Source: Candidatus Micrarchaeota archaeon CG1_02_55_22
Lineage (GTDB): Archaea > Micrarchaeota > Micrarchaeia > Norongarragalinales > UBA97
NCBI GenBank assembly: GCA_001871595.1
Contig: MNVH01000054.1
Coordinates: 1-44,889, forward strand
Direction of reading: 5' to 3'
DNA length: 44,889 nucleotides
Shown: positions 1 through 44,889 of the stretch, piece after piece
Layout of the letters: each line of letters begins with the position of its first letter
How positions within the stretch are numbered: the stretch's first letter is position 1
The notes under the pieces: model-generated
The model's input: only the letters and a program-made list of their open reading frames with translations
The model's database searches: none
Told to the model about the DNA's origin: nothing
Made by a program: the position numbers and the translations under genes

Positions 1-237
1 GGAGCCGCGGTGCTCGGCCCGATAAACATAGGCCACAACGTCCGCATCGGCGCCGGCGCCGTGGTGGTCAAGGACGTGCCAGACGAGACCACCGTGGTTG
101 GCGTGCCGGGCCGCGTGATACGCCACCGGGGCGTCCGCGTGGGCAACACGCTCGAGCACGGCGACATCGACGACCCGCTTACCGAACGCCTCCGCAAAAT
201 CGAGGAAAGGCTGTCAAACCTAGAGGAAAGAAAATAA
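1..237 (+). CDS. cysE: Serine O-acetyltransferase, C-terminal part (cut by window edge)
   Basis: The reading frame is open from base 1 and ends with TAA at 235-237, so only the last 78 residues are present. They show the left-handed beta-helix hexapeptide pattern (NIGHNVRIGAGAVVVKDVP) followed by the GVPGRV turn that closes the helix in serine acetyltransferases and related acyltransferases. A charged tail (DDPLTERLRKIEERLSNLEE) forms a short helix, as in many CysE proteins. CysE transfers acetyl from acetyl-CoA to L-serine as the first step of cysteine synthesis. The catalytic part lies outside the window, so another hexapeptide acetyltransferase is possible. Confidence 0.75.
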   Translation, partial: GAAVLGPINIGHNVRIGAGAVVVKDVPDETTVVGVPGRVIRHRGVRVGNTLEHGDIDDPLTERLRKIEERLSNLEERK

Positions 238-305
238 CCCCGGACGCATATATACCCAACGGCAGAAGAAACCACGACGACGAGGAATAAAAAGCGAACG
301 AGAGC

Positions 306-354
306 GGGTTGCCGGTGGGTCCTACCGAGGCATTTGTATAACCAACCGGCAAGC
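306..354. repeat. Imperfect inverted repeat around TTGCCGGT
   Basis: In the gap between the cysE-like gene and the DUF4258 gene, TTGCCGGTGGG (309-319) and its inverted partner (342-352, complement TTGCCGGTTGG) face each other across about 22 bases. The same core preceded by GGG or GGC recurs at 2663, 32333 and 41442, always between genes. It could be a small dispersed palindromic element or a transcript hairpin. No gene is visible here. Confidence 0.3.
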
Positions 355-388
355 AGGCCGCGATTAGTTTAATAGGCCCTGCAAGTAG

Positions 389-727
389 GTGAATATCGTG
401 ACTACTGGCTCGCTTGCGATTGACGAGTTCGTACGACTGCTAAACAACAAAAAGAGACCAATCGCATTCACCGCTCATGCGCTGGAGCGCGCCAGGCAGC
501 GACTGTTGCCGCAGCAAGTTCTGGAACAAGACTTGTCCGCCGGCCGACCCGTGGCCGCGTTCGAACAGGAAAGCGATAGCCCGAGCGAGAGAAAGTTCAG
601 CGCGTATTACCTGCAACGGCCCGGCCTTTTTCATAGGTACGTGGTTACATTAAATAACGTGCTTCGGGTTATTACGGTAATGCGGACCAGCAAGGAACTA
701 CAAAGAATAGTGGCAGGCGACAAGTGA
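389..727 (+). CDS. DUF4258-like small protein (possible toxin of a pair)
   Basis: This 112-residue protein has the layout of DUF4258-type proteins: an N-terminal AHALERARQR segment, then a beta-rich half with ERKFSAYYL and YVVTLNNVLRVITVMRTS. DUF4258 proteins have a RelE-like small fold and often sit next to DUF2283 proteins in putative toxin-antitoxin pairs. The next gene is such a DUF2283 protein and overlaps this stop by four bases (GTGA, 724-727), indicating translational coupling. The start is GTG at 389; GTG at 398 is an alternative. Toxicity is inferred from gene pairing only. Confidence 0.6.
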   Translation: MNIVTTGSLAIDEFVRLLNNKKRPIAFTAHALERARQRLLPQQVLEQDLSAGRPVAAFEQESDSPSERKFSAYYLQRPGLFHRYVVTLNNVLRVITVMRTSKELQRIVAGDK

Positions 728-1041
728 TGAACCGGATGCAATACGACGAGGATTCAGACAGCCTTTACGTTACCATCAGCGCCAAGCCCGCGTACCTGAC
801 TGCGGAGATTAGCCCACGCATCGGGGTGGACGTCACCGCAGAAGGCAGGCCCGTAGGCGTGGAGATTCTCGAAGCCAGCAAGGTCGTCTCCGACTTGCTG
901 CAGCGGAAGGTCGAACGAAGCGAAGTCAAGCGGCTGCTGTGCAGGATAAACGAGGATGACGCGATTTACCTCAACTTCACGCTCGGCAGCGAACACGCCG
1001 CGCTGGCCCTGCCCAAAGCATACAAAAGCCCGATACTCTAG
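724..1041 (+). CDS. DUF2283 family protein (likely partner of the upstream DUF4258 gene)
   Basis: The N-terminus MQYDEDSDSLYVTIS and the later EISPRIGVDV...RPVGVEILEASKV are the DUF2283 signature, here in a 105-residue protein. Family members are small beta-rich proteins found beside DUF4258 genes and are usually treated as candidate antitoxins; the biochemistry is not settled. The reading frame starts with GTG at 724 overlapping the upstream stop, or with ATG at 727. The C-terminal half (NFTLGSEHAALALPKAYK) extends beyond the minimal domain. Confidence 0.65.
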   Translation: MMNRMQYDEDSDSLYVTISAKPAYLTAEISPRIGVDVTAEGRPVGVEILEASKVVSDLLQRKVERSEVKRLLCRINEDDAIYLNFTLGSEHAALALPKAYKSPIL

Positions 1042-1063
1042 TTCATGCACGAGTCTGCCGAGC

Positions 1064-2107
1064 CTATTCTGGCTCGTAATAGTAGAGGTAGCCGTCCTTG
1101 CTTCCGCCGTACAACCGGCCATTGAAGACCGTCAGAGTATAAACCCAAGCAACATCGTCGGGTGCTTCTGGAGAGTAACTACCCAAGCGGCCGGTGGAGT
1201 TCCAATTAAGCCCACCGGCATATATGTAAACGCTGCCGTTGTCCGCATCGGTGCCGCCATATAGCCGACCTTCGAATACCACAAGAGAGTTGACGTAATG
1301 CCCTTTCGCCCAAGCGCCCGGCCGGCGTCCAAGATGTTCCGCCCCAATAACGATAGACTGAGTTGTCAAGATTTGTTCCAGCGTACAGGACGCCGTCGTA
1401 CACTGCAAAAGCAGATACGTCGAACGGGCCGGCTTTGCCAGCGTAAGCCCAAGTGTGGTTATCGTACCGATAGATTCGCCCCGAGACGTTTGTTCCTGCG
1501 AATAAACTGCCGTTGTAGACGCCCAAGTAATCTATGTCACTGCCGCGCGAGTCGGCTTCACCCCCAAAATCCAGGCGTCCAGTGTTCTCCCAAGCAAGAC
1601 CGTCATAGCAATAGACTGCGCCCAACGCCGTTCCAGCGCACAATCGCCCGTCATATTCTTTTAGATAAGGTACGTCAATGAAATCAATGTTCGGGCTTAC
1701 ATCCGTCCAAGTCTCGCCACCCTCGTACCTATAAACGTGTGCAAGAGGATTCGACCCAAGAGCCGCGGCGTACAATCTGCCGCGGTACGTCGTTATAGTA
1801 AAAATTTTGGACTGGCTGCCCAACTGACCCGCGTATTGCAAATTGTGGTTCTCATCTAAGGCGTACACGCGAGCGGAATCGTTCGTCCCGATAAACAGAC
1901 GTCCATTGTACACGGTGGAGGCGAGCGCGTAAAACACCGCACCATTCTGATTGGCCCGCACCCAATTACCTACTATTGATGGCGCGGTCAGATTTGTGAT
2001 TGGCGCAGATGTAGGATTCCCCCCCCAGAAGCGCCTAAGAAACTCACGCGGTCTAAGCAACCAAAAAGCAGTACCGACAGCAATAACAGAAGCGAAGTTT
2101 TCATCAT
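1064..2107 (-). pseudogene. Beta-propeller lipoprotein, interrupted by two frameshifts
   Basis: Read from ATG at 2107 (or 2104) the product begins MMKTSLLLLLSVLLFGC, a signal peptide with lipobox, then runs into an eight-G tract (C8 on the plus strand, 2019-2026). In the next frame (codons from about 2027 to 1300) follow repeated blades of the form VYNGRLFIGT...VYRY, typical of Kelch-like or galactose-oxidase-like propellers. That frame fails near 1298-1318, and the first frame resumes with VVFEGRLYGGT and continues to the stop at 1064. Joined, the protein would be an exported, membrane-anchored propeller of about 345 residues. The three pieces fit end to end, so one ancestral gene is clear. 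Whether this is decay, phase variation at the G tract or sequencing error is not decidable here. Confidence 0.75.
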
Positions 2108-2130
2108 TTCACACGTAACAAAGAGCCGTT

Positions 2131-2607
2131 TTACTTGTTGGCCAGTGTCCTAGTCAGGTCGGTGATTGCGGCGGTCAGCGGGGCCATGGCGTTCGAGAAT
2201 GCCTTTTCAAGCTTTTCGGGCAGGCCGAGCATGGCGCCAACGCCCTTGCTCGTCTGTTCGAGCATGAGCGAGCTGGCCAAATCGTTTAGTTCAAGCAGAA
2301 TCACGGCGTGCGGGTTGTCCAGCCCGGTCAGCTCGCTTGCGCGGACGTCGATCGGAAAGTGGCGGTAGCAGTCCTCGTCCGCGCCCTTCAAGCCGTTTAG
2401 GTACTTGACGAGCTGCTCGCGAATCTCCTCGATTTGGCCGTCCTTCTCCGTGGCCAAGGCCACTACAACCCGATTCTTGTGTTCGAGGTCGTTGACGACG
2501 TTGCCACGCTTTATCCCCTGCGAGATGAGGAACGAGACGACTTGCGCGCGCATGCCTATTCGCTGGAGCTCGTGCCGCGACTCCAAATAAAACTTCTTTT
2601 CAGCCAT
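2131..2607 (-). CDS. Acylphosphatase-like domain protein
   Basis: The N-terminal 80 residues resemble the acylphosphatase ferredoxin-like fold: RHELQRIGMRAQVVSFLISQ matches the loop-helix position of GxVQGVGFR, followed by a strand (NRVVVALATEK) and a helix ending in YLNGLKG. The rest is helical (SSLMLEQTSKGVGAMLG, then a C-terminal amphipathic segment). The classical catalytic Arg/Asn arrangement is not obvious, so enzyme activity is uncertain. ATG at 2607 is preferred; a TTG at 2622 in the same frame would add five residues. Copies of two short repeated sites lie 90-190 bases upstream. Confidence 0.5.
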   Translation of the reverse strand: MAEKKFYLESRHELQRIGMRAQVVSFLISQGIKRGNVVNDLEHKNRVVVALATEKDGQIEEIREQLVKYLNGLKGADEDCYRHFPIDVRASELTGLDNPHAVILLELNDLASSLMLEQTSKGVGAMLGLPEKLEKAFSNAMAPLTAAITDLTRTLANK

Positions 2608-2693
2608 AATCCCGAAAACCAATTAAACTATGGCAAGGCCAGTTAATCAATTTTTCGGGAGTGGGTTGCCGGCGGTCACAACCCCAAAATTAG

Positions 2694-2709
2694 TTCATAC
2701 CAGAATGAA
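2694..2709. promoter_or_regulatory. Palindromic site, copy 1 (one mismatch)
   Basis: TTCATAC-CA-GAATGAA is an inverted repeat with one mismatched pair. It lies about 87 bases upstream of the acylphosphatase-like start and belongs to a family of five such sites between 2.69 and 5.05 kb. Confidence 0.4.
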
Positions 2710-2734
2710 ATGTAAACCGAATTATCCGACAAGT

Positions 2735-2746
2735 TTTAGGCACTAC
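2735..2746 (-). promoter_or_regulatory. GTAGTGCCTAAA motif, copy 1
   Basis: The minus strand reads GTAGTGCCTAAA exactly. The same 12-mer occurs at 5329 and 5415, with near copies at 5402 and 6226. It sits between two TTCATAC palindromes. Confidence 0.45.
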
Positions 2747-2783
2747 ATTCCCCAAAGTATTCCAGTTTCTTGAACCGAGTAAA

Positions 2784-2799
2784 TTCATACAAGTAAGAA
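2784..2799. promoter_or_regulatory. Palindromic site, copy 2 (one mismatch)
   Basis: TTCATAC-AA-GTAAGAA is an inverted repeat with one mismatched pair. It shares the half-site TTCATAC with copies at 2694, 3637 and 5027. Confidence 0.4.
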
Positions 2800-2944
2800 C
2801 AATCGCCAACTGCACTTTCGCACAAATTTCATTAAAGTGAAAAAATGGGGGTGGGGGTGGGTTACCCAAGGCCAACCCCTACAGATTATCCCGAAAAACG
2901 CATTTTGTGGAAAAACCAGCAAGAAATGTCTCGGAAAAATGAAA

Positions 2945-3595
2945 CTACTCTTCCCACCACTTCGTGAATGGATCCTGGTAACGCTGCTCGCCGCGCCGAC
3001 GCCGCGCACGAGGTTCTGGCAATTTACTAACTTCGGCCAAGCGCTTGAAGCCCTCAGCATGCTGGCTCAAAGTATACCTACGAGTCAAATCCGAGGGACT
3101 ATAGACGCCGGCTTTAGCCAGCAACCCCTGCATAGCGGGAGACACTCCCTCACTATCGCGTGCAACCGGAAGATTCGACGGATAAAGCTGGCCAAGAAAC
3201 CCGTACACTGCCGCCCCAAAGACTCTTCCGCGGCCTTCCCGACCCGGAATACCCTTTCGAAAAGGCGCTAATTTGCCCGAGCGGTCCCTAAAGATGTGAT
3301 AAGGGTAAAACCGCTTTGCTTCGAGCTGCGGTGCAGAACCATAAAGAATTTGGCCAATTAACGAATCGGGCGGCCCGTATTTGAAGGCTGCAAACGGCAA
3401 TTGCAGGCGTAAAGCGCTCGGGGCGGGTCTAAAAAGCAACTCACTAGCCGTTCTACCCAAAGGCGCGTCCACGATGGGCGCGGCTCGGAGTTCTTCCACA
3501 GTAAAATTAGGCCTATTAACAACGAAATGATGTATCGTCCAAGTACCTAGTAAAGGCGTTACATGGTGCAGTATATTCAAAGGAGGCCGAGGCAT
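2945..3595 (-). CDS. Unknown protein, about 216 residues
   Basis: I do not recognise this protein. ATG at 3595 gives MPRPPLNILHHVTPLLG; a start at 3610 would add five residues. It is rich in Arg, Pro and Leu and has no membrane segment or signal peptide. The middle contains GYxxY-like aromatic patches (KRFYPYHIF, AAVYGFLGQLYPSNLP), and the tail is basic then acidic (ARRRRGEQ...KWWEE). On the minus strand a TATA-like GTTTTATTAG at about 3630-3621 would place transcription near the ATG. The palindromic site at 3637 lies just upstream, between this gene and the divergent ribbon-helix-helix gene, so shared control is plausible. Confidence 0.5.
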   Translation of the reverse strand: MPRPPLNILHHVTPLLGTWTIHHFVVNRPNFTVEELRAAPIVDAPLGRTASELLFRPAPSALRLQLPFAAFKYGPPDSLIGQILYGSAPQLEAKRFYPYHIFRDRSGKLAPFRKGIPGREGRGRVFGAAVYGFLGQLYPSNLPVARDSEGVSPAMQGLLAKAGVYSPSDLTRRYTLSQHAEGFKRLAEVSKLPEPRARRRRGEQRYQDPFTKWWEE

Positions 3596-3636
3596 ACAAC
3601 AAACTAGCAAATCTAAACTAATAAAACAAACGTCAA

Positions 3637-3652
3637 TTCATACGTGTAAGAA
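3637..3652. promoter_or_regulatory. Palindromic site, copy 3, in a divergent promoter region
   Basis: TTCATAC-GT-GTAAGAA lies between the unknown minus-strand gene (start 3595) and the ribbon-helix-helix gene (start 3715). It flanks the TATA-like boxes of both, a good place for an operator used by the regulator itself. Confidence 0.5.
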
Positions 3653-3714
3653 CAAGGAAGCATTTTTATTAAAAGCCGAATTAATTAATTCTAGTTATTA
3701 ATTGGGTGGTTGCA

Positions 3715-3918
3715 TTGGCTCAAAAAGTTTTTCAAGTAAGCGAGGATTTGCATCGGCGCGTAAAAATCTTGGCGATTCACGAAAACAAGAAACTCGCAGA
3801 AATAGCAGAAAAATTGTTGGAAGTCGGGTTGGAGCACTACGAGCTCGAAAGCCAGAAAGGCAACCCAAAAAAATCGTTCGACGGCACAGTAAGGCACCCG
3901 TTCAGCGACCAAATCTAG
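3715..3918 (+). CDS. Ribbon-helix-helix DNA-binding protein
   Basis: The 67-residue product begins with a short beta strand (KVFQVS) followed by two helices (EDLHRRVKILAIHENKK and LAEIAEKLLEVGLEHY). This is the strand-helix-helix plan of MetJ/Arc repressors, which bind palindromic operators as dimers. A basic, polar tail follows. TTG at 3715 is preferred because GGTGG at 3704-3709 is correctly spaced; GTG at 3706 is in frame but would overlap that site. A TATA-like TTTTTATTAAAA lies at about 3663-3674. No toxin gene follows directly, so a stand-alone regulator is as likely as an antitoxin. Confidence 0.7.
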   Translation: MAQKVFQVSEDLHRRVKILAIHENKKLAEIAEKLLEVGLEHYELESQKGNPKKSFDGTVRHPFSDQI

Positions 3919-3934
3919 TTCATAAGGATATGAA
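3919..3934. promoter_or_regulatory. Palindromic site, copy 4 (weak)
   Basis: TTCATAA-GG-ATATGAA directly follows the ribbon-helix-helix stop codon and overlaps the start region of the next gene. Its AAGGA could equally serve as a ribosome binding site, so this copy is the least certain of the five. Confidence 0.3.
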
Positions 3935-4518
3935 TGATGACAAGAGAAGCACACGCACTCCTCGCATCAAAACTAATACAACAAACCCGATTGCACGCAA
4001 TCAACAGCGAAGCCAGTTCGGTATACCGCTTCGGTCCGGAGGGCCTCGAACAGGCGGCCCGCGACCGCCAATACCGCGCGGGGCTCGTCAATGCGATAAG
4101 GCTCGAAATAGCGGAAGGGCCGAAAGAGTCCGACATTGAACTGTTCGAACGGAACGGGGAAATGCACGTCCCCGCAGACTTCTTCGCGTCAATCTCGCTC
4201 GACAACGCTGCCTTGACCGAGCTCAAACGGTACGAGGCATTATTATGCGACCGCGTGGCGCACAAGACGCAAGCGCAGGCGGAAACAATAGCCAAGAATA
4301 TGGCGCTAAAGCGAGTAAACGGGGAACTAACGGTAAAACTCGAGGCGGCCTGCCGATCGGTTGTGATGCAAAGACGCCTACAAGGCAATCGAAAGATGGA
4401 TTACCGCATTGAATACGTGCCCGGACGGCTGAGCACGTTCGAAGCCAACGAACCCCGGCGGGAACACGCCCACTGGAAGATACGATTCAGCCCTGACGCC
4501 GAGCAGCCCACTGCCTGA
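3934..4518 (+). CDS. Unknown polar protein, 194 residues
   Basis: No family was recognised. The protein is hydrophilic and largely helical by composition, with Glu/Arg/Ala-rich stretches (LEQAARDRQYRAGLVNAIRLE, broken here to its core) and a more basic C-terminal part with a strand-like DYRIEYVPG and HWKIRF. No signal peptide or membrane segment is seen. Tandem ATG codons at 3934 and 3937 follow AAGGA, 15 bases after the ribbon-helix-helix stop, so the two genes probably form one transcript. Its company and lower GC suggest an accessory function. Confidence 0.5.
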   Translation: MMTREAHALLASKLIQQTRLHAINSEASSVYRFGPEGLEQAARDRQYRAGLVNAIRLEIAEGPKESDIELFERNGEMHVPADFFASISLDNAALTELKRYEALLCDRVAHKTQAQAETIAKNMALKRVNGELTVKLEAACRSVVMQRRLQGNRKMDYRIEYVPGRLSTFEANEPRREHAHWKIRFSPDAEQPTA

Positions 4519-4536
4519 AAGCCCGAATAAAGACGC

Positions 4537-4863
4537 CTACTTGCAGGCTGCGAGCCGGACGCCCTCGTTCTTGAGCGCGCCCACAAAGGCCTTGTAATCA
4601 ACTAATCCCTCACTGCTGCGTTCGGGCGGGAGGTAGTATATACGACGAGCAGACTCGTCAATCTTCACCTGCGGAGAAAGGGCATTATCACCGCGACCGA
4701 CGATATCACTCTGCAAGCTAGCCACTTCGGACGCCATGCCATCGAACGTGCGGGACTCTAAACAAACAATAATCTGGCCGAAATCCTCACGAATCGAAGC
4801 CGACTCCAAAGACGGCTTCATGGCCTTGAAAAGGCGCTTTATGTCTGCTACGTACTGTTTCAC
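4537..4863 (-). CDS. Unknown protein, 108 residues
   Basis: This is an unrecognised small soluble protein (start KQYVADIKRLFKAMKPS, end VDYKAFVGALKNEGVRLAACK). It alternates strands and helices (QIIVCLES, RRIYYLPP), suggesting a compact alpha/beta fold. The start is GTG at 4863, with GAGGTG about ten bases upstream, which supports it as real. Its stop faces the stop of the preceding plus-strand gene at 18 bases distance. A TAAATTTA box inside a 16-base near-palindrome (4898-4913) is the likely promoter. Confidence 0.5.
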   Translation of the reverse strand: MKQYVADIKRLFKAMKPSLESASIREDFGQIIVCLESRTFDGMASEVASLQSDIVGRGDNALSPQVKIDESARRIYYLPPERSSEGLVDYKAFVGALKNEGVRLAACK

Positions 4864-4897
4864 TGCTTTGCACCTCGGGGTTGCTAGATCTTTAGAC

Positions 4898-4913
4898 GGC
4901 CTAAATTTAGACC
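4898..4913. promoter_or_regulatory. TATA-like box within a near-perfect palindrome
   Basis: GGCCTAAATTTAGACC is palindromic except for one base pair and contains TAAATTTA. It lies 35-50 bases upstream of the GTG at 4863 and probably carries the promoter, possibly with an overlapping operator. TTTAGAC occurs twice here (4891 and 4906). Confidence 0.4.
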
Positions 4914-5026
4914 TACTTACTGGATTGCCAAAGACATAAAGCCAAACTAGTTAATAAGCATATCGATAATTAAACCAAAAAGACCAGAAAATAACAAACG
5001 AGGCCAAAAATAGCCCAAATCATTAA

Positions 5027-5042
5027 TTCATACACGTATGAA
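5027..5042. promoter_or_regulatory. Palindromic site, copy 5 (perfect arms)
   Basis: TTCATAC-AC-GTATGAA has two perfect 7-base arms and defines the consensus of the family. It lies directly after the stop codon of the minus-strand ribbon-helix-helix-like gene and about 165 bases upstream of the 108-residue gene. Confidence 0.5.
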
Positions 5043-5312
5043 CTAAGACACTTCTCGACGATGCCCCCCAACCGAAGCCGAAACACCATCAAGAACAGCC
5101 AAACGCGGCCCGCGACCCGCCCGACCAGACACACTCTTTTCCTTTAGGTTTGACCAAAACACCCTAGCAGACTTGTCCCGCTTGCTTACCAAATATGCAA
5201 GCGCATCAGACAAGGACACGCGCCGGCCAAGACGAATTTGGAGCTTTCCAGCCGTCCCAGCAAGTTTTTCATAGGTTTTAATAGTTACCCTAATCGTCCT
5301 GTATCCAGCCAT
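5043..5312 (-). CDS. Ribbon-helix-helix-like regulator, 89 residues
   Basis: The N-terminal half reads TIRVTIKTYEKLAGTAGKLQ then RVSLSDALAYLVSKRD: a beta strand followed by two helices, as in archaeal ribbon-helix-helix proteins of the antitoxin/regulator kind. The C-terminal half is basic and Gly/Ser/Arg-rich with no recognisable domain. ATG at 5312 is the only good start. A GTAGTGCCTAAA motif begins 17 bases upstream and two more lie within 115 bases, so self-regulation through these sites is an attractive inference. No toxin gene is adjacent. Confidence 0.65.
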   Translation of the reverse strand: MAGYRTIRVTIKTYEKLAGTAGKLQIRLGRRVSLSDALAYLVSKRDKSARVFWSNLKEKSVSGRAGRGPRLAVLDGVSASVGGHRREVS

Positions 5313-5328
5313 TGTAAATCACGACCAC

Positions 5329-5340
5329 GTAGTGCCTAAA
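5329..5340 (+). promoter_or_regulatory. GTAGTGCCTAAA motif, copy 2
   Basis: An exact 12-mer 17 bases upstream of the ATG of the minus-strand ribbon-helix-helix-like gene, in its promoter region. Confidence 0.5.
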
Positions 5341-5401
5341 ACTTAATTGTATACAAAACACGCAAAACATACATATAAATCTTGCGGCAAAAACAAGAAA
5401 A

Positions 5402-5426
5402 GTAGTGCCTAAGTGTAGTGCCTAAA
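5402..5426 (+). promoter_or_regulatory. GTAGTGCCTAAA motif, tandem copies 3 and 4
   Basis: GTAGTGCCTAAG (5402-5413) and GTAGTGCCTAAA (5415-5426) are direct repeats with a 13-base period. They lie about 100 bases upstream of the ribbon-helix-helix-like gene, a typical layout for cooperative repressor binding. Confidence 0.5.
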
Positions 5427-6152
5427 TCGTTAAAGCCAGCCCGAACGCAACAAAACCCGAAATCCTTCGTTTGCCAAAAAACGCCAGCGCAAACCTCCGT
5501 TTCACATAAAACTAGTACATGCACTCAAGAAAAGTTGCAAGCGCAGCCGGCGTGCGACGAAAACTCGGAGACCGGTTAGAAAAACGCGTAAAGCGCGCTG
5601 AAAAACGCCGTCCGGCTCCCGAAACGGCCAGAATGCCAATTTACGTGATAAAACAAGGAAAGAACGAGGAAAAAGATAGCAACGAGACGAAAATCTCCGG
5701 GAACCCACAAAAAAGCGCTCACCAATAGACAAAAAGCCTTGTTTAACGATTTAACGCCTCCTGCAACCGCGTTATTCAGTAAAACCTGGTTACCAAGGTA
5801 TTTGGCGTGTAAAATCGATGCTAAAATCTCTCGGCAAGGCTAAGCAAACAAAATCAAGCTCAACCGATTACGCCCAAACGCCGAAAACGCTCTTCGGCAC
5901 CACTACAAACGACAAAAAAGCCGTTTAAACCGTCAAAACCCCGCTTTTGGCATTCTAAAGCGGTTTGAGCTGTTTTTGTTCGAGATCCTAGTAATTAAGG
6001 GAATGCCGTCTGCGGTAGCGCCGCGCGATTAAGTAAGCAAGCACGAAAAAGCAGTGAACCAAAAAAGCAGTAAAAAACCGTTTTAGGGTACTATAACATG
6101 TTTTGAGCGGTTTCAAGGCGTCTGGATGCGGTTTTCTGGGCTAAACCTTGTG

Positions 6153-6167
6153 GTTCGAGGCTCGAAC
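6153..6167. repeat. Perfect short hairpin
   Basis: GTTCGAG-G-CTCGAAC has seven perfectly paired bases on each side of one unpaired base. It is followed by GCGCG and a T run, so a transcript hairpin or terminator-like element is possible. Confidence 0.3.
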
Positions 6168-6225
6168 GCGCGTTTTTTGCGTGTGAAAAAACATTGCAAG
6201 GAAAATAAGAAACGAAAAAAAGTAG

Positions 6226-6236
6226 TTAGGCACTAC
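6226..6236 (-). promoter_or_regulatory. GTAGTGCCTAA motif, copy 5
   Basis: The minus strand reads GTAGTGCCTAA. With the preceding bases it forms GTAGT-TAGGC-ACTAC, so this copy has inverted GTAGT arms. It lies 300 bases upstream of the Lhr-type helicase. Confidence 0.4.
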
Positions 6237-6527
6237 AAAGTATTGTGGGTTCAAAAGGTTCAAAAAATCCCCGCCGCAAGTTCTATGCACGCAAAACGCG
6301 TTTTTCGCGTAAAAACTGTTATTTCGGAGTTTCAAGCCTTTTTGGAACTCTTTTTGTTGACGAACCTGGTGGGTCGCATTTTCTGGGTGGTCTTTCGCGT
6401 GTACCGCTATGAACCGACGCCTTAAATTTGTCGCCACGCATATTAGTGCAGAGCAGTTTTGTTAGTCTAGAGGGCCACGGAGGCGTTTAACGCATTCCGT
6501 CGGCCCATTGGCTTTTTACGTGGTGTT

Positions 6528-9311
6528 ATGGCTAGCGGCTTTGAGATGCTTGATTCGCGCGTTTGCAGGCTAGCGGAAGCCCGTTTCGGCTTGCCAACCT
6601 CCATACAGTCAAAGGTTTTCCCCGAAATCACTGCAGGGCGCAACGTTTTAGCGGTTGCGCCAACGGGTTTCGGTAAAATGGAGTCGGCTTTCCTCCCTCT
6701 AGTGAGCCGAGTCCTACAACGTAGTGACGCTGGCGAGAAGGATGGCATCATGGCGTTATACATCACGCCGTTAAAAGCGCTTAACCGGGACATGTTCCTG
6801 CGAATGGAACGCTGGTGCAGGCCCCTAGGCGTGTCGTTCGGTGTTCGCCACGGCGATACGACGCAGACGGAACGCGCAAAACAACGCGATGCACCCCCAA
6901 TGGTGATGGTTACCACGCCGGAGAGCCTTTGTGCCTTGCTGATAGCGCCCAAACTACGCGATTCGCTTGCAAAGGTCGAGATTGTAGTCGTTGACGAGGT
7001 CCATGAATTGATTGATTCCAAACGCGGGAGTCAACTTTCACTCGCACTCGAACGCCTGCAAGCGCGTTGCGGCAAGTTGCAGCGCGTTGGCTTGAGCGCG
7101 ACAGTGGGAGACGTCGAAAAGACCGCCGAATTCATTTCCAACAACACGGTTGTTTGCCGCGTTGATTTAGCGCGAAAGACCGAGTTGCGCGTAGAATGTC
7201 CGACCGAAAGAGAAAACGAGTTAACAAATTCGTTGAAGCTCTCGGACGCGGCTGCAGGGCGGGTCTCGCGACTTGCCGAACTAATCAAGGACAGCGATGC
7301 CAGCCTTGTATTCGTGAACACGCGCTCCACTGCTGAATCGCTTGCCGCCATGCTCTACCAATCACCAGAACTAAAGAAAATCGTAGGAGTACACCACGGT
7401 TCGCTGGCACGAGATGACCGCGTAAAAACCGAGTCCGATTTCAAGGCGGGTGGCTCGTTGAAGAGCATTGTCTGCACCAGCTCGCTCGAATTGGGAATCG
7501 ACATCGGTGCGGTAGACTTGACCGTGCAATACCACTCGCCGCGCCAAGTCACACGCCTATTGCAGCGCGTTGGCCGCAGCGGCCACCACAAGGACAAGAC
7601 ATCGAAAGGCGTTATCGTTGCGCTCGACGGAATTGACTGCGCCGAAGCAGCGGTATTATGCAACCGCGCTCACGCCGGAAAACTCGAGGGTGTCACAATC
7701 CCACCACAACCGCTCGATGTGTTGGCCCACCAGCTCGTCGGGTTATGCCTCGACTCGCCGGACGAACGCGTTGATGCGGCCAAGGCGTTCGCGTTGGTGC
7801 GGCGCGCCTCGCCCTACAAACGACTGGAGTACGCAGACTTTCTCGCGGTGGCCGCCCAGCTCAAAGCACAACGGCTACTCTCGGCAAACGCGGATTGGAG
7901 TGTTCTGGCGACGACGCGGGCGAGCAAGCTGTACTACTACTGGAACCTTTCCACCATTCGCAGCCAGAGAAAGTTCTTCGTCAAGGACGCCGAGAAGCGC
8001 CGCAGCGTGGCGTTGCTCGACGAAGAGTTCGTAGCTGAATACGTTACCGAGGGCGGAGTATTCATCACTCACGGCGTGCCTTGGAAGGTTCTTGCCGTCA
8101 CCGACGATGAGGTAATAGTCGAACGAAGCAGCGACTATTCCGCGGCGGTACCTGACTGGGTGGGTGAAGAGATTCCCGTCACATACGACGTCGCACAAGA
8201 CGTGGCGGAATTGCTCGGTAAAGCAAAGAACGCGGACTTGAAGCGCGAGTATTGTTGCGCGCCCGACGCGGACCGAGAAATATCCTCGTACTCGAAAAAA
8301 ATCTCGAAGAGTTTTGTTCCACGCCGGAAAGCCTGGTTCCTCGAAGAACGCGGCCGCACCCTAGTCGTTCATTCCTTCGCCGGCACGCGCGCCAACGAGA
8401 CGATTTCACGCATTCTCACTAGCCTGCTCACCGAATCTTTCAAGTGCTCGGTTTACAGCCGCGTTTCAGCTTACTCCATTGCCTTCGAGACGTCCAAGCC
8501 CATCGCACTCAACGAATTTAGAATGCTGGTCCGCAGCGTTTCCGGCGGTTCGGCCGAAAGCATCATCAACCGCATCATTCCTTCAACCGCGCTATTCCGT
8601 TTTCGCTTCGTCGACGTGGGACGCAGGTTCGGTTTCATCCGCCAAGACGCGGACCTACGCGGCGCCAGCATCAAACGCATAATCGAAACGCAACGCAACG
8701 GCCCGATCTGGAAGGAAGCATTATCGGAAGCGTTGATTGAAAAACTCGATGTACCCCTTGCCCGCAAGCTTTTTGCCGAAGTCCAATCTGGAGCTATTGC
8801 GCTTGAGAACGTCGCTGGTTCATCCCTGCTTACGGGAGAATTTCTTGACGCGTACACTGCGCGCGAAGGCATGGCCCCTGCCGAGCCGACTGACGCGCTA
8901 ATCACCTCGTTCAAGAACAACCTTCTTGCCGAAAAGACGGGTTTCTTGTGCAACTACTGCCACAACACTTTTTCCAAGAAGAATTCCGAACTGGGCGCGG
9001 CGGTGAAATGCCCGATTTGCAAGTCAACGCAACTGACAACAGACAGATACAGCGAAGTCGTCAGCAAATTCTTGAACGGCGCGCGCCTGACGCGAGAGGA
9101 AACAAAACAACTCGCGGAAGCACGGCGGGTCGAATCCCTAATCAACGCGTACGGCGGCAAAGCACTCATCGCGCTCGCCACTTACGGGGTGGGGCCCGAG
9201 ACCGCCGTGCGCGTCCTCTCACGGCTGCATTCAAGCGACTACGCGTTCTACCTCGATTTACTTGACGCACAAAAGAGTTTCCTGCGCACGCGACAATTCT
9301 GGCGCGTGTGA
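6528..9311 (+). CDS. lhr: Lhr-type superfamily 2 DNA helicase
   Basis: This 927-residue protein has the SF2 helicase core in order: Q-motif-like PTSIQSKVFPEI, motif I APTGFGKMESA (residues 44-54), TPLKALNRD, TTPESL, motif II DEVH, motif III LSATVG, then FVNTRSTAESLA, VHHGSL, STSLELGIDIG-type motif V and motif VI LLQRVGRSGHH. The C-terminal half resembles the Lhr winged-helix and accessory region and ends with a four-Cys zinc ribbon (CNYCHNTF...CPICKST). Lhr proteins are ATP-dependent 3'-5' helicases or annealases linked to DNA repair. One oddity is that the motif I Thr/Ser after the Lys is Met here. ATG at 6528 follows GGTG. The next gene starts beyond its stop. Confidence 0.9.
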   Translation: MASGFEMLDSRVCRLAEARFGLPTSIQSKVFPEITAGRNVLAVAPTGFGKMESAFLPLVSRVLQRSDAGEKDGIMALYITPLKALNRDMFLRMERWCRPLGVSFGVRHGDTTQTERAKQRDAPPMVMVTTPESLCALLIAPKLRDSLAKVEIVVVDEVHELIDSKRGSQLSLALERLQARCGKLQRVGLSATVGDVEKTAEFISNNTVVCRVDLARKTELRVECPTERENELTNSLKLSDAAAGRVSRLAELIKDSDASLVFVNTRSTAESLAAMLYQSPELKKIVGVHHGSLARDDRVKTESDFKAGGSLKSIVCTSSLELGIDIGAVDLTVQYHSPRQVTRLLQRVGRSGHHKDKTSKGVIVALDGIDCAEAAVLCNRAHAGKLEGVTIPPQPLDVLAHQLVGLCLDSPDERVDAAKAFALVRRASPYKRLEYADFLAVAAQLKAQRLLSANADWSVLATTRASKLYYYWNLSTIRSQRKFFVKDAEKRRSVALLDEEFVAEYVTEGGVFITHGVPWKVLAVTDDEVIVERSSDYSAAVPDWVGEEIPVTYDVAQDVAELLGKAKNADLKREYCCAPDADREISSYSKKISKSFVPRRKAWFLEERGRTLVVHSFAGTRANETISRILTSLLTESFKCSVYSRVSAYSIAFETSKPIALNEFRMLVRSVSGGSAESIINRIIPSTALFRFRFVDVGRRFGFIRQDADLRGASIKRIIETQRNGPIWKEALSEALIEKLDVPLARKLFAEVQSGAIALENVAGSSLLTGEFLDAYTAREGMAPAEPTDALITSFKNNLLAEKTGFLCNYCHNTFSKKNSELGAAVKCPICKSTQLTTDRYSEVVSKFLNGARLTREETKQLAEARRVESLINAYGGKALIALATYGVGPETAVRVLSRLHSSDYAFYLDLLDAQKSFLRTRQFWRV

Positions 9312-9352
9312 CTCGTACAACAAGATTTAAAACCAGTCAGCGTAATGGTTTC

Positions 9353-9784
9353 GTGAACAAACCGATATTGCTATTTGCATTGTCTTTCCTGCTTCTCGCC
9401 GGCTGCGTTGCTAGACCTGTTGGCCAAGGAAACTACGCGTGCCCCGACGGGACAAAGACTACCAACTTAGCACTATGCGATTATTTGAACGATAAATACA
9501 ATGCCACTAAACCAGCGCTTGACAAGTTCGGCAACCTGCCAGCATTCAACAATAATGCAGGAAACGAGGACACGCCGCCCGCATTACCGGACGGTAGCAC
9601 GCCCGAAGAACTAGATGGCACGAACACGAACCCCAACTTTTGGACGGGCAGCGGCTCAAGCAGTGGAACCAACTACCCCGGCACAACAACGGCGACGCCT
9701 ACCGCAACACCAACGCCACTCGTTCCGCCCGCGCCACCCGCTCCACCGAGCGACGTACTAGCACCACCAGCCCCACCAACCTAG
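9353..9784 (+). CDS. Small secreted lipoprotein, Pro/Thr-rich tail
   Basis: GTG at 9353 starts NKPILLFALSFLLLAGC, a signal peptide with lipobox LAGC, so the mature protein would be lipid-anchored outside the membrane. A short Cys pair region (YACPDGTKTTNLALC) follows, then an acidic, Asn-rich linker and a low-complexity Thr/Pro tail (TATPTATPTP, PPAPPAPP). No enzymatic domain is visible. A TATA-like GATTTAAAA lies near 9324-9332, about 25 bases before the start, fitting a leaderless or short-leader transcript. The same frame is open back to 9308 but the longer N-terminus would bury the signal peptide. The 3' end overlaps a minus-strand small gene by four bases. Confidence 0.7.
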   Translation: MNKPILLFALSFLLLAGCVARPVGQGNYACPDGTKTTNLALCDYLNDKYNATKPALDKFGNLPAFNNNAGNEDTPPALPDGSTPEELDGTNTNPNFWTGSGSSSGTNYPGTTTATPTATPTPLVPPAPPAPPSDVLAPPAPPT

Positions 9785-9951
9785 AAACGTAGAAAACGCT
9801 TGAAGAAACGCGTTACCGGACCGGGTTTTTGCCCGACGGCAACTTCTTTCCCAATCGGATAATATACCTCGACTAAGTCGTAGTCGGGCGGCGAGGGCGG
9901 GGCACGCTCGGTAATCCGAACGCTTCGCTCTTCAAGTATTCTGGGCTTCAA
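9781..9951 (-). CDS. 56-residue protein coupled to the E2 gene
   Basis: Immediately after the E2 stop the minus strand is open for 57 codons, starting with TTG at 9951 that overlaps the E2 stop (TTGA). The product begins KPRILEERSVRITERAPPS, has a PPSPPDYD segment, then strand-like LVEVYYPIGKEV, and ends in a basic aromatic helix (PVTRFFKRFLRF). The composition looks coding rather than random, and the frame spans almost the whole gap to the convergent lipoprotein gene. It would be co-transcribed with the ubiquitin-like and E2 genes. The role is unknown; the tail could contact a membrane. I know of no family for it. Confidence 0.55.
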   Translation of the reverse strand: MKPRILEERSVRITERAPPSPPDYDLVEVYYPIGKEVAVGQKPGPVTRFFKRFLRF

Positions 9952-10424
9952 GAAACCACTCTCGGCATGCGCCGCTGCGGAACGTCTTCCCGCGTCAACA
10001 CGTCAGGGTGCTGGCGGAAGTACTCTGCGGCCACGGGATCGAGCGGGTCTGCCGGATTAGGATTCTCCAGCAACTGCTTCAACCCCGCATACACATCGGC
10101 AAGGCCCTGGGTTGCCGCCCACTCGTTAAGTAATTGAATGCAAACCCGCCCGTCTTCAGCGCGAATGTTAGGGTGGAAGATGGGCGTTATCCACGCAACT
10201 TCAAGACCACCCGCATAAGGATAACTGCGCAAAATATGCAGCCTCACCTTGTGCTTGTCAATAACAATTATAACGCCGTTCTCTTTCGCCAATCCTTTGG
10301 CGGACAACTCGAAAGTGCACTCAGTACGGTCAAGGTTGGAAGTGAAAGGAATCTTTAACCGCTCGAGTTCGGCGTACTCGGCGTCAAGGCGACGCCTAAA
10401 TATTGCGTCCGGAAGCTGCGGCAT
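9948..10424 (-). CDS. Ubiquitin-conjugating enzyme E2 (UBC fold)
   Basis: This 158-residue protein has the hallmark E2 active-site region: YPYAGGLEVAWITPIFHPNI, then GRVCIQLL and a Trp. HPN is at 84-86, the candidate catalytic Cys is C95 and the conserved Trp is W102. The downstream helix (LADVYAGLKQLLENPNPADPLDP) matches the E2 helix with the LL.PNP.DPL signature. E2s receive ubiquitin from E1 as a thioester and pass it to a target with or without an E3. The ATG follows the ubiquitin-like stop codon directly, with no gap, so the two are translationally coupled. The N-terminal 60 residues are diverged but of the right length for the first helix and meander. Confidence 0.93.
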   Translation of the reverse strand: MPQLPDAIFRRRLDAEYAELERLKIPFTSNLDRTECTFELSAKGLAKENGVIIVIDKHKVRLHILRSYPYAGGLEVAWITPIFHPNIRAEDGRVCIQLLNEWAATQGLADVYAGLKQLLENPNPADPLDPVAAEYFRQHPDVLTREDVPQRRMPRVVS

Positions 10425-10667
10425 TCAACCACCCGTAGGGTCTGGAATGAGTAGGAGCTTAGAACCCTCGGCCACTCCCGCGTCCTTGAGCTGCAAATCC
10501 GGATTGAGTATCTTATTATCCTCGGTCGCGATGACAAACCGGTCCTTCAACTGCAAACTCTCCACCAGAACCTCGAGTATCGAAGAAACAGTAAAGTCGG
10601 GCTCCACCGCGAGGACGACTTCCTTTCCCGACGTCGAGTGAAAAACGGTAATCTTGAATTCAGCCAA
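10425..10667 (-). CDS. Ubiquitin-like modifier ending in Gly-Gly
   Basis: The 80-residue product has the beta-grasp plan: strand FKITVFHST, strand KEVVLAVEP, helix TVSSILEVLVESLQL, strand RFVIATEDNKILNPD and a last strand KLLLIPDPTGG. It stops exactly after the Gly-Gly needed for adenylation and thioester transfer, so no precursor processing is needed. TTG at 10667 is preferred, as AGGGGTG at 10680-10674 is then a well-spaced ribosome binding site; GTG at 10676 is in frame but lies in that site. It is the first gene of a unit with E2. Other beta-grasp carriers (MoaD, ThiS, SAMP) also end in GG, but the neighbours argue for protein modification. Confidence 0.9.
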   Translation of the reverse strand: MAEFKITVFHSTSGKEVVLAVEPDFTVSSILEVLVESLQLKDRFVIATEDNKILNPDLQLKDAGVAEGSKLLLIPDPTGG

Positions 10668-10676
10668 AAAAAACAC

Positions 10677-10739
10677 CCCTAAACGCGGCGCCCCGCGACG
10701 AACGTATTTTATTACCGCCCATTATTTAATACGTTGTAG
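10677..10739. promoter_or_regulatory. Divergent promoter between the two ubiquitin-system units
   Basis: The 60-base gap has TATTTTAT (about 10705-10712), placed to give a leaderless plus-strand transcript starting near the ATG at 10740. On the minus strand TTAAATAATG (about 10729-10720) would give a short leader carrying AGGGGTG. One compact region can therefore drive both units. Confidence 0.5.
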
Positions 10740-11447
10740 ATGGACAAGCCCCGCATAATTGCTGTTGCCAACAGGGGCGAAGAACGCCCACCCAATTTAC
10801 CAGCTCCCGCACTCACCGACCTAGAAAAGAGCGTGCTCGAAAGAATGGTTGACCGCGGCGAGATGACGCCCGAAGAATACGAACAAGAAACCGGAGAGAA
10901 ACCCACGAAAAAAACCACGCCCCCCAAAGACACACCGCAACCAACACAAACTCCCGAACCAGTACAAACACCAGCCACCGAAGAACCAAAAGGGCCTATT
11001 GAACAGCCGCCTGCACAAACCGAACTACCAACTGAGCCAGCACCTGCGCCCGAAGAACCAAAAGAAGAACCCAAAGACGCGATCGAACAGCCGGCAGTAA
11101 CCAAACAACCCGCGACGCCAACCCCACCAATAGAAGACTCGCTCACCGAAGCCGACTTGGATAAGGACGGAGAAGAGCTCGCCGAAGAAATCGATGACAA
11201 ACCGCGCATCGTCTCGCAAACCACGCCGCGCGAGCGGGAAGTAAAGGAGATTGACGAGATTGCGCGCGAAAACGCTTCACGGGACATCGCGCCAGTAACG
11301 CGCAACGTAGAACAACCGTTAACCTACTCGACTGATGAAGAGAAAGCGCGCGCAGTAGAACAAGCAAAACGGTTGTACGCGGAACGACGGAAACGCTCGA
11401 GCCCGTGGCACGCGCTCAAGCGCATCTTTGGAATGGCGAAGGAATAA
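10740..11447 (+). CDS. Pro/Glu-rich, mostly disordered protein in the ubiquitin cluster
   Basis: Residues 1-16 (MDKPRIIAVANRGEER) are followed by a short helical module, DLEKSVLERMVDRGEMTPEE, that resembles the SHOCT motif found at protein ends. About 90 residues of Pro/Thr/Glu-rich, probably unfolded sequence follow, then an acidic patch with a second DDKPRIVSQTTPRERE, reminiscent of the N-terminus. The C-terminus is helical and basic (KRLYAERRKRSSPWHALKRI), possibly amphipathic. The stop overlaps the ATG of the JAMM gene (TAATG). I do not recognise a family; an adaptor or substrate of the ubiquitin system is the simplest inference. Confidence 0.65.
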   Translation: MDKPRIIAVANRGEERPPNLPAPALTDLEKSVLERMVDRGEMTPEEYEQETGEKPTKKTTPPKDTPQPTQTPEPVQTPATEEPKGPIEQPPAQTELPTEPAPAPEEPKEEPKDAIEQPAVTKQPATPTPPIEDSLTEADLDKDGEELAEEIDDKPRIVSQTTPREREVKEIDEIARENASRDIAPVTRNVEQPLTYSTDEEKARAVEQAKRLYAERRKRSSPWHALKRIFGMAKE

Positions 11448-11917
11448 TGGTTCTCGAAGCGTACGTTGAGGAAAGCGTGATGCGGCAAGCCGAAGCGCTC
11501 GCAATCGAAGCGGGAAAGAAAGGCAACGAATCCATGGGCCTCCTAATCGGAAGCGTTGCACGGCACGAAGGAAACACCTACGTAATCGCCGACCGCTTCG
11601 CAACAGCACACAACTCGGAGAGCCCGATAATGGTGCGCTTCGAAAACGACGCTTTCCCCGACTTAGCGCGCCAGATAAATTCCGCGAACGGCATCGTGGT
11701 CGGCTGGATTCACTCACACCCAGGCTACGGATGCTTCCTCAGCGCCACCGACATTTCAACCCAGAAGAAATACTTCAACGAAACATTCAGCGTGGCATTC
11801 GTAATAGACCCGTACAAGCGCGACGAGAACGGACAAATCCTCAAGCGCGCGTTCAAACTTACAAATGGAAACAACTATAGAGAAGCCGGCTTCGCAGTCT
11901 ACCACAAAAAAGCGTAG
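11447..11917 (+). CDS. Rpn11-like JAMM/MPN+ metalloprotease (deubiquitinase)
   Basis: The 156-residue protein carries a full JAMM motif. E28 lies in ESMGLLIG, and GWIHSHPGYGCFLSATD places zinc ligands H89, H91 and D102 with S99. The stretch is strikingly close to eukaryotic Rpn11 (HSHPGFGCWLS...D.NTQ), including the ISTQ after the Asp, followed by FSVAFVIDP. JAMM enzymes cleave isopeptide bonds after ubiquitin Gly-Gly. Because the modifier already ends in GG, removal of conjugates is more likely than precursor processing. The ATG overlaps the upstream stop (TAATG). The same frame is open from 11405, but that extension duplicates the end of the upstream gene. Confidence 0.93.
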   Translation: MVLEAYVEESVMRQAEALAIEAGKKGNESMGLLIGSVARHEGNTYVIADRFATAHNSESPIMVRFENDAFPDLARQINSANGIVVGWIHSHPGYGCFLSATDISTQKKYFNETFSVAFVIDPYKRDENGQILKRAFKLTNGNNYREAGFAVYHKKA

Positions 11918-12680
11918 AAGCACGAAACCGAAACTCACCACATTCGACAAGGATATCTTCATCCTTATCCGCCGCGGCACCCAAACAATCGCCGAACTAA
12001 CAACAGCGACAGGCGTCGACGCGGCCGAGACATGCAAGCGTCTCCTGCAGTTGGAGAAACAAAAACTGGTCTCTTTCGACGCAGCAAATCCTGAACGCGT
12101 CAACCTAACAATCAAAGGCTACAACTCGTTCACGCCAGCAGCGCTCGAAACGTCTTCGGAAAAGAAGGCAAAGAAAGCCATTGCAAAAAAAATGCCAACG
12201 CAAACCATCCAAACCGCTCCTGCACAACCGCTCGAACCCGAAACCACTCAACCAGCTCAAACCTCTTCGGAAAAGGAAGCCGCTCCCCGCATCGACTTGA
12301 GCGAGATGCTCGCCCGCGGCGCACCGCGGAACGACGACGCCCAAAAAACCATTGCGCAGCCAGCGCCTTTCAATATACAGCAATCCACTCCCGCTAAAAC
12401 ACAACCAACACCGCCCGCCCGAACTAGACAAACGCCGCCCGCCGAACAAAAGCAGTCCGAACGCTGCGCGCTCTGCAAGGGCGAGTTCGTCATCACAGTC
12501 AAAGGCGACCAAGCAAAGTACGCGCACTGCCACCACTGCGGCGCGGCGTACCACAAGGACTGCCACGAAACAATGATTACCGACGGCGGCGCCTGCCTAC
12601 ACTGCGGCCGCAAACTCGAAGCAGTCATGGACAAACGCAGCTACGATGTAGTCAAACAACTAAAAGACGCATTCGAATGA
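11865..12680 (+). CDS. Winged-helix plus RING-like zinc protein (candidate E3)
   Basis: This 271-residue protein has three parts. Residues about 20-90 look like a winged helix (KDIFILIRRGTQTIAELTTA, then a CKRLLQLEKQKLVSF recognition helix). Residues 95-195 are a Thr/Pro/Gln-rich linker. Residues 199-250 carry eight metal ligands in cross-brace order: C201xxC204, C222xxC225, H230xxC233, C244xxC247. This C4HC3 arrangement with CGAAYHKDC is like prokaryotic RING domains that accompany ubiquitin-type operons. A RING protein would act as E3, bringing charged E2 to a target. ATG at 11865 overlaps the JAMM gene by 53 bases; no later start precedes the winged helix. Confidence 0.82.
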   Translation: METTIEKPASQSTTKKRRSTKPKLTTFDKDIFILIRRGTQTIAELTTATGVDAAETCKRLLQLEKQKLVSFDAANPERVNLTIKGYNSFTPAALETSSEKKAKKAIAKKMPTQTIQTAPAQPLEPETTQPAQTSSEKEAAPRIDLSEMLARGAPRNDDAQKTIAQPAPFNIQQSTPAKTQPTPPARTRQTPPAEQKQSERCALCKGEFVITVKGDQAKYAHCHHCGAAYHKDCHETMITDGGACLHCGRKLEAVMDKRSYDVVKQLKDAFE

Positions 12681-12699
12681 CACCCAACACGCGTTAAGA

Positions 12700-13143
12700 C
12701 TAGTCGACGTATACATTTCCTTGCGCGACGTTGGTCAAGTCGTCGTAGTACGAGTACACGCCGGGCACGTTGAACGTTTTCTTGAACGTCTGCTTGCCGC
12801 CAATCGTTCCTGAATAGAATGATTCGGGCGCGCCCTCGCGGCTCCTCACCGAATGCAACCTGCCATCCTGATTAGTCCACGTCACAGTCGCACCCATGGA
12901 AACACGAATAGATTCAGGGCTGAAGGACGAATAGAGAATATCGACCGCGTCGGCGGCAACTGCTTCAAGCGTCGGAGATGGCGAGGGAGAAAAAACTTCA
13001 CCGTCAGCCACGGGCGAAGCCGTGGCCTCGCCAATCACACTTCCGGAAGGCGTTGGTGAAGCCGCCGGCACGTCTTCAATGCAACCTAAAACCAAGAACG
13101 ATGAAAGCAATAACACTGCTAAAACGAACTTCAACAAAACCAC
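12700..13143 (-). CDS. Cupredoxin-fold lipoprotein lacking most copper ligands
   Basis: The signal peptide VLLKFVLAVLLLSSFLVLGC with lipobox predicts a lipid-anchored external protein. After a Ser/Pro/Thr linker, the C-terminal 85 residues have a plastocyanin-like pattern: SPESIRVSMGATVTWTNQD, LHSVRS, then FKKTFNVPGVYSYY...GNVYV. The first His ligand (LHSV) is present, but the usual C-x2-H-x-M/G loop is replaced by YYDDLTNVAQG, so a type 1 copper site is unlikely. GTG at 13143 opens the frame; GGTGG at 13145-13141 suggests that TTG at 13137 or 13134 is the true start. Its link to the ubiquitin genes is only positional. Confidence 0.72.
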   Translation of the reverse strand: MVLLKFVLAVLLLSSFLVLGCIEDVPAASPTPSGSVIGEATASPVADGEVFSPSPSPTLEAVAADAVDILYSSFSPESIRVSMGATVTWTNQDGRLHSVRSREGAPESFYSGTIGGKQTFKKTFNVPGVYSYYDDLTNVAQGNVYVD

Positions 13144-13190
13144 CTAACAACTAGTTCGCTCTACAAGTTAAAAGCAGTTACGCTAATCCG

Positions 13191-13967
13191 TTATCCGTGT
13201 ACTGGGCACGATTTCCGCTTGGAAACCGAGAACACGCTGAACTTGTTCGACAACCCGTTGAAGAACGCATACTTTCCCACGAGCGAATCAGCTGGAAAGC
13301 CTTGCCCGCCGTGGGCGAGCTTGACGAACTCGTTCACCTGCAAAGCGGCAACCACCGCGGTCGTAGTCGGCAGTGCAGGCATCTTCGGATCTACAAGGTC
13401 AAGCATCTCGCCCGTACACGAGTACTTTCTCCAAAGCAACTGGTAATCGCGCTTGTTCACACTGCACTCCAAGCAAGGTGACGGCGACGCTACGACCTGC
13501 ACTTTACCACTAAAACCAGTCGTACCGCCATCAATCAAAGCCACGTGCCCGTAAGCGTGCGCATTAACATGCAGCCGCGCACCCAAGTTGTCCAAGCACG
13601 CAAAAGCGTAGTCAAACCGCCCGGAAAAGTAGATGTCCGCCGGAAGCAATTCAAGGTTCTTCACAATAGCGTTCACCCGCGCCAACGGATTGACTTCTGT
13701 TGCGCGACGCGCAATCACTGTTGCCTTGTAATTCTCGTTTTCCGCATCAGCAGGCGTAAAGAAGACACACCTATTCAAGTTAGCTCTAACAACGCGGTCG
13801 TAATCGACAATCGTAATGTCTTTGACGCCCAACTGAAGCAGATTTTTTACTACTTCGTTGCCCAACGCACCAGCGCCAAAAACAAGACACCGCGCTCCTT
13901 CAACGTTTTCCTGCCGCCAGCCCGAGACGCGTTTCTGCCTATCCCACTGGTCGGAATCAATACCCAT
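13191..13967 (-). CDS. E1-like ubiquitin-activating enzyme (ThiF/MoeB/E1 fold)
   Basis: The 258-residue protein has the adenylation-domain signatures: R13 near the N-terminus, the nucleotide loop FGAGALG (30-36), acidic VDYD (54-57), NLNR (63-66), K81 and CLDN with D126. CLEC (165-168) and SCPVH near the C-terminus could bind zinc, although the last pair is C-x2-H rather than C-x2-C. C184 in KYSCTGE is followed by Thr, as in the CT motif of eukaryotic E1 catalytic cysteines, and by a PALPTTTAVVAALQVNEFVK helix. There is no ubiquitin-fold domain. ATG at 13967 or GTG at 13973 are possible starts. It would adenylate the GG-ended modifier and pass it to E2. Confidence 0.9.
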   Translation of the reverse strand: MGIDSDQWDRQKRVSGWRQENVEGARCLVFGAGALGNEVVKNLLQLGVKDITIVDYDRVVRANLNRCVFFTPADAENENYKATVIARRATEVNPLARVNAIVKNLELLPADIYFSGRFDYAFACLDNLGARLHVNAHAYGHVALIDGGTTGFSGKVQVVASPSPCLECSVNKRDYQLLWRKYSCTGEMLDLVDPKMPALPTTTAVVAALQVNEFVKLAHGGQGFPADSLVGKYAFFNGLSNKFSVFSVSKRKSCPVHG

Positions 13968-14021
13968 AGCCACGCATTTGTACAGGCAACCAATAAATGG
14001 TTTTGCGAACTAACCGTTTAC

Positions 14022-14624
14022 ATGAACAAACAGCGAGTGTGGCTCAGCCTAGTCGCAGCCAACGTAATAATCTACTTACTACAGCTAGGAACGAGCGGCG
14101 GCTTCGACCAACTATTCATGCTCTCAGGCTCCACCGTCGCGGCAAGACCGTGGACACTAATCACGTCAATGTTCCTGCACGGCAGCATACTCCACTTGCT
14201 GCTCAACATGTGGGCACTCTTCGTCTTCGGCAGCCTCCTCGAACCCAAGATAGGCGCCAAAAAGTTCCTAGCAGTCTACTTTGTTGCAGGATTGCTCGCC
14301 AACGCAGCATTCCTAGCATTCTATCCGGCCAACATCTTCGGCCTCGGCGCGTCCGGCGCGATATTCGGCATCATCGGCGCACTCACTGTACTCGAACCAA
14401 ACATCCAACTCCTAGTATTCTTCATCCCCATGCCGCTCTGGATAGCAGCAATACTCTGGGCACTCTACGACCTCGTGCTGTTACAGGCGCCCGGCAGCGC
14501 AATCGCCAATGCTGCGCATTTGGGCGGACTCGCGGCAGGACTAGCCGCAGGATACTACTTGAAGAGCCGGGACAAGACAGTGGAAGAAGACGTCTGGGCC
14601 TACTCGCGCTCGCGAGGATACTAA
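14022..14624 (+). CDS. Rhomboid-family intramembrane serine protease
   Basis: The 200-residue protein has six or so hydrophobic segments and all rhomboid signatures: HGSILHLLLNMWALFVFG, the catalytic Ser in GLGASGAIFG, and the catalytic His in NAAHLGGLAAGLAAGY. Rhomboids cleave transmembrane segments inside the membrane. ATG at 14022 starts a short cytoplasmic MNKQRVW before the first helix; the open frame further upstream lies over the E1 gene and is not coding. The C-terminal 20 residues are charged. It is divergent from the E1 gene with about 54 bases between starts, so shared regulation is possible. Confidence 0.92.
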   Translation: MNKQRVWLSLVAANVIIYLLQLGTSGGFDQLFMLSGSTVAARPWTLITSMFLHGSILHLLLNMWALFVFGSLLEPKIGAKKFLAVYFVAGLLANAAFLAFYPANIFGLGASGAIFGIIGALTVLEPNIQLLVFFIPMPLWIAAILWALYDLVLLQAPGSAIANAAHLGGLAAGLAAGYYLKSRDKTVEEDVWAYSRSRGY

Positions 14625-14625
14625 C

Positions 14626-15888
14626 TTACCACTCATTCAATCGCCGCTGTCTAAGTATCGTGCTCTTCTCGATGTACGCCGAAATAGGCCTTTTCAAGCG
14701 CGTTGCTAGTACGGCGAGCGCCTCGCGCAGCGTTGAACACTTCGTCGGCGGGGTCTGCATCGCGTGCCTCGAGTTCTCGCGCACCTCCCACACGCCAACC
14801 GGCACAGTATACCCTTCTCCGATTTCACGGAAAACGATGGCACGAGCCTGCCGGCGCATCCGGTGAAGGGCCTCGATTACGCCCAAGCGCCCCGCATAGT
14901 ACCCGCCGCCCTCACTCTCGGCGTACTTTGTCCTTCCCGCAAAGGGCTCGTACTCATGCTCTATCGCGCCAGTGGACTGGACCGCCCACGGCGTGGAGGG
15001 CGCCCACGACTCGAACTGCTCGAACTCCCAAGCACCCGGCAACAAGAGTATCTCGAAATGGTTGTCCAAAAACGTATTCGAATAGATTCGAAAATCGTTG
15101 ATGTGCGGGTACTCGCGCACTTTCTGCAACAACTGCTTGCCGATCATGTCGTCGGACGCGGTAATGCTCCACTTTGTGGGCACGAGCTTCTTGTTCACAC
15201 CCAATACCCCCGCGCTCAAGATCTTCTGGATATAATAGAAATCAAACCGCTTCAACAGTTCAGGCAACGCCTTGCGCACGAGCAACTTCTCCTCCACGAG
15301 CGCGTCAACCTTCGGCGAAATCACAGGATTACCGACAAGCTTGAACCGGCGAATATCCCCGCTGGGCCCCATTGGCTGGCTTGTCGGCGAAAAATTATAC
15401 GAGAAAGTAGGGCGCTTGGTAAAATCGACTTCCACATCAACCGACCGCGACGAGAGCACGGAGTCCTGCAATTGAGAGAGGAAAACGCTCTGCTCCGACA
15501 CCGCATGCTGCTTCTTTCCACGTACAAGGCTGGTAGCAAAACCAACTATTTCGCCATAATCCCGGCCGTACCACGACGCGGGCGAAGAAAAGAAATCAGC
15601 ATCCATACAGTCAGAAACTGATACAAGCGGCCCCACCATGACTTTCGGATAACCGTATTCGCCCACGAACGCGTTCGGGGGCGTGGGCCCGAAAACATTC
15701 TCGCCAACCCGCCGCTCGACGTCGGGTGCAGTCAACAAAGACGAAAGAATGGGAGAAGCCTTGGTGCCCCAGTAAAGCTGCCCGTTGTAGCGTACGGCGA
15801 CCTGGCTGCCAAAGCGCACTACCTCCAAGTCCTTGAATACCGAACGCTTCGGAATGGACAAACGCCGGTTAAGCGACACACCCTGCAT
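14626..15888 (-). CDS. NreA-like DNA repair protein with C-terminal PIP-like motif
   Basis: The core matches archaeal NreA proteins: PPNAFVGEYGYPKVMVGPL near residue 70, an ASWYGRDYGEIVGFATSLVRG segment split here as seen, and VPVGVWEVREN near the end. The protein ends QRRLNEW, a Q-x-x-L-x-x-W form of the PCNA-binding box; NreA is known to bind PCNA through such a tail and to act in repair of alkylated DNA. ATG at 15888 is used; the frame is open to 15954. In another frame ATG at 15896 starts MCLCRVCRLTGVCP, reminiscent of the Cys-rich N-terminus of the family, so a frameshift may hide the true start. Confidence 0.8.
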   Translation of the reverse strand: MQGVSLNRRLSIPKRSVFKDLEVVRFGSQVAVRYNGQLYWGTKASPILSSLLTAPDVERRVGENVFGPTPPNAFVGEYGYPKVMVGPLVSVSDCMDADFFSSPASWYGRDYGEIVGFATSLVRGKKQHAVSEQSVFLSQLQDSVLSSRSVDVEVDFTKRPTFSYNFSPTSQPMGPSGDIRRFKLVGNPVISPKVDALVEEKLLVRKALPELLKRFDFYYIQKILSAGVLGVNKKLVPTKWSITASDDMIGKQLLQKVREYPHINDFRIYSNTFLDNHFEILLLPGAWEFEQFESWAPSTPWAVQSTGAIEHEYEPFAGRTKYAESEGGGYYAGRLGVIEALHRMRRQARAIVFREIGEGYTVPVGVWEVRENSRHAMQTPPTKCSTLREALAVLATRLKRPISAYIEKSTILRQRRLNEW

Positions 15889-16046
15889 AAGCACATTTCC
15901 CAATAAATAGCTAATAAGCCTTGCGAGGCCACCTTGCCGCCGCCAAGCAAGCAAAAACAGGCGTAAAAGACAACAACCCAGTGAAGCCTCATACGACTAT
16001 CATATAAGCCCCCTAAAAAAGGTAGTAAAAAACCCGTTTCACCAAG

Positions 16047-16143
16047 AAAGCCTTTTACGAGCCTCTTATAACCCATATAAGCCTTTTACAGCTCTTTTAC
16101 AAGCCTTTTACGCTAAAATAGTGGAATCGTAGGCCTTTTATAT
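16047..16143 (+). promoter_or_regulatory. Imperfect direct repeats and TATA box upstream of an AAA+ gene
   Basis: AAGCCTTTTAC recurs at 16048, 16079 and 16101, with variants GCTCTTTTAC (16091) and AGGCCTTTTATA (16131). The last contains a TATA-like CTTTTATATC about 45 bases before the ATG at 16184. Spacing of the main copies is 31 and 22 bases. They may be operator sites or iteron-like initiator sites. Confidence 0.45.
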
Positions 16144-16183
16144 CTCCCTTCCCAGACTCTTACGTAAGTTTGGTGGAAGAACA

Positions 16184-17359
16184 ATGTCTGAAAACGCTTC
16201 AATATTCAATGCGAAGGATAAACTCCTCGAAAGCCTCGGCTGGCGGGAGAACCCATTCATCAAAGACCTCCGCATTTACGACAAGGACTCGTTTATGAAG
16301 TATTACTGCCCGCTCGACGGCGAAAAACTCCTCTCCAAGCTTGCTTTCGACACCAAGGCAGTCATGTTCATAGGCCCCAAGGGTGTTGGCAAGACGTCAG
16401 CAATGTACTACGCATTCTACTCGATTCCCCGCGACGAGTTCGACGTAATAATGTTCAAGCACCCGCCTTCGAGCCTTACCGAACTAGCCCACGAAAGCGG
16501 AATACTAAAGCCTAAAGGCATCATGGGCGCGTTGAGCGGGCTGCTCGGCAAGAAGAACGAATCAGTGACGCGCACCGCAGTGATAGATGCCTTGCGCGAG
16601 AACGCGAAGAAGACGGTTTTCTTCCTCGACGAGGCACACCTCGAAGTGAATCCCGAGATGTACATGGAATTCAAGTACCTCCTCGACGATGTGCCCAACT
16701 TGCGCCTCGTAGTGTGCGCGCTCAGCCGGGAAAAATTCCCTGATTCGCTCATGCACCTGGTTGGCGAAAACAACATTTTCGACCGCAAGGGCTTCAGCCG
16801 CGACGAGATGATTGAGATAATCAAGCACCGCATCGAGGCAGTCGGAGGAAAGGGAACACACCCGTTCTCGCGCGGCGCACTCGAAGAAGTGCTGACCGAA
16901 CAAAACCTTCTCACGCCGCGCTACGTCTTCGACGAGCTCAACGCACGCCTGGCAAAGATGGCTGCGGGCAAAATCGACCTCAAGCAAGAAGCCTCACGCC
17001 TCGGCGCTAACGACCCCATCGTCGAAGCAGTGCTCTCCGACAACGCGTCCAAACCAATCACAAAGACGCACGCCAAGTGGTGGGTGTTGCTCTCACCCTC
17101 GCAACAACAAATCATGGAAATGCTGCTCTCCGAGAAGGCAGGATTGACGCTGAGCGAAATATGTGAAAAATCGGGCTTGGCGCAGAACACTGCATTCAAC
17201 GCACTCTACCAGCTGCGCGGCGACGACAAGAAGGAACGCGAACGCAAGAAAGACGTACCGTTCCCCCTCGTCAACGTCGACGGACGCCTTGTAGGGGGAC
17301 GCAAAAAGAACGTTTATTTCGTTGCGAAGAAAGTGCGCAACATTTTCACGCTTGACTAG
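16184..17359 (+). CDS. AAA+ ATPase with C-terminal helix-turn-helix (Orc/ExeA-like)
   Basis: The 391-residue protein starts with a LGWRENPF segment like those before the AAA+ core of Orc/Cdc6 and ExeA/TniB ATPases. Walker A is GPKGVGKT (64-71) and Walker B is VFFLDEAH (D149, E150), and a lid region with PRYVFDELNARL follows. The last 100 residues form a winged helix (MEMLLSEKAGLTLSEICEKS, broken at 20, then a recognition helix). Such proteins bind DNA and remodel it; I cannot tell a replication initiator from a transcription or segregation ATPase. GGTGGA precedes the ATG. A small gene follows after a 12-base gap. Confidence 0.7.
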   Translation: MSENASIFNAKDKLLESLGWRENPFIKDLRIYDKDSFMKYYCPLDGEKLLSKLAFDTKAVMFIGPKGVGKTSAMYYAFYSIPRDEFDVIMFKHPPSSLTELAHESGILKPKGIMGALSGLLGKKNESVTRTAVIDALRENAKKTVFFLDEAHLEVNPEMYMEFKYLLDDVPNLRLVVCALSREKFPDSLMHLVGENNIFDRKGFSRDEMIEIIKHRIEAVGGKGTHPFSRGALEEVLTEQNLLTPRYVFDELNARLAKMAAGKIDLKQEASRLGANDPIVEAVLSDNASKPITKTHAKWWVLLSPSQQQIMEMLLSEKAGLTLSEICEKSGLAQNTAFNALYQLRGDDKKERERKKDVPFPLVNVDGRLVGGRKKNVYFVAKKVRNIFTLD

Positions 17360-17371
17360 AGGTGGATTAAA

Positions 17372-17515
17372 ATGGATTTCGGTACAATGAGCTGGAGTGA
17401 AGTTTCCGCGCAACTCGACGACGGCCACACGGCCTACAAGATGTGCGTAGAAAACGGCAGAGCACGCATCGCGGTCGACGGAGTCTATGGTGGCCTCCGC
17501 AACCGCAAACACTAG
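17372..17515 (+). CDS. 47-residue protein after the AAA+ gene
   Basis: ATG at 17372 follows a strong AGAGGTGG ribosome binding site that begins right after the AAA+ stop, and the frame runs 47 codons to TAG at 17513. The product (MDFGTMSWSEVSAQLDDGHT, then AYKMCVENGRARIAVDGVYG and GLRNRKH) looks like a small folded protein. I do not recognise a family. The spacing implies co-transcription with the AAA+ gene. Confidence 0.55.
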   Translation: MDFGTMSWSEVSAQLDDGHTAYKMCVENGRARIAVDGVYGGLRNRKH

Positions 17516-17601
17516 ACAAACACGTTCAAGCCGTAAACACCCTATGGTGGGGAAAGACGGCTTTCAACAAGAAGCAGACAACAGGGGAAGGTGGGAAGAG
17601 A

Positions 17602-17823
17602 ATGACCAAGGCAGAGTTATCGCTATTCGACATGGATGATTTCATTCGCGGCGCGGGTGCAGAACGCGTCAGCGAGTGCGCGAGCCGCAAACTACGAGAA
17701 ATACTCGAAGACGAAGTCAACGCAGTCGTATTCAAGGCAAAAATCCTAGCCCGCCACGCCGGACGCAGCCGCGTCACGCGCCAAGACATCCAACTCGCGG
17801 CAAACCTAATCCACGGAGCGTAG
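17602..17823 (+). CDS. Archaeal histone
   Basis: The 73-residue protein has a histone fold without tails: FIRGAGAERVSECASRKLRE for helix 1 and the start of helix 2, a long helix (EDEVNAVVFKAKILARHAG), then RSRVTRQDIQLAANLI, the loop 2 plus helix 3 signature seen as RKTIKAEDIELA in HMf-type histones. Arg in the RSRVT loop and the RxD pair are conserved. It binds and wraps DNA as a dimer or larger assembly. ATG at 17602 follows GGAAGGTGGGA. The N-terminal 15 residues are slightly longer and more acidic than in HMf. The 3' end overlaps the convergent DHH gene by 18 bases. Confidence 0.93.
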   Translation: MTKAELSLFDMDDFIRGAGAERVSECASRKLREILEDEVNAVVFKAKILARHAGRSRVTRQDIQLAANLIHGA

Positions 17824-19278
17824 TTGCCCTTCGAGGAGTTCCTTGCACTTTAAGAGGAACTCAGCCTCCTTGCCCGCTGGCACGGATGCGCCGGCGGCAA
17901 TCTTATGCCCCCCGCCCAAGCCACCAACCGACTCGGACGCGGTGCGCATCACAAGATTCAAATCAAGACCTTTTTCCACGAGTTCGGGAATGCCGCGACT
18001 GCTTATCTTTACCCACGCTTTCTCGTCGAGCGAAAAGCCGAGTATGGGCTTGTCGCGCTTTATCACGCCCGCATTATAGAACCCGCCGATAACCGTACCG
18101 ATAACGGTATCTTCAACCTTTCCTCGGGCGTCAACGAAGTAGAACGGCCCGAAATCAGAGCAGTGCCGCCTAGCATAGGAAATACCCTTACTAATCATCA
18201 AGCGATGATGTTGCAGCACGCTCTTCGATTCTTCGAACGCGCCCGGCTCGCGCAAGCAAACTCGTATGCCTAATTCCTCGTGGCCGTGCCTACCGCACGC
18301 GTTCAACAAAGTAGAGAACTCGTAAGCATCGTACAACTCGGTGTTGACTGGCTGTCGCGGGAAAACGTAGACCTCACCCACCATGCGCTCGACCACGTCG
18401 GGCTCAACGCCTTCGGCGAGGGCGCGGTTTACCAGAACGCTCACGAACTGTTTTCTGACGTTCCCGTCCAAATCATTGTAATGCAGGAACTTATCGCCAG
18501 CCTTAAACTCAATGCCCGCATCCTCCAACAACAACGCACAACCCTTGGCGTCACCGGTGAGCCCGTCAATAAGGGGCTCGCTGGAAAAAGAGAGGAAATT
18601 GACGAGGTTTCGCGAGACGCGACCGAACATGCGCAAATCTCGCCGTTTCTCGATAAGACCCCGTTCAACAGCTTCCGAGACCAGTTCGGCGTTTAGTGAA
18701 ACGAGCCCGCGATTGTCCTGCATGTCGCCAACCGCGCCGACCACGGCTAGATAGACTAAATCCCAATTGTCGCGCTCTCCCTGCAGCGAATCGCGCCAGA
18801 GAGCGTCGCGGAAGCAATAGAAAGCAGTTGAAGCGCCGCACGCATCCGTACTACCGCTATAACCGTGCAGTTCAGGGTTGGCGTGCAAGATGCCGGGAGC
18901 GTCTTTCTGCGGCACGTGGTGGTCAATAACAGCAAGATTGAAATCGGGCGCGACGAGCTTCTCAAGCACACCAATCTGGCCCGCACCCAAATCAACGAAG
19001 ACCAAGGCAGTAAAATTGCCCGCCCGAGCCGTTTCCACGGCCTTCTTGACTGTTTCATCGTCCACCCGCTTGAGGCTGAGCGTAGCGTAACGCTTGTTCG
19101 CACGCCTGAGGACATTAGCAACAAGGCCGCCGGACGAGAGCCCGTCAGCATCATAGTGGTGGCACACGAGCACAGACTCAAAACCCAATACCGCGTTTCC
19201 TACGCGTTTGCACTCATCCTGGAACGAGGACGTCCTACGGGGTGCTTCGCCGTCATCGTCGAAGAGCGTGGTCTGCAT
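17806..19278 (-). CDS. RecJ-like DHH/DHHA1 phosphoesterase
   Basis: This 490-residue protein carries DHH motifs in order: HHYDADGLSSGGL, FVDLGAG, VIDHHVP and GAVGDMQ, giving the metal ligands of RecJ-type nucleases. The C-terminal DHHA1 motif is GGGHKIAAGA. Archaeal RecJ homologues are 5'-3' or 3'-5' exonucleases or subunits of the GINS-CMG complex (GAN); sequence alone does not separate these roles. ATG at 19278 is preceded on the minus strand by TTATTATTG about 30 bases upstream, fitting a leaderless transcript. No long insertion or loss of active-site residues was noted. Confidence 0.9.
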   Translation of the reverse strand: MQTTLFDDDGEAPRRTSSFQDECKRVGNAVLGFESVLVCHHYDADGLSSGGLVANVLRRANKRYATLSLKRVDDETVKKAVETARAGNFTALVFVDLGAGQIGVLEKLVAPDFNLAVIDHHVPQKDAPGILHANPELHGYSGSTDACGASTAFYCFRDALWRDSLQGERDNWDLVYLAVVGAVGDMQDNRGLVSLNAELVSEAVERGLIEKRRDLRMFGRVSRNLVNFLSFSSEPLIDGLTGDAKGCALLLEDAGIEFKAGDKFLHYNDLDGNVRKQFVSVLVNRALAEGVEPDVVERMVGEVYVFPRQPVNTELYDAYEFSTLLNACGRHGHEELGIRVCLREPGAFEESKSVLQHHRLMISKGISYARRHCSDFGPFYFVDARGKVEDTVIGTVIGGFYNAGVIKRDKPILGFSLDEKAWVKISSRGIPELVEKGLDLNLVMRTASESVGGLGGGHKIAAGASVPAGKEAEFLLKCKELLEGQLRSVD

Positions 19279-19408
19279 AATACGTTTTGTGCTGGTTCAT
19301 CAATAATAACTCAACGACGGCAAGCTGCCGGACGGCCCGAAAAGACCCCTCAGCGGTATACCGCCAAACATAAATAGGAACGCGTTATTTACTCCTAGAG
19401 GCGTTTTA

Positions 19409-19666
19409 GTGTCAAAGATTTCACAAAAAAACTGGAACCGGCTCGCCGGAGAGGCAATAGCGGTATTGAAGGACCACCACCCAATTCCCCTCACTACTAG
19501 ACAGGTTGCGGGAGAGATGGTGCGCGACAAAGAATTCTGCTTAAAGCTCTTGCTTTTCTTGCGCGACAGGGGCTACGTCAAGCAAACGCAGAAGAAGGGC
19601 GGCGCCAACTACGCACGATGGTACAAGTGGACGCTTTCCGACGATTCGCGCGAAAGGTTCCTCTAG
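19409..19666 (+). CDS. Small winged-helix protein
   Basis: The 85-residue product reads as one winged helix: NWNRLAGEAIAVLKDHHP, then PLTTRQVAGEMVRDKEFCLK as the helix-turn-helix and FLRDRGYVKQTQKK...YARWYKW as the wing. It is probably a DNA- or RNA-binding protein; its target is unknown. GTG at 19409 follows AGAGGCG. ATAAATAG at about 19370 is the likely TATA box. The stop overlaps the convergent membrane protein gene by four bases. Confidence 0.65.
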   Translation: MSKISQKNWNRLAGEAIAVLKDHHPIPLTTRQVAGEMVRDKEFCLKLLLFLRDRGYVKQTQKKGGANYARWYKWTLSDDSRERFL

Positions 19667-19998
19667 GAATTGCTTTGAGCGATTGGGCCAACGTAAGGAA
19701 GCTGGTATTTCCGGCCTTGCAACGCCTCGTACATCAAGTAAAGCCAGAGCACGAATGCCAAGAACGTCGCGATTGGCACGAGTATCCCGCCTACAACTGG
19801 CAGGGCATTTAACACGACGAGCACAACGCTTGCCACGATTCCGTAGAGTGTTGACTGCAGGGCGTGGTACTTAACGTACGAATCCGTACCAAACAAATAG
19901 ACGACGAAGGCGATTGCGATGCCAATTACCGGAAAAACCAAGACAAAGTATGACGCTGCCGCGACGAGTTTTGAATTATCCTGCTTCCTTTTAGCCAT
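19663..19998 (-). CDS. DUF4870-like membrane protein
   Basis: The 111-residue protein has a basic N-terminus (MAKRKQDNSK) and three or four hydrophobic segments: AAASYFVLVFPVIGIAIAFV, IVASVVLVVLNALPVVG and ILVPIATFLAFVLWLYLMY. VKYHALQSTLYGIV and the ending GRKYQLPYVGPI match the family's conserved K/RFHA and A..G..Y.LP.IG features. DUF4870 proteins are widespread in archaea and bacteria; their function is unknown. Confidence 0.75.
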   Translation of the reverse strand: MAKRKQDNSKLVAAASYFVLVFPVIGIAIAFVVYLFGTDSYVKYHALQSTLYGIVASVVLVVLNALPVVGGILVPIATFLAFVLWLYLMYEALQGRKYQLPYVGPIAQSNS

Positions 19999-20028
19999 AC
20001 GAAAAATACGGAAACTCGGTATTTTAAT

Positions 20029-21015
20029 TTATGTCCCGAACTGGATGCTGGGACAGAAATCGTATTTATGCACCTGATAGATTTGCAGCGCGGAATAGTC
20101 TTTTAGTATGTCGTTGAACCGCGTCTTCAGATCCATCATTATATCCCTGAATGCCTCGGCAGTTTCAACTTCCAAATCTATCTCGTATTCCCACGGGCCA
20201 AGCGCCTTGACGGTATAAACTATGTTAGGATGGCTGCGACAGTACTCGGCAAGCGCTCTTTCCCGGACTTCAGTAAGCCCCCTAAGGCCGACGAGCACCT
20301 TGTAATGCAAATACGGGTAAACCGATTCGTTAGGCACAATATTGTAATGCCTAATGACGCCGGCACGTTCAAGCCGCCGTATCCGCTTTGAAACCGCCTC
20401 TGCGCCAATGCCAACCCGGCCGGCCAGCTCGACGTCAAAGATACGGGAACTTTTCCCCAGCTCAAAGAGTATCTTCCAATCAGTCTCGTCGACGTCTGCG
20501 GCCTGTGGCACCGCGCCGAAGAAGGACTTGCGCGTCGCGGGCCGCTCACCACCCACTAAGTAGTCGCGCACGAAGTATTCCCCCTGAATTATTGAAGCAA
20601 TTTGTCGCTCGGAAATGTACTGACCGAACTTGCGCGTGAACTCCCCCAGCGTCTGGTCTAAATGCGCCATGTTTCTAGCCCAAGAGCCGAACGCCAAATC
20701 GTAACGACCATCGCAGCTGGTCATCCATACCACGTTCGGACTTCCCTTCAAATACTTTACGAGCTCGGATTCCTTACGCTTATCAAGGTTTTGAAACCGA
20801 AGAAACGCCTTGTGCACAGTGAAACCGAGTTTCGATATATCGATAACCGTATAGAGCGAAGAAAATACGCCAGCTCCCGCAAGTCGCTTGATGCGAAAAC
20901 CCACAACCTGCTTTGACAAGCCTACTTTACGCGCAATCTCGGCGCTGGGCTGACGCGAGTCCGCATCGAGCTCGCGCAATATACGCCGATCCTTCAAATC
21001 AAGCTTTAACACCAT
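20029..21015 (-). CDS. Lrp/AsnC regulator with two tandem modules
   Basis: This 328-residue protein contains two complete Lrp-type units. The first helix-turn-helix is DLKDRRILRELDADSRQPSA...RIKRL, followed by a ligand-binding RAM-like domain (KAFLRFQNLD...VVWMTSCDGRYDLAF). The second starts at about residue 173 with DETDWKILFELGKSSR...SKRIRRLERAGVI and a further RAM domain (HYKVLVGLRG...YTVKALGPWEYEIDLEV). Single-module Lrp is about 150 residues, so this is a fused dimer. It is divergent from the radical SAM gene across 95 bases and may regulate it. ATG at 21015 has CATATTTATT about 25 bases upstream. Confidence 0.85.
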   Translation of the reverse strand: MVLKLDLKDRRILRELDADSRQPSAEIARKVGLSKQVVGFRIKRLAGAGVFSSLYTVIDISKLGFTVHKAFLRFQNLDKRKESELVKYLKGSPNVVWMTSCDGRYDLAFGSWARNMAHLDQTLGEFTRKFGQYISERQIASIIQGEYFVRDYLVGGERPATRKSFFGAVPQAADVDETDWKILFELGKSSRIFDVELAGRVGIGAEAVSKRIRRLERAGVIRHYNIVPNESVYPYLHYKVLVGLRGLTEVRERALAEYCRSHPNIVYTVKALGPWEYEIDLEVETAEAFRDIMMDLKTRFNDILKDYSALQIYQVHKYDFCPSIQFGT

Positions 21016-21110
21016 TCTTTACTTGTACCATCAAATAAATATGATTCTATCGATTAAGTAAAAGATAACCGAATTATATTTTATAAGTCAGTTTCAGCAC
21101 GTTAAAGATT
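21016..21110. promoter_or_regulatory. Divergent promoter of the Lrp-type and radical SAM genes
   Basis: TATATTTTATA (about 21075-21085) sits 26 bases before the plus-strand ATG at 21111, and CATATTTATT on the minus strand sits about 25 bases before the ATG at 21015. Both transcripts would be nearly leaderless. The AT-rich centre is a likely binding region for the Lrp-type protein itself. Confidence 0.5.
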
Positions 21111-22145
21111 ATGAGAAAGCTTGAAGTGACAACACTGCTAGAAAGTCTCCGTGGGCGTCTGAAGGACCGCGATTTCGTAGCGGTGCTCAATCTTCCCGGC
21201 GCCAACGTTTGCGAGAAGCGCGGAGAATATGTCAAGCTGCCGGATGGCAGCGTCAGCCAAGCATGCCGGGACTGCATTACACAAAAACTTCCTTTGACGG
21301 GCCGAATGAGCCAAGACGAGATAATGGAAGCTATCGATTGGTTCGCAAAGAACTACGATACCCGAATAATAACAGTTAACGGTAGAGGCAACCCGTTCCA
21401 TCCCCTGCTTAAGGAGGAAACCCTGCTTAAGATTCACCACGCTGGAAAGCTCGGCATGAAAGCGTACGTGTTTACGGCTAGCGACAACCTAGACGAAGAA
21501 CTGTGCAAAGAACTGGCGGATACGGGGACAAACGTAATGATTAGCTTGTACGGCAACAAGTTCATCGACGCCGGATTTTTTTCAGGCAAGGAATACGCGC
21601 CCGCGCCGGCGAAAGGGCTGCAGGACGAGGCGGCCATAGCGAACCGGCTAAGACTGCTAACTAAAGCATACAAAGAATCATCGAACCAACCACCCGAAGG
21701 AACGACGCGGCTTGCGATGAACTACGTTGTCGGGGAGAGCGACTTGCGCGACGAGTCCAAGCTACGCGATTTGAGCACGGCCGCGAGCGAAAACAACGTG
21801 TTTTTCGTTTGCAACACGCCGTTCGTGCGCAACAAGAGCCTTGAAATTCAGAACGCGCTTGAGGAGCTAGCCGCACAGTACACGCACTTTCACTTGAGCC
21901 ACAGCACGGCGGTTGATGGACAGTGCCAAATGGGCGCAGGGGCTTCGGCAACAGTAGACTACAACGGAGCACTGTACCGTTGTCCATACTTTGCGGGCGG
22001 GGGCGACGGCAATTTCCTAGAGTTGAGCGACGCGCAGCGGCGTACGATTGTCGGTAAGTACTTGAACGACCGCAATTACGCGTGCGTTATGCGCCGTACC
22101 CCGCTAAAACAGCTAATGGGAATCAAAGGCCTGCAGTCAAACTAA
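21111..22145 (+). CDS. Radical SAM-like protein with atypical Cys spacing and SPASM-like end
   Basis: The 344-residue protein has three Cys in the order C34, C52 and C55 (NVCEKRG...QACRDC), in place of CxxxCxxC. A TIM-barrel-like series follows: RIITVNGRGNPFHP, KAYVFTASDN, NVMISLYG, MNYVVGESD. The region C-terminal to CQMGAGASATVDYNGALYRC resembles a SPASM-type binding site for a second iron-sulfur cluster. Radical SAM proteins of this kind modify peptides or cofactors. The substrate is unknown and no peptide substrate gene is obvious next to it. Its end overlaps the convergent nuclease gene by nine bases. Confidence 0.65.
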   Translation: MRKLEVTTLLESLRGRLKDRDFVAVLNLPGANVCEKRGEYVKLPDGSVSQACRDCITQKLPLTGRMSQDEIMEAIDWFAKNYDTRIITVNGRGNPFHPLLKEETLLKIHHAGKLGMKAYVFTASDNLDEELCKELADTGTNVMISLYGNKFIDAGFFSGKEYAPAPAKGLQDEAAIANRLRLLTKAYKESSNQPPEGTTRLAMNYVVGESDLRDESKLRDLSTAASENNVFFVCNTPFVRNKSLEIQNALEELAAQYTHFHLSHSTAVDGQCQMGAGASATVDYNGALYRCPYFAGGGDGNFLELSDAQRRTIVGKYLNDRNYACVMRRTPLKQLMGIKGLQSN

Positions 22146-23465
22146 ACGAACGATCTCGCCGGCTGCCGGCGCAAAAGCCTCGACTTTGCGGCCCTTCTTC
22201 TTGCACGCGAGTTCAATGTCGCGGGCGAGTTCGTCGACCTTGCTCTCGTCGCCGTGCACGATGAAAACCTTCTCTAGACCGGGAGTATCGCGGGCGAACG
22301 AGACGAGGTCGTTGTGGTCGGCGTGCGCCGAGAAAGCGGCGCGCTCGATTTTGAGCTCGAGTTTTATCGTCTTTCCCCCGAGCTCGATTTCCCTCTCACC
22401 GTCAAGAATCTTGCGCCCCAGCGTGCCTTCGGCTTGGTAGCCGACGAACAAGAGCTTGTTTGCCGCATCTCCACCTAACGCCTCGACGTAGGCGAGCACG
22501 GGCCCGCCGTTCATCATGCCGCTTGTGGCGAGGATGATGCATGGTTCGCCTTGCGTGACGTCGCTGCGGTCCTTCTTTTCTGGGACGCGGTAATTATCGC
22601 TCTTGAACGGGTCGTCGTCGCTCGTAAGTATTTGGCGTTGAATCTCGCGCTTGAGGTAGATTGCGTTGTGCCGGTAAATCTTGAGCGCTTTTTTCACCAT
22701 GCCGTCCAAGTAGATTGGCACTTTAGGCAACAAGCCCGACTTGATATGGCTCTCGAGAGTGAAGAGAACGTCTTGGCCTCGGCCCACCGCAAATGTGGGA
22801 ATGATTACCTTGCCGCCAGCGTCGATGGTCTGCTTGATTGAATCAATGAATTCTTTCGTCACTTGCTTTTGCGAGGGCCGCTTGTCCGCCTTGGAGCCAT
22901 AAGTGCTCTCGGTAATGAGCCATTTCGCGGCAATGCCAGTCTGCACGGGCTCTAGCAAGCGCGACTCTTGCGCAGAGAAATCACCAGTATACAGAAGCGT
23001 CCCTCCGGCAAAGTCGAACTTGCACATTGCGCTGCCCAAGATATGCCCCGAGTGATGAAAGGATAATTCGGGTGCGCCTTTTGCGGGTTCGTCGAACTCG
23101 GTGAGTTCAGTATTCTTAAGGAGTTTGTTCAAGTCGTCTTGTCCATAAGGCGGATTGCCGCGCTCGTTTGCTATCTTCAAGTAATCGGATAACAATAGTT
23201 GTATCATGTCGCGCGTGGGCTTAGTGCACCACACTTTGCCCGAATAACCTTTCTGGTACAAGGCGGGTAAATACCCCGAATGGTCGAGGTGGGCGTGGCT
23301 TAGCACGACGTGGTTGATGCTTTTGAGCATGGCGCGCGTAATATCCGGATACTGTTCTTCTTCGCCGAACTTTACTCCGGCGTCAAGCAGCCACGAACGC
23401 TTGTCTTTAATCAGGAAGCACGAGCGCCCGACTTCCCGTGCCCCGCCAAGAAACTTTATCTCCAT
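22137..23465 (-). CDS. Beta-CASP metallo-beta-lactamase ribonuclease (aCPSF2-like)
   Basis: This 442-residue protein has metallo-beta-lactamase motifs SHAHLDHSGYLPAL, SGHILGSAM, TGDFS and the beta-CASP motifs (ESTYGSK, TFAVGRGQD, ATSGMMNGGP, AFSAHADHNDL with final HGDE). There are no N-terminal KH domains, so it matches the shorter aCPSF2 group of the CPSF73 family rather than aCPSF1. These enzymes are endo- and/or exonucleases acting in RNA 3'-end formation and decay. ATG at 23465 has TTTTTATG about 27 bases upstream on the minus strand, giving a leaderless transcript. Confidence 0.9.
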   Translation of the reverse strand: MEIKFLGGAREVGRSCFLIKDKRSWLLDAGVKFGEEEQYPDITRAMLKSINHVVLSHAHLDHSGYLPALYQKGYSGKVWCTKPTRDMIQLLLSDYLKIANERGNPPYGQDDLNKLLKNTELTEFDEPAKGAPELSFHHSGHILGSAMCKFDFAGGTLLYTGDFSAQESRLLEPVQTGIAAKWLITESTYGSKADKRPSQKQVTKEFIDSIKQTIDAGGKVIIPTFAVGRGQDVLFTLESHIKSGLLPKVPIYLDGMVKKALKIYRHNAIYLKREIQRQILTSDDDPFKSDNYRVPEKKDRSDVTQGEPCIILATSGMMNGGPVLAYVEALGGDAANKLLFVGYQAEGTLGRKILDGEREIELGGKTIKLELKIERAAFSAHADHNDLVSFARDTPGLEKVFIVHGDESKVDELARDIELACKKKGRKVEAFAPAAGEIVRLV

Positions 23466-23571
23466 TGCAAATATGTTTTCTGCACGAGTGCATAAAAACA
23501 GGTGTGAAAACGCAACGGTGCTTAAAGGCCGTTACAGCAGTGCTTTAAATCGGCGGGTGCAGTAATAGTTA

Positions 23572-24243
23572 ATGCCTGAATTGGCCGAAAACGCAGATAT
23601 TGTTGACGAAGCCGGCAAGTGCGAGTCCGAGCTCGGTTTAAGCCGCGTGCGCGCGGCGGCCTACCGGAGGATAATCGAACGTTACGCCGATGCGATTCGC
23701 CAGGGCGAGACGAAGACCGTCCCGCAGCTCAAGGAACTGATTTTACCGCACGACGCGTCGATAGAGAAGGCGGTTGACAAACTCTTCAATGACCTGGGCA
23801 GGGGTACGACCACTGAGGGGATGGTGGATTTCTCGTTCGACCGCGACTTTCTGGATTACGCCAAGACCTCACTAAAGTTCGTCCAATCGCTCAGCATGAT
23901 TCATTCCGAGGTCGGCGTCCCGTTTTGGATGACTCCGAAAGACATTATCGAAATAGGCGCAGCCGACTCGTTCGACCGCGCATTGTTCTATTGCTCTCTC
24001 CTCGTTTCAGCGGGCTGTGCCGACGCGCGCGTCCGAGTGGTCGCGCTCGACGGCGGCGAGAGGCACCCGCTAGTCGTTTTTCCGTTCGGCAACCGGTTTT
24101 TCGCTGCCGACCCTTGCGAAAAACAGCCGTTATTGGAGGGCGAAAATCTCGAACCGCTCCTGCAAGAACTTTCTATTGACGGCAAACGCTTCATCCGCAG
24201 CGTTTTCGAGTTCAACAACGAGGACTACGAAGAGTTCGACTAG
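23572..24243 (+). CDS. Protein with degenerate transglutaminase-like domain
   Basis: The first 90 residues are helical and unassigned. From about residue 118, VPFWMTPKDIIEIGAADSFD, then RALFYCSLLVSAGCADARVR, HPLVVF and FFAADPC follow the transglutaminase-like fold order of nucleophile helix, His strand and Asp. The usual GDCDD motif is AADSFD, so the nucleophilic Cys is Ser, while His and Asp are kept. This suggests a non-catalytic or altered member. GCTTTAAATC at 23541-23550 gives a leaderless start at ATG 23572. The gene lies upstream of rpoK. The family call is by motif order only. Confidence 0.45.
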   Translation: MPELAENADIVDEAGKCESELGLSRVRAAAYRRIIERYADAIRQGETKTVPQLKELILPHDASIEKAVDKLFNDLGRGTTTEGMVDFSFDRDFLDYAKTSLKFVQSLSMIHSEVGVPFWMTPKDIIEIGAADSFDRALFYCSLLVSAGCADARVRVVALDGGERHPLVVFPFGNRFFAADPCEKQPLLEGENLEPLLQELSIDGKRFIRSVFEFNNEDYEEFD

Positions 24244-24312
24244 AACTTAGCCAAACGACGCGTATAAAAGCCTTTTTCTGCCTAAAGAGTAGTAGCGAGG
24301 GGTACTTGTTAT

Positions 24313-24501
24313 ATGGCTAAAAAAGAAGTTATCGCTGATTTGACGCAGTTCGAGAAGGCCCGCGTTGTTGGTGCACGCGCTCTCCAGTTGTCGATGGGTG
24401 CCCCGCCGCTCGTAAAAGTGCCTGCAGGCATGATAAACGCCGTGAAGCTCGCTTTCCTCGAGTTCGAAGCCAACGCCATACCGTTGACAGTCGTCCGATA
24501 G
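24313..24501 (+). CDS. rpoK: DNA-directed RNA polymerase subunit K (Rpb6 homologue)
   Basis: The 62-residue protein shows the RpoK/Rpb6 signature: LTQFEKARVVGARALQLSMG, APPLV, then a helix with ELEF-like LAFLEFEANAIPLTVVR. The subunit stabilises the assembly of the largest polymerase subunits. TATAAAAG at 24263-24270 is a clear TATA box about 45 bases before the ATG, implying a short leader. Length is typical for archaea. Confidence 0.93.
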   Translation: MAKKEVIADLTQFEKARVVGARALQLSMGAPPLVKVPAGMINAVKLAFLEFEANAIPLTVVR

Positions 24502-24540
24502 GCTGACGGCCTTGTCTTTTTATTGTTTCCAGTGATAACC

Positions 24541-25614
24541 ATGGTTATGGCACTCCAGAAGATGACAAACCTTGACTACTTTTTCGAGGTCGCCGAACTA
24601 CAGCGCCTCGTGGGTGGACGGTTGGCCAACGCCTACGACTACGGCTCGGGGGGCGGCGCGTTCCGGCTCAAGTTCTCGTCCAACGGCACGCTCAACATGG
24701 TCGTCGAGCTCGGCACACGCATCCATTTGACGAAATTCGTTGCACCAGCGCCCGCTGTCCAGTCGAGCTTCGTAAAATTCTTGCGCTCGCGCCTTGAGAA
24801 CGCGCGCGTGGCCGCGGTGCGCCAGTTGGGCTTCGACCGCGTTATCGAATTCGAATTCTACGCTAAGGGCGAGACCGTACGCCTCGTCTTCGAGTCTTTC
24901 GGCAAGGGCAACATCGTGTTGTGCGACGCGGATTGGCTAATAGTGCGTGCGATGAATTCAAACATTGGCGACGGCACGTTCAAGCGGGGCACTAAATACG
25001 AACCGCCCAAGAACGCGAAAACGTGGGTTGCCGAGGCCACGGCGGACTTTGACTGCAATGGTGACACTGCGAAGTGCGTTACCGAACACTTCAACGTCGC
25101 ACCATTCTACGCGCGCGAGGCGCTTGCGCGGGCGGGCGTCGACAATCTAGCAAGCCAAAAATCGCGCGAAGCGGTTGCAATAGCACTGCACTCACTTGTC
25201 GAAGGCTTTTCCCCGCGCGTTTACGCGGAGGACTGTTTCTCGCCAATACTGCTAAGCTCAAGGAAAGACGAACCCAAACTCTTTGATTCATTCTTCGAGG
25301 CGCTTGACGTTTATTACGGCTCGCCCGTTATTGCGGCAAGCGATGTGGAGAAGGCGTCGTCCGAGAGGAAGGCGCGTTTCGAGGCGTCCTTGCGCGAGCA
25401 GGATGAGGCGCTCAAAAAATTCACGGAACGCGAGAAGCTCGGGCGCAAAGCGGGTGCGTGGATTAAGACAAACGCGGTGCTGATAGGCGAGTTGTTGGAT
25501 GCCGCACAGGCAAAAGATACTGATAAAATAAAAAAGTTGGCCGGTGAGCACGGTGTTGACGCGTCGCTCGAGGGCGGGCAGCTAGTACTCTCTATTGACG
25601 AGGAAGTCGAATAA
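24541..25614 (+). CDS. Short Rqc2/NEMF-like protein (NFACT-N only)
   Basis: The first 200 residues match the NFACT-N domain: MTNLDYFFEVAELQRLVGGR, YRL-type FRLKFSS, MVVELGTRIHLTKF, SSFVKFLRSRLENARV and FGKGNIVLCD. A helical region and a coiled-coil-like Lys/Glu-rich stretch (EKASSERKARFEASLREQDE) follow, and the protein ends at 357 residues. Full archaeal Rqc2/RqcH proteins are roughly twice as long and carry an NFACT-R domain; none is present here or adjacent. The family works on 60S/50S-stalled peptides in ribosome quality control. ATG at 24541 or 24547 are likely starts; TTG at 24523 is possible. It overlaps the convergent prenyl synthase gene by 33 bases. Confidence 0.78.
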   Translation: MVMALQKMTNLDYFFEVAELQRLVGGRLANAYDYGSGGGAFRLKFSSNGTLNMVVELGTRIHLTKFVAPAPAVQSSFVKFLRSRLENARVAAVRQLGFDRVIEFEFYAKGETVRLVFESFGKGNIVLCDADWLIVRAMNSNIGDGTFKRGTKYEPPKNAKTWVAEATADFDCNGDTAKCVTEHFNVAPFYAREALARAGVDNLASQKSREAVAIALHSLVEGFSPRVYAEDCFSPILLSSRKDEPKLFDSFFEALDVYYGSPVIAASDVEKASSERKARFEASLREQDEALKKFTEREKLGRKAGAWIKTNAVLIGELLDAAQAKDTDKIKKLAGEHGVDASLEGGQLVLSIDEEVE

Positions 25615-26628
25615 CTCTCGCAAGGCTTTCTTGGACTCGTTTTCTTCCACGCTTGAAAACTTTTTGTCAAAGCCTTCACGCGCTTTAACGGCGAGGTCGG
25701 CAGCCTTTTTCTTCGCGTAATCTATTGAGCCTTTTTCTTTGAGTAGCTCGGCCACGCGCTGCATTTGTTCCGGCGTCTTCTCGTTTCGCGGCTGGGCCAA
25801 TAACCGGATTACTTCGTCGCGTTCTTCGCCCTTGAGTTTTTTAAGTAAGTGCACGAGCATGAGTGTGCGTTTGCCTTCGTACAAGTCACCTACTGCCTCT
25901 TTCCCGTACCCTTCGCCAGACGCAGTAATGTTGAGCACGTCATCCTGTATCTGAAACGCCTTTCCGAGTCGTTCTCCGAGCTGATTGAATGCGTCGGCAT
26001 CGCGTTTGGGCGCACCAGCAACTATAGCTCCGAGGCGCAGGGGCGTGGTGATGGTGTAGTTAGCGGTTTTTTTCGAGACTAGTTCAAAGTACTCGTCTTC
26101 GGTGACGTCGAACTTGCCGTCGCGGATCCAAGCAATTTCTATCGCCTGGCCTTCGGCGGTGGTGAGCGACTGGTTTACAAACTCTCGGAATACGGCGAAC
26201 GCTTTCGTCGCGCCGATAAGCTTCTTGTTCTCAAGCAACGACTTCCACAAATAGATATGGAGGGCGTCGCCGATGTTTATTGCCGAACCTATTCCATGAA
26301 GCAAATGCAGGGCGGGTTTTCCGCGTCGTAGTTCGCTTTCGTCCTCAATGTCGTCGTGTACAAGCAAGAAATTCTGTAATAGTTCAAGCGACCGGGCGGT
26401 TGGCACGGCGTCTTCCTCGTTGCCGCCAAACATGGAGCAGGACAGCATGCAGAGAGCAGGCCGGAGGCGTTTGCCGCCGCGCAGGTTATAGTCCCACACG
26501 CCCTCGTAGTAGCGCTTGATTTCAGGGGATGATGCGGAGTCAGTGGAAGGCAATAGTTCTTTTAGTGATTCGTCTATTCGCTGCGAGCGCGGGACTAGAA
26601 TTTTTGCTATGTCTTCCTTGGACGCCAT
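25582..26628 (-). CDS. Polyprenyl (geranylgeranyl/farnesyl) diphosphate synthase
   Basis: This 348-residue trans-prenyltransferase has the first Asp-rich motif in LLVHDDIEDESELRRGKP, GGKRLRP near residue 50 for pyrophosphate binding, KTA in the middle, and a second motif FQIQDDVLN where the last Asp is Asn. Chain elongation of DMAPP with IPP gives the C15-C20 precursors of archaeal lipids. It is the last gene of the minus-strand run HMG-CoA synthase, thiolase, HD, DUF35, prenyl synthase, with GGTG before the ATG. Product length cannot be set from sequence alone. The C-terminus is rich in Lys/Glu. Confidence 0.9.
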   Translation of the reverse strand: MASKEDIAKILVPRSQRIDESLKELLPSTDSASSPEIKRYYEGVWDYNLRGGKRLRPALCMLSCSMFGGNEEDAVPTARSLELLQNFLLVHDDIEDESELRRGKPALHLLHGIGSAINIGDALHIYLWKSLLENKKLIGATKAFAVFREFVNQSLTTAEGQAIEIAWIRDGKFDVTEDEYFELVSKKTANYTITTPLRLGAIVAGAPKRDADAFNQLGERLGKAFQIQDDVLNITASGEGYGKEAVGDLYEGKRTLMLVHLLKKLKGEERDEVIRLLAQPRNEKTPEQMQRVAELLKEKGSIDYAKKKAADLAVKAREGFDKKFSSVEENESKKALRELFDFLVNREY

Positions 26629-26646
26629 TTTTTCACCACGGACGCT

Positions 26647-27048
26647 TTACTGCACGACTTTAAACTTGTAGCCGTACGCTATGGCGCCTTCTGCTTCGTC
26701 CTCAAATATTTTTCGGAACACGAGCTTTACTTTGGCACCCATTTTAACCCTTTCCGCGGGCGAGTCCACGAGTTGCGAGAGTATGCGGACACCGTTGGAC
26801 AGCTCGATTATCGCGATAAAGTAGGGTGACTCGACTTCGAAGCCGGTTGGTGCCGAGTGCACGAGCGAGTAAGAGTAAATCGTTCCATCGCGCGGCATGG
26901 GGTGGTCGACGAGCTTGCCCCTGCGACGTACTGCCGGCGAGATTTTTCTCTGCGGGAAGTACTCTTTACCCGTTTCCTCGTCGCGGCTGCCAATCAAGTT
27001 GTAGCGTTCCGGAATCTTGCGCCAAATCAGTGGTAGAAGGTTTCGCAT
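26647..27048 (-). CDS. DUF35 OB-fold protein without zinc ligands
   Basis: The 133-residue protein has the DUF35 OB-fold (GTIYSYSLVHSAPTGFEVES, then PYFIAIIELSNGVRILSQL and KVKLVFRKI). The rubredoxin-like region is recognisable by position (YNLIGSRDEETGKEYFPQRK), but the four Cys that bind zinc in typical DUF35 are absent. In archaea this protein binds both acetoacetyl-CoA thiolase and HMG-CoA synthase and helps channel the intermediate. The genes for both partners lie upstream on the same strand. GAGGT overlaps the end of the upstream HD gene and precedes the ATG. Confidence 0.88.
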   Translation of the reverse strand: MRNLLPLIWRKIPERYNLIGSRDEETGKEYFPQRKISPAVRRRGKLVDHPMPRDGTIYSYSLVHSAPTGFEVESPYFIAIIELSNGVRILSQLVDSPAERVKMGAKVKLVFRKIFEDEAEGAIAYGYKFKVVQ

Positions 27049-27057
27049 TGTATTACC

Positions 27058-27630
27058 TCAATCAAATTTCTTGAGCCCTTTCCACCAGTGAAAGCACTCG
27101 CCCTTACGTGCTTCTGATAGAATCTTTTTAGCCGAATCAGTCTTGAGTAGTTTCTCCACGTTGTCAGCCCACTCGATGACGAAAGGCTGAGCTTGGGCTT
27201 GGTATTCCAGCGCCTGCAAGCCGCATTCGAGCAGATCCGCGTCTTTTGCTACGACGGCTTCGCGCGTCGCTCCAGATTCGTACTCCTGCATAAGCGAAGC
27301 GTATAGCGCGCCCATCTTGGGCGGCATTCGGTCAGCCTGTTCTCGGATTATTCTTTCCTCGGAAGCCTTGGCGTCAAGGTAACGTCGCTGAATTTTGTTC
27401 AAGTCACCCAAACGAGCTTCGGGCAGGTCGTGGAAGAGCAGCATAAGTGCGACACGTTCCGGATTAGCATCCTCAAGTTCCGCTAGTGCGTAACCTATTA
27501 GTGCGGCGCGCTGCGAGTGGTCTGCAACGCTCTCGGGTTTTGCAACGCCAACGTGGAGCCACCCGGAACGGGGTGTGCGCTTGAGCGCGCCAGCCTCGGC
27601 AAAAAACATTGCAAGGTCGGGCCGAGCCAT
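27058..27630 (-). CDS. HD-domain phosphohydrolase (YfbR/HDDC2-like)
   Basis: This 190-residue HD protein has the ligands in order: His in GWLHVGVAKPESVADHS, HD in LMLLFHDLPE and Asp in AKDADLLE. GALKRTPRSGW and the EARLGDLNKIQRRY segment are typical of the HDDC2/YfbR group, which dephosphorylates deoxynucleoside 5'-monophosphates. It sits between thiolase and DUF35 in the mevalonate run, with 2 and 9 bases to its neighbours; a direct role in the pathway is not evident. Confidence 0.82.
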   Translation of the reverse strand: MARPDLAMFFAEAGALKRTPRSGWLHVGVAKPESVADHSQRAALIGYALAELEDANPERVALMLLFHDLPEARLGDLNKIQRRYLDAKASEERIIREQADRMPPKMGALYASLMQEYESGATREAVVAKDADLLECGLQALEYQAQAQPFVIEWADNVEKLLKTDSAKKILSEARKGECFHWWKGLKKFD

Positions 27631-27632
27631 AA

Positions 27633-28793
27633 TTAGTACCTCTTGAGCACGTGGACTACGGCCGTGGCACCGCTTCCGCCGACGTTTTGCGCCAAACCGA
27701 TTTCGGCGCCGTCAACTTGGCGGTTGGTGGCTTCGCCGCGCAGCTGCCAGTACAATTCGATGACTTGTTTCACGCCTGTAGCACCGACCGGGTGGCCGCA
27801 GGCCTTGAGCCCGCCCGACGTGTTGATTGGAATCTTGCTGCCTATCGCGGTTTCTCCGTCCGCGCTCGCCTTTCCGCCAGTTCCTTTCTTGAAGAAGCCC
27901 AAATCCTCTATCGCCATTATCTCTGCTATGCTGAAACAATCGTGGACTTCTGCTAAGTCAATATCCTTGATATCGACTTTGGCTTGCGAGAGCGCCTGCT
28001 TGGCGGCAATCGTAGTTGCTGGAATCGCGGTCAACGTAGAACGGTTGGCCAACGCCAACGTGTCGCTTGCCTGTCCGCTTCCGGCGATTTCGATTGGCGT
28101 GTCGTTGAACTCTTTTGCCCTCTCGCTCGCACACAAGATTACTGCGGCAGCGCCGTCGGTTATGGGCGAACAATCCAAGAGCTTGAGGGGCGTGGCAACG
28201 TAGCCCGAATTCATTACGTCGTCTATCGTTATTGCGCGCTGGAATTGGGCGTAAGGGTTGTGTACGCCGTTGGCGTGATTCTTCACGCTGGCGGAAGCGA
28301 GCTGTTCCTCGGTAGTACCGTATTCAAGCATATGCCTTTGCGCCATGAGCGCGTATAGCGCGGGGAAGGTCGCGCCGTTGAAGAGCTCCCACTCCTGGTC
28401 GCCCGCTCCACCAAGGGCTATGGCGGCTTCTTCCGTGCTGACTTCAGTCATTTTCTCAACGCCGCCGACTGCGACGACGTCGTACATTCCGCTGGCTACA
28501 GCCATGTAACCCGCGCGTAGAGCGACGCTGCCGCTTGCGCACGCGGCTTCTAAACGCGTTGACGGCAAGGGATTGAGGCCTAGTTGGTCTGCAATGAGCG
28601 CACCAATGTGCTCTTGACCAATAAACCGACCGGACGCCATGCAGCCGCCGTATATAGCCTGCAAGTCCTTGCCTGCCACTCCGGCATCTGTAACGGCCTT
28701 GACTCCAGCTTCAACGATTAAATCGCGGAAACTGGCATCCCAGTGTTCACCGAACTTTGTCATTCCGGCGCCGATGATTGAAACGCTTCTCAT
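27633..28793 (-). CDS. Acetyl-CoA C-acetyltransferase (acetoacetyl-CoA thiolase)
   Basis: This thiolase of about 386 residues has the nucleophilic Cys in LEAACASGSVALRAG, the His in EVHDCFSIAE and the second Cys in GLKACGHPVGATG. It condenses two acetyl-CoA to acetoacetyl-CoA, the first step of the mevalonate pathway. It belongs to the archaeal type that forms a complex with HMG-CoA synthase and DUF35. ATG at 28793 gives MRSVSIIGAGMTKFG, the usual family start; ATG at 28802 would add three residues. It follows the HMG-CoA synthase stop by 15 bases. Confidence 0.92.
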   Translation of the reverse strand: MRSVSIIGAGMTKFGEHWDASFRDLIVEAGVKAVTDAGVAGKDLQAIYGGCMASGRFIGQEHIGALIADQLGLNPLPSTRLEAACASGSVALRAGYMAVASGMYDVVAVGGVEKMTEVSTEEAAIALGGAGDQEWELFNGATFPALYALMAQRHMLEYGTTEEQLASASVKNHANGVHNPYAQFQRAITIDDVMNSGYVATPLKLLDCSPITDGAAAVILCASERAKEFNDTPIEIAGSGQASDTLALANRSTLTAIPATTIAAKQALSQAKVDIKDIDLAEVHDCFSIAEIMAIEDLGFFKKGTGGKASADGETAIGSKIPINTSGGLKACGHPVGATGVKQVIELYWQLRGEATNRQVDGAEIGLAQNVGGSGATAVVHVLKRY

Positions 28794-28808
28794 TTTTTGC
28801 ATCAACTT

Positions 28809-29870
28809 CTAGAGCGATTTTATCTTCCTGCGGTGCTTGGCGTACGTCGCGTAGTCAACGTACTCCGTATCCGACTCTATTAATTCCATTACCGTACGCT
28901 CGGGGCGTCGGCCCTTGGCATGGATTTCGTCGGTGGCGGTGATTCTAAAAGCGTCGCTGCCCGCACCGCTGCCGTAGGATACGACGAAAATCTTTTCGCC
29001 GGGCTTTGCCACGTCGAGGACTGAAGCGAGGCCAATCATGCTGGAAGCCGAGTAAGTGTTGCCGATGATGGGCGTGATTAGCCCGCGCTCGACTTTCTCC
29101 TTCGGAAAACCCAGTATCTTGGCGGCAGTTAAAGGGAACTTGCCGTTGGGTTGGTGGAAAACGGCGTAGTCGTACTCTTCGACCGTAGTATTGGTTTTCT
29201 TGAGCAGGCCCTTTGCTGCGCTCACAACGTGACGGAAGTACGCGGGAGTCGCAGTAAAGCGTCCGGCGTGAGAAGGAAATTCCTGGTGCTGGCGACGCCA
29301 AAAATCGGGCGTGTCCGTAGTAAAGGAGTAAGTGTCATCGATAACGGCGATTGGCTTTGCGTCCTCACGGCCGATGACGAAAGCGGCAGCACCGCTTCCG
29401 GCAGTGTATTCAAGCGCGTTGCCCGGCTTACCTTGAGCGGTGTCGCTACCGATTGCCACGCCGTACTCAATCATGCCGGCGCCGGCTAGGCCCATGCACA
29501 CCTGCATTCCGGCGGTGCCGGCCTTGCAGGCGAACTCCAAATCAGCCGCCGTGAGTTCGTGCGAGGCGCCGATTGCTTCAGCCACTATTGACGCGGTCGG
29601 CTTGACGGCGTAAGGCTTGCTCTCACTTCCGACGTAAACCGCACCTATCTTGGCAGCATCAATTTGAGCAGTTTCAACCGCGATTCGGGCTGCACCCACG
29701 GCTAGCGTGCAAGAGTCTTCGTCGAACGCGGCAACCGCCTTCTGCTTGACGTTAATGCCAGCCGCGATGCGCTCGCCGTCTTTGGACCAGACCTTAGCGA
29801 TTTCTTCCACGCGGATGCGCATGCGCGGCACTGCGGTGCCGTAACCCATTATTCCGGTTTTAAGAGTCAT
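28809..29870 (-). CDS. Hydroxymethylglutaryl-CoA synthase (archaeal type)
   Basis: The 353-residue enzyme has Glu in [11 protein letters not shown] (E83), the nucleophilic Cys in [13 protein letters not shown] (C115) and His in [10 protein letters not shown]. It condenses acetoacetyl-CoA with acetyl-CoA to HMG-CoA. ATG at 29870 starts [19 protein letters not shown], the normal N-terminus; the frame is open to 30056, but the extra residues lie over the promoter. TTTTATATTT at about 29943-29934 on the minus strand is the TATA box. It heads the operon with thiolase, HD, DUF35 and prenyl synthase and is divergent from the reductase gene. Confidence 0.93.
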
Positions 29871-30049
29871 TTTAATGATTACACGGGTATCTTGAATGCG
29901 AGATAACGCGAAACAGAATACAGAGTAGCAAGAGAAATATAAAAGCCTTTGGAACAAACGAACTACACATAGACGATTGACGATGCCGATTGGTTTGTGC
30001 AACGGTTTTTTTGCGTTGCGAACACATCGTAAGTTGAAAGGTGGTATTG

Positions 30050-31333
30050 ATGTCAAACGACGAGTTCACGGGTTTCTACAAGAAGAGCGTTGCCGAACGC
30101 AGAGCACTGGTAGCCAAGACTACTGCGCTTGACGAAACACAAACTGCTACCATTGCAAAAGAAGGCGGGCTGCCGCTAGAACTTGCTGACCGCATGATAG
30201 AAAACGTCATCGGAACGCACGCACTGCCACTCGGTGTAGCCACTAACTTTATCGTCGACGGTAAACCCGTGCTAATCCCGTTCGCAGTCGAAGAGCCCAG
30301 CGTGGTTGCCGCGTCGTCCTACGCCGCCAAACTAACCAAAGACGGCTTTACAACTGACGCGGACGAGCCAGTAATGATTGGCCAGATACAGCTCACCGGC
30401 ATCGCCGACACGAACAAAGCAAAAGAAGCAATCGAAGCGCAAAAACAGGCGCTCATCGATTACGCCAACAAAATCGACCCGTGCGTACTAGTCAAATTCG
30501 GCGGCGGGTTGCGCGACATCGAGGTGCGCGTGCTCGAAAGCGAGCGCGGCAAAATGGTCATCGTGCACCTATTAGTAGACTGCCGCGACGCCATGGGTGC
30601 CAACGCAGTCAACACTCTAGCCGAAACGCTGGCGCCGAAACTCGAAGAGCTCTCGGCAGGCAAAGTCCGCCTCCGCATTATCTCTAACCTCGCCGTCCAC
30701 CGCAAGGCTCGCGCGAAAGCGACGTGGACTAAGGAATCGCTCGAAGAAAGCACTAAGGGAACGTTCAAGGGCAGCGACGTTGTTGAAGCGATTCTTGACG
30801 CCTACGCTTTCGCCGACGCCGACCCCTACCGCGCAACAACGCACAACAAGGGCATCATGAACGGAATCGACGCGGTCGTCATCGCAACCGGCAACGACTG
30901 GCGCGCCATCGAGGCCGGCGCCCACAGTTACGCATCAATCACCGGCAAGTACAAGCCTCTGACGAAATACTTCAAGGACGCCAACGGCGACCTCGTTGGT
31001 GAAATCGAGCTACCGATGGCCATCGGGCTCGTTGGCGGCGCGACCAAAACGCACCCGACCGCGCAAGCGAACGTCAAGATATTGGGCGTGAAGAGCGCGC
31101 AGGAACTCGCACGCATAATCGCGGCCGTCGGGCTCGCACAAAACTTTGCCGCACTGCGCGCGCTTGCTACTGAAGGGATAAACCGAGGGCACCTTAAACT
31201 ACATGCTAAAAACATTGCAATCATGGCCGGCGCTATTGGAACTGAGATTGACTTAGTAGCCGAAAAGATGGCCAACGAAAAACGGGTCCGCGTAGATCGT
31301 GCGCAAGAGTTACTCAAAGAACTTAGAACGTAG
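30050..31333 (+). CDS. HMG-CoA reductase, class II type
   Basis: The 427-residue protein matches class II reductases: [19 protein letters not shown] (Glu51), [47 protein letters not shown] (Lys and Asp of the active site) and the C-terminal His in [10 protein letters not shown]. It reduces HMG-CoA to mevalonate. Most archaea carry class I, so this form suggests transfer from bacteria or from archaea with class II. ATG at 30050 follows GAAAGGTGG. The last codons encode [16 protein letters not shown]; a similar ending recurs beyond the downstream endonuclease gene at 32342-32392. Confidence 0.93.
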
Positions 31334-31334
31334 G

Positions 31335-32291
31335 TTAAACCAAAGCCGAAATTTCTGGAGCTAGTCGCTCCAAGGCCGCAGAGAAAAGGTACACATCTAC
31401 ACTAGTAGTTATTTCATCTCTTAAATTGCGCCATTGTGGAAGCGTATCCGAAATATAGCACTTGGTTCGAAGATCAAACATAACTTTTCTTTTCTCAATT
31501 TTTTCAGGATGCCGCAGGGGCAGAAGCGACAAGAGCTTAATTACCTCAGCTTTACGTTTTAGACGCACAACCCATCGCGGCTTACGATAATGCAGAGCTA
31601 GATTCCCCATACGATTTGCCGTGCCAGCTTCTTGACTCTTACCAAAGTACGGATGGAAACCTAATCTAACCAAGCCCCTATAGATAGAGGTTAAGATACT
31701 TTTGTCGCTGCTGGCAACCGCCCAAACGAAAGCAACACACCGCGGACTGTTACGACCAATCGAAATAGTTCCTTCACCGTCAGAATAACCAGCTAGAAAA
31801 TGAAGAAAGTTTTCAGTACTTGAAGAAATCTCCCTAGAAACTTGTTTAGGCCCAAGTAGAAAGTCAAACGAAGGATGCAAATAAACAGCTAAACGCCAAC
31901 CGTAGCGCCCGGTGGTACGATTATAGTATGCGCGTTCGCTTACTGGCGCAAATTTACTGAAAAGCTCCAGAAACAGCCTAGCGAAGGCGGGATGTGTCGT
32001 TGATAGCGCGACATCGATTTGATAACCGTGACGCCGTACTCTGAAATCTGCTTGCGATAATCCAAGAAGATATGCTTTTTCAGTGTAACTCCCAGAAAAG
32101 GAAGGCTTCTCGTATTTTCTGCGACTCCGGATAACTGCATCAATACGACTCCTTCTCTTGATTCCATAGTTATCCAAAAGCCGGTTAATGGCCAACCGGC
32201 CTAGGCGAAATCTAGCGGTTAACCAACATACAGAGCGCCCCTCGGTGCAATAAAGCAGTTCAAGCTCAGTTCTCTCCGGAAACGAAGGCAT
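31335..32291 (-). CDS. Free-standing LAGLIDADG homing endonuclease
   Basis: The 318-residue protein has two LAGLIDADG helices, AYLLGLSQADF (D82) and FLHFLAGYSDGEG (E173), separated by about 90 residues as in single-chain enzymes. The N-terminus has a helix-turn-helix-like segment (WLTARFRLGRLAINRLLDNY). Such enzymes cut a long specific site and spread by repair. The gene is less GC-rich than its neighbours and stands one base after the reductase stop, on the opposite strand. TTTAAAAATA about 20-27 bases upstream is the likely TATA box. It is not within an intron or intein. Confidence 0.88.
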   Translation of the reverse strand: MPSFPERTELELLYCTEGRSVCWLTARFRLGRLAINRLLDNYGIKRRSRIDAVIRSRRKYEKPSFSGSYTEKAYLLGLSQADFRVRRHGYQIDVALSTTHPAFARLFLELFSKFAPVSERAYYNRTTGRYGWRLAVYLHPSFDFLLGPKQVSREISSSTENFLHFLAGYSDGEGTISIGRNSPRCVAFVWAVASSDKSILTSIYRGLVRLGFHPYFGKSQEAGTANRMGNLALHYRKPRWVVRLKRKAEVIKLLSLLPLRHPEKIEKRKVMFDLRTKCYISDTLPQWRNLRDEITTSVDVYLFSAALERLAPEISALV

Positions 32292-32341
32292 AACCGGATA
32301 ATGCCGCAGTTATTTTTAAATGAAGACAGAGCGGCTTGCCG

Positions 32342-32392
32342 GTGGTTCAAGTCGACCGAGCGAAAGAGCTCCTAGAAGAAATGCGCAAATAG
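32342..32392 (+). pseudogene. Remnant of the HMG-CoA reductase C-terminus
   Basis: In one frame this segment reads VVQVDRAKELLEEMRK followed by TAG. It aligns with the reductase ending [16 protein letters not shown] and stop, sharing V-D-R-A, E-L-L, E and R. The codons differ mostly at third positions. A stop (TGA at 32321) lies upstream in frame, so the piece cannot be expressed. It ends one base before the mevalonate kinase stop codon on the opposite strand, which fits the original convergent junction of reductase and kinase genes before the endonuclease gene arrived. Confidence 0.65.
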
Positions 32393-32393
32393 T

Positions 32394-33446
32394 TTAAGCG
32401 TCGATTCCGGCGCCGCGTTTGGCGAAGGAGACTTCGTACGACTTAAAGCCTGCGCTTGCCAGCCCGAAAGCAATCTTTGGCGACTTGTCTTGCGGCACGA
32501 GCACGATTACGGCGCCGGCGTTGCCGCCTGCGCCAATGAGCTTGCCTCCGAACGCGCCCTCGTTCTTCGCAACCTTGAGAACGGCTTCAATGCCTTCGCT
32601 TGACACGCCGCTTTCAGCCAAGAGTACATGGTTCTCGTCGAACAACTTCCCAAGCTTTTCTGCGCTACCGGAAGGCTTGCACTCGGCGACAATCTTTTCA
32701 ACGATTTCATCGAACGGCGCAGTTATTTTTTCGCGCACATCGTGGGACAACTCGCCGGGCGGCTTTTTGGCGCCACTTTTTTTGGCGAACTCGGCAATCA
32801 AGCCCGCAGTGGTCGACTTCTCGCCCGACTTGAACGAATCTACTAACAACAATGCCGCGCCTTTTGGTAGACTCAAGTCTGCTTCCATGTACTCGAACGA
32901 TACGCCGCTGCTAGCGAAGACTTTCCTAAACTCTAAGGGCTTGTCGCTTACTACGGCTCGCGGGTCTCCCCCGCTGCTCTTGCCACCGTGGTAAACGTTG
33001 TCCGTGGCATAAGCCGCGTCGAACAAATCAGTCTTAGACGGCTTGACACCAAAATGAGCGTAGAGCGCTGCTGCGAGTGCGGCTGGAAGCGACGCTGAAT
33101 TACCCGTGCCTTTGGGCGCGCCGCCGAATTCCAACACGGCGTCGAAGCGCTTGCTGCTGCCCGCGAGCTTGAACTCGTTCCTGGAGAAAACGGTTTTAAC
33201 CGCCTCGAAGACGGCGTAGTAGAGAGCGTCGCCAGCCATAGAGCCGTCGGCCCGCATCGTCGCCGAACCGAGGTCGCCCTTGAATGAAAATGTTTCTTGG
33301 CCTGCGGGCGAATCAGAGACATCGAGCGTGACGCGGTTGCGTTTGCCGTTGACTTCGACTGGTGCCATGAGCGCCCACCCGCCGTACACGACGCTGTGCT
33401 CGCCCGCCAAATGAATCTTATTCGGTGAAGAAGCGACGAAAGACAT
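32394..33446 (-). CDS. mvk: Mevalonate kinase
   Basis: This GHMP kinase of 350 residues has SSPNKIHLAGEHSVVYGG at the N-terminus, the ATP loop in GGAPKGTGNSASLPAA, NVYHGGKSSGGDPRAV with the catalytic Asp, and GGKLIGAGGNAGAVIVL near the C-terminus. It phosphorylates mevalonate at position 5. ATG at 33446 gives MSFVASSPNK; a GTG at 33455 is in frame. Downstream is the reductase remnant. The gene before it on the same strand is the interrupted HD protein. Confidence 0.93.
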   Translation of the reverse strand: MSFVASSPNKIHLAGEHSVVYGGWALMAPVEVNGKRNRVTLDVSDSPAGQETFSFKGDLGSATMRADGSMAGDALYYAVFEAVKTVFSRNEFKLAGSSKRFDAVLEFGGAPKGTGNSASLPAALAAALYAHFGVKPSKTDLFDAAYATDNVYHGGKSSGGDPRAVVSDKPLEFRKVFASSGVSFEYMEADLSLPKGAALLLVDSFKSGEKSTTAGLIAEFAKKSGAKKPPGELSHDVREKITAPFDEIVEKIVAECKPSGSAEKLGKLFDENHVLLAESGVSSEGIEAVLKVAKNEGAFGGKLIGAGGNAGAVIVLVPQDKSPKIAFGLASAGFKSYEVSFAKRGAGIDA

Positions 33447-33487
33447 TGTAATCACTCAAAGCAAGATGGCGCGGCAGGATAATAACG

Positions 33488-34627
33488 CTAACGGAGCCTA
33501 AGCTCGAGCGCGGCTACGGGGTCTATACGAGACTCTGCGGCTATTCGCCGCATCCAGTTCTGGTAATGCCCACCGCCTTTGGCTAGCGCAGGCTGCCCTA
33601 CTTGGGCGCGAGCGTAGTTGAGCACTAGGCGTGCAGCGTCATCCGCTATGGTTTCGGCCATGTAACCGATTTGAGGAGTGCTGGACGCACACTTCAATTC
33701 TTGCAAAATCTTCTCTCTATTCTCGGCAAGGTTCGGATAACCAGTGCGCAGGCCAAAAGTCATGAGGCCGTGTTCTGAAGTGAAGCCAAGCGATTTTATA
33801 ACGCCATAATACACTTGGCTTTCCATTTCTCGACGTTTTTGGACGGCTGGCTGTATGCTTTGCGGAAATCCCGAGAGGGGCTTGAGGCCGTGAATTCGCA
33901 GCAGGCTTTCCAAGGCGTAAACAAGAAGGCGAGTATGATCTACTGTTGTTATGCCTTTTTGACGGCCAGCCTCGGAGTTGCGCACGTCGTGGACATATTT
34001 GGCCAAGTCTTCAGGGTTGTCGTGTCTCTCGCCGGAGACAAATTCAGCGCGGCGTTTAACTATTGTCGGACCAGTGCCCTCAGCGACCTTGTCACCAAAA
34101 GTCAAAGCATCAAGGAGAATAGCGTCGTGAAGCGTGCTAGGAGACGAAGCTAATAACTAAATCTTTTTCGCAACCTGCTCGCCAGGCTTCTCGTTGTTTA
34201 CTATGGCGCGGCCGACGCGCGCCAAGTCGCCCTTAGGAAGACTGACTAAAGCTGCTTTTAGCGCGGCCTTGCGGGACACGCGGCGGCTCTGTCCAGGCTT
34301 ACGTCCGCCAACGATTTGAAGAGCGGTGACAAAACCATCAGTGGTGAGCAGATTAGTCTTGGCGCCTTTTTTTTCTTCTGAAGGGTTACGAATGAGATCA
34401 TGGGTTATACCGGTAATCCACGCGAGGTTTACCAAGTGCTCGCGCTCGTCCTCCGACAGGTTGTGTTCTCGAGCAAGCGCTTCCGCCCGTTGGGCGGCGT
34501 TGAGCGCAACGCCATACTGGTGCTTGACTCCGTGTGCCTTGCCCCGTTTTCCAGAGGCTTCTTGTTCGCGGTAAAGCGGCAGTACATACTCGTGCACACC
34601 GCGCAAAGCTACAAGAGATTCCGACAT
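33488..34627 (-). pseudogene. HD-domain protein interrupted by an in-frame TAG
   Basis: From ATG at 34627 the protein shows HGVKHQYGVALNAAQRAEAL and WITGITHDLIRN, the H and HD of the superfamily, and ends at TAG (34157-34159). The same frame continues without a frameshift: LLASSPSTLHDAILLDALTF follows the stop and runs 223 codons to 33488. HD proteins of this kind have a helix after the HD core with an Asp-Ala-Asp motif; LLDALTFGDK occupies that place, so the TAG lies inside the domain. The downstream part alone could start with TTG at 34105. The later half is not recognised. Nonsense decay, readthrough or sequence error are all possible. Confidence 0.65.
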
Positions 34628-34714
34628 TCTAAACCAACCCAAAGAACTACGAATAAAAATAAACTAACACGACTTTTAATACCTTTTACACCCAAAACAA
34701 TTTGGAGGGATATC

Positions 34715-35776
34715 ATGATTTCAACTTGCGAGGCGACGGCGAACATCGCCGTAGTAAAGTATTGGGGAAAGCGCGACGAGAAGCTCATCCTGCCAACTAA
34801 TTCCAGCCTTAGCTTCACCATGGATGACCAGCTTAAAACTCGCACTACAGTCATGTTCTCCGACAAATTCAAAGAAGACGAGTTCTGGCTCAACGGCCAA
34901 AAGATGGACCTCTCGGACAAGGATACGGCCGAACGCGTCGTGCAATTGGACCTCGTACGCGAAAAAGCCGGAATAAAAGAGAAGGCCAAGATTTCGTCGA
35001 TAAACTGTTTCCCGACCGCGGCAGGAATGGCATCAAGCGCGGCAGGCTTCGCTGCGTTGGCGTGCGCCGCAAGCAAGGCCGCCGGCCTCGAATTAAACGG
35101 TAAAGAGTTATCGATTCTTGCGCGCCGCGGGAGCGGCAGCGCGTGCCGCAGTGTGATGGGTGGATTCGTCGAATGGCAAGCCGGAACAAAGAGCGACGGA
35201 AGCGATTCTTACGCAGTACAGCACGCCAGCGAAACGCATTGGCCCGAACTAAGGAACATCATTGCGGTTGTTGACGCGAAGAAGAAGAAAGTGTCTTCTC
35301 GTGCAGGAATGAAGCAAACCGTTGCAACCAGCCCCCTCTACAAAGCGCGAATGGAATACTTGCCCAAACTAGTTGAAGACATGAAAAAGGCAGTAATGGC
35401 AAAAGATTTTGTCCGATTTGCAGAACTCACAATGCGCGAGTCAAGCGACATGCACGCTGTGATGCTGGACACTTGGCCGCCGATAACCTACTTGAACGAC
35501 TGGTCGAAGGAAATAATGCACGGCGCGATAGAACTCAACGGAGCGACGCCGATTGCAGGCTACACGTTCGACGCAGGGCCCAACGCACACATCTATACGA
35601 CCAAGCAAAACGTTGGCGCGGTAAAGAAGATGCTCTCGGAAATCGAGGGCGTCAACAAGGTCATCGAGTGCAAAGTCGGCGCGGGGCCGCGTTACGTTGA
35701 CGACCACCTAATCGACGAGGACGGCGTAATCATTCCACACGAATTCATCGAAGGCAAGGGCATTGTGGTGAAATAA
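34715..35776 (+). CDS. mvaD: Diphosphomevalonate decarboxylase
   Basis: The 353-residue GHMP enzyme matches eukaryotic and bacterial MVD: ANIAVVKYWGKRDEKLILP (K15 region), NSSLSFTMD, CFPTAAGMASSAAGFAAL, RRGSGSACRSVMGGFVEW and FDAGPNAHIYT with the catalytic Asp at 286. It converts diphosphomevalonate to IPP with loss of CO2. TTGGAGGGA is a strong ribosome binding site before ATG 34715, and CTTTTAATACC about 35 bases upstream is a TATA-like box. It is the first gene of a plus-strand run MVD, PMK, IDI-2, GltX. The open frame back to 34400 lies over the divergent HD gene. Confidence 0.95.
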   Translation: MISTCEATANIAVVKYWGKRDEKLILPTNSSLSFTMDDQLKTRTTVMFSDKFKEDEFWLNGQKMDLSDKDTAERVVQLDLVREKAGIKEKAKISSINCFPTAAGMASSAAGFAALACAASKAAGLELNGKELSILARRGSGSACRSVMGGFVEWQAGTKSDGSDSYAVQHASETHWPELRNIIAVVDAKKKKVSSRAGMKQTVATSPLYKARMEYLPKLVEDMKKAVMAKDFVRFAELTMRESSDMHAVMLDTWPPITYLNDWSKEIMHGAIELNGATPIAGYTFDAGPNAHIYTTKQNVGAVKKMLSEIEGVNKVIECKVGAGPRYVDDHLIDEDGVIIPHEFIEGKGIVVK

Positions 35777-35777
35777 T

Positions 35778-36902
35778 TTGGCTAGTGCTAGCGCGCCGGG
35801 AAAAATCTTATGGATTGGCGATTACTCGGTGCTAGAACGCCCGTGCGCAGCCTACGTTACGGGTGTGGATAAGCGCGTTACGGTAACGGTGGACAACCGT
35901 GATGATTCGCGAGTGGCAATCAGCGCAGCCCAATTCAAGGCGTTCTTCGACGGTGACTACAAGAACGGCTCAATAATCCCGCGTACTGCCGACGAGAGCA
36001 CGCTCAATGCGACAAAATTTGTTCGCAAGGCGCTCGAAGTAGCGGGCGCGTTCCTTACAGCTAAAGGCAAGGCGTTCAACGGCGTCAGCGTAAAAACGCA
36101 GAGCGATAAAGAATTCGGTTTCGGCGCGAGCAAGGCCGGCCTTGGAAGCAGCGCGGCCGTAACTGTCGCAACCGTTGCGGCGCTCTTCGCTGCCAAGGGA
36201 CTCTCGGTTGACAATAACCGCGAAGAAATTCATAAATGCAGCCAAATTGCCCACTCGCTAGTACAAGGCAAGGTGGGCAGCGGATTCGACGTTGCCGCGG
36301 CATGCTACGGGGGCTGCAAGTACAGCCGTTACTCGCCTGAACTGGTTAAATCGCTCGGCGAGACGCCGTCACCAGAAGAAATATCTAAGGCTGTTGAAGC
36401 CGAGTGGGACTACTCAATCGAACCAATACCAATGCCGGAACAATTCGCGGCGGTGATAGCAAGCTTCAATGGAGAGAGTACGAGCACGAGCATTATGGTA
36501 CAACTCGTCAACGCGTGGAAAGCCAACAACGCTGATGAATACAAGGAGCTGATCGCCAGTCTCGACGCGGCTAACCGCGAGGCTATTGCCGCGCTGGCCG
36601 AGGGCGACATGGAGTTATTCAGGGAGAAATTCGTAGAAGGCCGGGCGTTGACAAAAGAGCTTGGTGTTAAAAGCGGCGCGCCAATCGAGAGCGACGAGTA
36701 CACGCGCCTTATCGGGGGCAGCGAGGAGAACGGCGCGTTCGTGGCCAAACTACCCGGAGCGGGCGGTGGCGACGCGATTGCGGCATTGTGCATCTCGCCC
36801 GACGAAGCAGAGCAATTACGGGAGTACTGGAACGAAAACGAGCGGCTCACCGTGCTCGACGTTTCGTTCGCCAACGAGGGCGTTCGGGCTGAAACGCGGT
36901 AG
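35778..36902 (+). CDS. Phosphomevalonate kinase (eukaryotic ERG8 type)
   Basis: This 374-residue GHMP kinase has SAPGKILWIGDYSVLERPCA at the N-terminus, KAGLGSSAAVTVATVAAL as the ATP loop, and QGKVGSGFDVAAACYGGCKY, which is the ERG8-specific segment, followed by KLPGAGGGDAIAALC. It makes diphosphomevalonate. Most archaea lack this enzyme and use phosphomevalonate decarboxylase or dehydratase routes; Sulfolobales are an exception. TTG at 35778 starts two bases after the MVD stop, so it is coupled to MVD. Confidence 0.93.
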   Translation: MASASAPGKILWIGDYSVLERPCAAYVTGVDKRVTVTVDNRDDSRVAISAAQFKAFFDGDYKNGSIIPRTADESTLNATKFVRKALEVAGAFLTAKGKAFNGVSVKTQSDKEFGFGASKAGLGSSAAVTVATVAALFAAKGLSVDNNREEIHKCSQIAHSLVQGKVGSGFDVAAACYGGCKYSRYSPELVKSLGETPSPEEISKAVEAEWDYSIEPIPMPEQFAAVIASFNGESTSTSIMVQLVNAWKANNADEYKELIASLDAANREAIAALAEGDMELFREKFVEGRALTKELGVKSGAPIESDEYTRLIGGSEENGAFVAKLPGAGGGDAIAALCISPDEAEQLREYWNENERLTVLDVSFANEGVRAETR

Positions 36903-36931
36903 TTAAAAACAGTCGCCGCCACTAATATTTC

Positions 36932-37936
36932 ATGGCCACAATACAGTCGCGTAAACGCGAACACGTGGAAGCAGTAATCAACTCTAGCGTCGAGCACGAA
37001 ACAAAGAGCAACGGCTTTGACGCAATCGATTTCGAGCACAACGCATTACCGGAAGTCAACCTATCTGAAATAGACACGCAGACGACTTTTCTCGGATTCA
37101 AGCTAGATGCACCGTTCATCGTAACTGGTATGACCGGCGGGTATCCGGACGCCGAGCAAATAAATAAGGACTTGGCAGTAGCGTGCGAGAAGGAGGGCAT
37201 AGCATTCGGCCTCGGTTCAATGCGTGCCATGGTTGAAAAACCGGAATTGACGCGCACTTACGACGTCCGCAAAGCCGCGCCAAACGTTTTTTTGCTTGGC
37301 AACTTTGGCGGTATCCAACTCAAAACGATTTCGATAGAAAAAATCAGGTCCGCGTGTGATACGCTGCAGGTCAACGCGCTTGCAATCCACTTGAACCCCG
37401 CCCAAGAAGCGGTGCAGGACGACGGGGAAACGGAGTGGAAGGGCGTACTCAAAGCTATTACCGAAGCGTGCAAAAAGCTCGGTTACCCCATAATCGCTAA
37501 GGAAGTTGGCGCTGGCTTGAGCGCCGACGCATGCAAGAAACTCGAAGCAGCAGGCGTCAAGGCCATCGACGTAAGCGGTGCGGGCGGCACGAGCTGGGTC
37601 GCAGTAGAACTCGCACGCGGCGGCAAGCAGGAAGGCAAAGTCTTCTGGGATTGGGGTATTCCTACTACTACTGCATTGCGCAACGCCGCGGCAGAAGTAG
37701 AAGTCGAACTAATCGCAAGCGGCGGTGTGCGCAACGGGCTCGAAGCAGCCAAGGCAATCAGGCTCGGCGCTAAGCTGGCGGGCGCGGCGTCGCCGTTCAT
37801 AAAGGCACAACGCGAGAGCGGCGTCGAAGGGGTGCGCAAGGAGATTCAAGCGTGGAAAAGCCAACTTAAGATCGCCATGCTGTGCACCGGAAGCAAAGAC
37901 CTTGCGGCCTTGCGCAAAGCCAAACTCTTAACATAA
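36932..37936 (+). CDS. fni: Isopentenyl-diphosphate isomerase, type 2 (FMN)
   Basis: The 334-residue TIM-barrel flavoprotein shows QSRKREHVEAVIN at the N-terminus, APFIVTGMTGGYPDA, GLGSMRAM, HLNPAQEAVQDDGETEW (Gln and Glu of the active site), KEVGAGLS, DVSGAGGTSW and ASGGVRNGLEAAKAI for the phosphate of FMN. It interconverts IPP and DMAPP using reduced FMN. Type 2 is the usual form in archaea. It follows the phosphomevalonate kinase gene by 29 bases and completes the run that feeds the prenyl synthase. Confidence 0.94.
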   Translation: MATIQSRKREHVEAVINSSVEHETKSNGFDAIDFEHNALPEVNLSEIDTQTTFLGFKLDAPFIVTGMTGGYPDAEQINKDLAVACEKEGIAFGLGSMRAMVEKPELTRTYDVRKAAPNVFLLGNFGGIQLKTISIEKIRSACDTLQVNALAIHLNPAQEAVQDDGETEWKGVLKAITEACKKLGYPIIAKEVGAGLSADACKKLEAAGVKAIDVSGAGGTSWVAVELARGGKQEGKVFWDWGIPTTTALRNAAAEVEVELIASGGVRNGLEAAKAIRLGAKLAGAASPFIKAQRESGVEGVRKEIQAWKSQLKIAMLCTGSKDLAALRKAKLLT

Positions 37937-37945
37937 TTTTCCAGC

Positions 37946-39658
37946 GTGAAAGCGCTCAACATGGACTCAAAACTTCTCGAAGTCGTCAGGAAGCACGCGG
38001 TAAAAAACGCGCTAGACCACGGCAAGGCAACTATTGGAAGCGTGGCTGGCAGAGTCATTGCCGAAATGCCTTCCGCAAAGAGTGACATGCCCGGCGTGAT
38101 GACACTCATCAATGAACAAGTCGCCAAAGTAAATTCCCTTTCTCGCGAGGCGCTTGAAAACGAGGCCAAGGGCTACGATTACTACGAGAAGAAAGAGGAG
38201 AAAAGCGGCAAGCTAGAGTTGCCGCACTGCCATGGCGGCAAGGTTGTCACGCGTTTCGCACCCGAACCAAGCGGCCACCCGCACATCGGGCACGCGAAGG
38301 CGGCGTGGCTCTCGCGAAAGCTTGCCGATGATTGGCAGGGCTCGATGTTCTTGCGCTTTGACGACACTAACCCTGAAAAGGAATCGCAGGAGTACGTTGA
38401 CGCGCTGCAGAAAGACTTGGCGTGGCTTGGCGTGAAGGCCGACAAGATCCAGTACGCTTCAGACTATTTACCGCAACTCTACGAGTACGCAGAAAAACTC
38501 GTTTCGGCGGGCGACGCGTACACTTGCAGTTGCACGAAAGAGCAAATTGCACTAGGCCGCGAAAAAAAGCAGGCGTGCAGCCACCGCGAGGCGCCGCCGG
38601 AAGAAAACCTTTCGGCGTTTAGAAAGATGGTTGCCGGCGGCTTCAAGGCCGGCGAAATAATCCTGCGCCTGAAAGGCGATTTGGCGAGCAACAACACGGT
38701 GATGCGCGACCCGACGATTTTCCGCATCATCACGGCGCCGCATTATAGACAAGGCGAGAAGTACAAGGTGTGGCCCAACTACGATTTCGAAGTCGCTATT
38801 ACAGACTGCCTTACCGGCGTGACGCACGCTTTGCGGAGCAAGGAGTACGAGTTGCGCGACGAGCTCTACGCATTCATCCTCGACAAACTTAGCTTAAGAA
38901 AACCGTTCGTGTACGACTTTTCGCGGTTGAACATCAAGGGCACGCTATTGAGCAAGCGCTTCCTGCGCCCGTTAATAGACGCTAGAAAGGTGAGCGGTTG
39001 GGATGACCCGCGGCTGCCGACGTTGGCAGGCTTGCAACGACGTGGCATGCAACCCGAAGCGATAAAGTCGTTCGTGCTCTCTTTCGGCTTGAGCAAGGTT
39101 GAAAGCCAGCCGGGTTGGACTGCGCTGGTAACGGAGAACCGCAAGCTCCTCGACCCGCTCGCCGAGCGGCGCTTCTTCGTGCCCGACCCGGTTGAACTGA
39201 CCGTAGAGGACGCACCAGAGAAGACCGCAGAGTTGAAGAACCACCCTACTGCGGAGCGGGGCTCGCGCGAGCTATTGGCAAGAAAAAAATTCTTTATTCC
39301 CAAGGGCGATGCGGAGAAGCTTGCAGTTCAAGACTTGCTTCGTTTGAAGGACCTTTACACCGTGCGCGTGATGTCGGTTGGAAAAAAGGTTTCGGCTGCG
39401 TTCGTGGGCGAAGGCATTGCTGCGCCTAGAACAGTCCAGTGGGTTCCTGCCGACCCGCACTCGTTCAGCAAGGCCACGGTAGTAAGGCCACTCGACTTGG
39501 TAGATGAAAAAGGAGAGTTCAACGACGACTCGCTCGAAATAATCGAGGGCGCGTGCGAGAAGTCCTGCGATTCCCTAGCGGGAGGCTCGATAGTGCAGTT
39601 CGAGCGCTTCGGCTTCGTGCGCAAGGACAGCGAACACGATTACGTCTTCGTTGGCTAG
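37946..39658 (+). CDS. gltX: Glutamate-tRNA ligase, archaeal type
   Basis: The 570-residue class I synthetase has a family N-terminal helical domain (VKNALDHGKATIGSVAGRVI), the HIGH motif in FAPEPSGHPHIGHAKAAWL, FDDTNPEKE, YDFEVAITDCLTGVTHALRS and a KMSKS-like LLSKRFL. The C-terminal beta-barrel part is the archaeal/eukaryotic GlnRS-like kind. It charges tRNA(Glu) and, in organisms lacking GlnRS, possibly tRNA(Gln); this cannot be read directly. GTG at 37946 is used, with ATG at 37961 as an alternative. It follows the isomerase by nine bases. Confidence 0.94.
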   Translation: MKALNMDSKLLEVVRKHAVKNALDHGKATIGSVAGRVIAEMPSAKSDMPGVMTLINEQVAKVNSLSREALENEAKGYDYYEKKEEKSGKLELPHCHGGKVVTRFAPEPSGHPHIGHAKAAWLSRKLADDWQGSMFLRFDDTNPEKESQEYVDALQKDLAWLGVKADKIQYASDYLPQLYEYAEKLVSAGDAYTCSCTKEQIALGREKKQACSHREAPPEENLSAFRKMVAGGFKAGEIILRLKGDLASNNTVMRDPTIFRIITAPHYRQGEKYKVWPNYDFEVAITDCLTGVTHALRSKEYELRDELYAFILDKLSLRKPFVYDFSRLNIKGTLLSKRFLRPLIDARKVSGWDDPRLPTLAGLQRRGMQPEAIKSFVLSFGLSKVESQPGWTALVTENRKLLDPLAERRFFVPDPVELTVEDAPEKTAELKNHPTAERGSRELLARKKFFIPKGDAEKLAVQDLLRLKDLYTVRVMSVGKKVSAAFVGEGIAAPRTVQWVPADPHSFSKATVVRPLDLVDEKGEFNDDSLEIIEGACEKSCDSLAGGSIVQFERFGFVRKDSEHDYVFVG

Positions 39659-39784
39659 GCCTGAAAAACCGCTTGGAAACTACGTGCTGACCGAACGACT
39701 CATGGGCTCGACGCTGGTTTGGCTGCCGGTTGGCTCCCAGCCTATTGACCATAACCATTTATTCCGGCTTGCCTAACACGTTGC

Positions 39785-40718
39785 ATGGCCCGACGCATAG
39801 ACCGCGAGCAGCTCCGAATAGCCAAGCACGACGCCATCAACCACCTTACTAATATTGGCACTATACACGAAGTGATTGGTAGTACGGTCGCGCCCGGGGC
39901 TGGTTCAGCTAGTCTTGAGCGGTTCGACGACCTAGTGCGGCAGTTGAACGCCGAAAGAAACAAGATGCTCCCAATACGCGCTCTTACCGCGCGCGTCCGC
40001 AGGATTCATGATTTGAGCACCAGCGCGGCGCGGGCGCACGAATTGCTGACGCAATTAATAAGGGAGTGCGAGTCGCTTGGAGACGCCGTGCCACTACCGT
40101 TTAGGCGGGGCGGTATTCATCTCCCGCGCGGGACTTCCCTTGCTGCAGCAGGTCCGCGACCTCGATTTTTCACAGCAACTGCAAAGAAAGGTTATAAACA
40201 TCAACGACTTGGTTCGCGAAGAGCTTGGCGCGGGGACTTACCAAGACAAGTACGGCCGGCCCGTGACCGTGCAAACCCGATTGAGCAAGGGCGCGGTAGT
40301 GTTTGCTGACGCCGATAAACTACGCACCGTGCTCAACAACCTGCGCTTGGACGCGTCAATACATCCGAACGCGCCGGGCGGAATCAATCTGCTTGTGACT
40401 ACAGGCCTGACGAGGGATGGCCAAGTCCGGATTCGCCTTACAAGCCGCGGCGCCGAACCCATTCCCGAGGATATCAGGCGAAGAATCTTCTTCGAGGCAT
40501 TCACGACGCGCGCAGATGGCCGCGCCGGCGTCAACGGCGTCGGCAAGATAAGCGCGCGGCAGACAATCGAGGCACACGGCGGGAGCGTTCGAGCGCTCAA
40601 CCGCGGGCCCAACCGGGAGCCTTGCCTCGAGTTCCTGCTGCCGGCGGCTCTTTACGGCAAGAAAACCCTACGCGACCTCTCAAGCAATCAGGAACTCTTT
40701 GAGCTACTACAGCGCTGA
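39785..40718 (+). pseudogene. Histidine-kinase-like protein broken by a frameshift
   Basis: The first frame from ATG at 39785 gives MARRIDREQLRIAKHDAINH, a dimerisation helix with the H-D-x-x-N core of histidine kinases, and coiled helices until about residue 100. From about 40080-40130 sense passes to the next frame: LLQQVRDLDFSQQLQRKVIN, VVFADADKLRTVLNNLRLDA (N box), EDIRRRIFFEAFTTR and VNGVGKISARQTIEAHGG (G2-like), then LEFLLPA. This is the order of a kinase plus HATPase domain. The G1 Asp is missing, so the ATP site is also weakened. It is either a decayed kinase or an assembly frameshift. No response regulator is near. Confidence 0.65.
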
Positions 40719-40817
40719 GCTGCGATTGCCGCAGTTGGGTGTGCAGACGCGGCAGCTAGGCGACGGGCGTACTGAAGACGAAGGCCAACACGACGAACTT
40801 CCTGGCGGGCCAAGTAC

Positions 40818-41195
40818 CTAGAATACCTTCACTTTGACTCCAGCAATCCTCTCAAAATCGTGGTCCGTCGTGACCAGCGTGGCGCCAACCGATACCGCGC
40901 TTGCGGCGATGAGGCAATCCACGGCGGCAACGTAACCGCCTTTCCGGCGGCAGGACAGAGCAAACCCGCTAGCTATCCGGGCCTCTTCATAACCCACTGC
41001 CAGCGTATGCAGCTTGTTGAGAAACGCCTCGACGCGGGCGACCTTGTCCAGGTTCGCGCCGTTTACCGCTTCGACACAACAGATGACGTTAGTGTAAAAC
41101 TCTCCACCCTCAAGGACATCAAGAATGGCCTTGCCTCGAGCATCGCCGGATAGCAACTGGATTATAGCGCTGGAATCCAGAAAAAATCTTTCCAA
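40818..41195 (-). CDS. vapC: VapC-type PIN-domain ribonuclease toxin
   Basis: The 125-residue PIN protein has the acidic residues in order: FLDSSAII, CCVEAVNG, AVDCLIAASA and TTDHDFERI. VapC toxins cleave specific RNAs, often tRNA or rRNA. The TTG start at 41195 follows the antitoxin stop with no gap. The C-terminus KVKVF is a normal end. There is no sign of truncation. Confidence 0.9.
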   Translation of the reverse strand: MERFFLDSSAIIQLLSGDARGKAILDVLEGGEFYTNVICCVEAVNGANLDKVARVEAFLNKLHTLAVGYEEARIASGFALSCRRKGGYVAAVDCLIAASAVSVGATLVTTDHDFERIAGVKVKVF

Positions 41196-41390
41196 CTAAC
41201 GGCGCCTCCGGTCCGTCCGGATACGCTTGTTTATTTTTCCGGCATCCATGCCCTTGCACGAGCCGAAGAACTCCTTCAAGTCGAGGTCCTGCTTGACCTC
41301 GCGCATGACGACATCGCTGAAGCTCTCGCCCCCCTTCTTGGCCGCCTTCAGCCTCGCGTAAGCCTCGCCTGAAAGAAACACGTTCGCCAA
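41196..41390 (-). CDS. vapB: VapB-like antitoxin
   Basis: The 64-residue protein begins MANVFLSGEAYARLKAAKKG, then ESFSDVVMREVKQDLDLKEF: a short strand and helices with the SFSDVI motif of the archaeal VapB group. The basic C-terminus (KINKRIRTDRRRR) would wrap into the VapC active site. TTG at 41390 follows GGTGATGGGG. The stop codon abuts the VapC start, as usual for the pair. Confidence 0.85.
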   Translation of the reverse strand: MANVFLSGEAYARLKAAKKGGESFSDVVMREVKQDLDLKEFFGSCKGMDAGKINKRIRTDRRRR

Positions 41391-41408
41391 ACCCCATCAC
41401 CTATACGA

Positions 41409-41418
41409 TAGTATACTA
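41409..41418. promoter_or_regulatory. Palindromic candidate operator of vapBC
   Basis: TAGTATACTA is a perfect palindrome 19 bases upstream of the vapB start, followed on the minus strand by TTTTATATAG as the TATA box (41430-41421). Self-repression of vapBC through such a site is the standard arrangement. Confidence 0.5.
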
Positions 41419-41606
41419 CACTATATAAAACCATTCCGGGCGGCTTGCCGGCGCTGCCGGTGCCATAACCGGAAACACGGCGCGGGCCCGCCAGCAAGGT
41501 ATTTAAACTATTCGCAGCATATCTAGTTTCAAGCTTGTTTTCCGTGTTCGCCTGATTAAGTGTGACGGCGGAAAGGCTAGTGAAACCAGTTGAGGTGGAA
41601 GTCATT

Positions 41607-42074
41607 ATGGCAAAGAGTTACGTCAAATTCCAGGTTCCCGGCCCCGTGCAGGAGAAGACCTTAGAAATCCTAAACATCGCCAAGTCAGGCGGCAACATTC
41701 GCAAGGGAACGAACGAAGCGACAAAGGCGATTGAACGCGGTGAGGCAAAGCTCGTCATCATCGCCGAAGACGTTGACCCTGAAGAAATCGTGATGCACCT
41801 CCCCGTTTTGTGCGCGGAGAAGAACACGCCTTACACTTACGTTACCGAGAAGGTCGCGCTCGGCAAGGCCGCTGGCCTGCTTGTTGGTACTGCTGCAATA
41901 GCCATCACGAACGCTGGCACTGCGGAAGACCAGTTGCGCGAGCTCCTAGTCAAGGTACGTGAACTCATACCTGCTACGGCAAAGGAAGCAAAGCCGGCTC
42001 ATGCAAAGAAGGAGAAGGCCGAGAAAAAGGAAAAGAAGCCAGAGGCCGAGAAGGAAGAGAAGGCCGCTGAGTAA
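41607..42074 (+). CDS. rpl7ae: Ribosomal protein L7Ae with long charged tail
   Basis: This 155-residue protein has the L7Ae core: [56 protein letters not shown] and [16 protein letters not shown]. It binds kink-turns in 23S rRNA, box C/D and H/ACA RNAs and RNase P. Archaeal L7Ae is usually about 120 residues; here the last 35 are a Lys/Glu/Ala-rich tail ([19 protein letters not shown]). GAGGTGGA precedes ATG 41607, and AAGGTATTTAAAC about 105 bases upstream is the TATA region. It heads L7Ae-S28e-L24e. Confidence 0.95.
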
Positions 42075-42099
42075 GCAATAATAGTTTCATGGCGATTTA

Positions 42100-42384
42100 A
42101 TGGCTGGAAAAAAAGTAGTAAAAAAAGTTGAGAAGAAGGATGACTCGAAGGACGAGAAGTCCGACAAGCTCTATGATATTCCCGGCTTCAAGGCTGAAGT
42201 TGTCGAGATAGTTGGCCAGACCGGAGTTTTCGGCGAGGTCAAGCAGGTCATGTGCAAGATTCATGAAGGCAAGGACAGGGGCCGCGTCATCAGGCGCAAT
42301 GTTAAGGGGCCCGTCCGCAAGGGCGATTACCTAGTACTGCTTGAGACCGAACGCGAAGCCAAGCCAATCAAGACTAAGAAATAA
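42100..42384 (+). CDS. rps28e: Ribosomal protein S28e
   Basis: The S28e core reads [57 protein letters not shown]. It is a small OB-fold protein of the 30S subunit near the mRNA exit. The 94-residue product has an extra N-terminal Lys/Asp-rich 25 residues compared with the usual 70-residue form, similar in charge to the L7Ae tail. It starts 25 bases after L7Ae. Confidence 0.95.
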
Positions 42385-42393
42385 GGTGTTTGT

Positions 42394-42561
42394 ATGACTG
42401 AATGCAGCTTCTGCGGAACAGATTACAAGACGGGCGTCGGCTTCACGTTCTACAAGAAGGACGGCAAGGCACTGCATTACTGCAGCAACAAGTGCCTCCG
42501 AAACGCCCAACTCAAGCGCAAGCCCGCAAACTTAAAATGGACTAAAGCGGGCGGCAAGTAA
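42394..42561 (+). CDS. rpl24e: Ribosomal protein L24e
   Basis: The 55-residue protein has CSFCGTDYKTGVGFTFYKKD, then LHYCSNKCLRNAQLKRKP: a zinc ribbon with Cys at CxxC and CxxxC spacing, typical of L24e. KWTKAGGK closes it. AAGGTG precedes ATG 42394, nine bases after the S28e stop. L7Ae-S28e-L24e in this order is an archaeal arrangement. Confidence 0.94.
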   Translation: MTECSFCGTDYKTGVGFTFYKKDGKALHYCSNKCLRNAQLKRKPANLKWTKAGGK

Positions 42562-42573
42562 GGCGATTCGCTC

Positions 42574-44889
42574 ATGCTGGGCAAGCTAGACTTCAAGACA
42601 ACGGAAAAGAAGTGGACTACTGCCTGGGAGAAGAGCGGCGTCTATTCTTTCAACCCTAAGTCTGACAAGCCTGTTTACTCCATCGACTCACCCCCACCTT
42701 TTACTTCCGGCGCGTTGCACATGGGGCACATCCTCTCCTACGCCTATTTTGATTTCGCGGCGCGTTACAAGCGAATGATGGGTTACAACGTCTTCTTCCC
42801 GCAGGGCTGGGACTGCCAAGGCTTCCCTACTGAGATAAAGGTCGAGAAGAAGTACGGCCGCAATATGCCGCGAAGCGAGTTCAAGAAGAAGTGCATCGAG
42901 TTCACCAAGGAAAACATTACTGCGATGAAGTCCCAAATGAAGGACATGGGCTTCTCGCCGGATTGGGCGCTCGAGTACCGCACCATGGACGCAGACTACC
43001 ACCGGCGCGTACAATACTCTCTGCTCAAGATGCTTGAAGCGGGCAAGGTATACCGCGGAAACCACCCCGTACAATTCTGCACCAACTGTGTTAGCGCTAT
43101 AGCCAAGGCCGAGCTCAACGACGTGGAACGCGAAACGAAACTAAATTACCTCTCATTCAAGGCCGACGACGGCGCGCTAGAGATTGCAACCACGCGGCCC
43201 GAGCTATTGCACGCGTGCGTTGCGGTACTAGTCAACCCTAACGATAAGAAGAACGCAAAATGGATTGGAAAGACCCTTACCGTTCCATTGCACGGCCAAC
43301 AAGTCCAAGTAATAGCCGACAAGGACGTTGACGCGGAGTTCGGCACTGGCGCGGTCATGGTGTGCACGTTCGGCGACAAGACCGACGTAGTGTGGACCTA
43401 CCGCCACAACCTACCCGTAGTCGAAGCGCTCGACGAGCACGGTAAGCTCCTCAACGCCGGCGATTACAGCGGCTTGAGCGTGGCCAAGGCCCGCGAGAAG
43501 ATTCTCGAAGACCTTAACACGCAAGGCCTCCTGCTTAAACAGGAACGCCTGCAACAAATCGTCAAAGCGCACGACCGGTGCGGTAAGATGAGCGTCGAAT
43601 TCCAGACGTCAAAACAATGGTTCATCAAGCTCAAGGGCAGTGAAGAAAAAATAATCAATGCAGGGCGCGGCATGCGCTGGATTCCCGACTTTGCCCTGCA
43701 GTACCTTATCGACTGGGCGGAATTCATCGAGTACGACTGGGTCATCTCCCGCAACCGCATCTACGGGACCCCCCTGCCGTTCTATTACTGCAATGACTGC
43801 AACGCAATCAAGACGCCGCCCTACGATAATCTCCCCGTCGACCCATCCAAGGACGCGTGGAAAGGAAAGTGCGAGTGCGGCGGTGAAATAGTCGGCGAGA
43901 CGATGACGTGCGACGTATGGGTCGATTCAAGCATCTCGCCCCTAGTAATCGCAGGCTGGCCTGATTCTGAAGGCACTGAACTCTTCAACAAAATATATCC
44001 CGCATCGTTACGCCCCCAAGGCCTTGAAATCATACGCACTTGGGCGTTCTACACCATTTCACGCTGCCTCGAATTGACCGGACAAGCCCCGTTCAAGGAC
44101 ATGCTCATCAACGGCAACGTGCTAGGCACGGACGGAAAGAAAATGAGCAAGAGCGTGGGCAACTACGAGGACCCGAACGCGCTTCTACAACGCTATCCCG
44201 CCGACGCGCTCCGCCAGTGGGCTGCGCTCAGCGGTGCGTTCGCGAAAGACCGGCCATTCAACTACAAGGACGTTGACCGTTCGAAAGCGTTCTTGACAAA
44301 ATACTACAACGCCTCGCGCTTCATCGAAAAAGCCCTGGAAGGATTCAAGCACTCGGACAAGAAGCTCGAACTAAGGGAGACCGACAAGTGGCTGCACAAC
44401 CGCCTGGCCCAAACGGTCAAGCAATGCGGAGAGGCCATGAAGAACTACGAATACTACGTCACAATTAATGCGATCCACGACTTCTTCTGGCACGACTTGT
44501 GCGACTATTACCTCGAAGAGGTAAAATACCGCGTGTACGGGGACGACGTTGAAAGCAAACGGGCAGCACAAGCCACGCTCCTCGAAGCGCTCTCCACTGC
44601 GACGCGCCTTTTGGCGCCGTTCGCACCGTTCATGACGGAAGAAGTCTATTCTGAAGTAGTCCTGCCAGCAGAAGGAAAGAAGGCTTCAAGCGTTCACCGC
44701 GCCGAATGGCCCTCGCTCGGCGAAGAGTATATAAATGAGAAGGCGGACTATAATGGTGAGACACTTCACTTTATTCTCTCGGAAATACGCCGTTTCAAGG
44801 CCTCTGCGGGCTTGGCGTTGAATGAAGAGATTTCTCTGGTTGAAGTAACGCTTCCAGAGCCCGCGATGGCGGACACACCGCTTTTCGAG
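42574..44889 (+). CDS. valS: Valine-tRNA ligase (cut by window edge)
   Basis: The frame is open from ATG 42574 to the last base, giving 772 residues without a stop. It has the HIGH-type motif in SPPPFTSGALHMGHILSYAY, FFPQGWDCQGFPTEIKVEKK, the editing-domain TTRPELLHACVAVLVNP, a Cys-rich insert (CNDCN...CECGG), VWVDSSISPL, GTDGKKMSKSVGN and a start of the anticodon-binding domain (DKWLHNRL). The N-P-TE pattern after the HIGH region and overall layout fit ValRS rather than IleRS. It follows L24e by 12 bases, an unusual neighbour that may be lineage-specific. Confidence 0.93.
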   Translation, partial: MLGKLDFKTTEKKWTTAWEKSGVYSFNPKSDKPVYSIDSPPPFTSGALHMGHILSYAYFDFAARYKRMMGYNVFFPQGWDCQGFPTEIKVEKKYGRNMPRSEFKKKCIEFTKENITAMKSQMKDMGFSPDWALEYRTMDADYHRRVQYSLLKMLEAGKVYRGNHPVQFCTNCVSAIAKAELNDVERETKLNYLSFKADDGALEIATTRPELLHACVAVLVNPNDKKNAKWIGKTLTVPLHGQQVQVIADKDVDAEFGTGAVMVCTFGDKTDVVWTYRHNLPVVEALDEHGKLLNAGDYSGLSVAKAREKILEDLNTQGLLLKQERLQQIVKAHDRCGKMSVEFQTSKQWFIKLKGSEEKIINAGRGMRWIPDFALQYLIDWAEFIEYDWVISRNRIYGTPLPFYYCNDCNAIKTPPYDNLPVDPSKDAWKGKCECGGEIVGETMTCDVWVDSSISPLVIAGWPDSEGTELFNKIYPASLRPQGLEIIRTWAFYTISRCLELTGQAPFKDMLINGNVLGTDGKKMSKSVGNYEDPNALLQRYPADALRQWAALSGAFAKDRPFNYKDVDRSKAFLTKYYNASRFIEKALEGFKHSDKKLELRETDKWLHNRLAQTVKQCGEAMKNYEYYVTINAIHDFFWHDLCDYYLEEVKYRVYGDDVESKRAAQATLLEALSTATRLLAPFAPFMTEEVYSEVVLPAEGKKASSVHRAEWPSLGEEYINEKADYNGETLHFILSEIRRFKASAGLALNEEISLVEVTLPEPAMADTPLFE

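Follow-up and report, generated by a model that had tools for sequence, protein, structure and literature searches.

Does a compact gene cluster in a Micrarchaeal genome encode a complete ubiquitin-type pathway, and to which archaeal lineage would such a pathway belong? Complete archaeal ubiquitin cascades have been treated in the literature for Caldiarchaeum and Asgard archaea, as forerunners of the eukaryotic cascade, and the literature that we searched, preprints excluded, describes none from Micrarchaeota. The cluster studied here comes from a Candidatus Micrarchaeota MAG and lies in a window of 44,889 nucleotides. Reading the open reading frames confirmed the positions of the five proteins proposed by a sequence-only reading of this DNA, namely a modifier, an E2, a JAMM protease, a wHTH-RING protein and an E1. 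Every catalytic or zinc-binding residue named for them is invariant in alignments of 20-26 relatives. The modifier gene ends at 10425, where its stop abuts the E2 start as described, and the TAATG at the start of the JAMM gene is also present. However, the two divergent units of that reading are in fact three transcription units: mini-protein, E2 and modifier leftward; proline-rich protein, JAMM and RING rightward; and E1 leftward. The leftmost ORF (9781-9951, minus strand) also had to be added to the ubiquitin system, as it encodes a conserved protein of 56 amino acids. The intergenic region seen by direct reading at 10668-10739 presumably holds the promoters of both divergent units, and the divergent gene order is retained in relatives. 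A cupredoxin-like lipoprotein between RING and E1 (12700-13143, minus strand), recognized by a profile match and locus comparison, is accessory and present in only 5 loci. Rfam and tRNA scans across the window gave no matches.

The modifier (10425-10667, minus strand) ends in PDPTGG. Its more likely start, judging from relatives that are similar in length and begin MxEF, is the TTG at 10667, giving 80 amino acids, over a GTG at 10676. The modifier and E1 could in principle be a sulfur-carrier or SAMP/Urm1-like pair (MoaD/ThiS with MoeB/ThiF) whose E2 and RING neighbors are incidental. In a profile search of the PDB, all matches of the modifier were to ubiquitins (the best single chain at 0.002) and none to MoaD or ThiS. 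The SUMO-like Rad60-SLD model matched all 24 modifier relatives, compared to only 3 of 24 for Pfam ThiS. Its predicted structure (pLDDT 83.6) retrieved ubiquitin, the Caldiarchaeum subterraneum ubiquitin (TMq 0.84) and SUMO1 in Foldseek. Thus, the modifier is a beta-grasp protein with a C-terminal Gly-Gly that is closer to ubiquitin and SUMO than to MoaD/ThiS; it shows no grouping with MoaD, ThiS or SAMP, and we reject membership in the MoaD/ThiS family on the PDB profiles and Pfam models. The Gly-Gly is terminal in 18 modifiers and followed by 1-18 further residues in 6. Their net charge lies between -3 and -8, and the acidic residues E25, E/D35 and E/D39 are invariant.

The E1 (13191-13967, minus strand) is a short, single-domain protein of 258 amino acids with C184 in a YSCTG context. 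It matches ThiF at 2e-44 and carries a putative CxxC...CPVH zinc site, and it is without a C-terminal ubiquitin-fold domain. The adenylation-core residues are invariant in 20 relatives, as is C184 (20/20), which follows the core as a predicted catalytic cysteine and is equally placed in other short E1s. Like the SAMP/Urm1 and MoaD/ThiS systems, the cluster combines a beta-grasp modifier with a ThiF-type enzyme; the E1 is as short as MoeB/ThiF, and curated ThiF, MoeB and UbaA models do match, far under their cut-offs. Yet its nearest profiles are Uba1, UBA3 and SAE2 (6e-35), ahead of MoeB at 7e-26, and our tree places MoeB/ThiF apart from the archaeal E1s. Those sulfur-carrier systems also contain no E2 or RING protein, and the Micrarchaeal modifier fails to match them. 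Together with the order-wide co-occurrence of E2, E1 and RING described below, these results make a sulfur-carrier pair very improbable.

The remaining components complete the set. The E2 (9948-10424, minus strand), with HPN at residues 84-86, C95 and a C-terminal MPRVVS, matches PF00179 at 6.6e-17 and UBE2H in the PDB at 2e-18. HPN and C95 are invariant in 26 relatives. The protein belongs to the catalytic UBC family and is not an RWD or UEV protein. The JAMM metalloprotease (11447-11917, plus strand; PF01398 (JAB), 7.9e-14) carries E28, H89, H91, S99 and D102, invariant in 23 relatives. This glutamate plus HxHP...S..D metal site, and PDB profile matches of 8e-22 to Rpn11, the closest, and 6.6e-19 to CsRpn11, identify it as Rpn11-like. 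The wHTH-RING protein (11865-12680, plus strand), a candidate E3, combines a winged helix at approximately residues 26-105 with a C4HC3 zinc domain at residues 201-248 (12465-12608), in which all 8 Zn ligands are invariant in 21 relatives. AlphaFold2 (AF2) predicted the winged helix confidently and the zinc domain with moderate confidence. Pfam models for C1, FYVE and PHD score this domain as well as RING does, all weakly and below cut-offs, and Foldseek with the model returned the winged helix only, with no RING among the matches. By sequence, then, the claim that the set is complete holds: modifier, E1, E2, RING candidate and JAMM are all present.

These components likely form a complete, reversible ubiquitin-type conjugation pathway, with catalysis predicted from conserved residues. 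The short E1 would adenylate the modifier's C-terminal Gly-Gly, load the modifier on C184 and hand it over to the E2 cysteine C95. The wHTH-RING protein may act as E3, and the Rpn11-like JAMM would cleave conjugates and mature the minority of modifiers with residues beyond Gly-Gly. The loop-4 residues P69-Y70 of the E2 are retained, but only 1 of 26 Micrarchaeal E2s has the loop-7 proline that follows W102 and that has been proposed to contact the RING domain in other E2s. The canonical E2-RING contact is therefore doubtful, and we do not claim it.

We examined how widely this cluster occurs. E2 was detected in 26 of 29 genomes of the order, E1 in 25 and RING in 26, and all three occur together in each of the 8 most complete genomes. 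This recurrence and the invariant residues indicate that the cluster did not arise by chance. We rejected contamination or chimerism of the MAG, as more than 20 separate assemblies carry this cluster, often along with its flanks. No E2 was found in 272 Micrarchaeota genomes outside the order, and scanning viral contigs with the E2 gave no matches. All 29 genomes of the order also encode a 20S proteasome and CDC48_N. The sequence-only reading had considered this version set apart by its layout and its extra unrecognized proteins. Instead, the cluster characterizes the whole order, and the extra proteins prove to be conserved components with a motif in common. We also rejected linkage to NreA as a specific trait, since NreA is class-wide and in several genomes lies on a contig other than the cluster's.

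The distribution also bears on whether this might be a Bil/CBASS-type conjugation system for defense against phages, as weak matches to E1-E2 (Cap2-like) and BilC/BilD models might suggest. The PADLOC matches are partial, however: the E1 aligns to E1-E2 fusions at 5e-12, and neither the E2 nor the modifier gave a match. Additionally, the system is a fixed feature of one order, and its neighbors are repair and replication genes, not defense genes. We rejected membership among defense systems because the matches are only partial and weak, and we give such a role very little credence.

Caldiarchaeum subterraneum provides the comparison system (PMC5654768, PMC6043591). The proposed comparability to Caldiarchaeum and Asgard archaea stands for the component list: the C. 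subterraneum cluster also contains a modifier, E1, E2, RING candidate and Rpn11-like JAMM, the E2 loop-4 Pro-Tyr is kept, and the Micrarchaeal JAMM is close to CsRpn11. These similarities could mean that a classical Caldiarchaeum/Asgard-type system was acquired by, or inherited in, Micrarchaeota. The phylogenies place it on a separate archaeal branch, however. The E1 tree unites Micrarchaeota with Thermoplasmatota, Desulfurococcales and a second Asgard type in a single clade and separates this clade from the classical E1s of Caldarchaeal and Asgard archaea with support of 100/99; neither the E1 nor the E2 groups with the classical sequences. Micrarchaeal E2s have a C-x6-W spacing, whereas all 30 Caldarchaeal E2s and all 27 classical Asgard E2s that were scored show C-x7-W-x-P. 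The Micrarchaeal E1s have a median length of 254 amino acids, compared to 395 and 349 among the classical Caldiarchaeum/Asgard-type E1s. C. subterraneum further differs in its loop-7 proline, its single operon plus JAMM, and a RING-H2 srfp in place of the wHTH and C4HC3 domains, and its group lacks the E2 tail motif described below. We reject membership in the classical lineage on the E1 and E2 trees and the E2 signature, and consider such an origin highly unlikely.

On this sequence evidence, the cluster belongs to a second, little-described archaeal ubiquitin lineage that it shares with Thermoplasmatota. The Methanomassiliicoccales and their relatives encode an E1-Ub-E2-JAMM operon with a short E1 bearing SCTG, a PDPxGG modifier and a UBC E2, and Thermoplasmatota are sister to Micrarchaeota in the E1 tree (97/90). 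Unlike the Micrarchaeal cluster, theirs is one operon, and a profile found no wHTH-RING gene nearby. The second Asgard type (loci L075, L077 and L078) shares the short E1 with SCTG, an LPxxIW-type E2 N-terminus and a JAMM, and its E2s are nearest to the Micrarchaeal ones (94/78). Those E2s end in an acidic, SIM-like DDIVIIDD, in contrast to the Micrarchaeal KPRIV.

A motif of the form [K/R/G]-P-[R/K]-[I/V]-[I/V] recurs on the E2 end, the mini-protein start and the proline-rich protein, and hardly occurs in any other gene. This sharing among parts of the Micrarchaeal system is, we believe, a new observation. In the window's E2 the motif is PRVV (9954-9965, minus strand), and P[RK][IV][IV] lies within the last 9 residues of all 26 Micrarchaeal E2s, whereas even a relaxed form is missing from the tails of 30 Caldarchaeal and 30 classical Asgard E2s. 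The mini-protein, whose TTG start overlaps the E2 stop, is a conserved ORF 3' of E2 in 23 of 26 loci, with the consensus MxKPRIVxVKExxxEERxPPSExxYEF and no family found in Pfam or NCBIfam. The window's copy has an N-terminal KPRIL..ERAPPSPPDYD and a C-terminal amphipathic VTRFFKRFLRF. The proline-rich, scaffold-like protein (10740-11447, plus strand) carries KPRII at its N-terminus (10746-10760), an internal KPRIV (11199-11213), a SHOCT-like stretch and an amphipathic C-terminal SSPWHALKRIF. A homologous or positionally equivalent ORF exists in nearly all relatives whose contig extends there; we judged this family by motif and position because a first iterative search also caught antisense ORFs of the modifier gene. 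Among 600 genes of 26 loci, only 1 of 43 strict motif matches falls outside the system. Genome-wide, the N-terminal form gave 11 matches in 29 genomes, 9 of them in the cluster, compared to 1 for the control.

We propose that this motif may serve as a tag by which its bearers dock on a single shared partner, although we place that role somewhat short of an even chance. Our first choice of partner is the acidic modifier, which the tag would bind in the manner of a SIM strand but with the charges reversed. In the eukaryotic SUMO pathway, too, several components carry a short hydrophobic strand motif, but its flanking charge is reversed in Micrarchaeota, where a basic motif would face an acidic modifier. 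Alternatively, the pathway may operate as described while the motif has the E1, the RING protein or the JAMM as its partner. In eukaryotic E1s, a C-terminal domain recruits the E2; the short E1 is without a domain of this kind, and the tag might replace it. An N-terminal GPKIV extension on the E1 of locus L030 fits this alternative, as does the fusion of the motif module to the JAMM in Thermoplasmatota, where it is not on separate proteins. The prospects of this alternative are close to even. On the other side, Thermoplasmatota bear the motif on many E2 C-termini and JAMM N-termini, and the simplest reader of a tag that marks the E2, the mini-protein, the scaffold and, among Thermoplasmatota, the JAMM would be a protein that contacts them all, namely the modifier, whose acidity suits a basic tag.

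Part of the machinery might also be anchored at the membrane through the amphipathic C-termini found on the proline-rich protein and on some mini-proteins, a tentative proposal that we hold less firmly than docking. The hydrophobic moment of these C-termini in the proline-rich proteins has a median of 0.62, below the background 95th percentile of 0.67, and so lends membrane binding weak support. If all of these elements combined, a second deep archaeal lineage (Micrarchaeota, Thermoplasmatota, Desulfurococcales and some Asgard archaea) would use a charge-reversed counterpart of the SIM to bring the E2, the deubiquitinase and scaffolds anchored at the membrane together at the modifier, forming a membrane-located ubiquitin hub in a DPANN archaeon; as a whole, we regard this picture as speculative and rather unlikely. 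The shared tag would offer a simple handle on the assembly of a minimal system, whose six or seven small proteins are suited to ordinary reconstitution. If true, the occurrence of such a cascade throughout a lineage of small-genome DPANN archaea, closest to that of Thermoplasmatota and with an E1 and E2 signature not seen in the classical type, would imply that archaea have diversified their E1-E2-modifier-deubiquitinase pathways in two or more lines.

The sequence-only reading had proposed a compact eukaryote-like ubiquitin system at 9781-13967, arranged as two divergent units. Reading the window's ORFs together with profiles, we found its five proteins to be real and correctly placed, with three transcription units rather than two. 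On the minus strand, a 56-residue ORF (the mini-protein, 9781-9951) overlaps the stop of the E2 gene (9948-10424), which the modifier gene directly adjoins; the latter ends at 10425 and probably starts at a TTG at 10667, because its relatives begin MxEF. The rightward, plus-strand unit opens with a proline-rich protein (from 10740) and continues with the JAMM gene (11447-11917, TAATG overlap) and wHTH-RING (11865-12680), whose product couples a winged helix to a C4HC3 zinc domain at its C-terminus. E1 (13191-13967, minus strand) faces this unit from behind a cupredoxin-like lipoprotein. Wherever the genes share a contig stretch, relatives show the same divergent order, E2-Ub against Pro-JAMM-RING with E1 facing RING. 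Often conserved around the cluster are genes for an Lhr-type helicase (6528-9311), an NreA-like DNA repair protein (14626-15954) and, named by eye, an ATPase (16184-17359), a histone-fold-like ORF (17614-17823) and a RecJ-like protein (17806-19278); the flanking repair/replication genes (helicase and NreA) at most suggest a possible link of the cluster to DNA repair. A rhomboid-like membrane protein, also recognized by eye (GASGAIFGIIG, HLLLNM), adjoins E1 at 14022-14624 (plus strand).

Profile searches against solved structures placed four proteins in the ubiquitin system. The E2 profile matched UBE2H and further E2s, JAMM matched Rpn11 (8e-22) and CsRpn11, E1 matched the active half of Uba1 (6e-35, versus 7e-26 for MoeB), and the modifier matched ubiquitins exclusively. 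The modifier's predicted structure (pLDDT 83.6) resembles ubiquitin, Caldiarchaeum subterraneum ubiquitin and SUMO1, and the SUMO-like Rad60-SLD model is matched by all 24 modifier relatives. For wHTH-RING, the winged helix is predicted confidently and the zinc domain with moderate confidence; the latter is a candidate RING on the basis of its ligands and genome context, rather than a fold or family match.

The window is an entire contig of a 1.19-Mb MAG (82% complete) whose relatives are Candidatus Micrarchaeota. UBC-family E2s occur in 26 of the 29 Norongarragalinales genomes and, by the same search, in 0 of the remaining 272 genomes of the phylum. For E1 the count is 25/29 and for the RING protein 26/29, and all three co-occur in each of the eight genomes at least 90% complete. 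All three are missing only from G300, which forms a family of its own and is 79% complete, and from G290, at 61% completeness. The catalytic and zinc residues originally singled out are kept throughout: H84, P85, N86 and C95 in 26 E2 relatives, E28, H89, H91, S99 and D102 in 23 JAMMs, C184 in 20 E1s and eight zinc ligands in 21 wHTH-RING proteins, as are G82 and G83 in 24 modifiers. The cluster is real and widespread in one order.

A cascade has been demonstrated biochemically in C. subterraneum (PMC5654768), which also has an Rpn11-like processing protease, and the occurrence of prokaryotic JAMM genes in operons that also encode Ub, E1 and E2 was noted before (PMC6043591). In an E1 tree of 69 rows, MoeB/ThiF included, Micrarchaeal rows form a single clade (100/94) with Thermoplasmatota as sister (97/90); a larger clade that adds Desulfurococcales and a second Asgard type is separate from Caldarchaeal and classical Asgard rows (100/99). 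The E2 tree (76 rows) likewise unites Caldarchaeal with classical Asgard sequences (100/99) and joins the second Asgard type to Micrarchaeal rows (94/78), which are not one clade. Caldarchaeal and classical Asgard labels for loci L147-L206 follow the phylum searched and gene context rather than record titles. Three features mark the split independently of the trees: median E1 ORF length (254-294 residues in the second lineage, 395 and 349 in the two classical groups), six rather than seven residues between the E2 catalytic cysteine and the following tryptophan, and a loop-7 proline in 1 of 26 Micrarchaeal and hardly any Thermoplasmatota E2s versus all scored classical E2s. The proposed RING contacts of C. 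subterraneum E2 are P67/Y68 in loop 4 and P103/S104 in loop 7 (PMC5654768). Since the Micrarchaeal E2 retains a Pro-Tyr pair in loop 4 (P69-Y70) and mostly lacks the loop-7 proline, an altered E2-RING contact is expected. Thermoplasmatota, including Methanomassiliicoccales (L081-L131), widely carry an E1-Ub-E2-JAMM operon; at L081 and L091 the modifier or JAMM lies within a much longer ORF. The second Asgard type (L075, L077, L078) has a ubiquitin gene set with a short E1, and its E2 terminates in DDILVID/DDIVIIDD, an acidic SIM-like sequence. The E2 of L076, labelled Bathyarchaeota, is in parts nearly identical to that of L075, which may reflect either misbinning or recent transfer.

All 26 Micrarchaeal E2s end in a variable linker and P[RK][IV][IV]; even a relaxed form is absent from 60 classical E2 tails. 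The mini-protein ORF, behind E2 at 23 of 26 loci, carries the motif N-terminally with a second block, ERxPPSExxYEF, and in its closest pair third positions take five of seven base changes. The proline-rich protein also bears the motif N-terminally, mostly with internal repeats. Among 600 genes of 26 loci, 42 of 43 strict matches fall in system proteins and 1 lies elsewhere; among the 42 is GPKIV in the N-terminally extended E1 of L030 (11335-12240, minus strand). Across the 29 genomes, the N-terminal form has 11 matches, nine inside the cluster. In many Thermoplasmatota loci the two-block module is the JAMM N-terminus, and many E2s there end in the motif too; the fusion hints that the Micrarchaeal mini-protein may work with JAMM. 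A search of the main texts of published papers found no earlier description of the motif.

With components, residues, conservation, lineage and motif as observed, E1 would activate the modifier, a thioester relay would come next, the RING protein would assist transfer and JAMM would remove the modifier. The motif may serve as a docking strand, a role with less support. The modifier is acidic (net charge -3 to -8, invariant acids on helix 1) and the motif basic, a combination that would fit a charge-reversed, SIM-like strand; docking to E1, RING or JAMM instead is, for the three jointly, about as likely. Weakest is membrane tethering by C-terminal helices resembling membrane-targeting helices, as their hydrophobic moments lie at or below the 95th percentile of background in most rows. 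Because all 29 genomes of the order encode the 20S proteasome and CDC48_N and none the PAN/ARC-type OB domain (PF16450), Cdc48 would be the likeliest unfoldase if conjugates are degraded.
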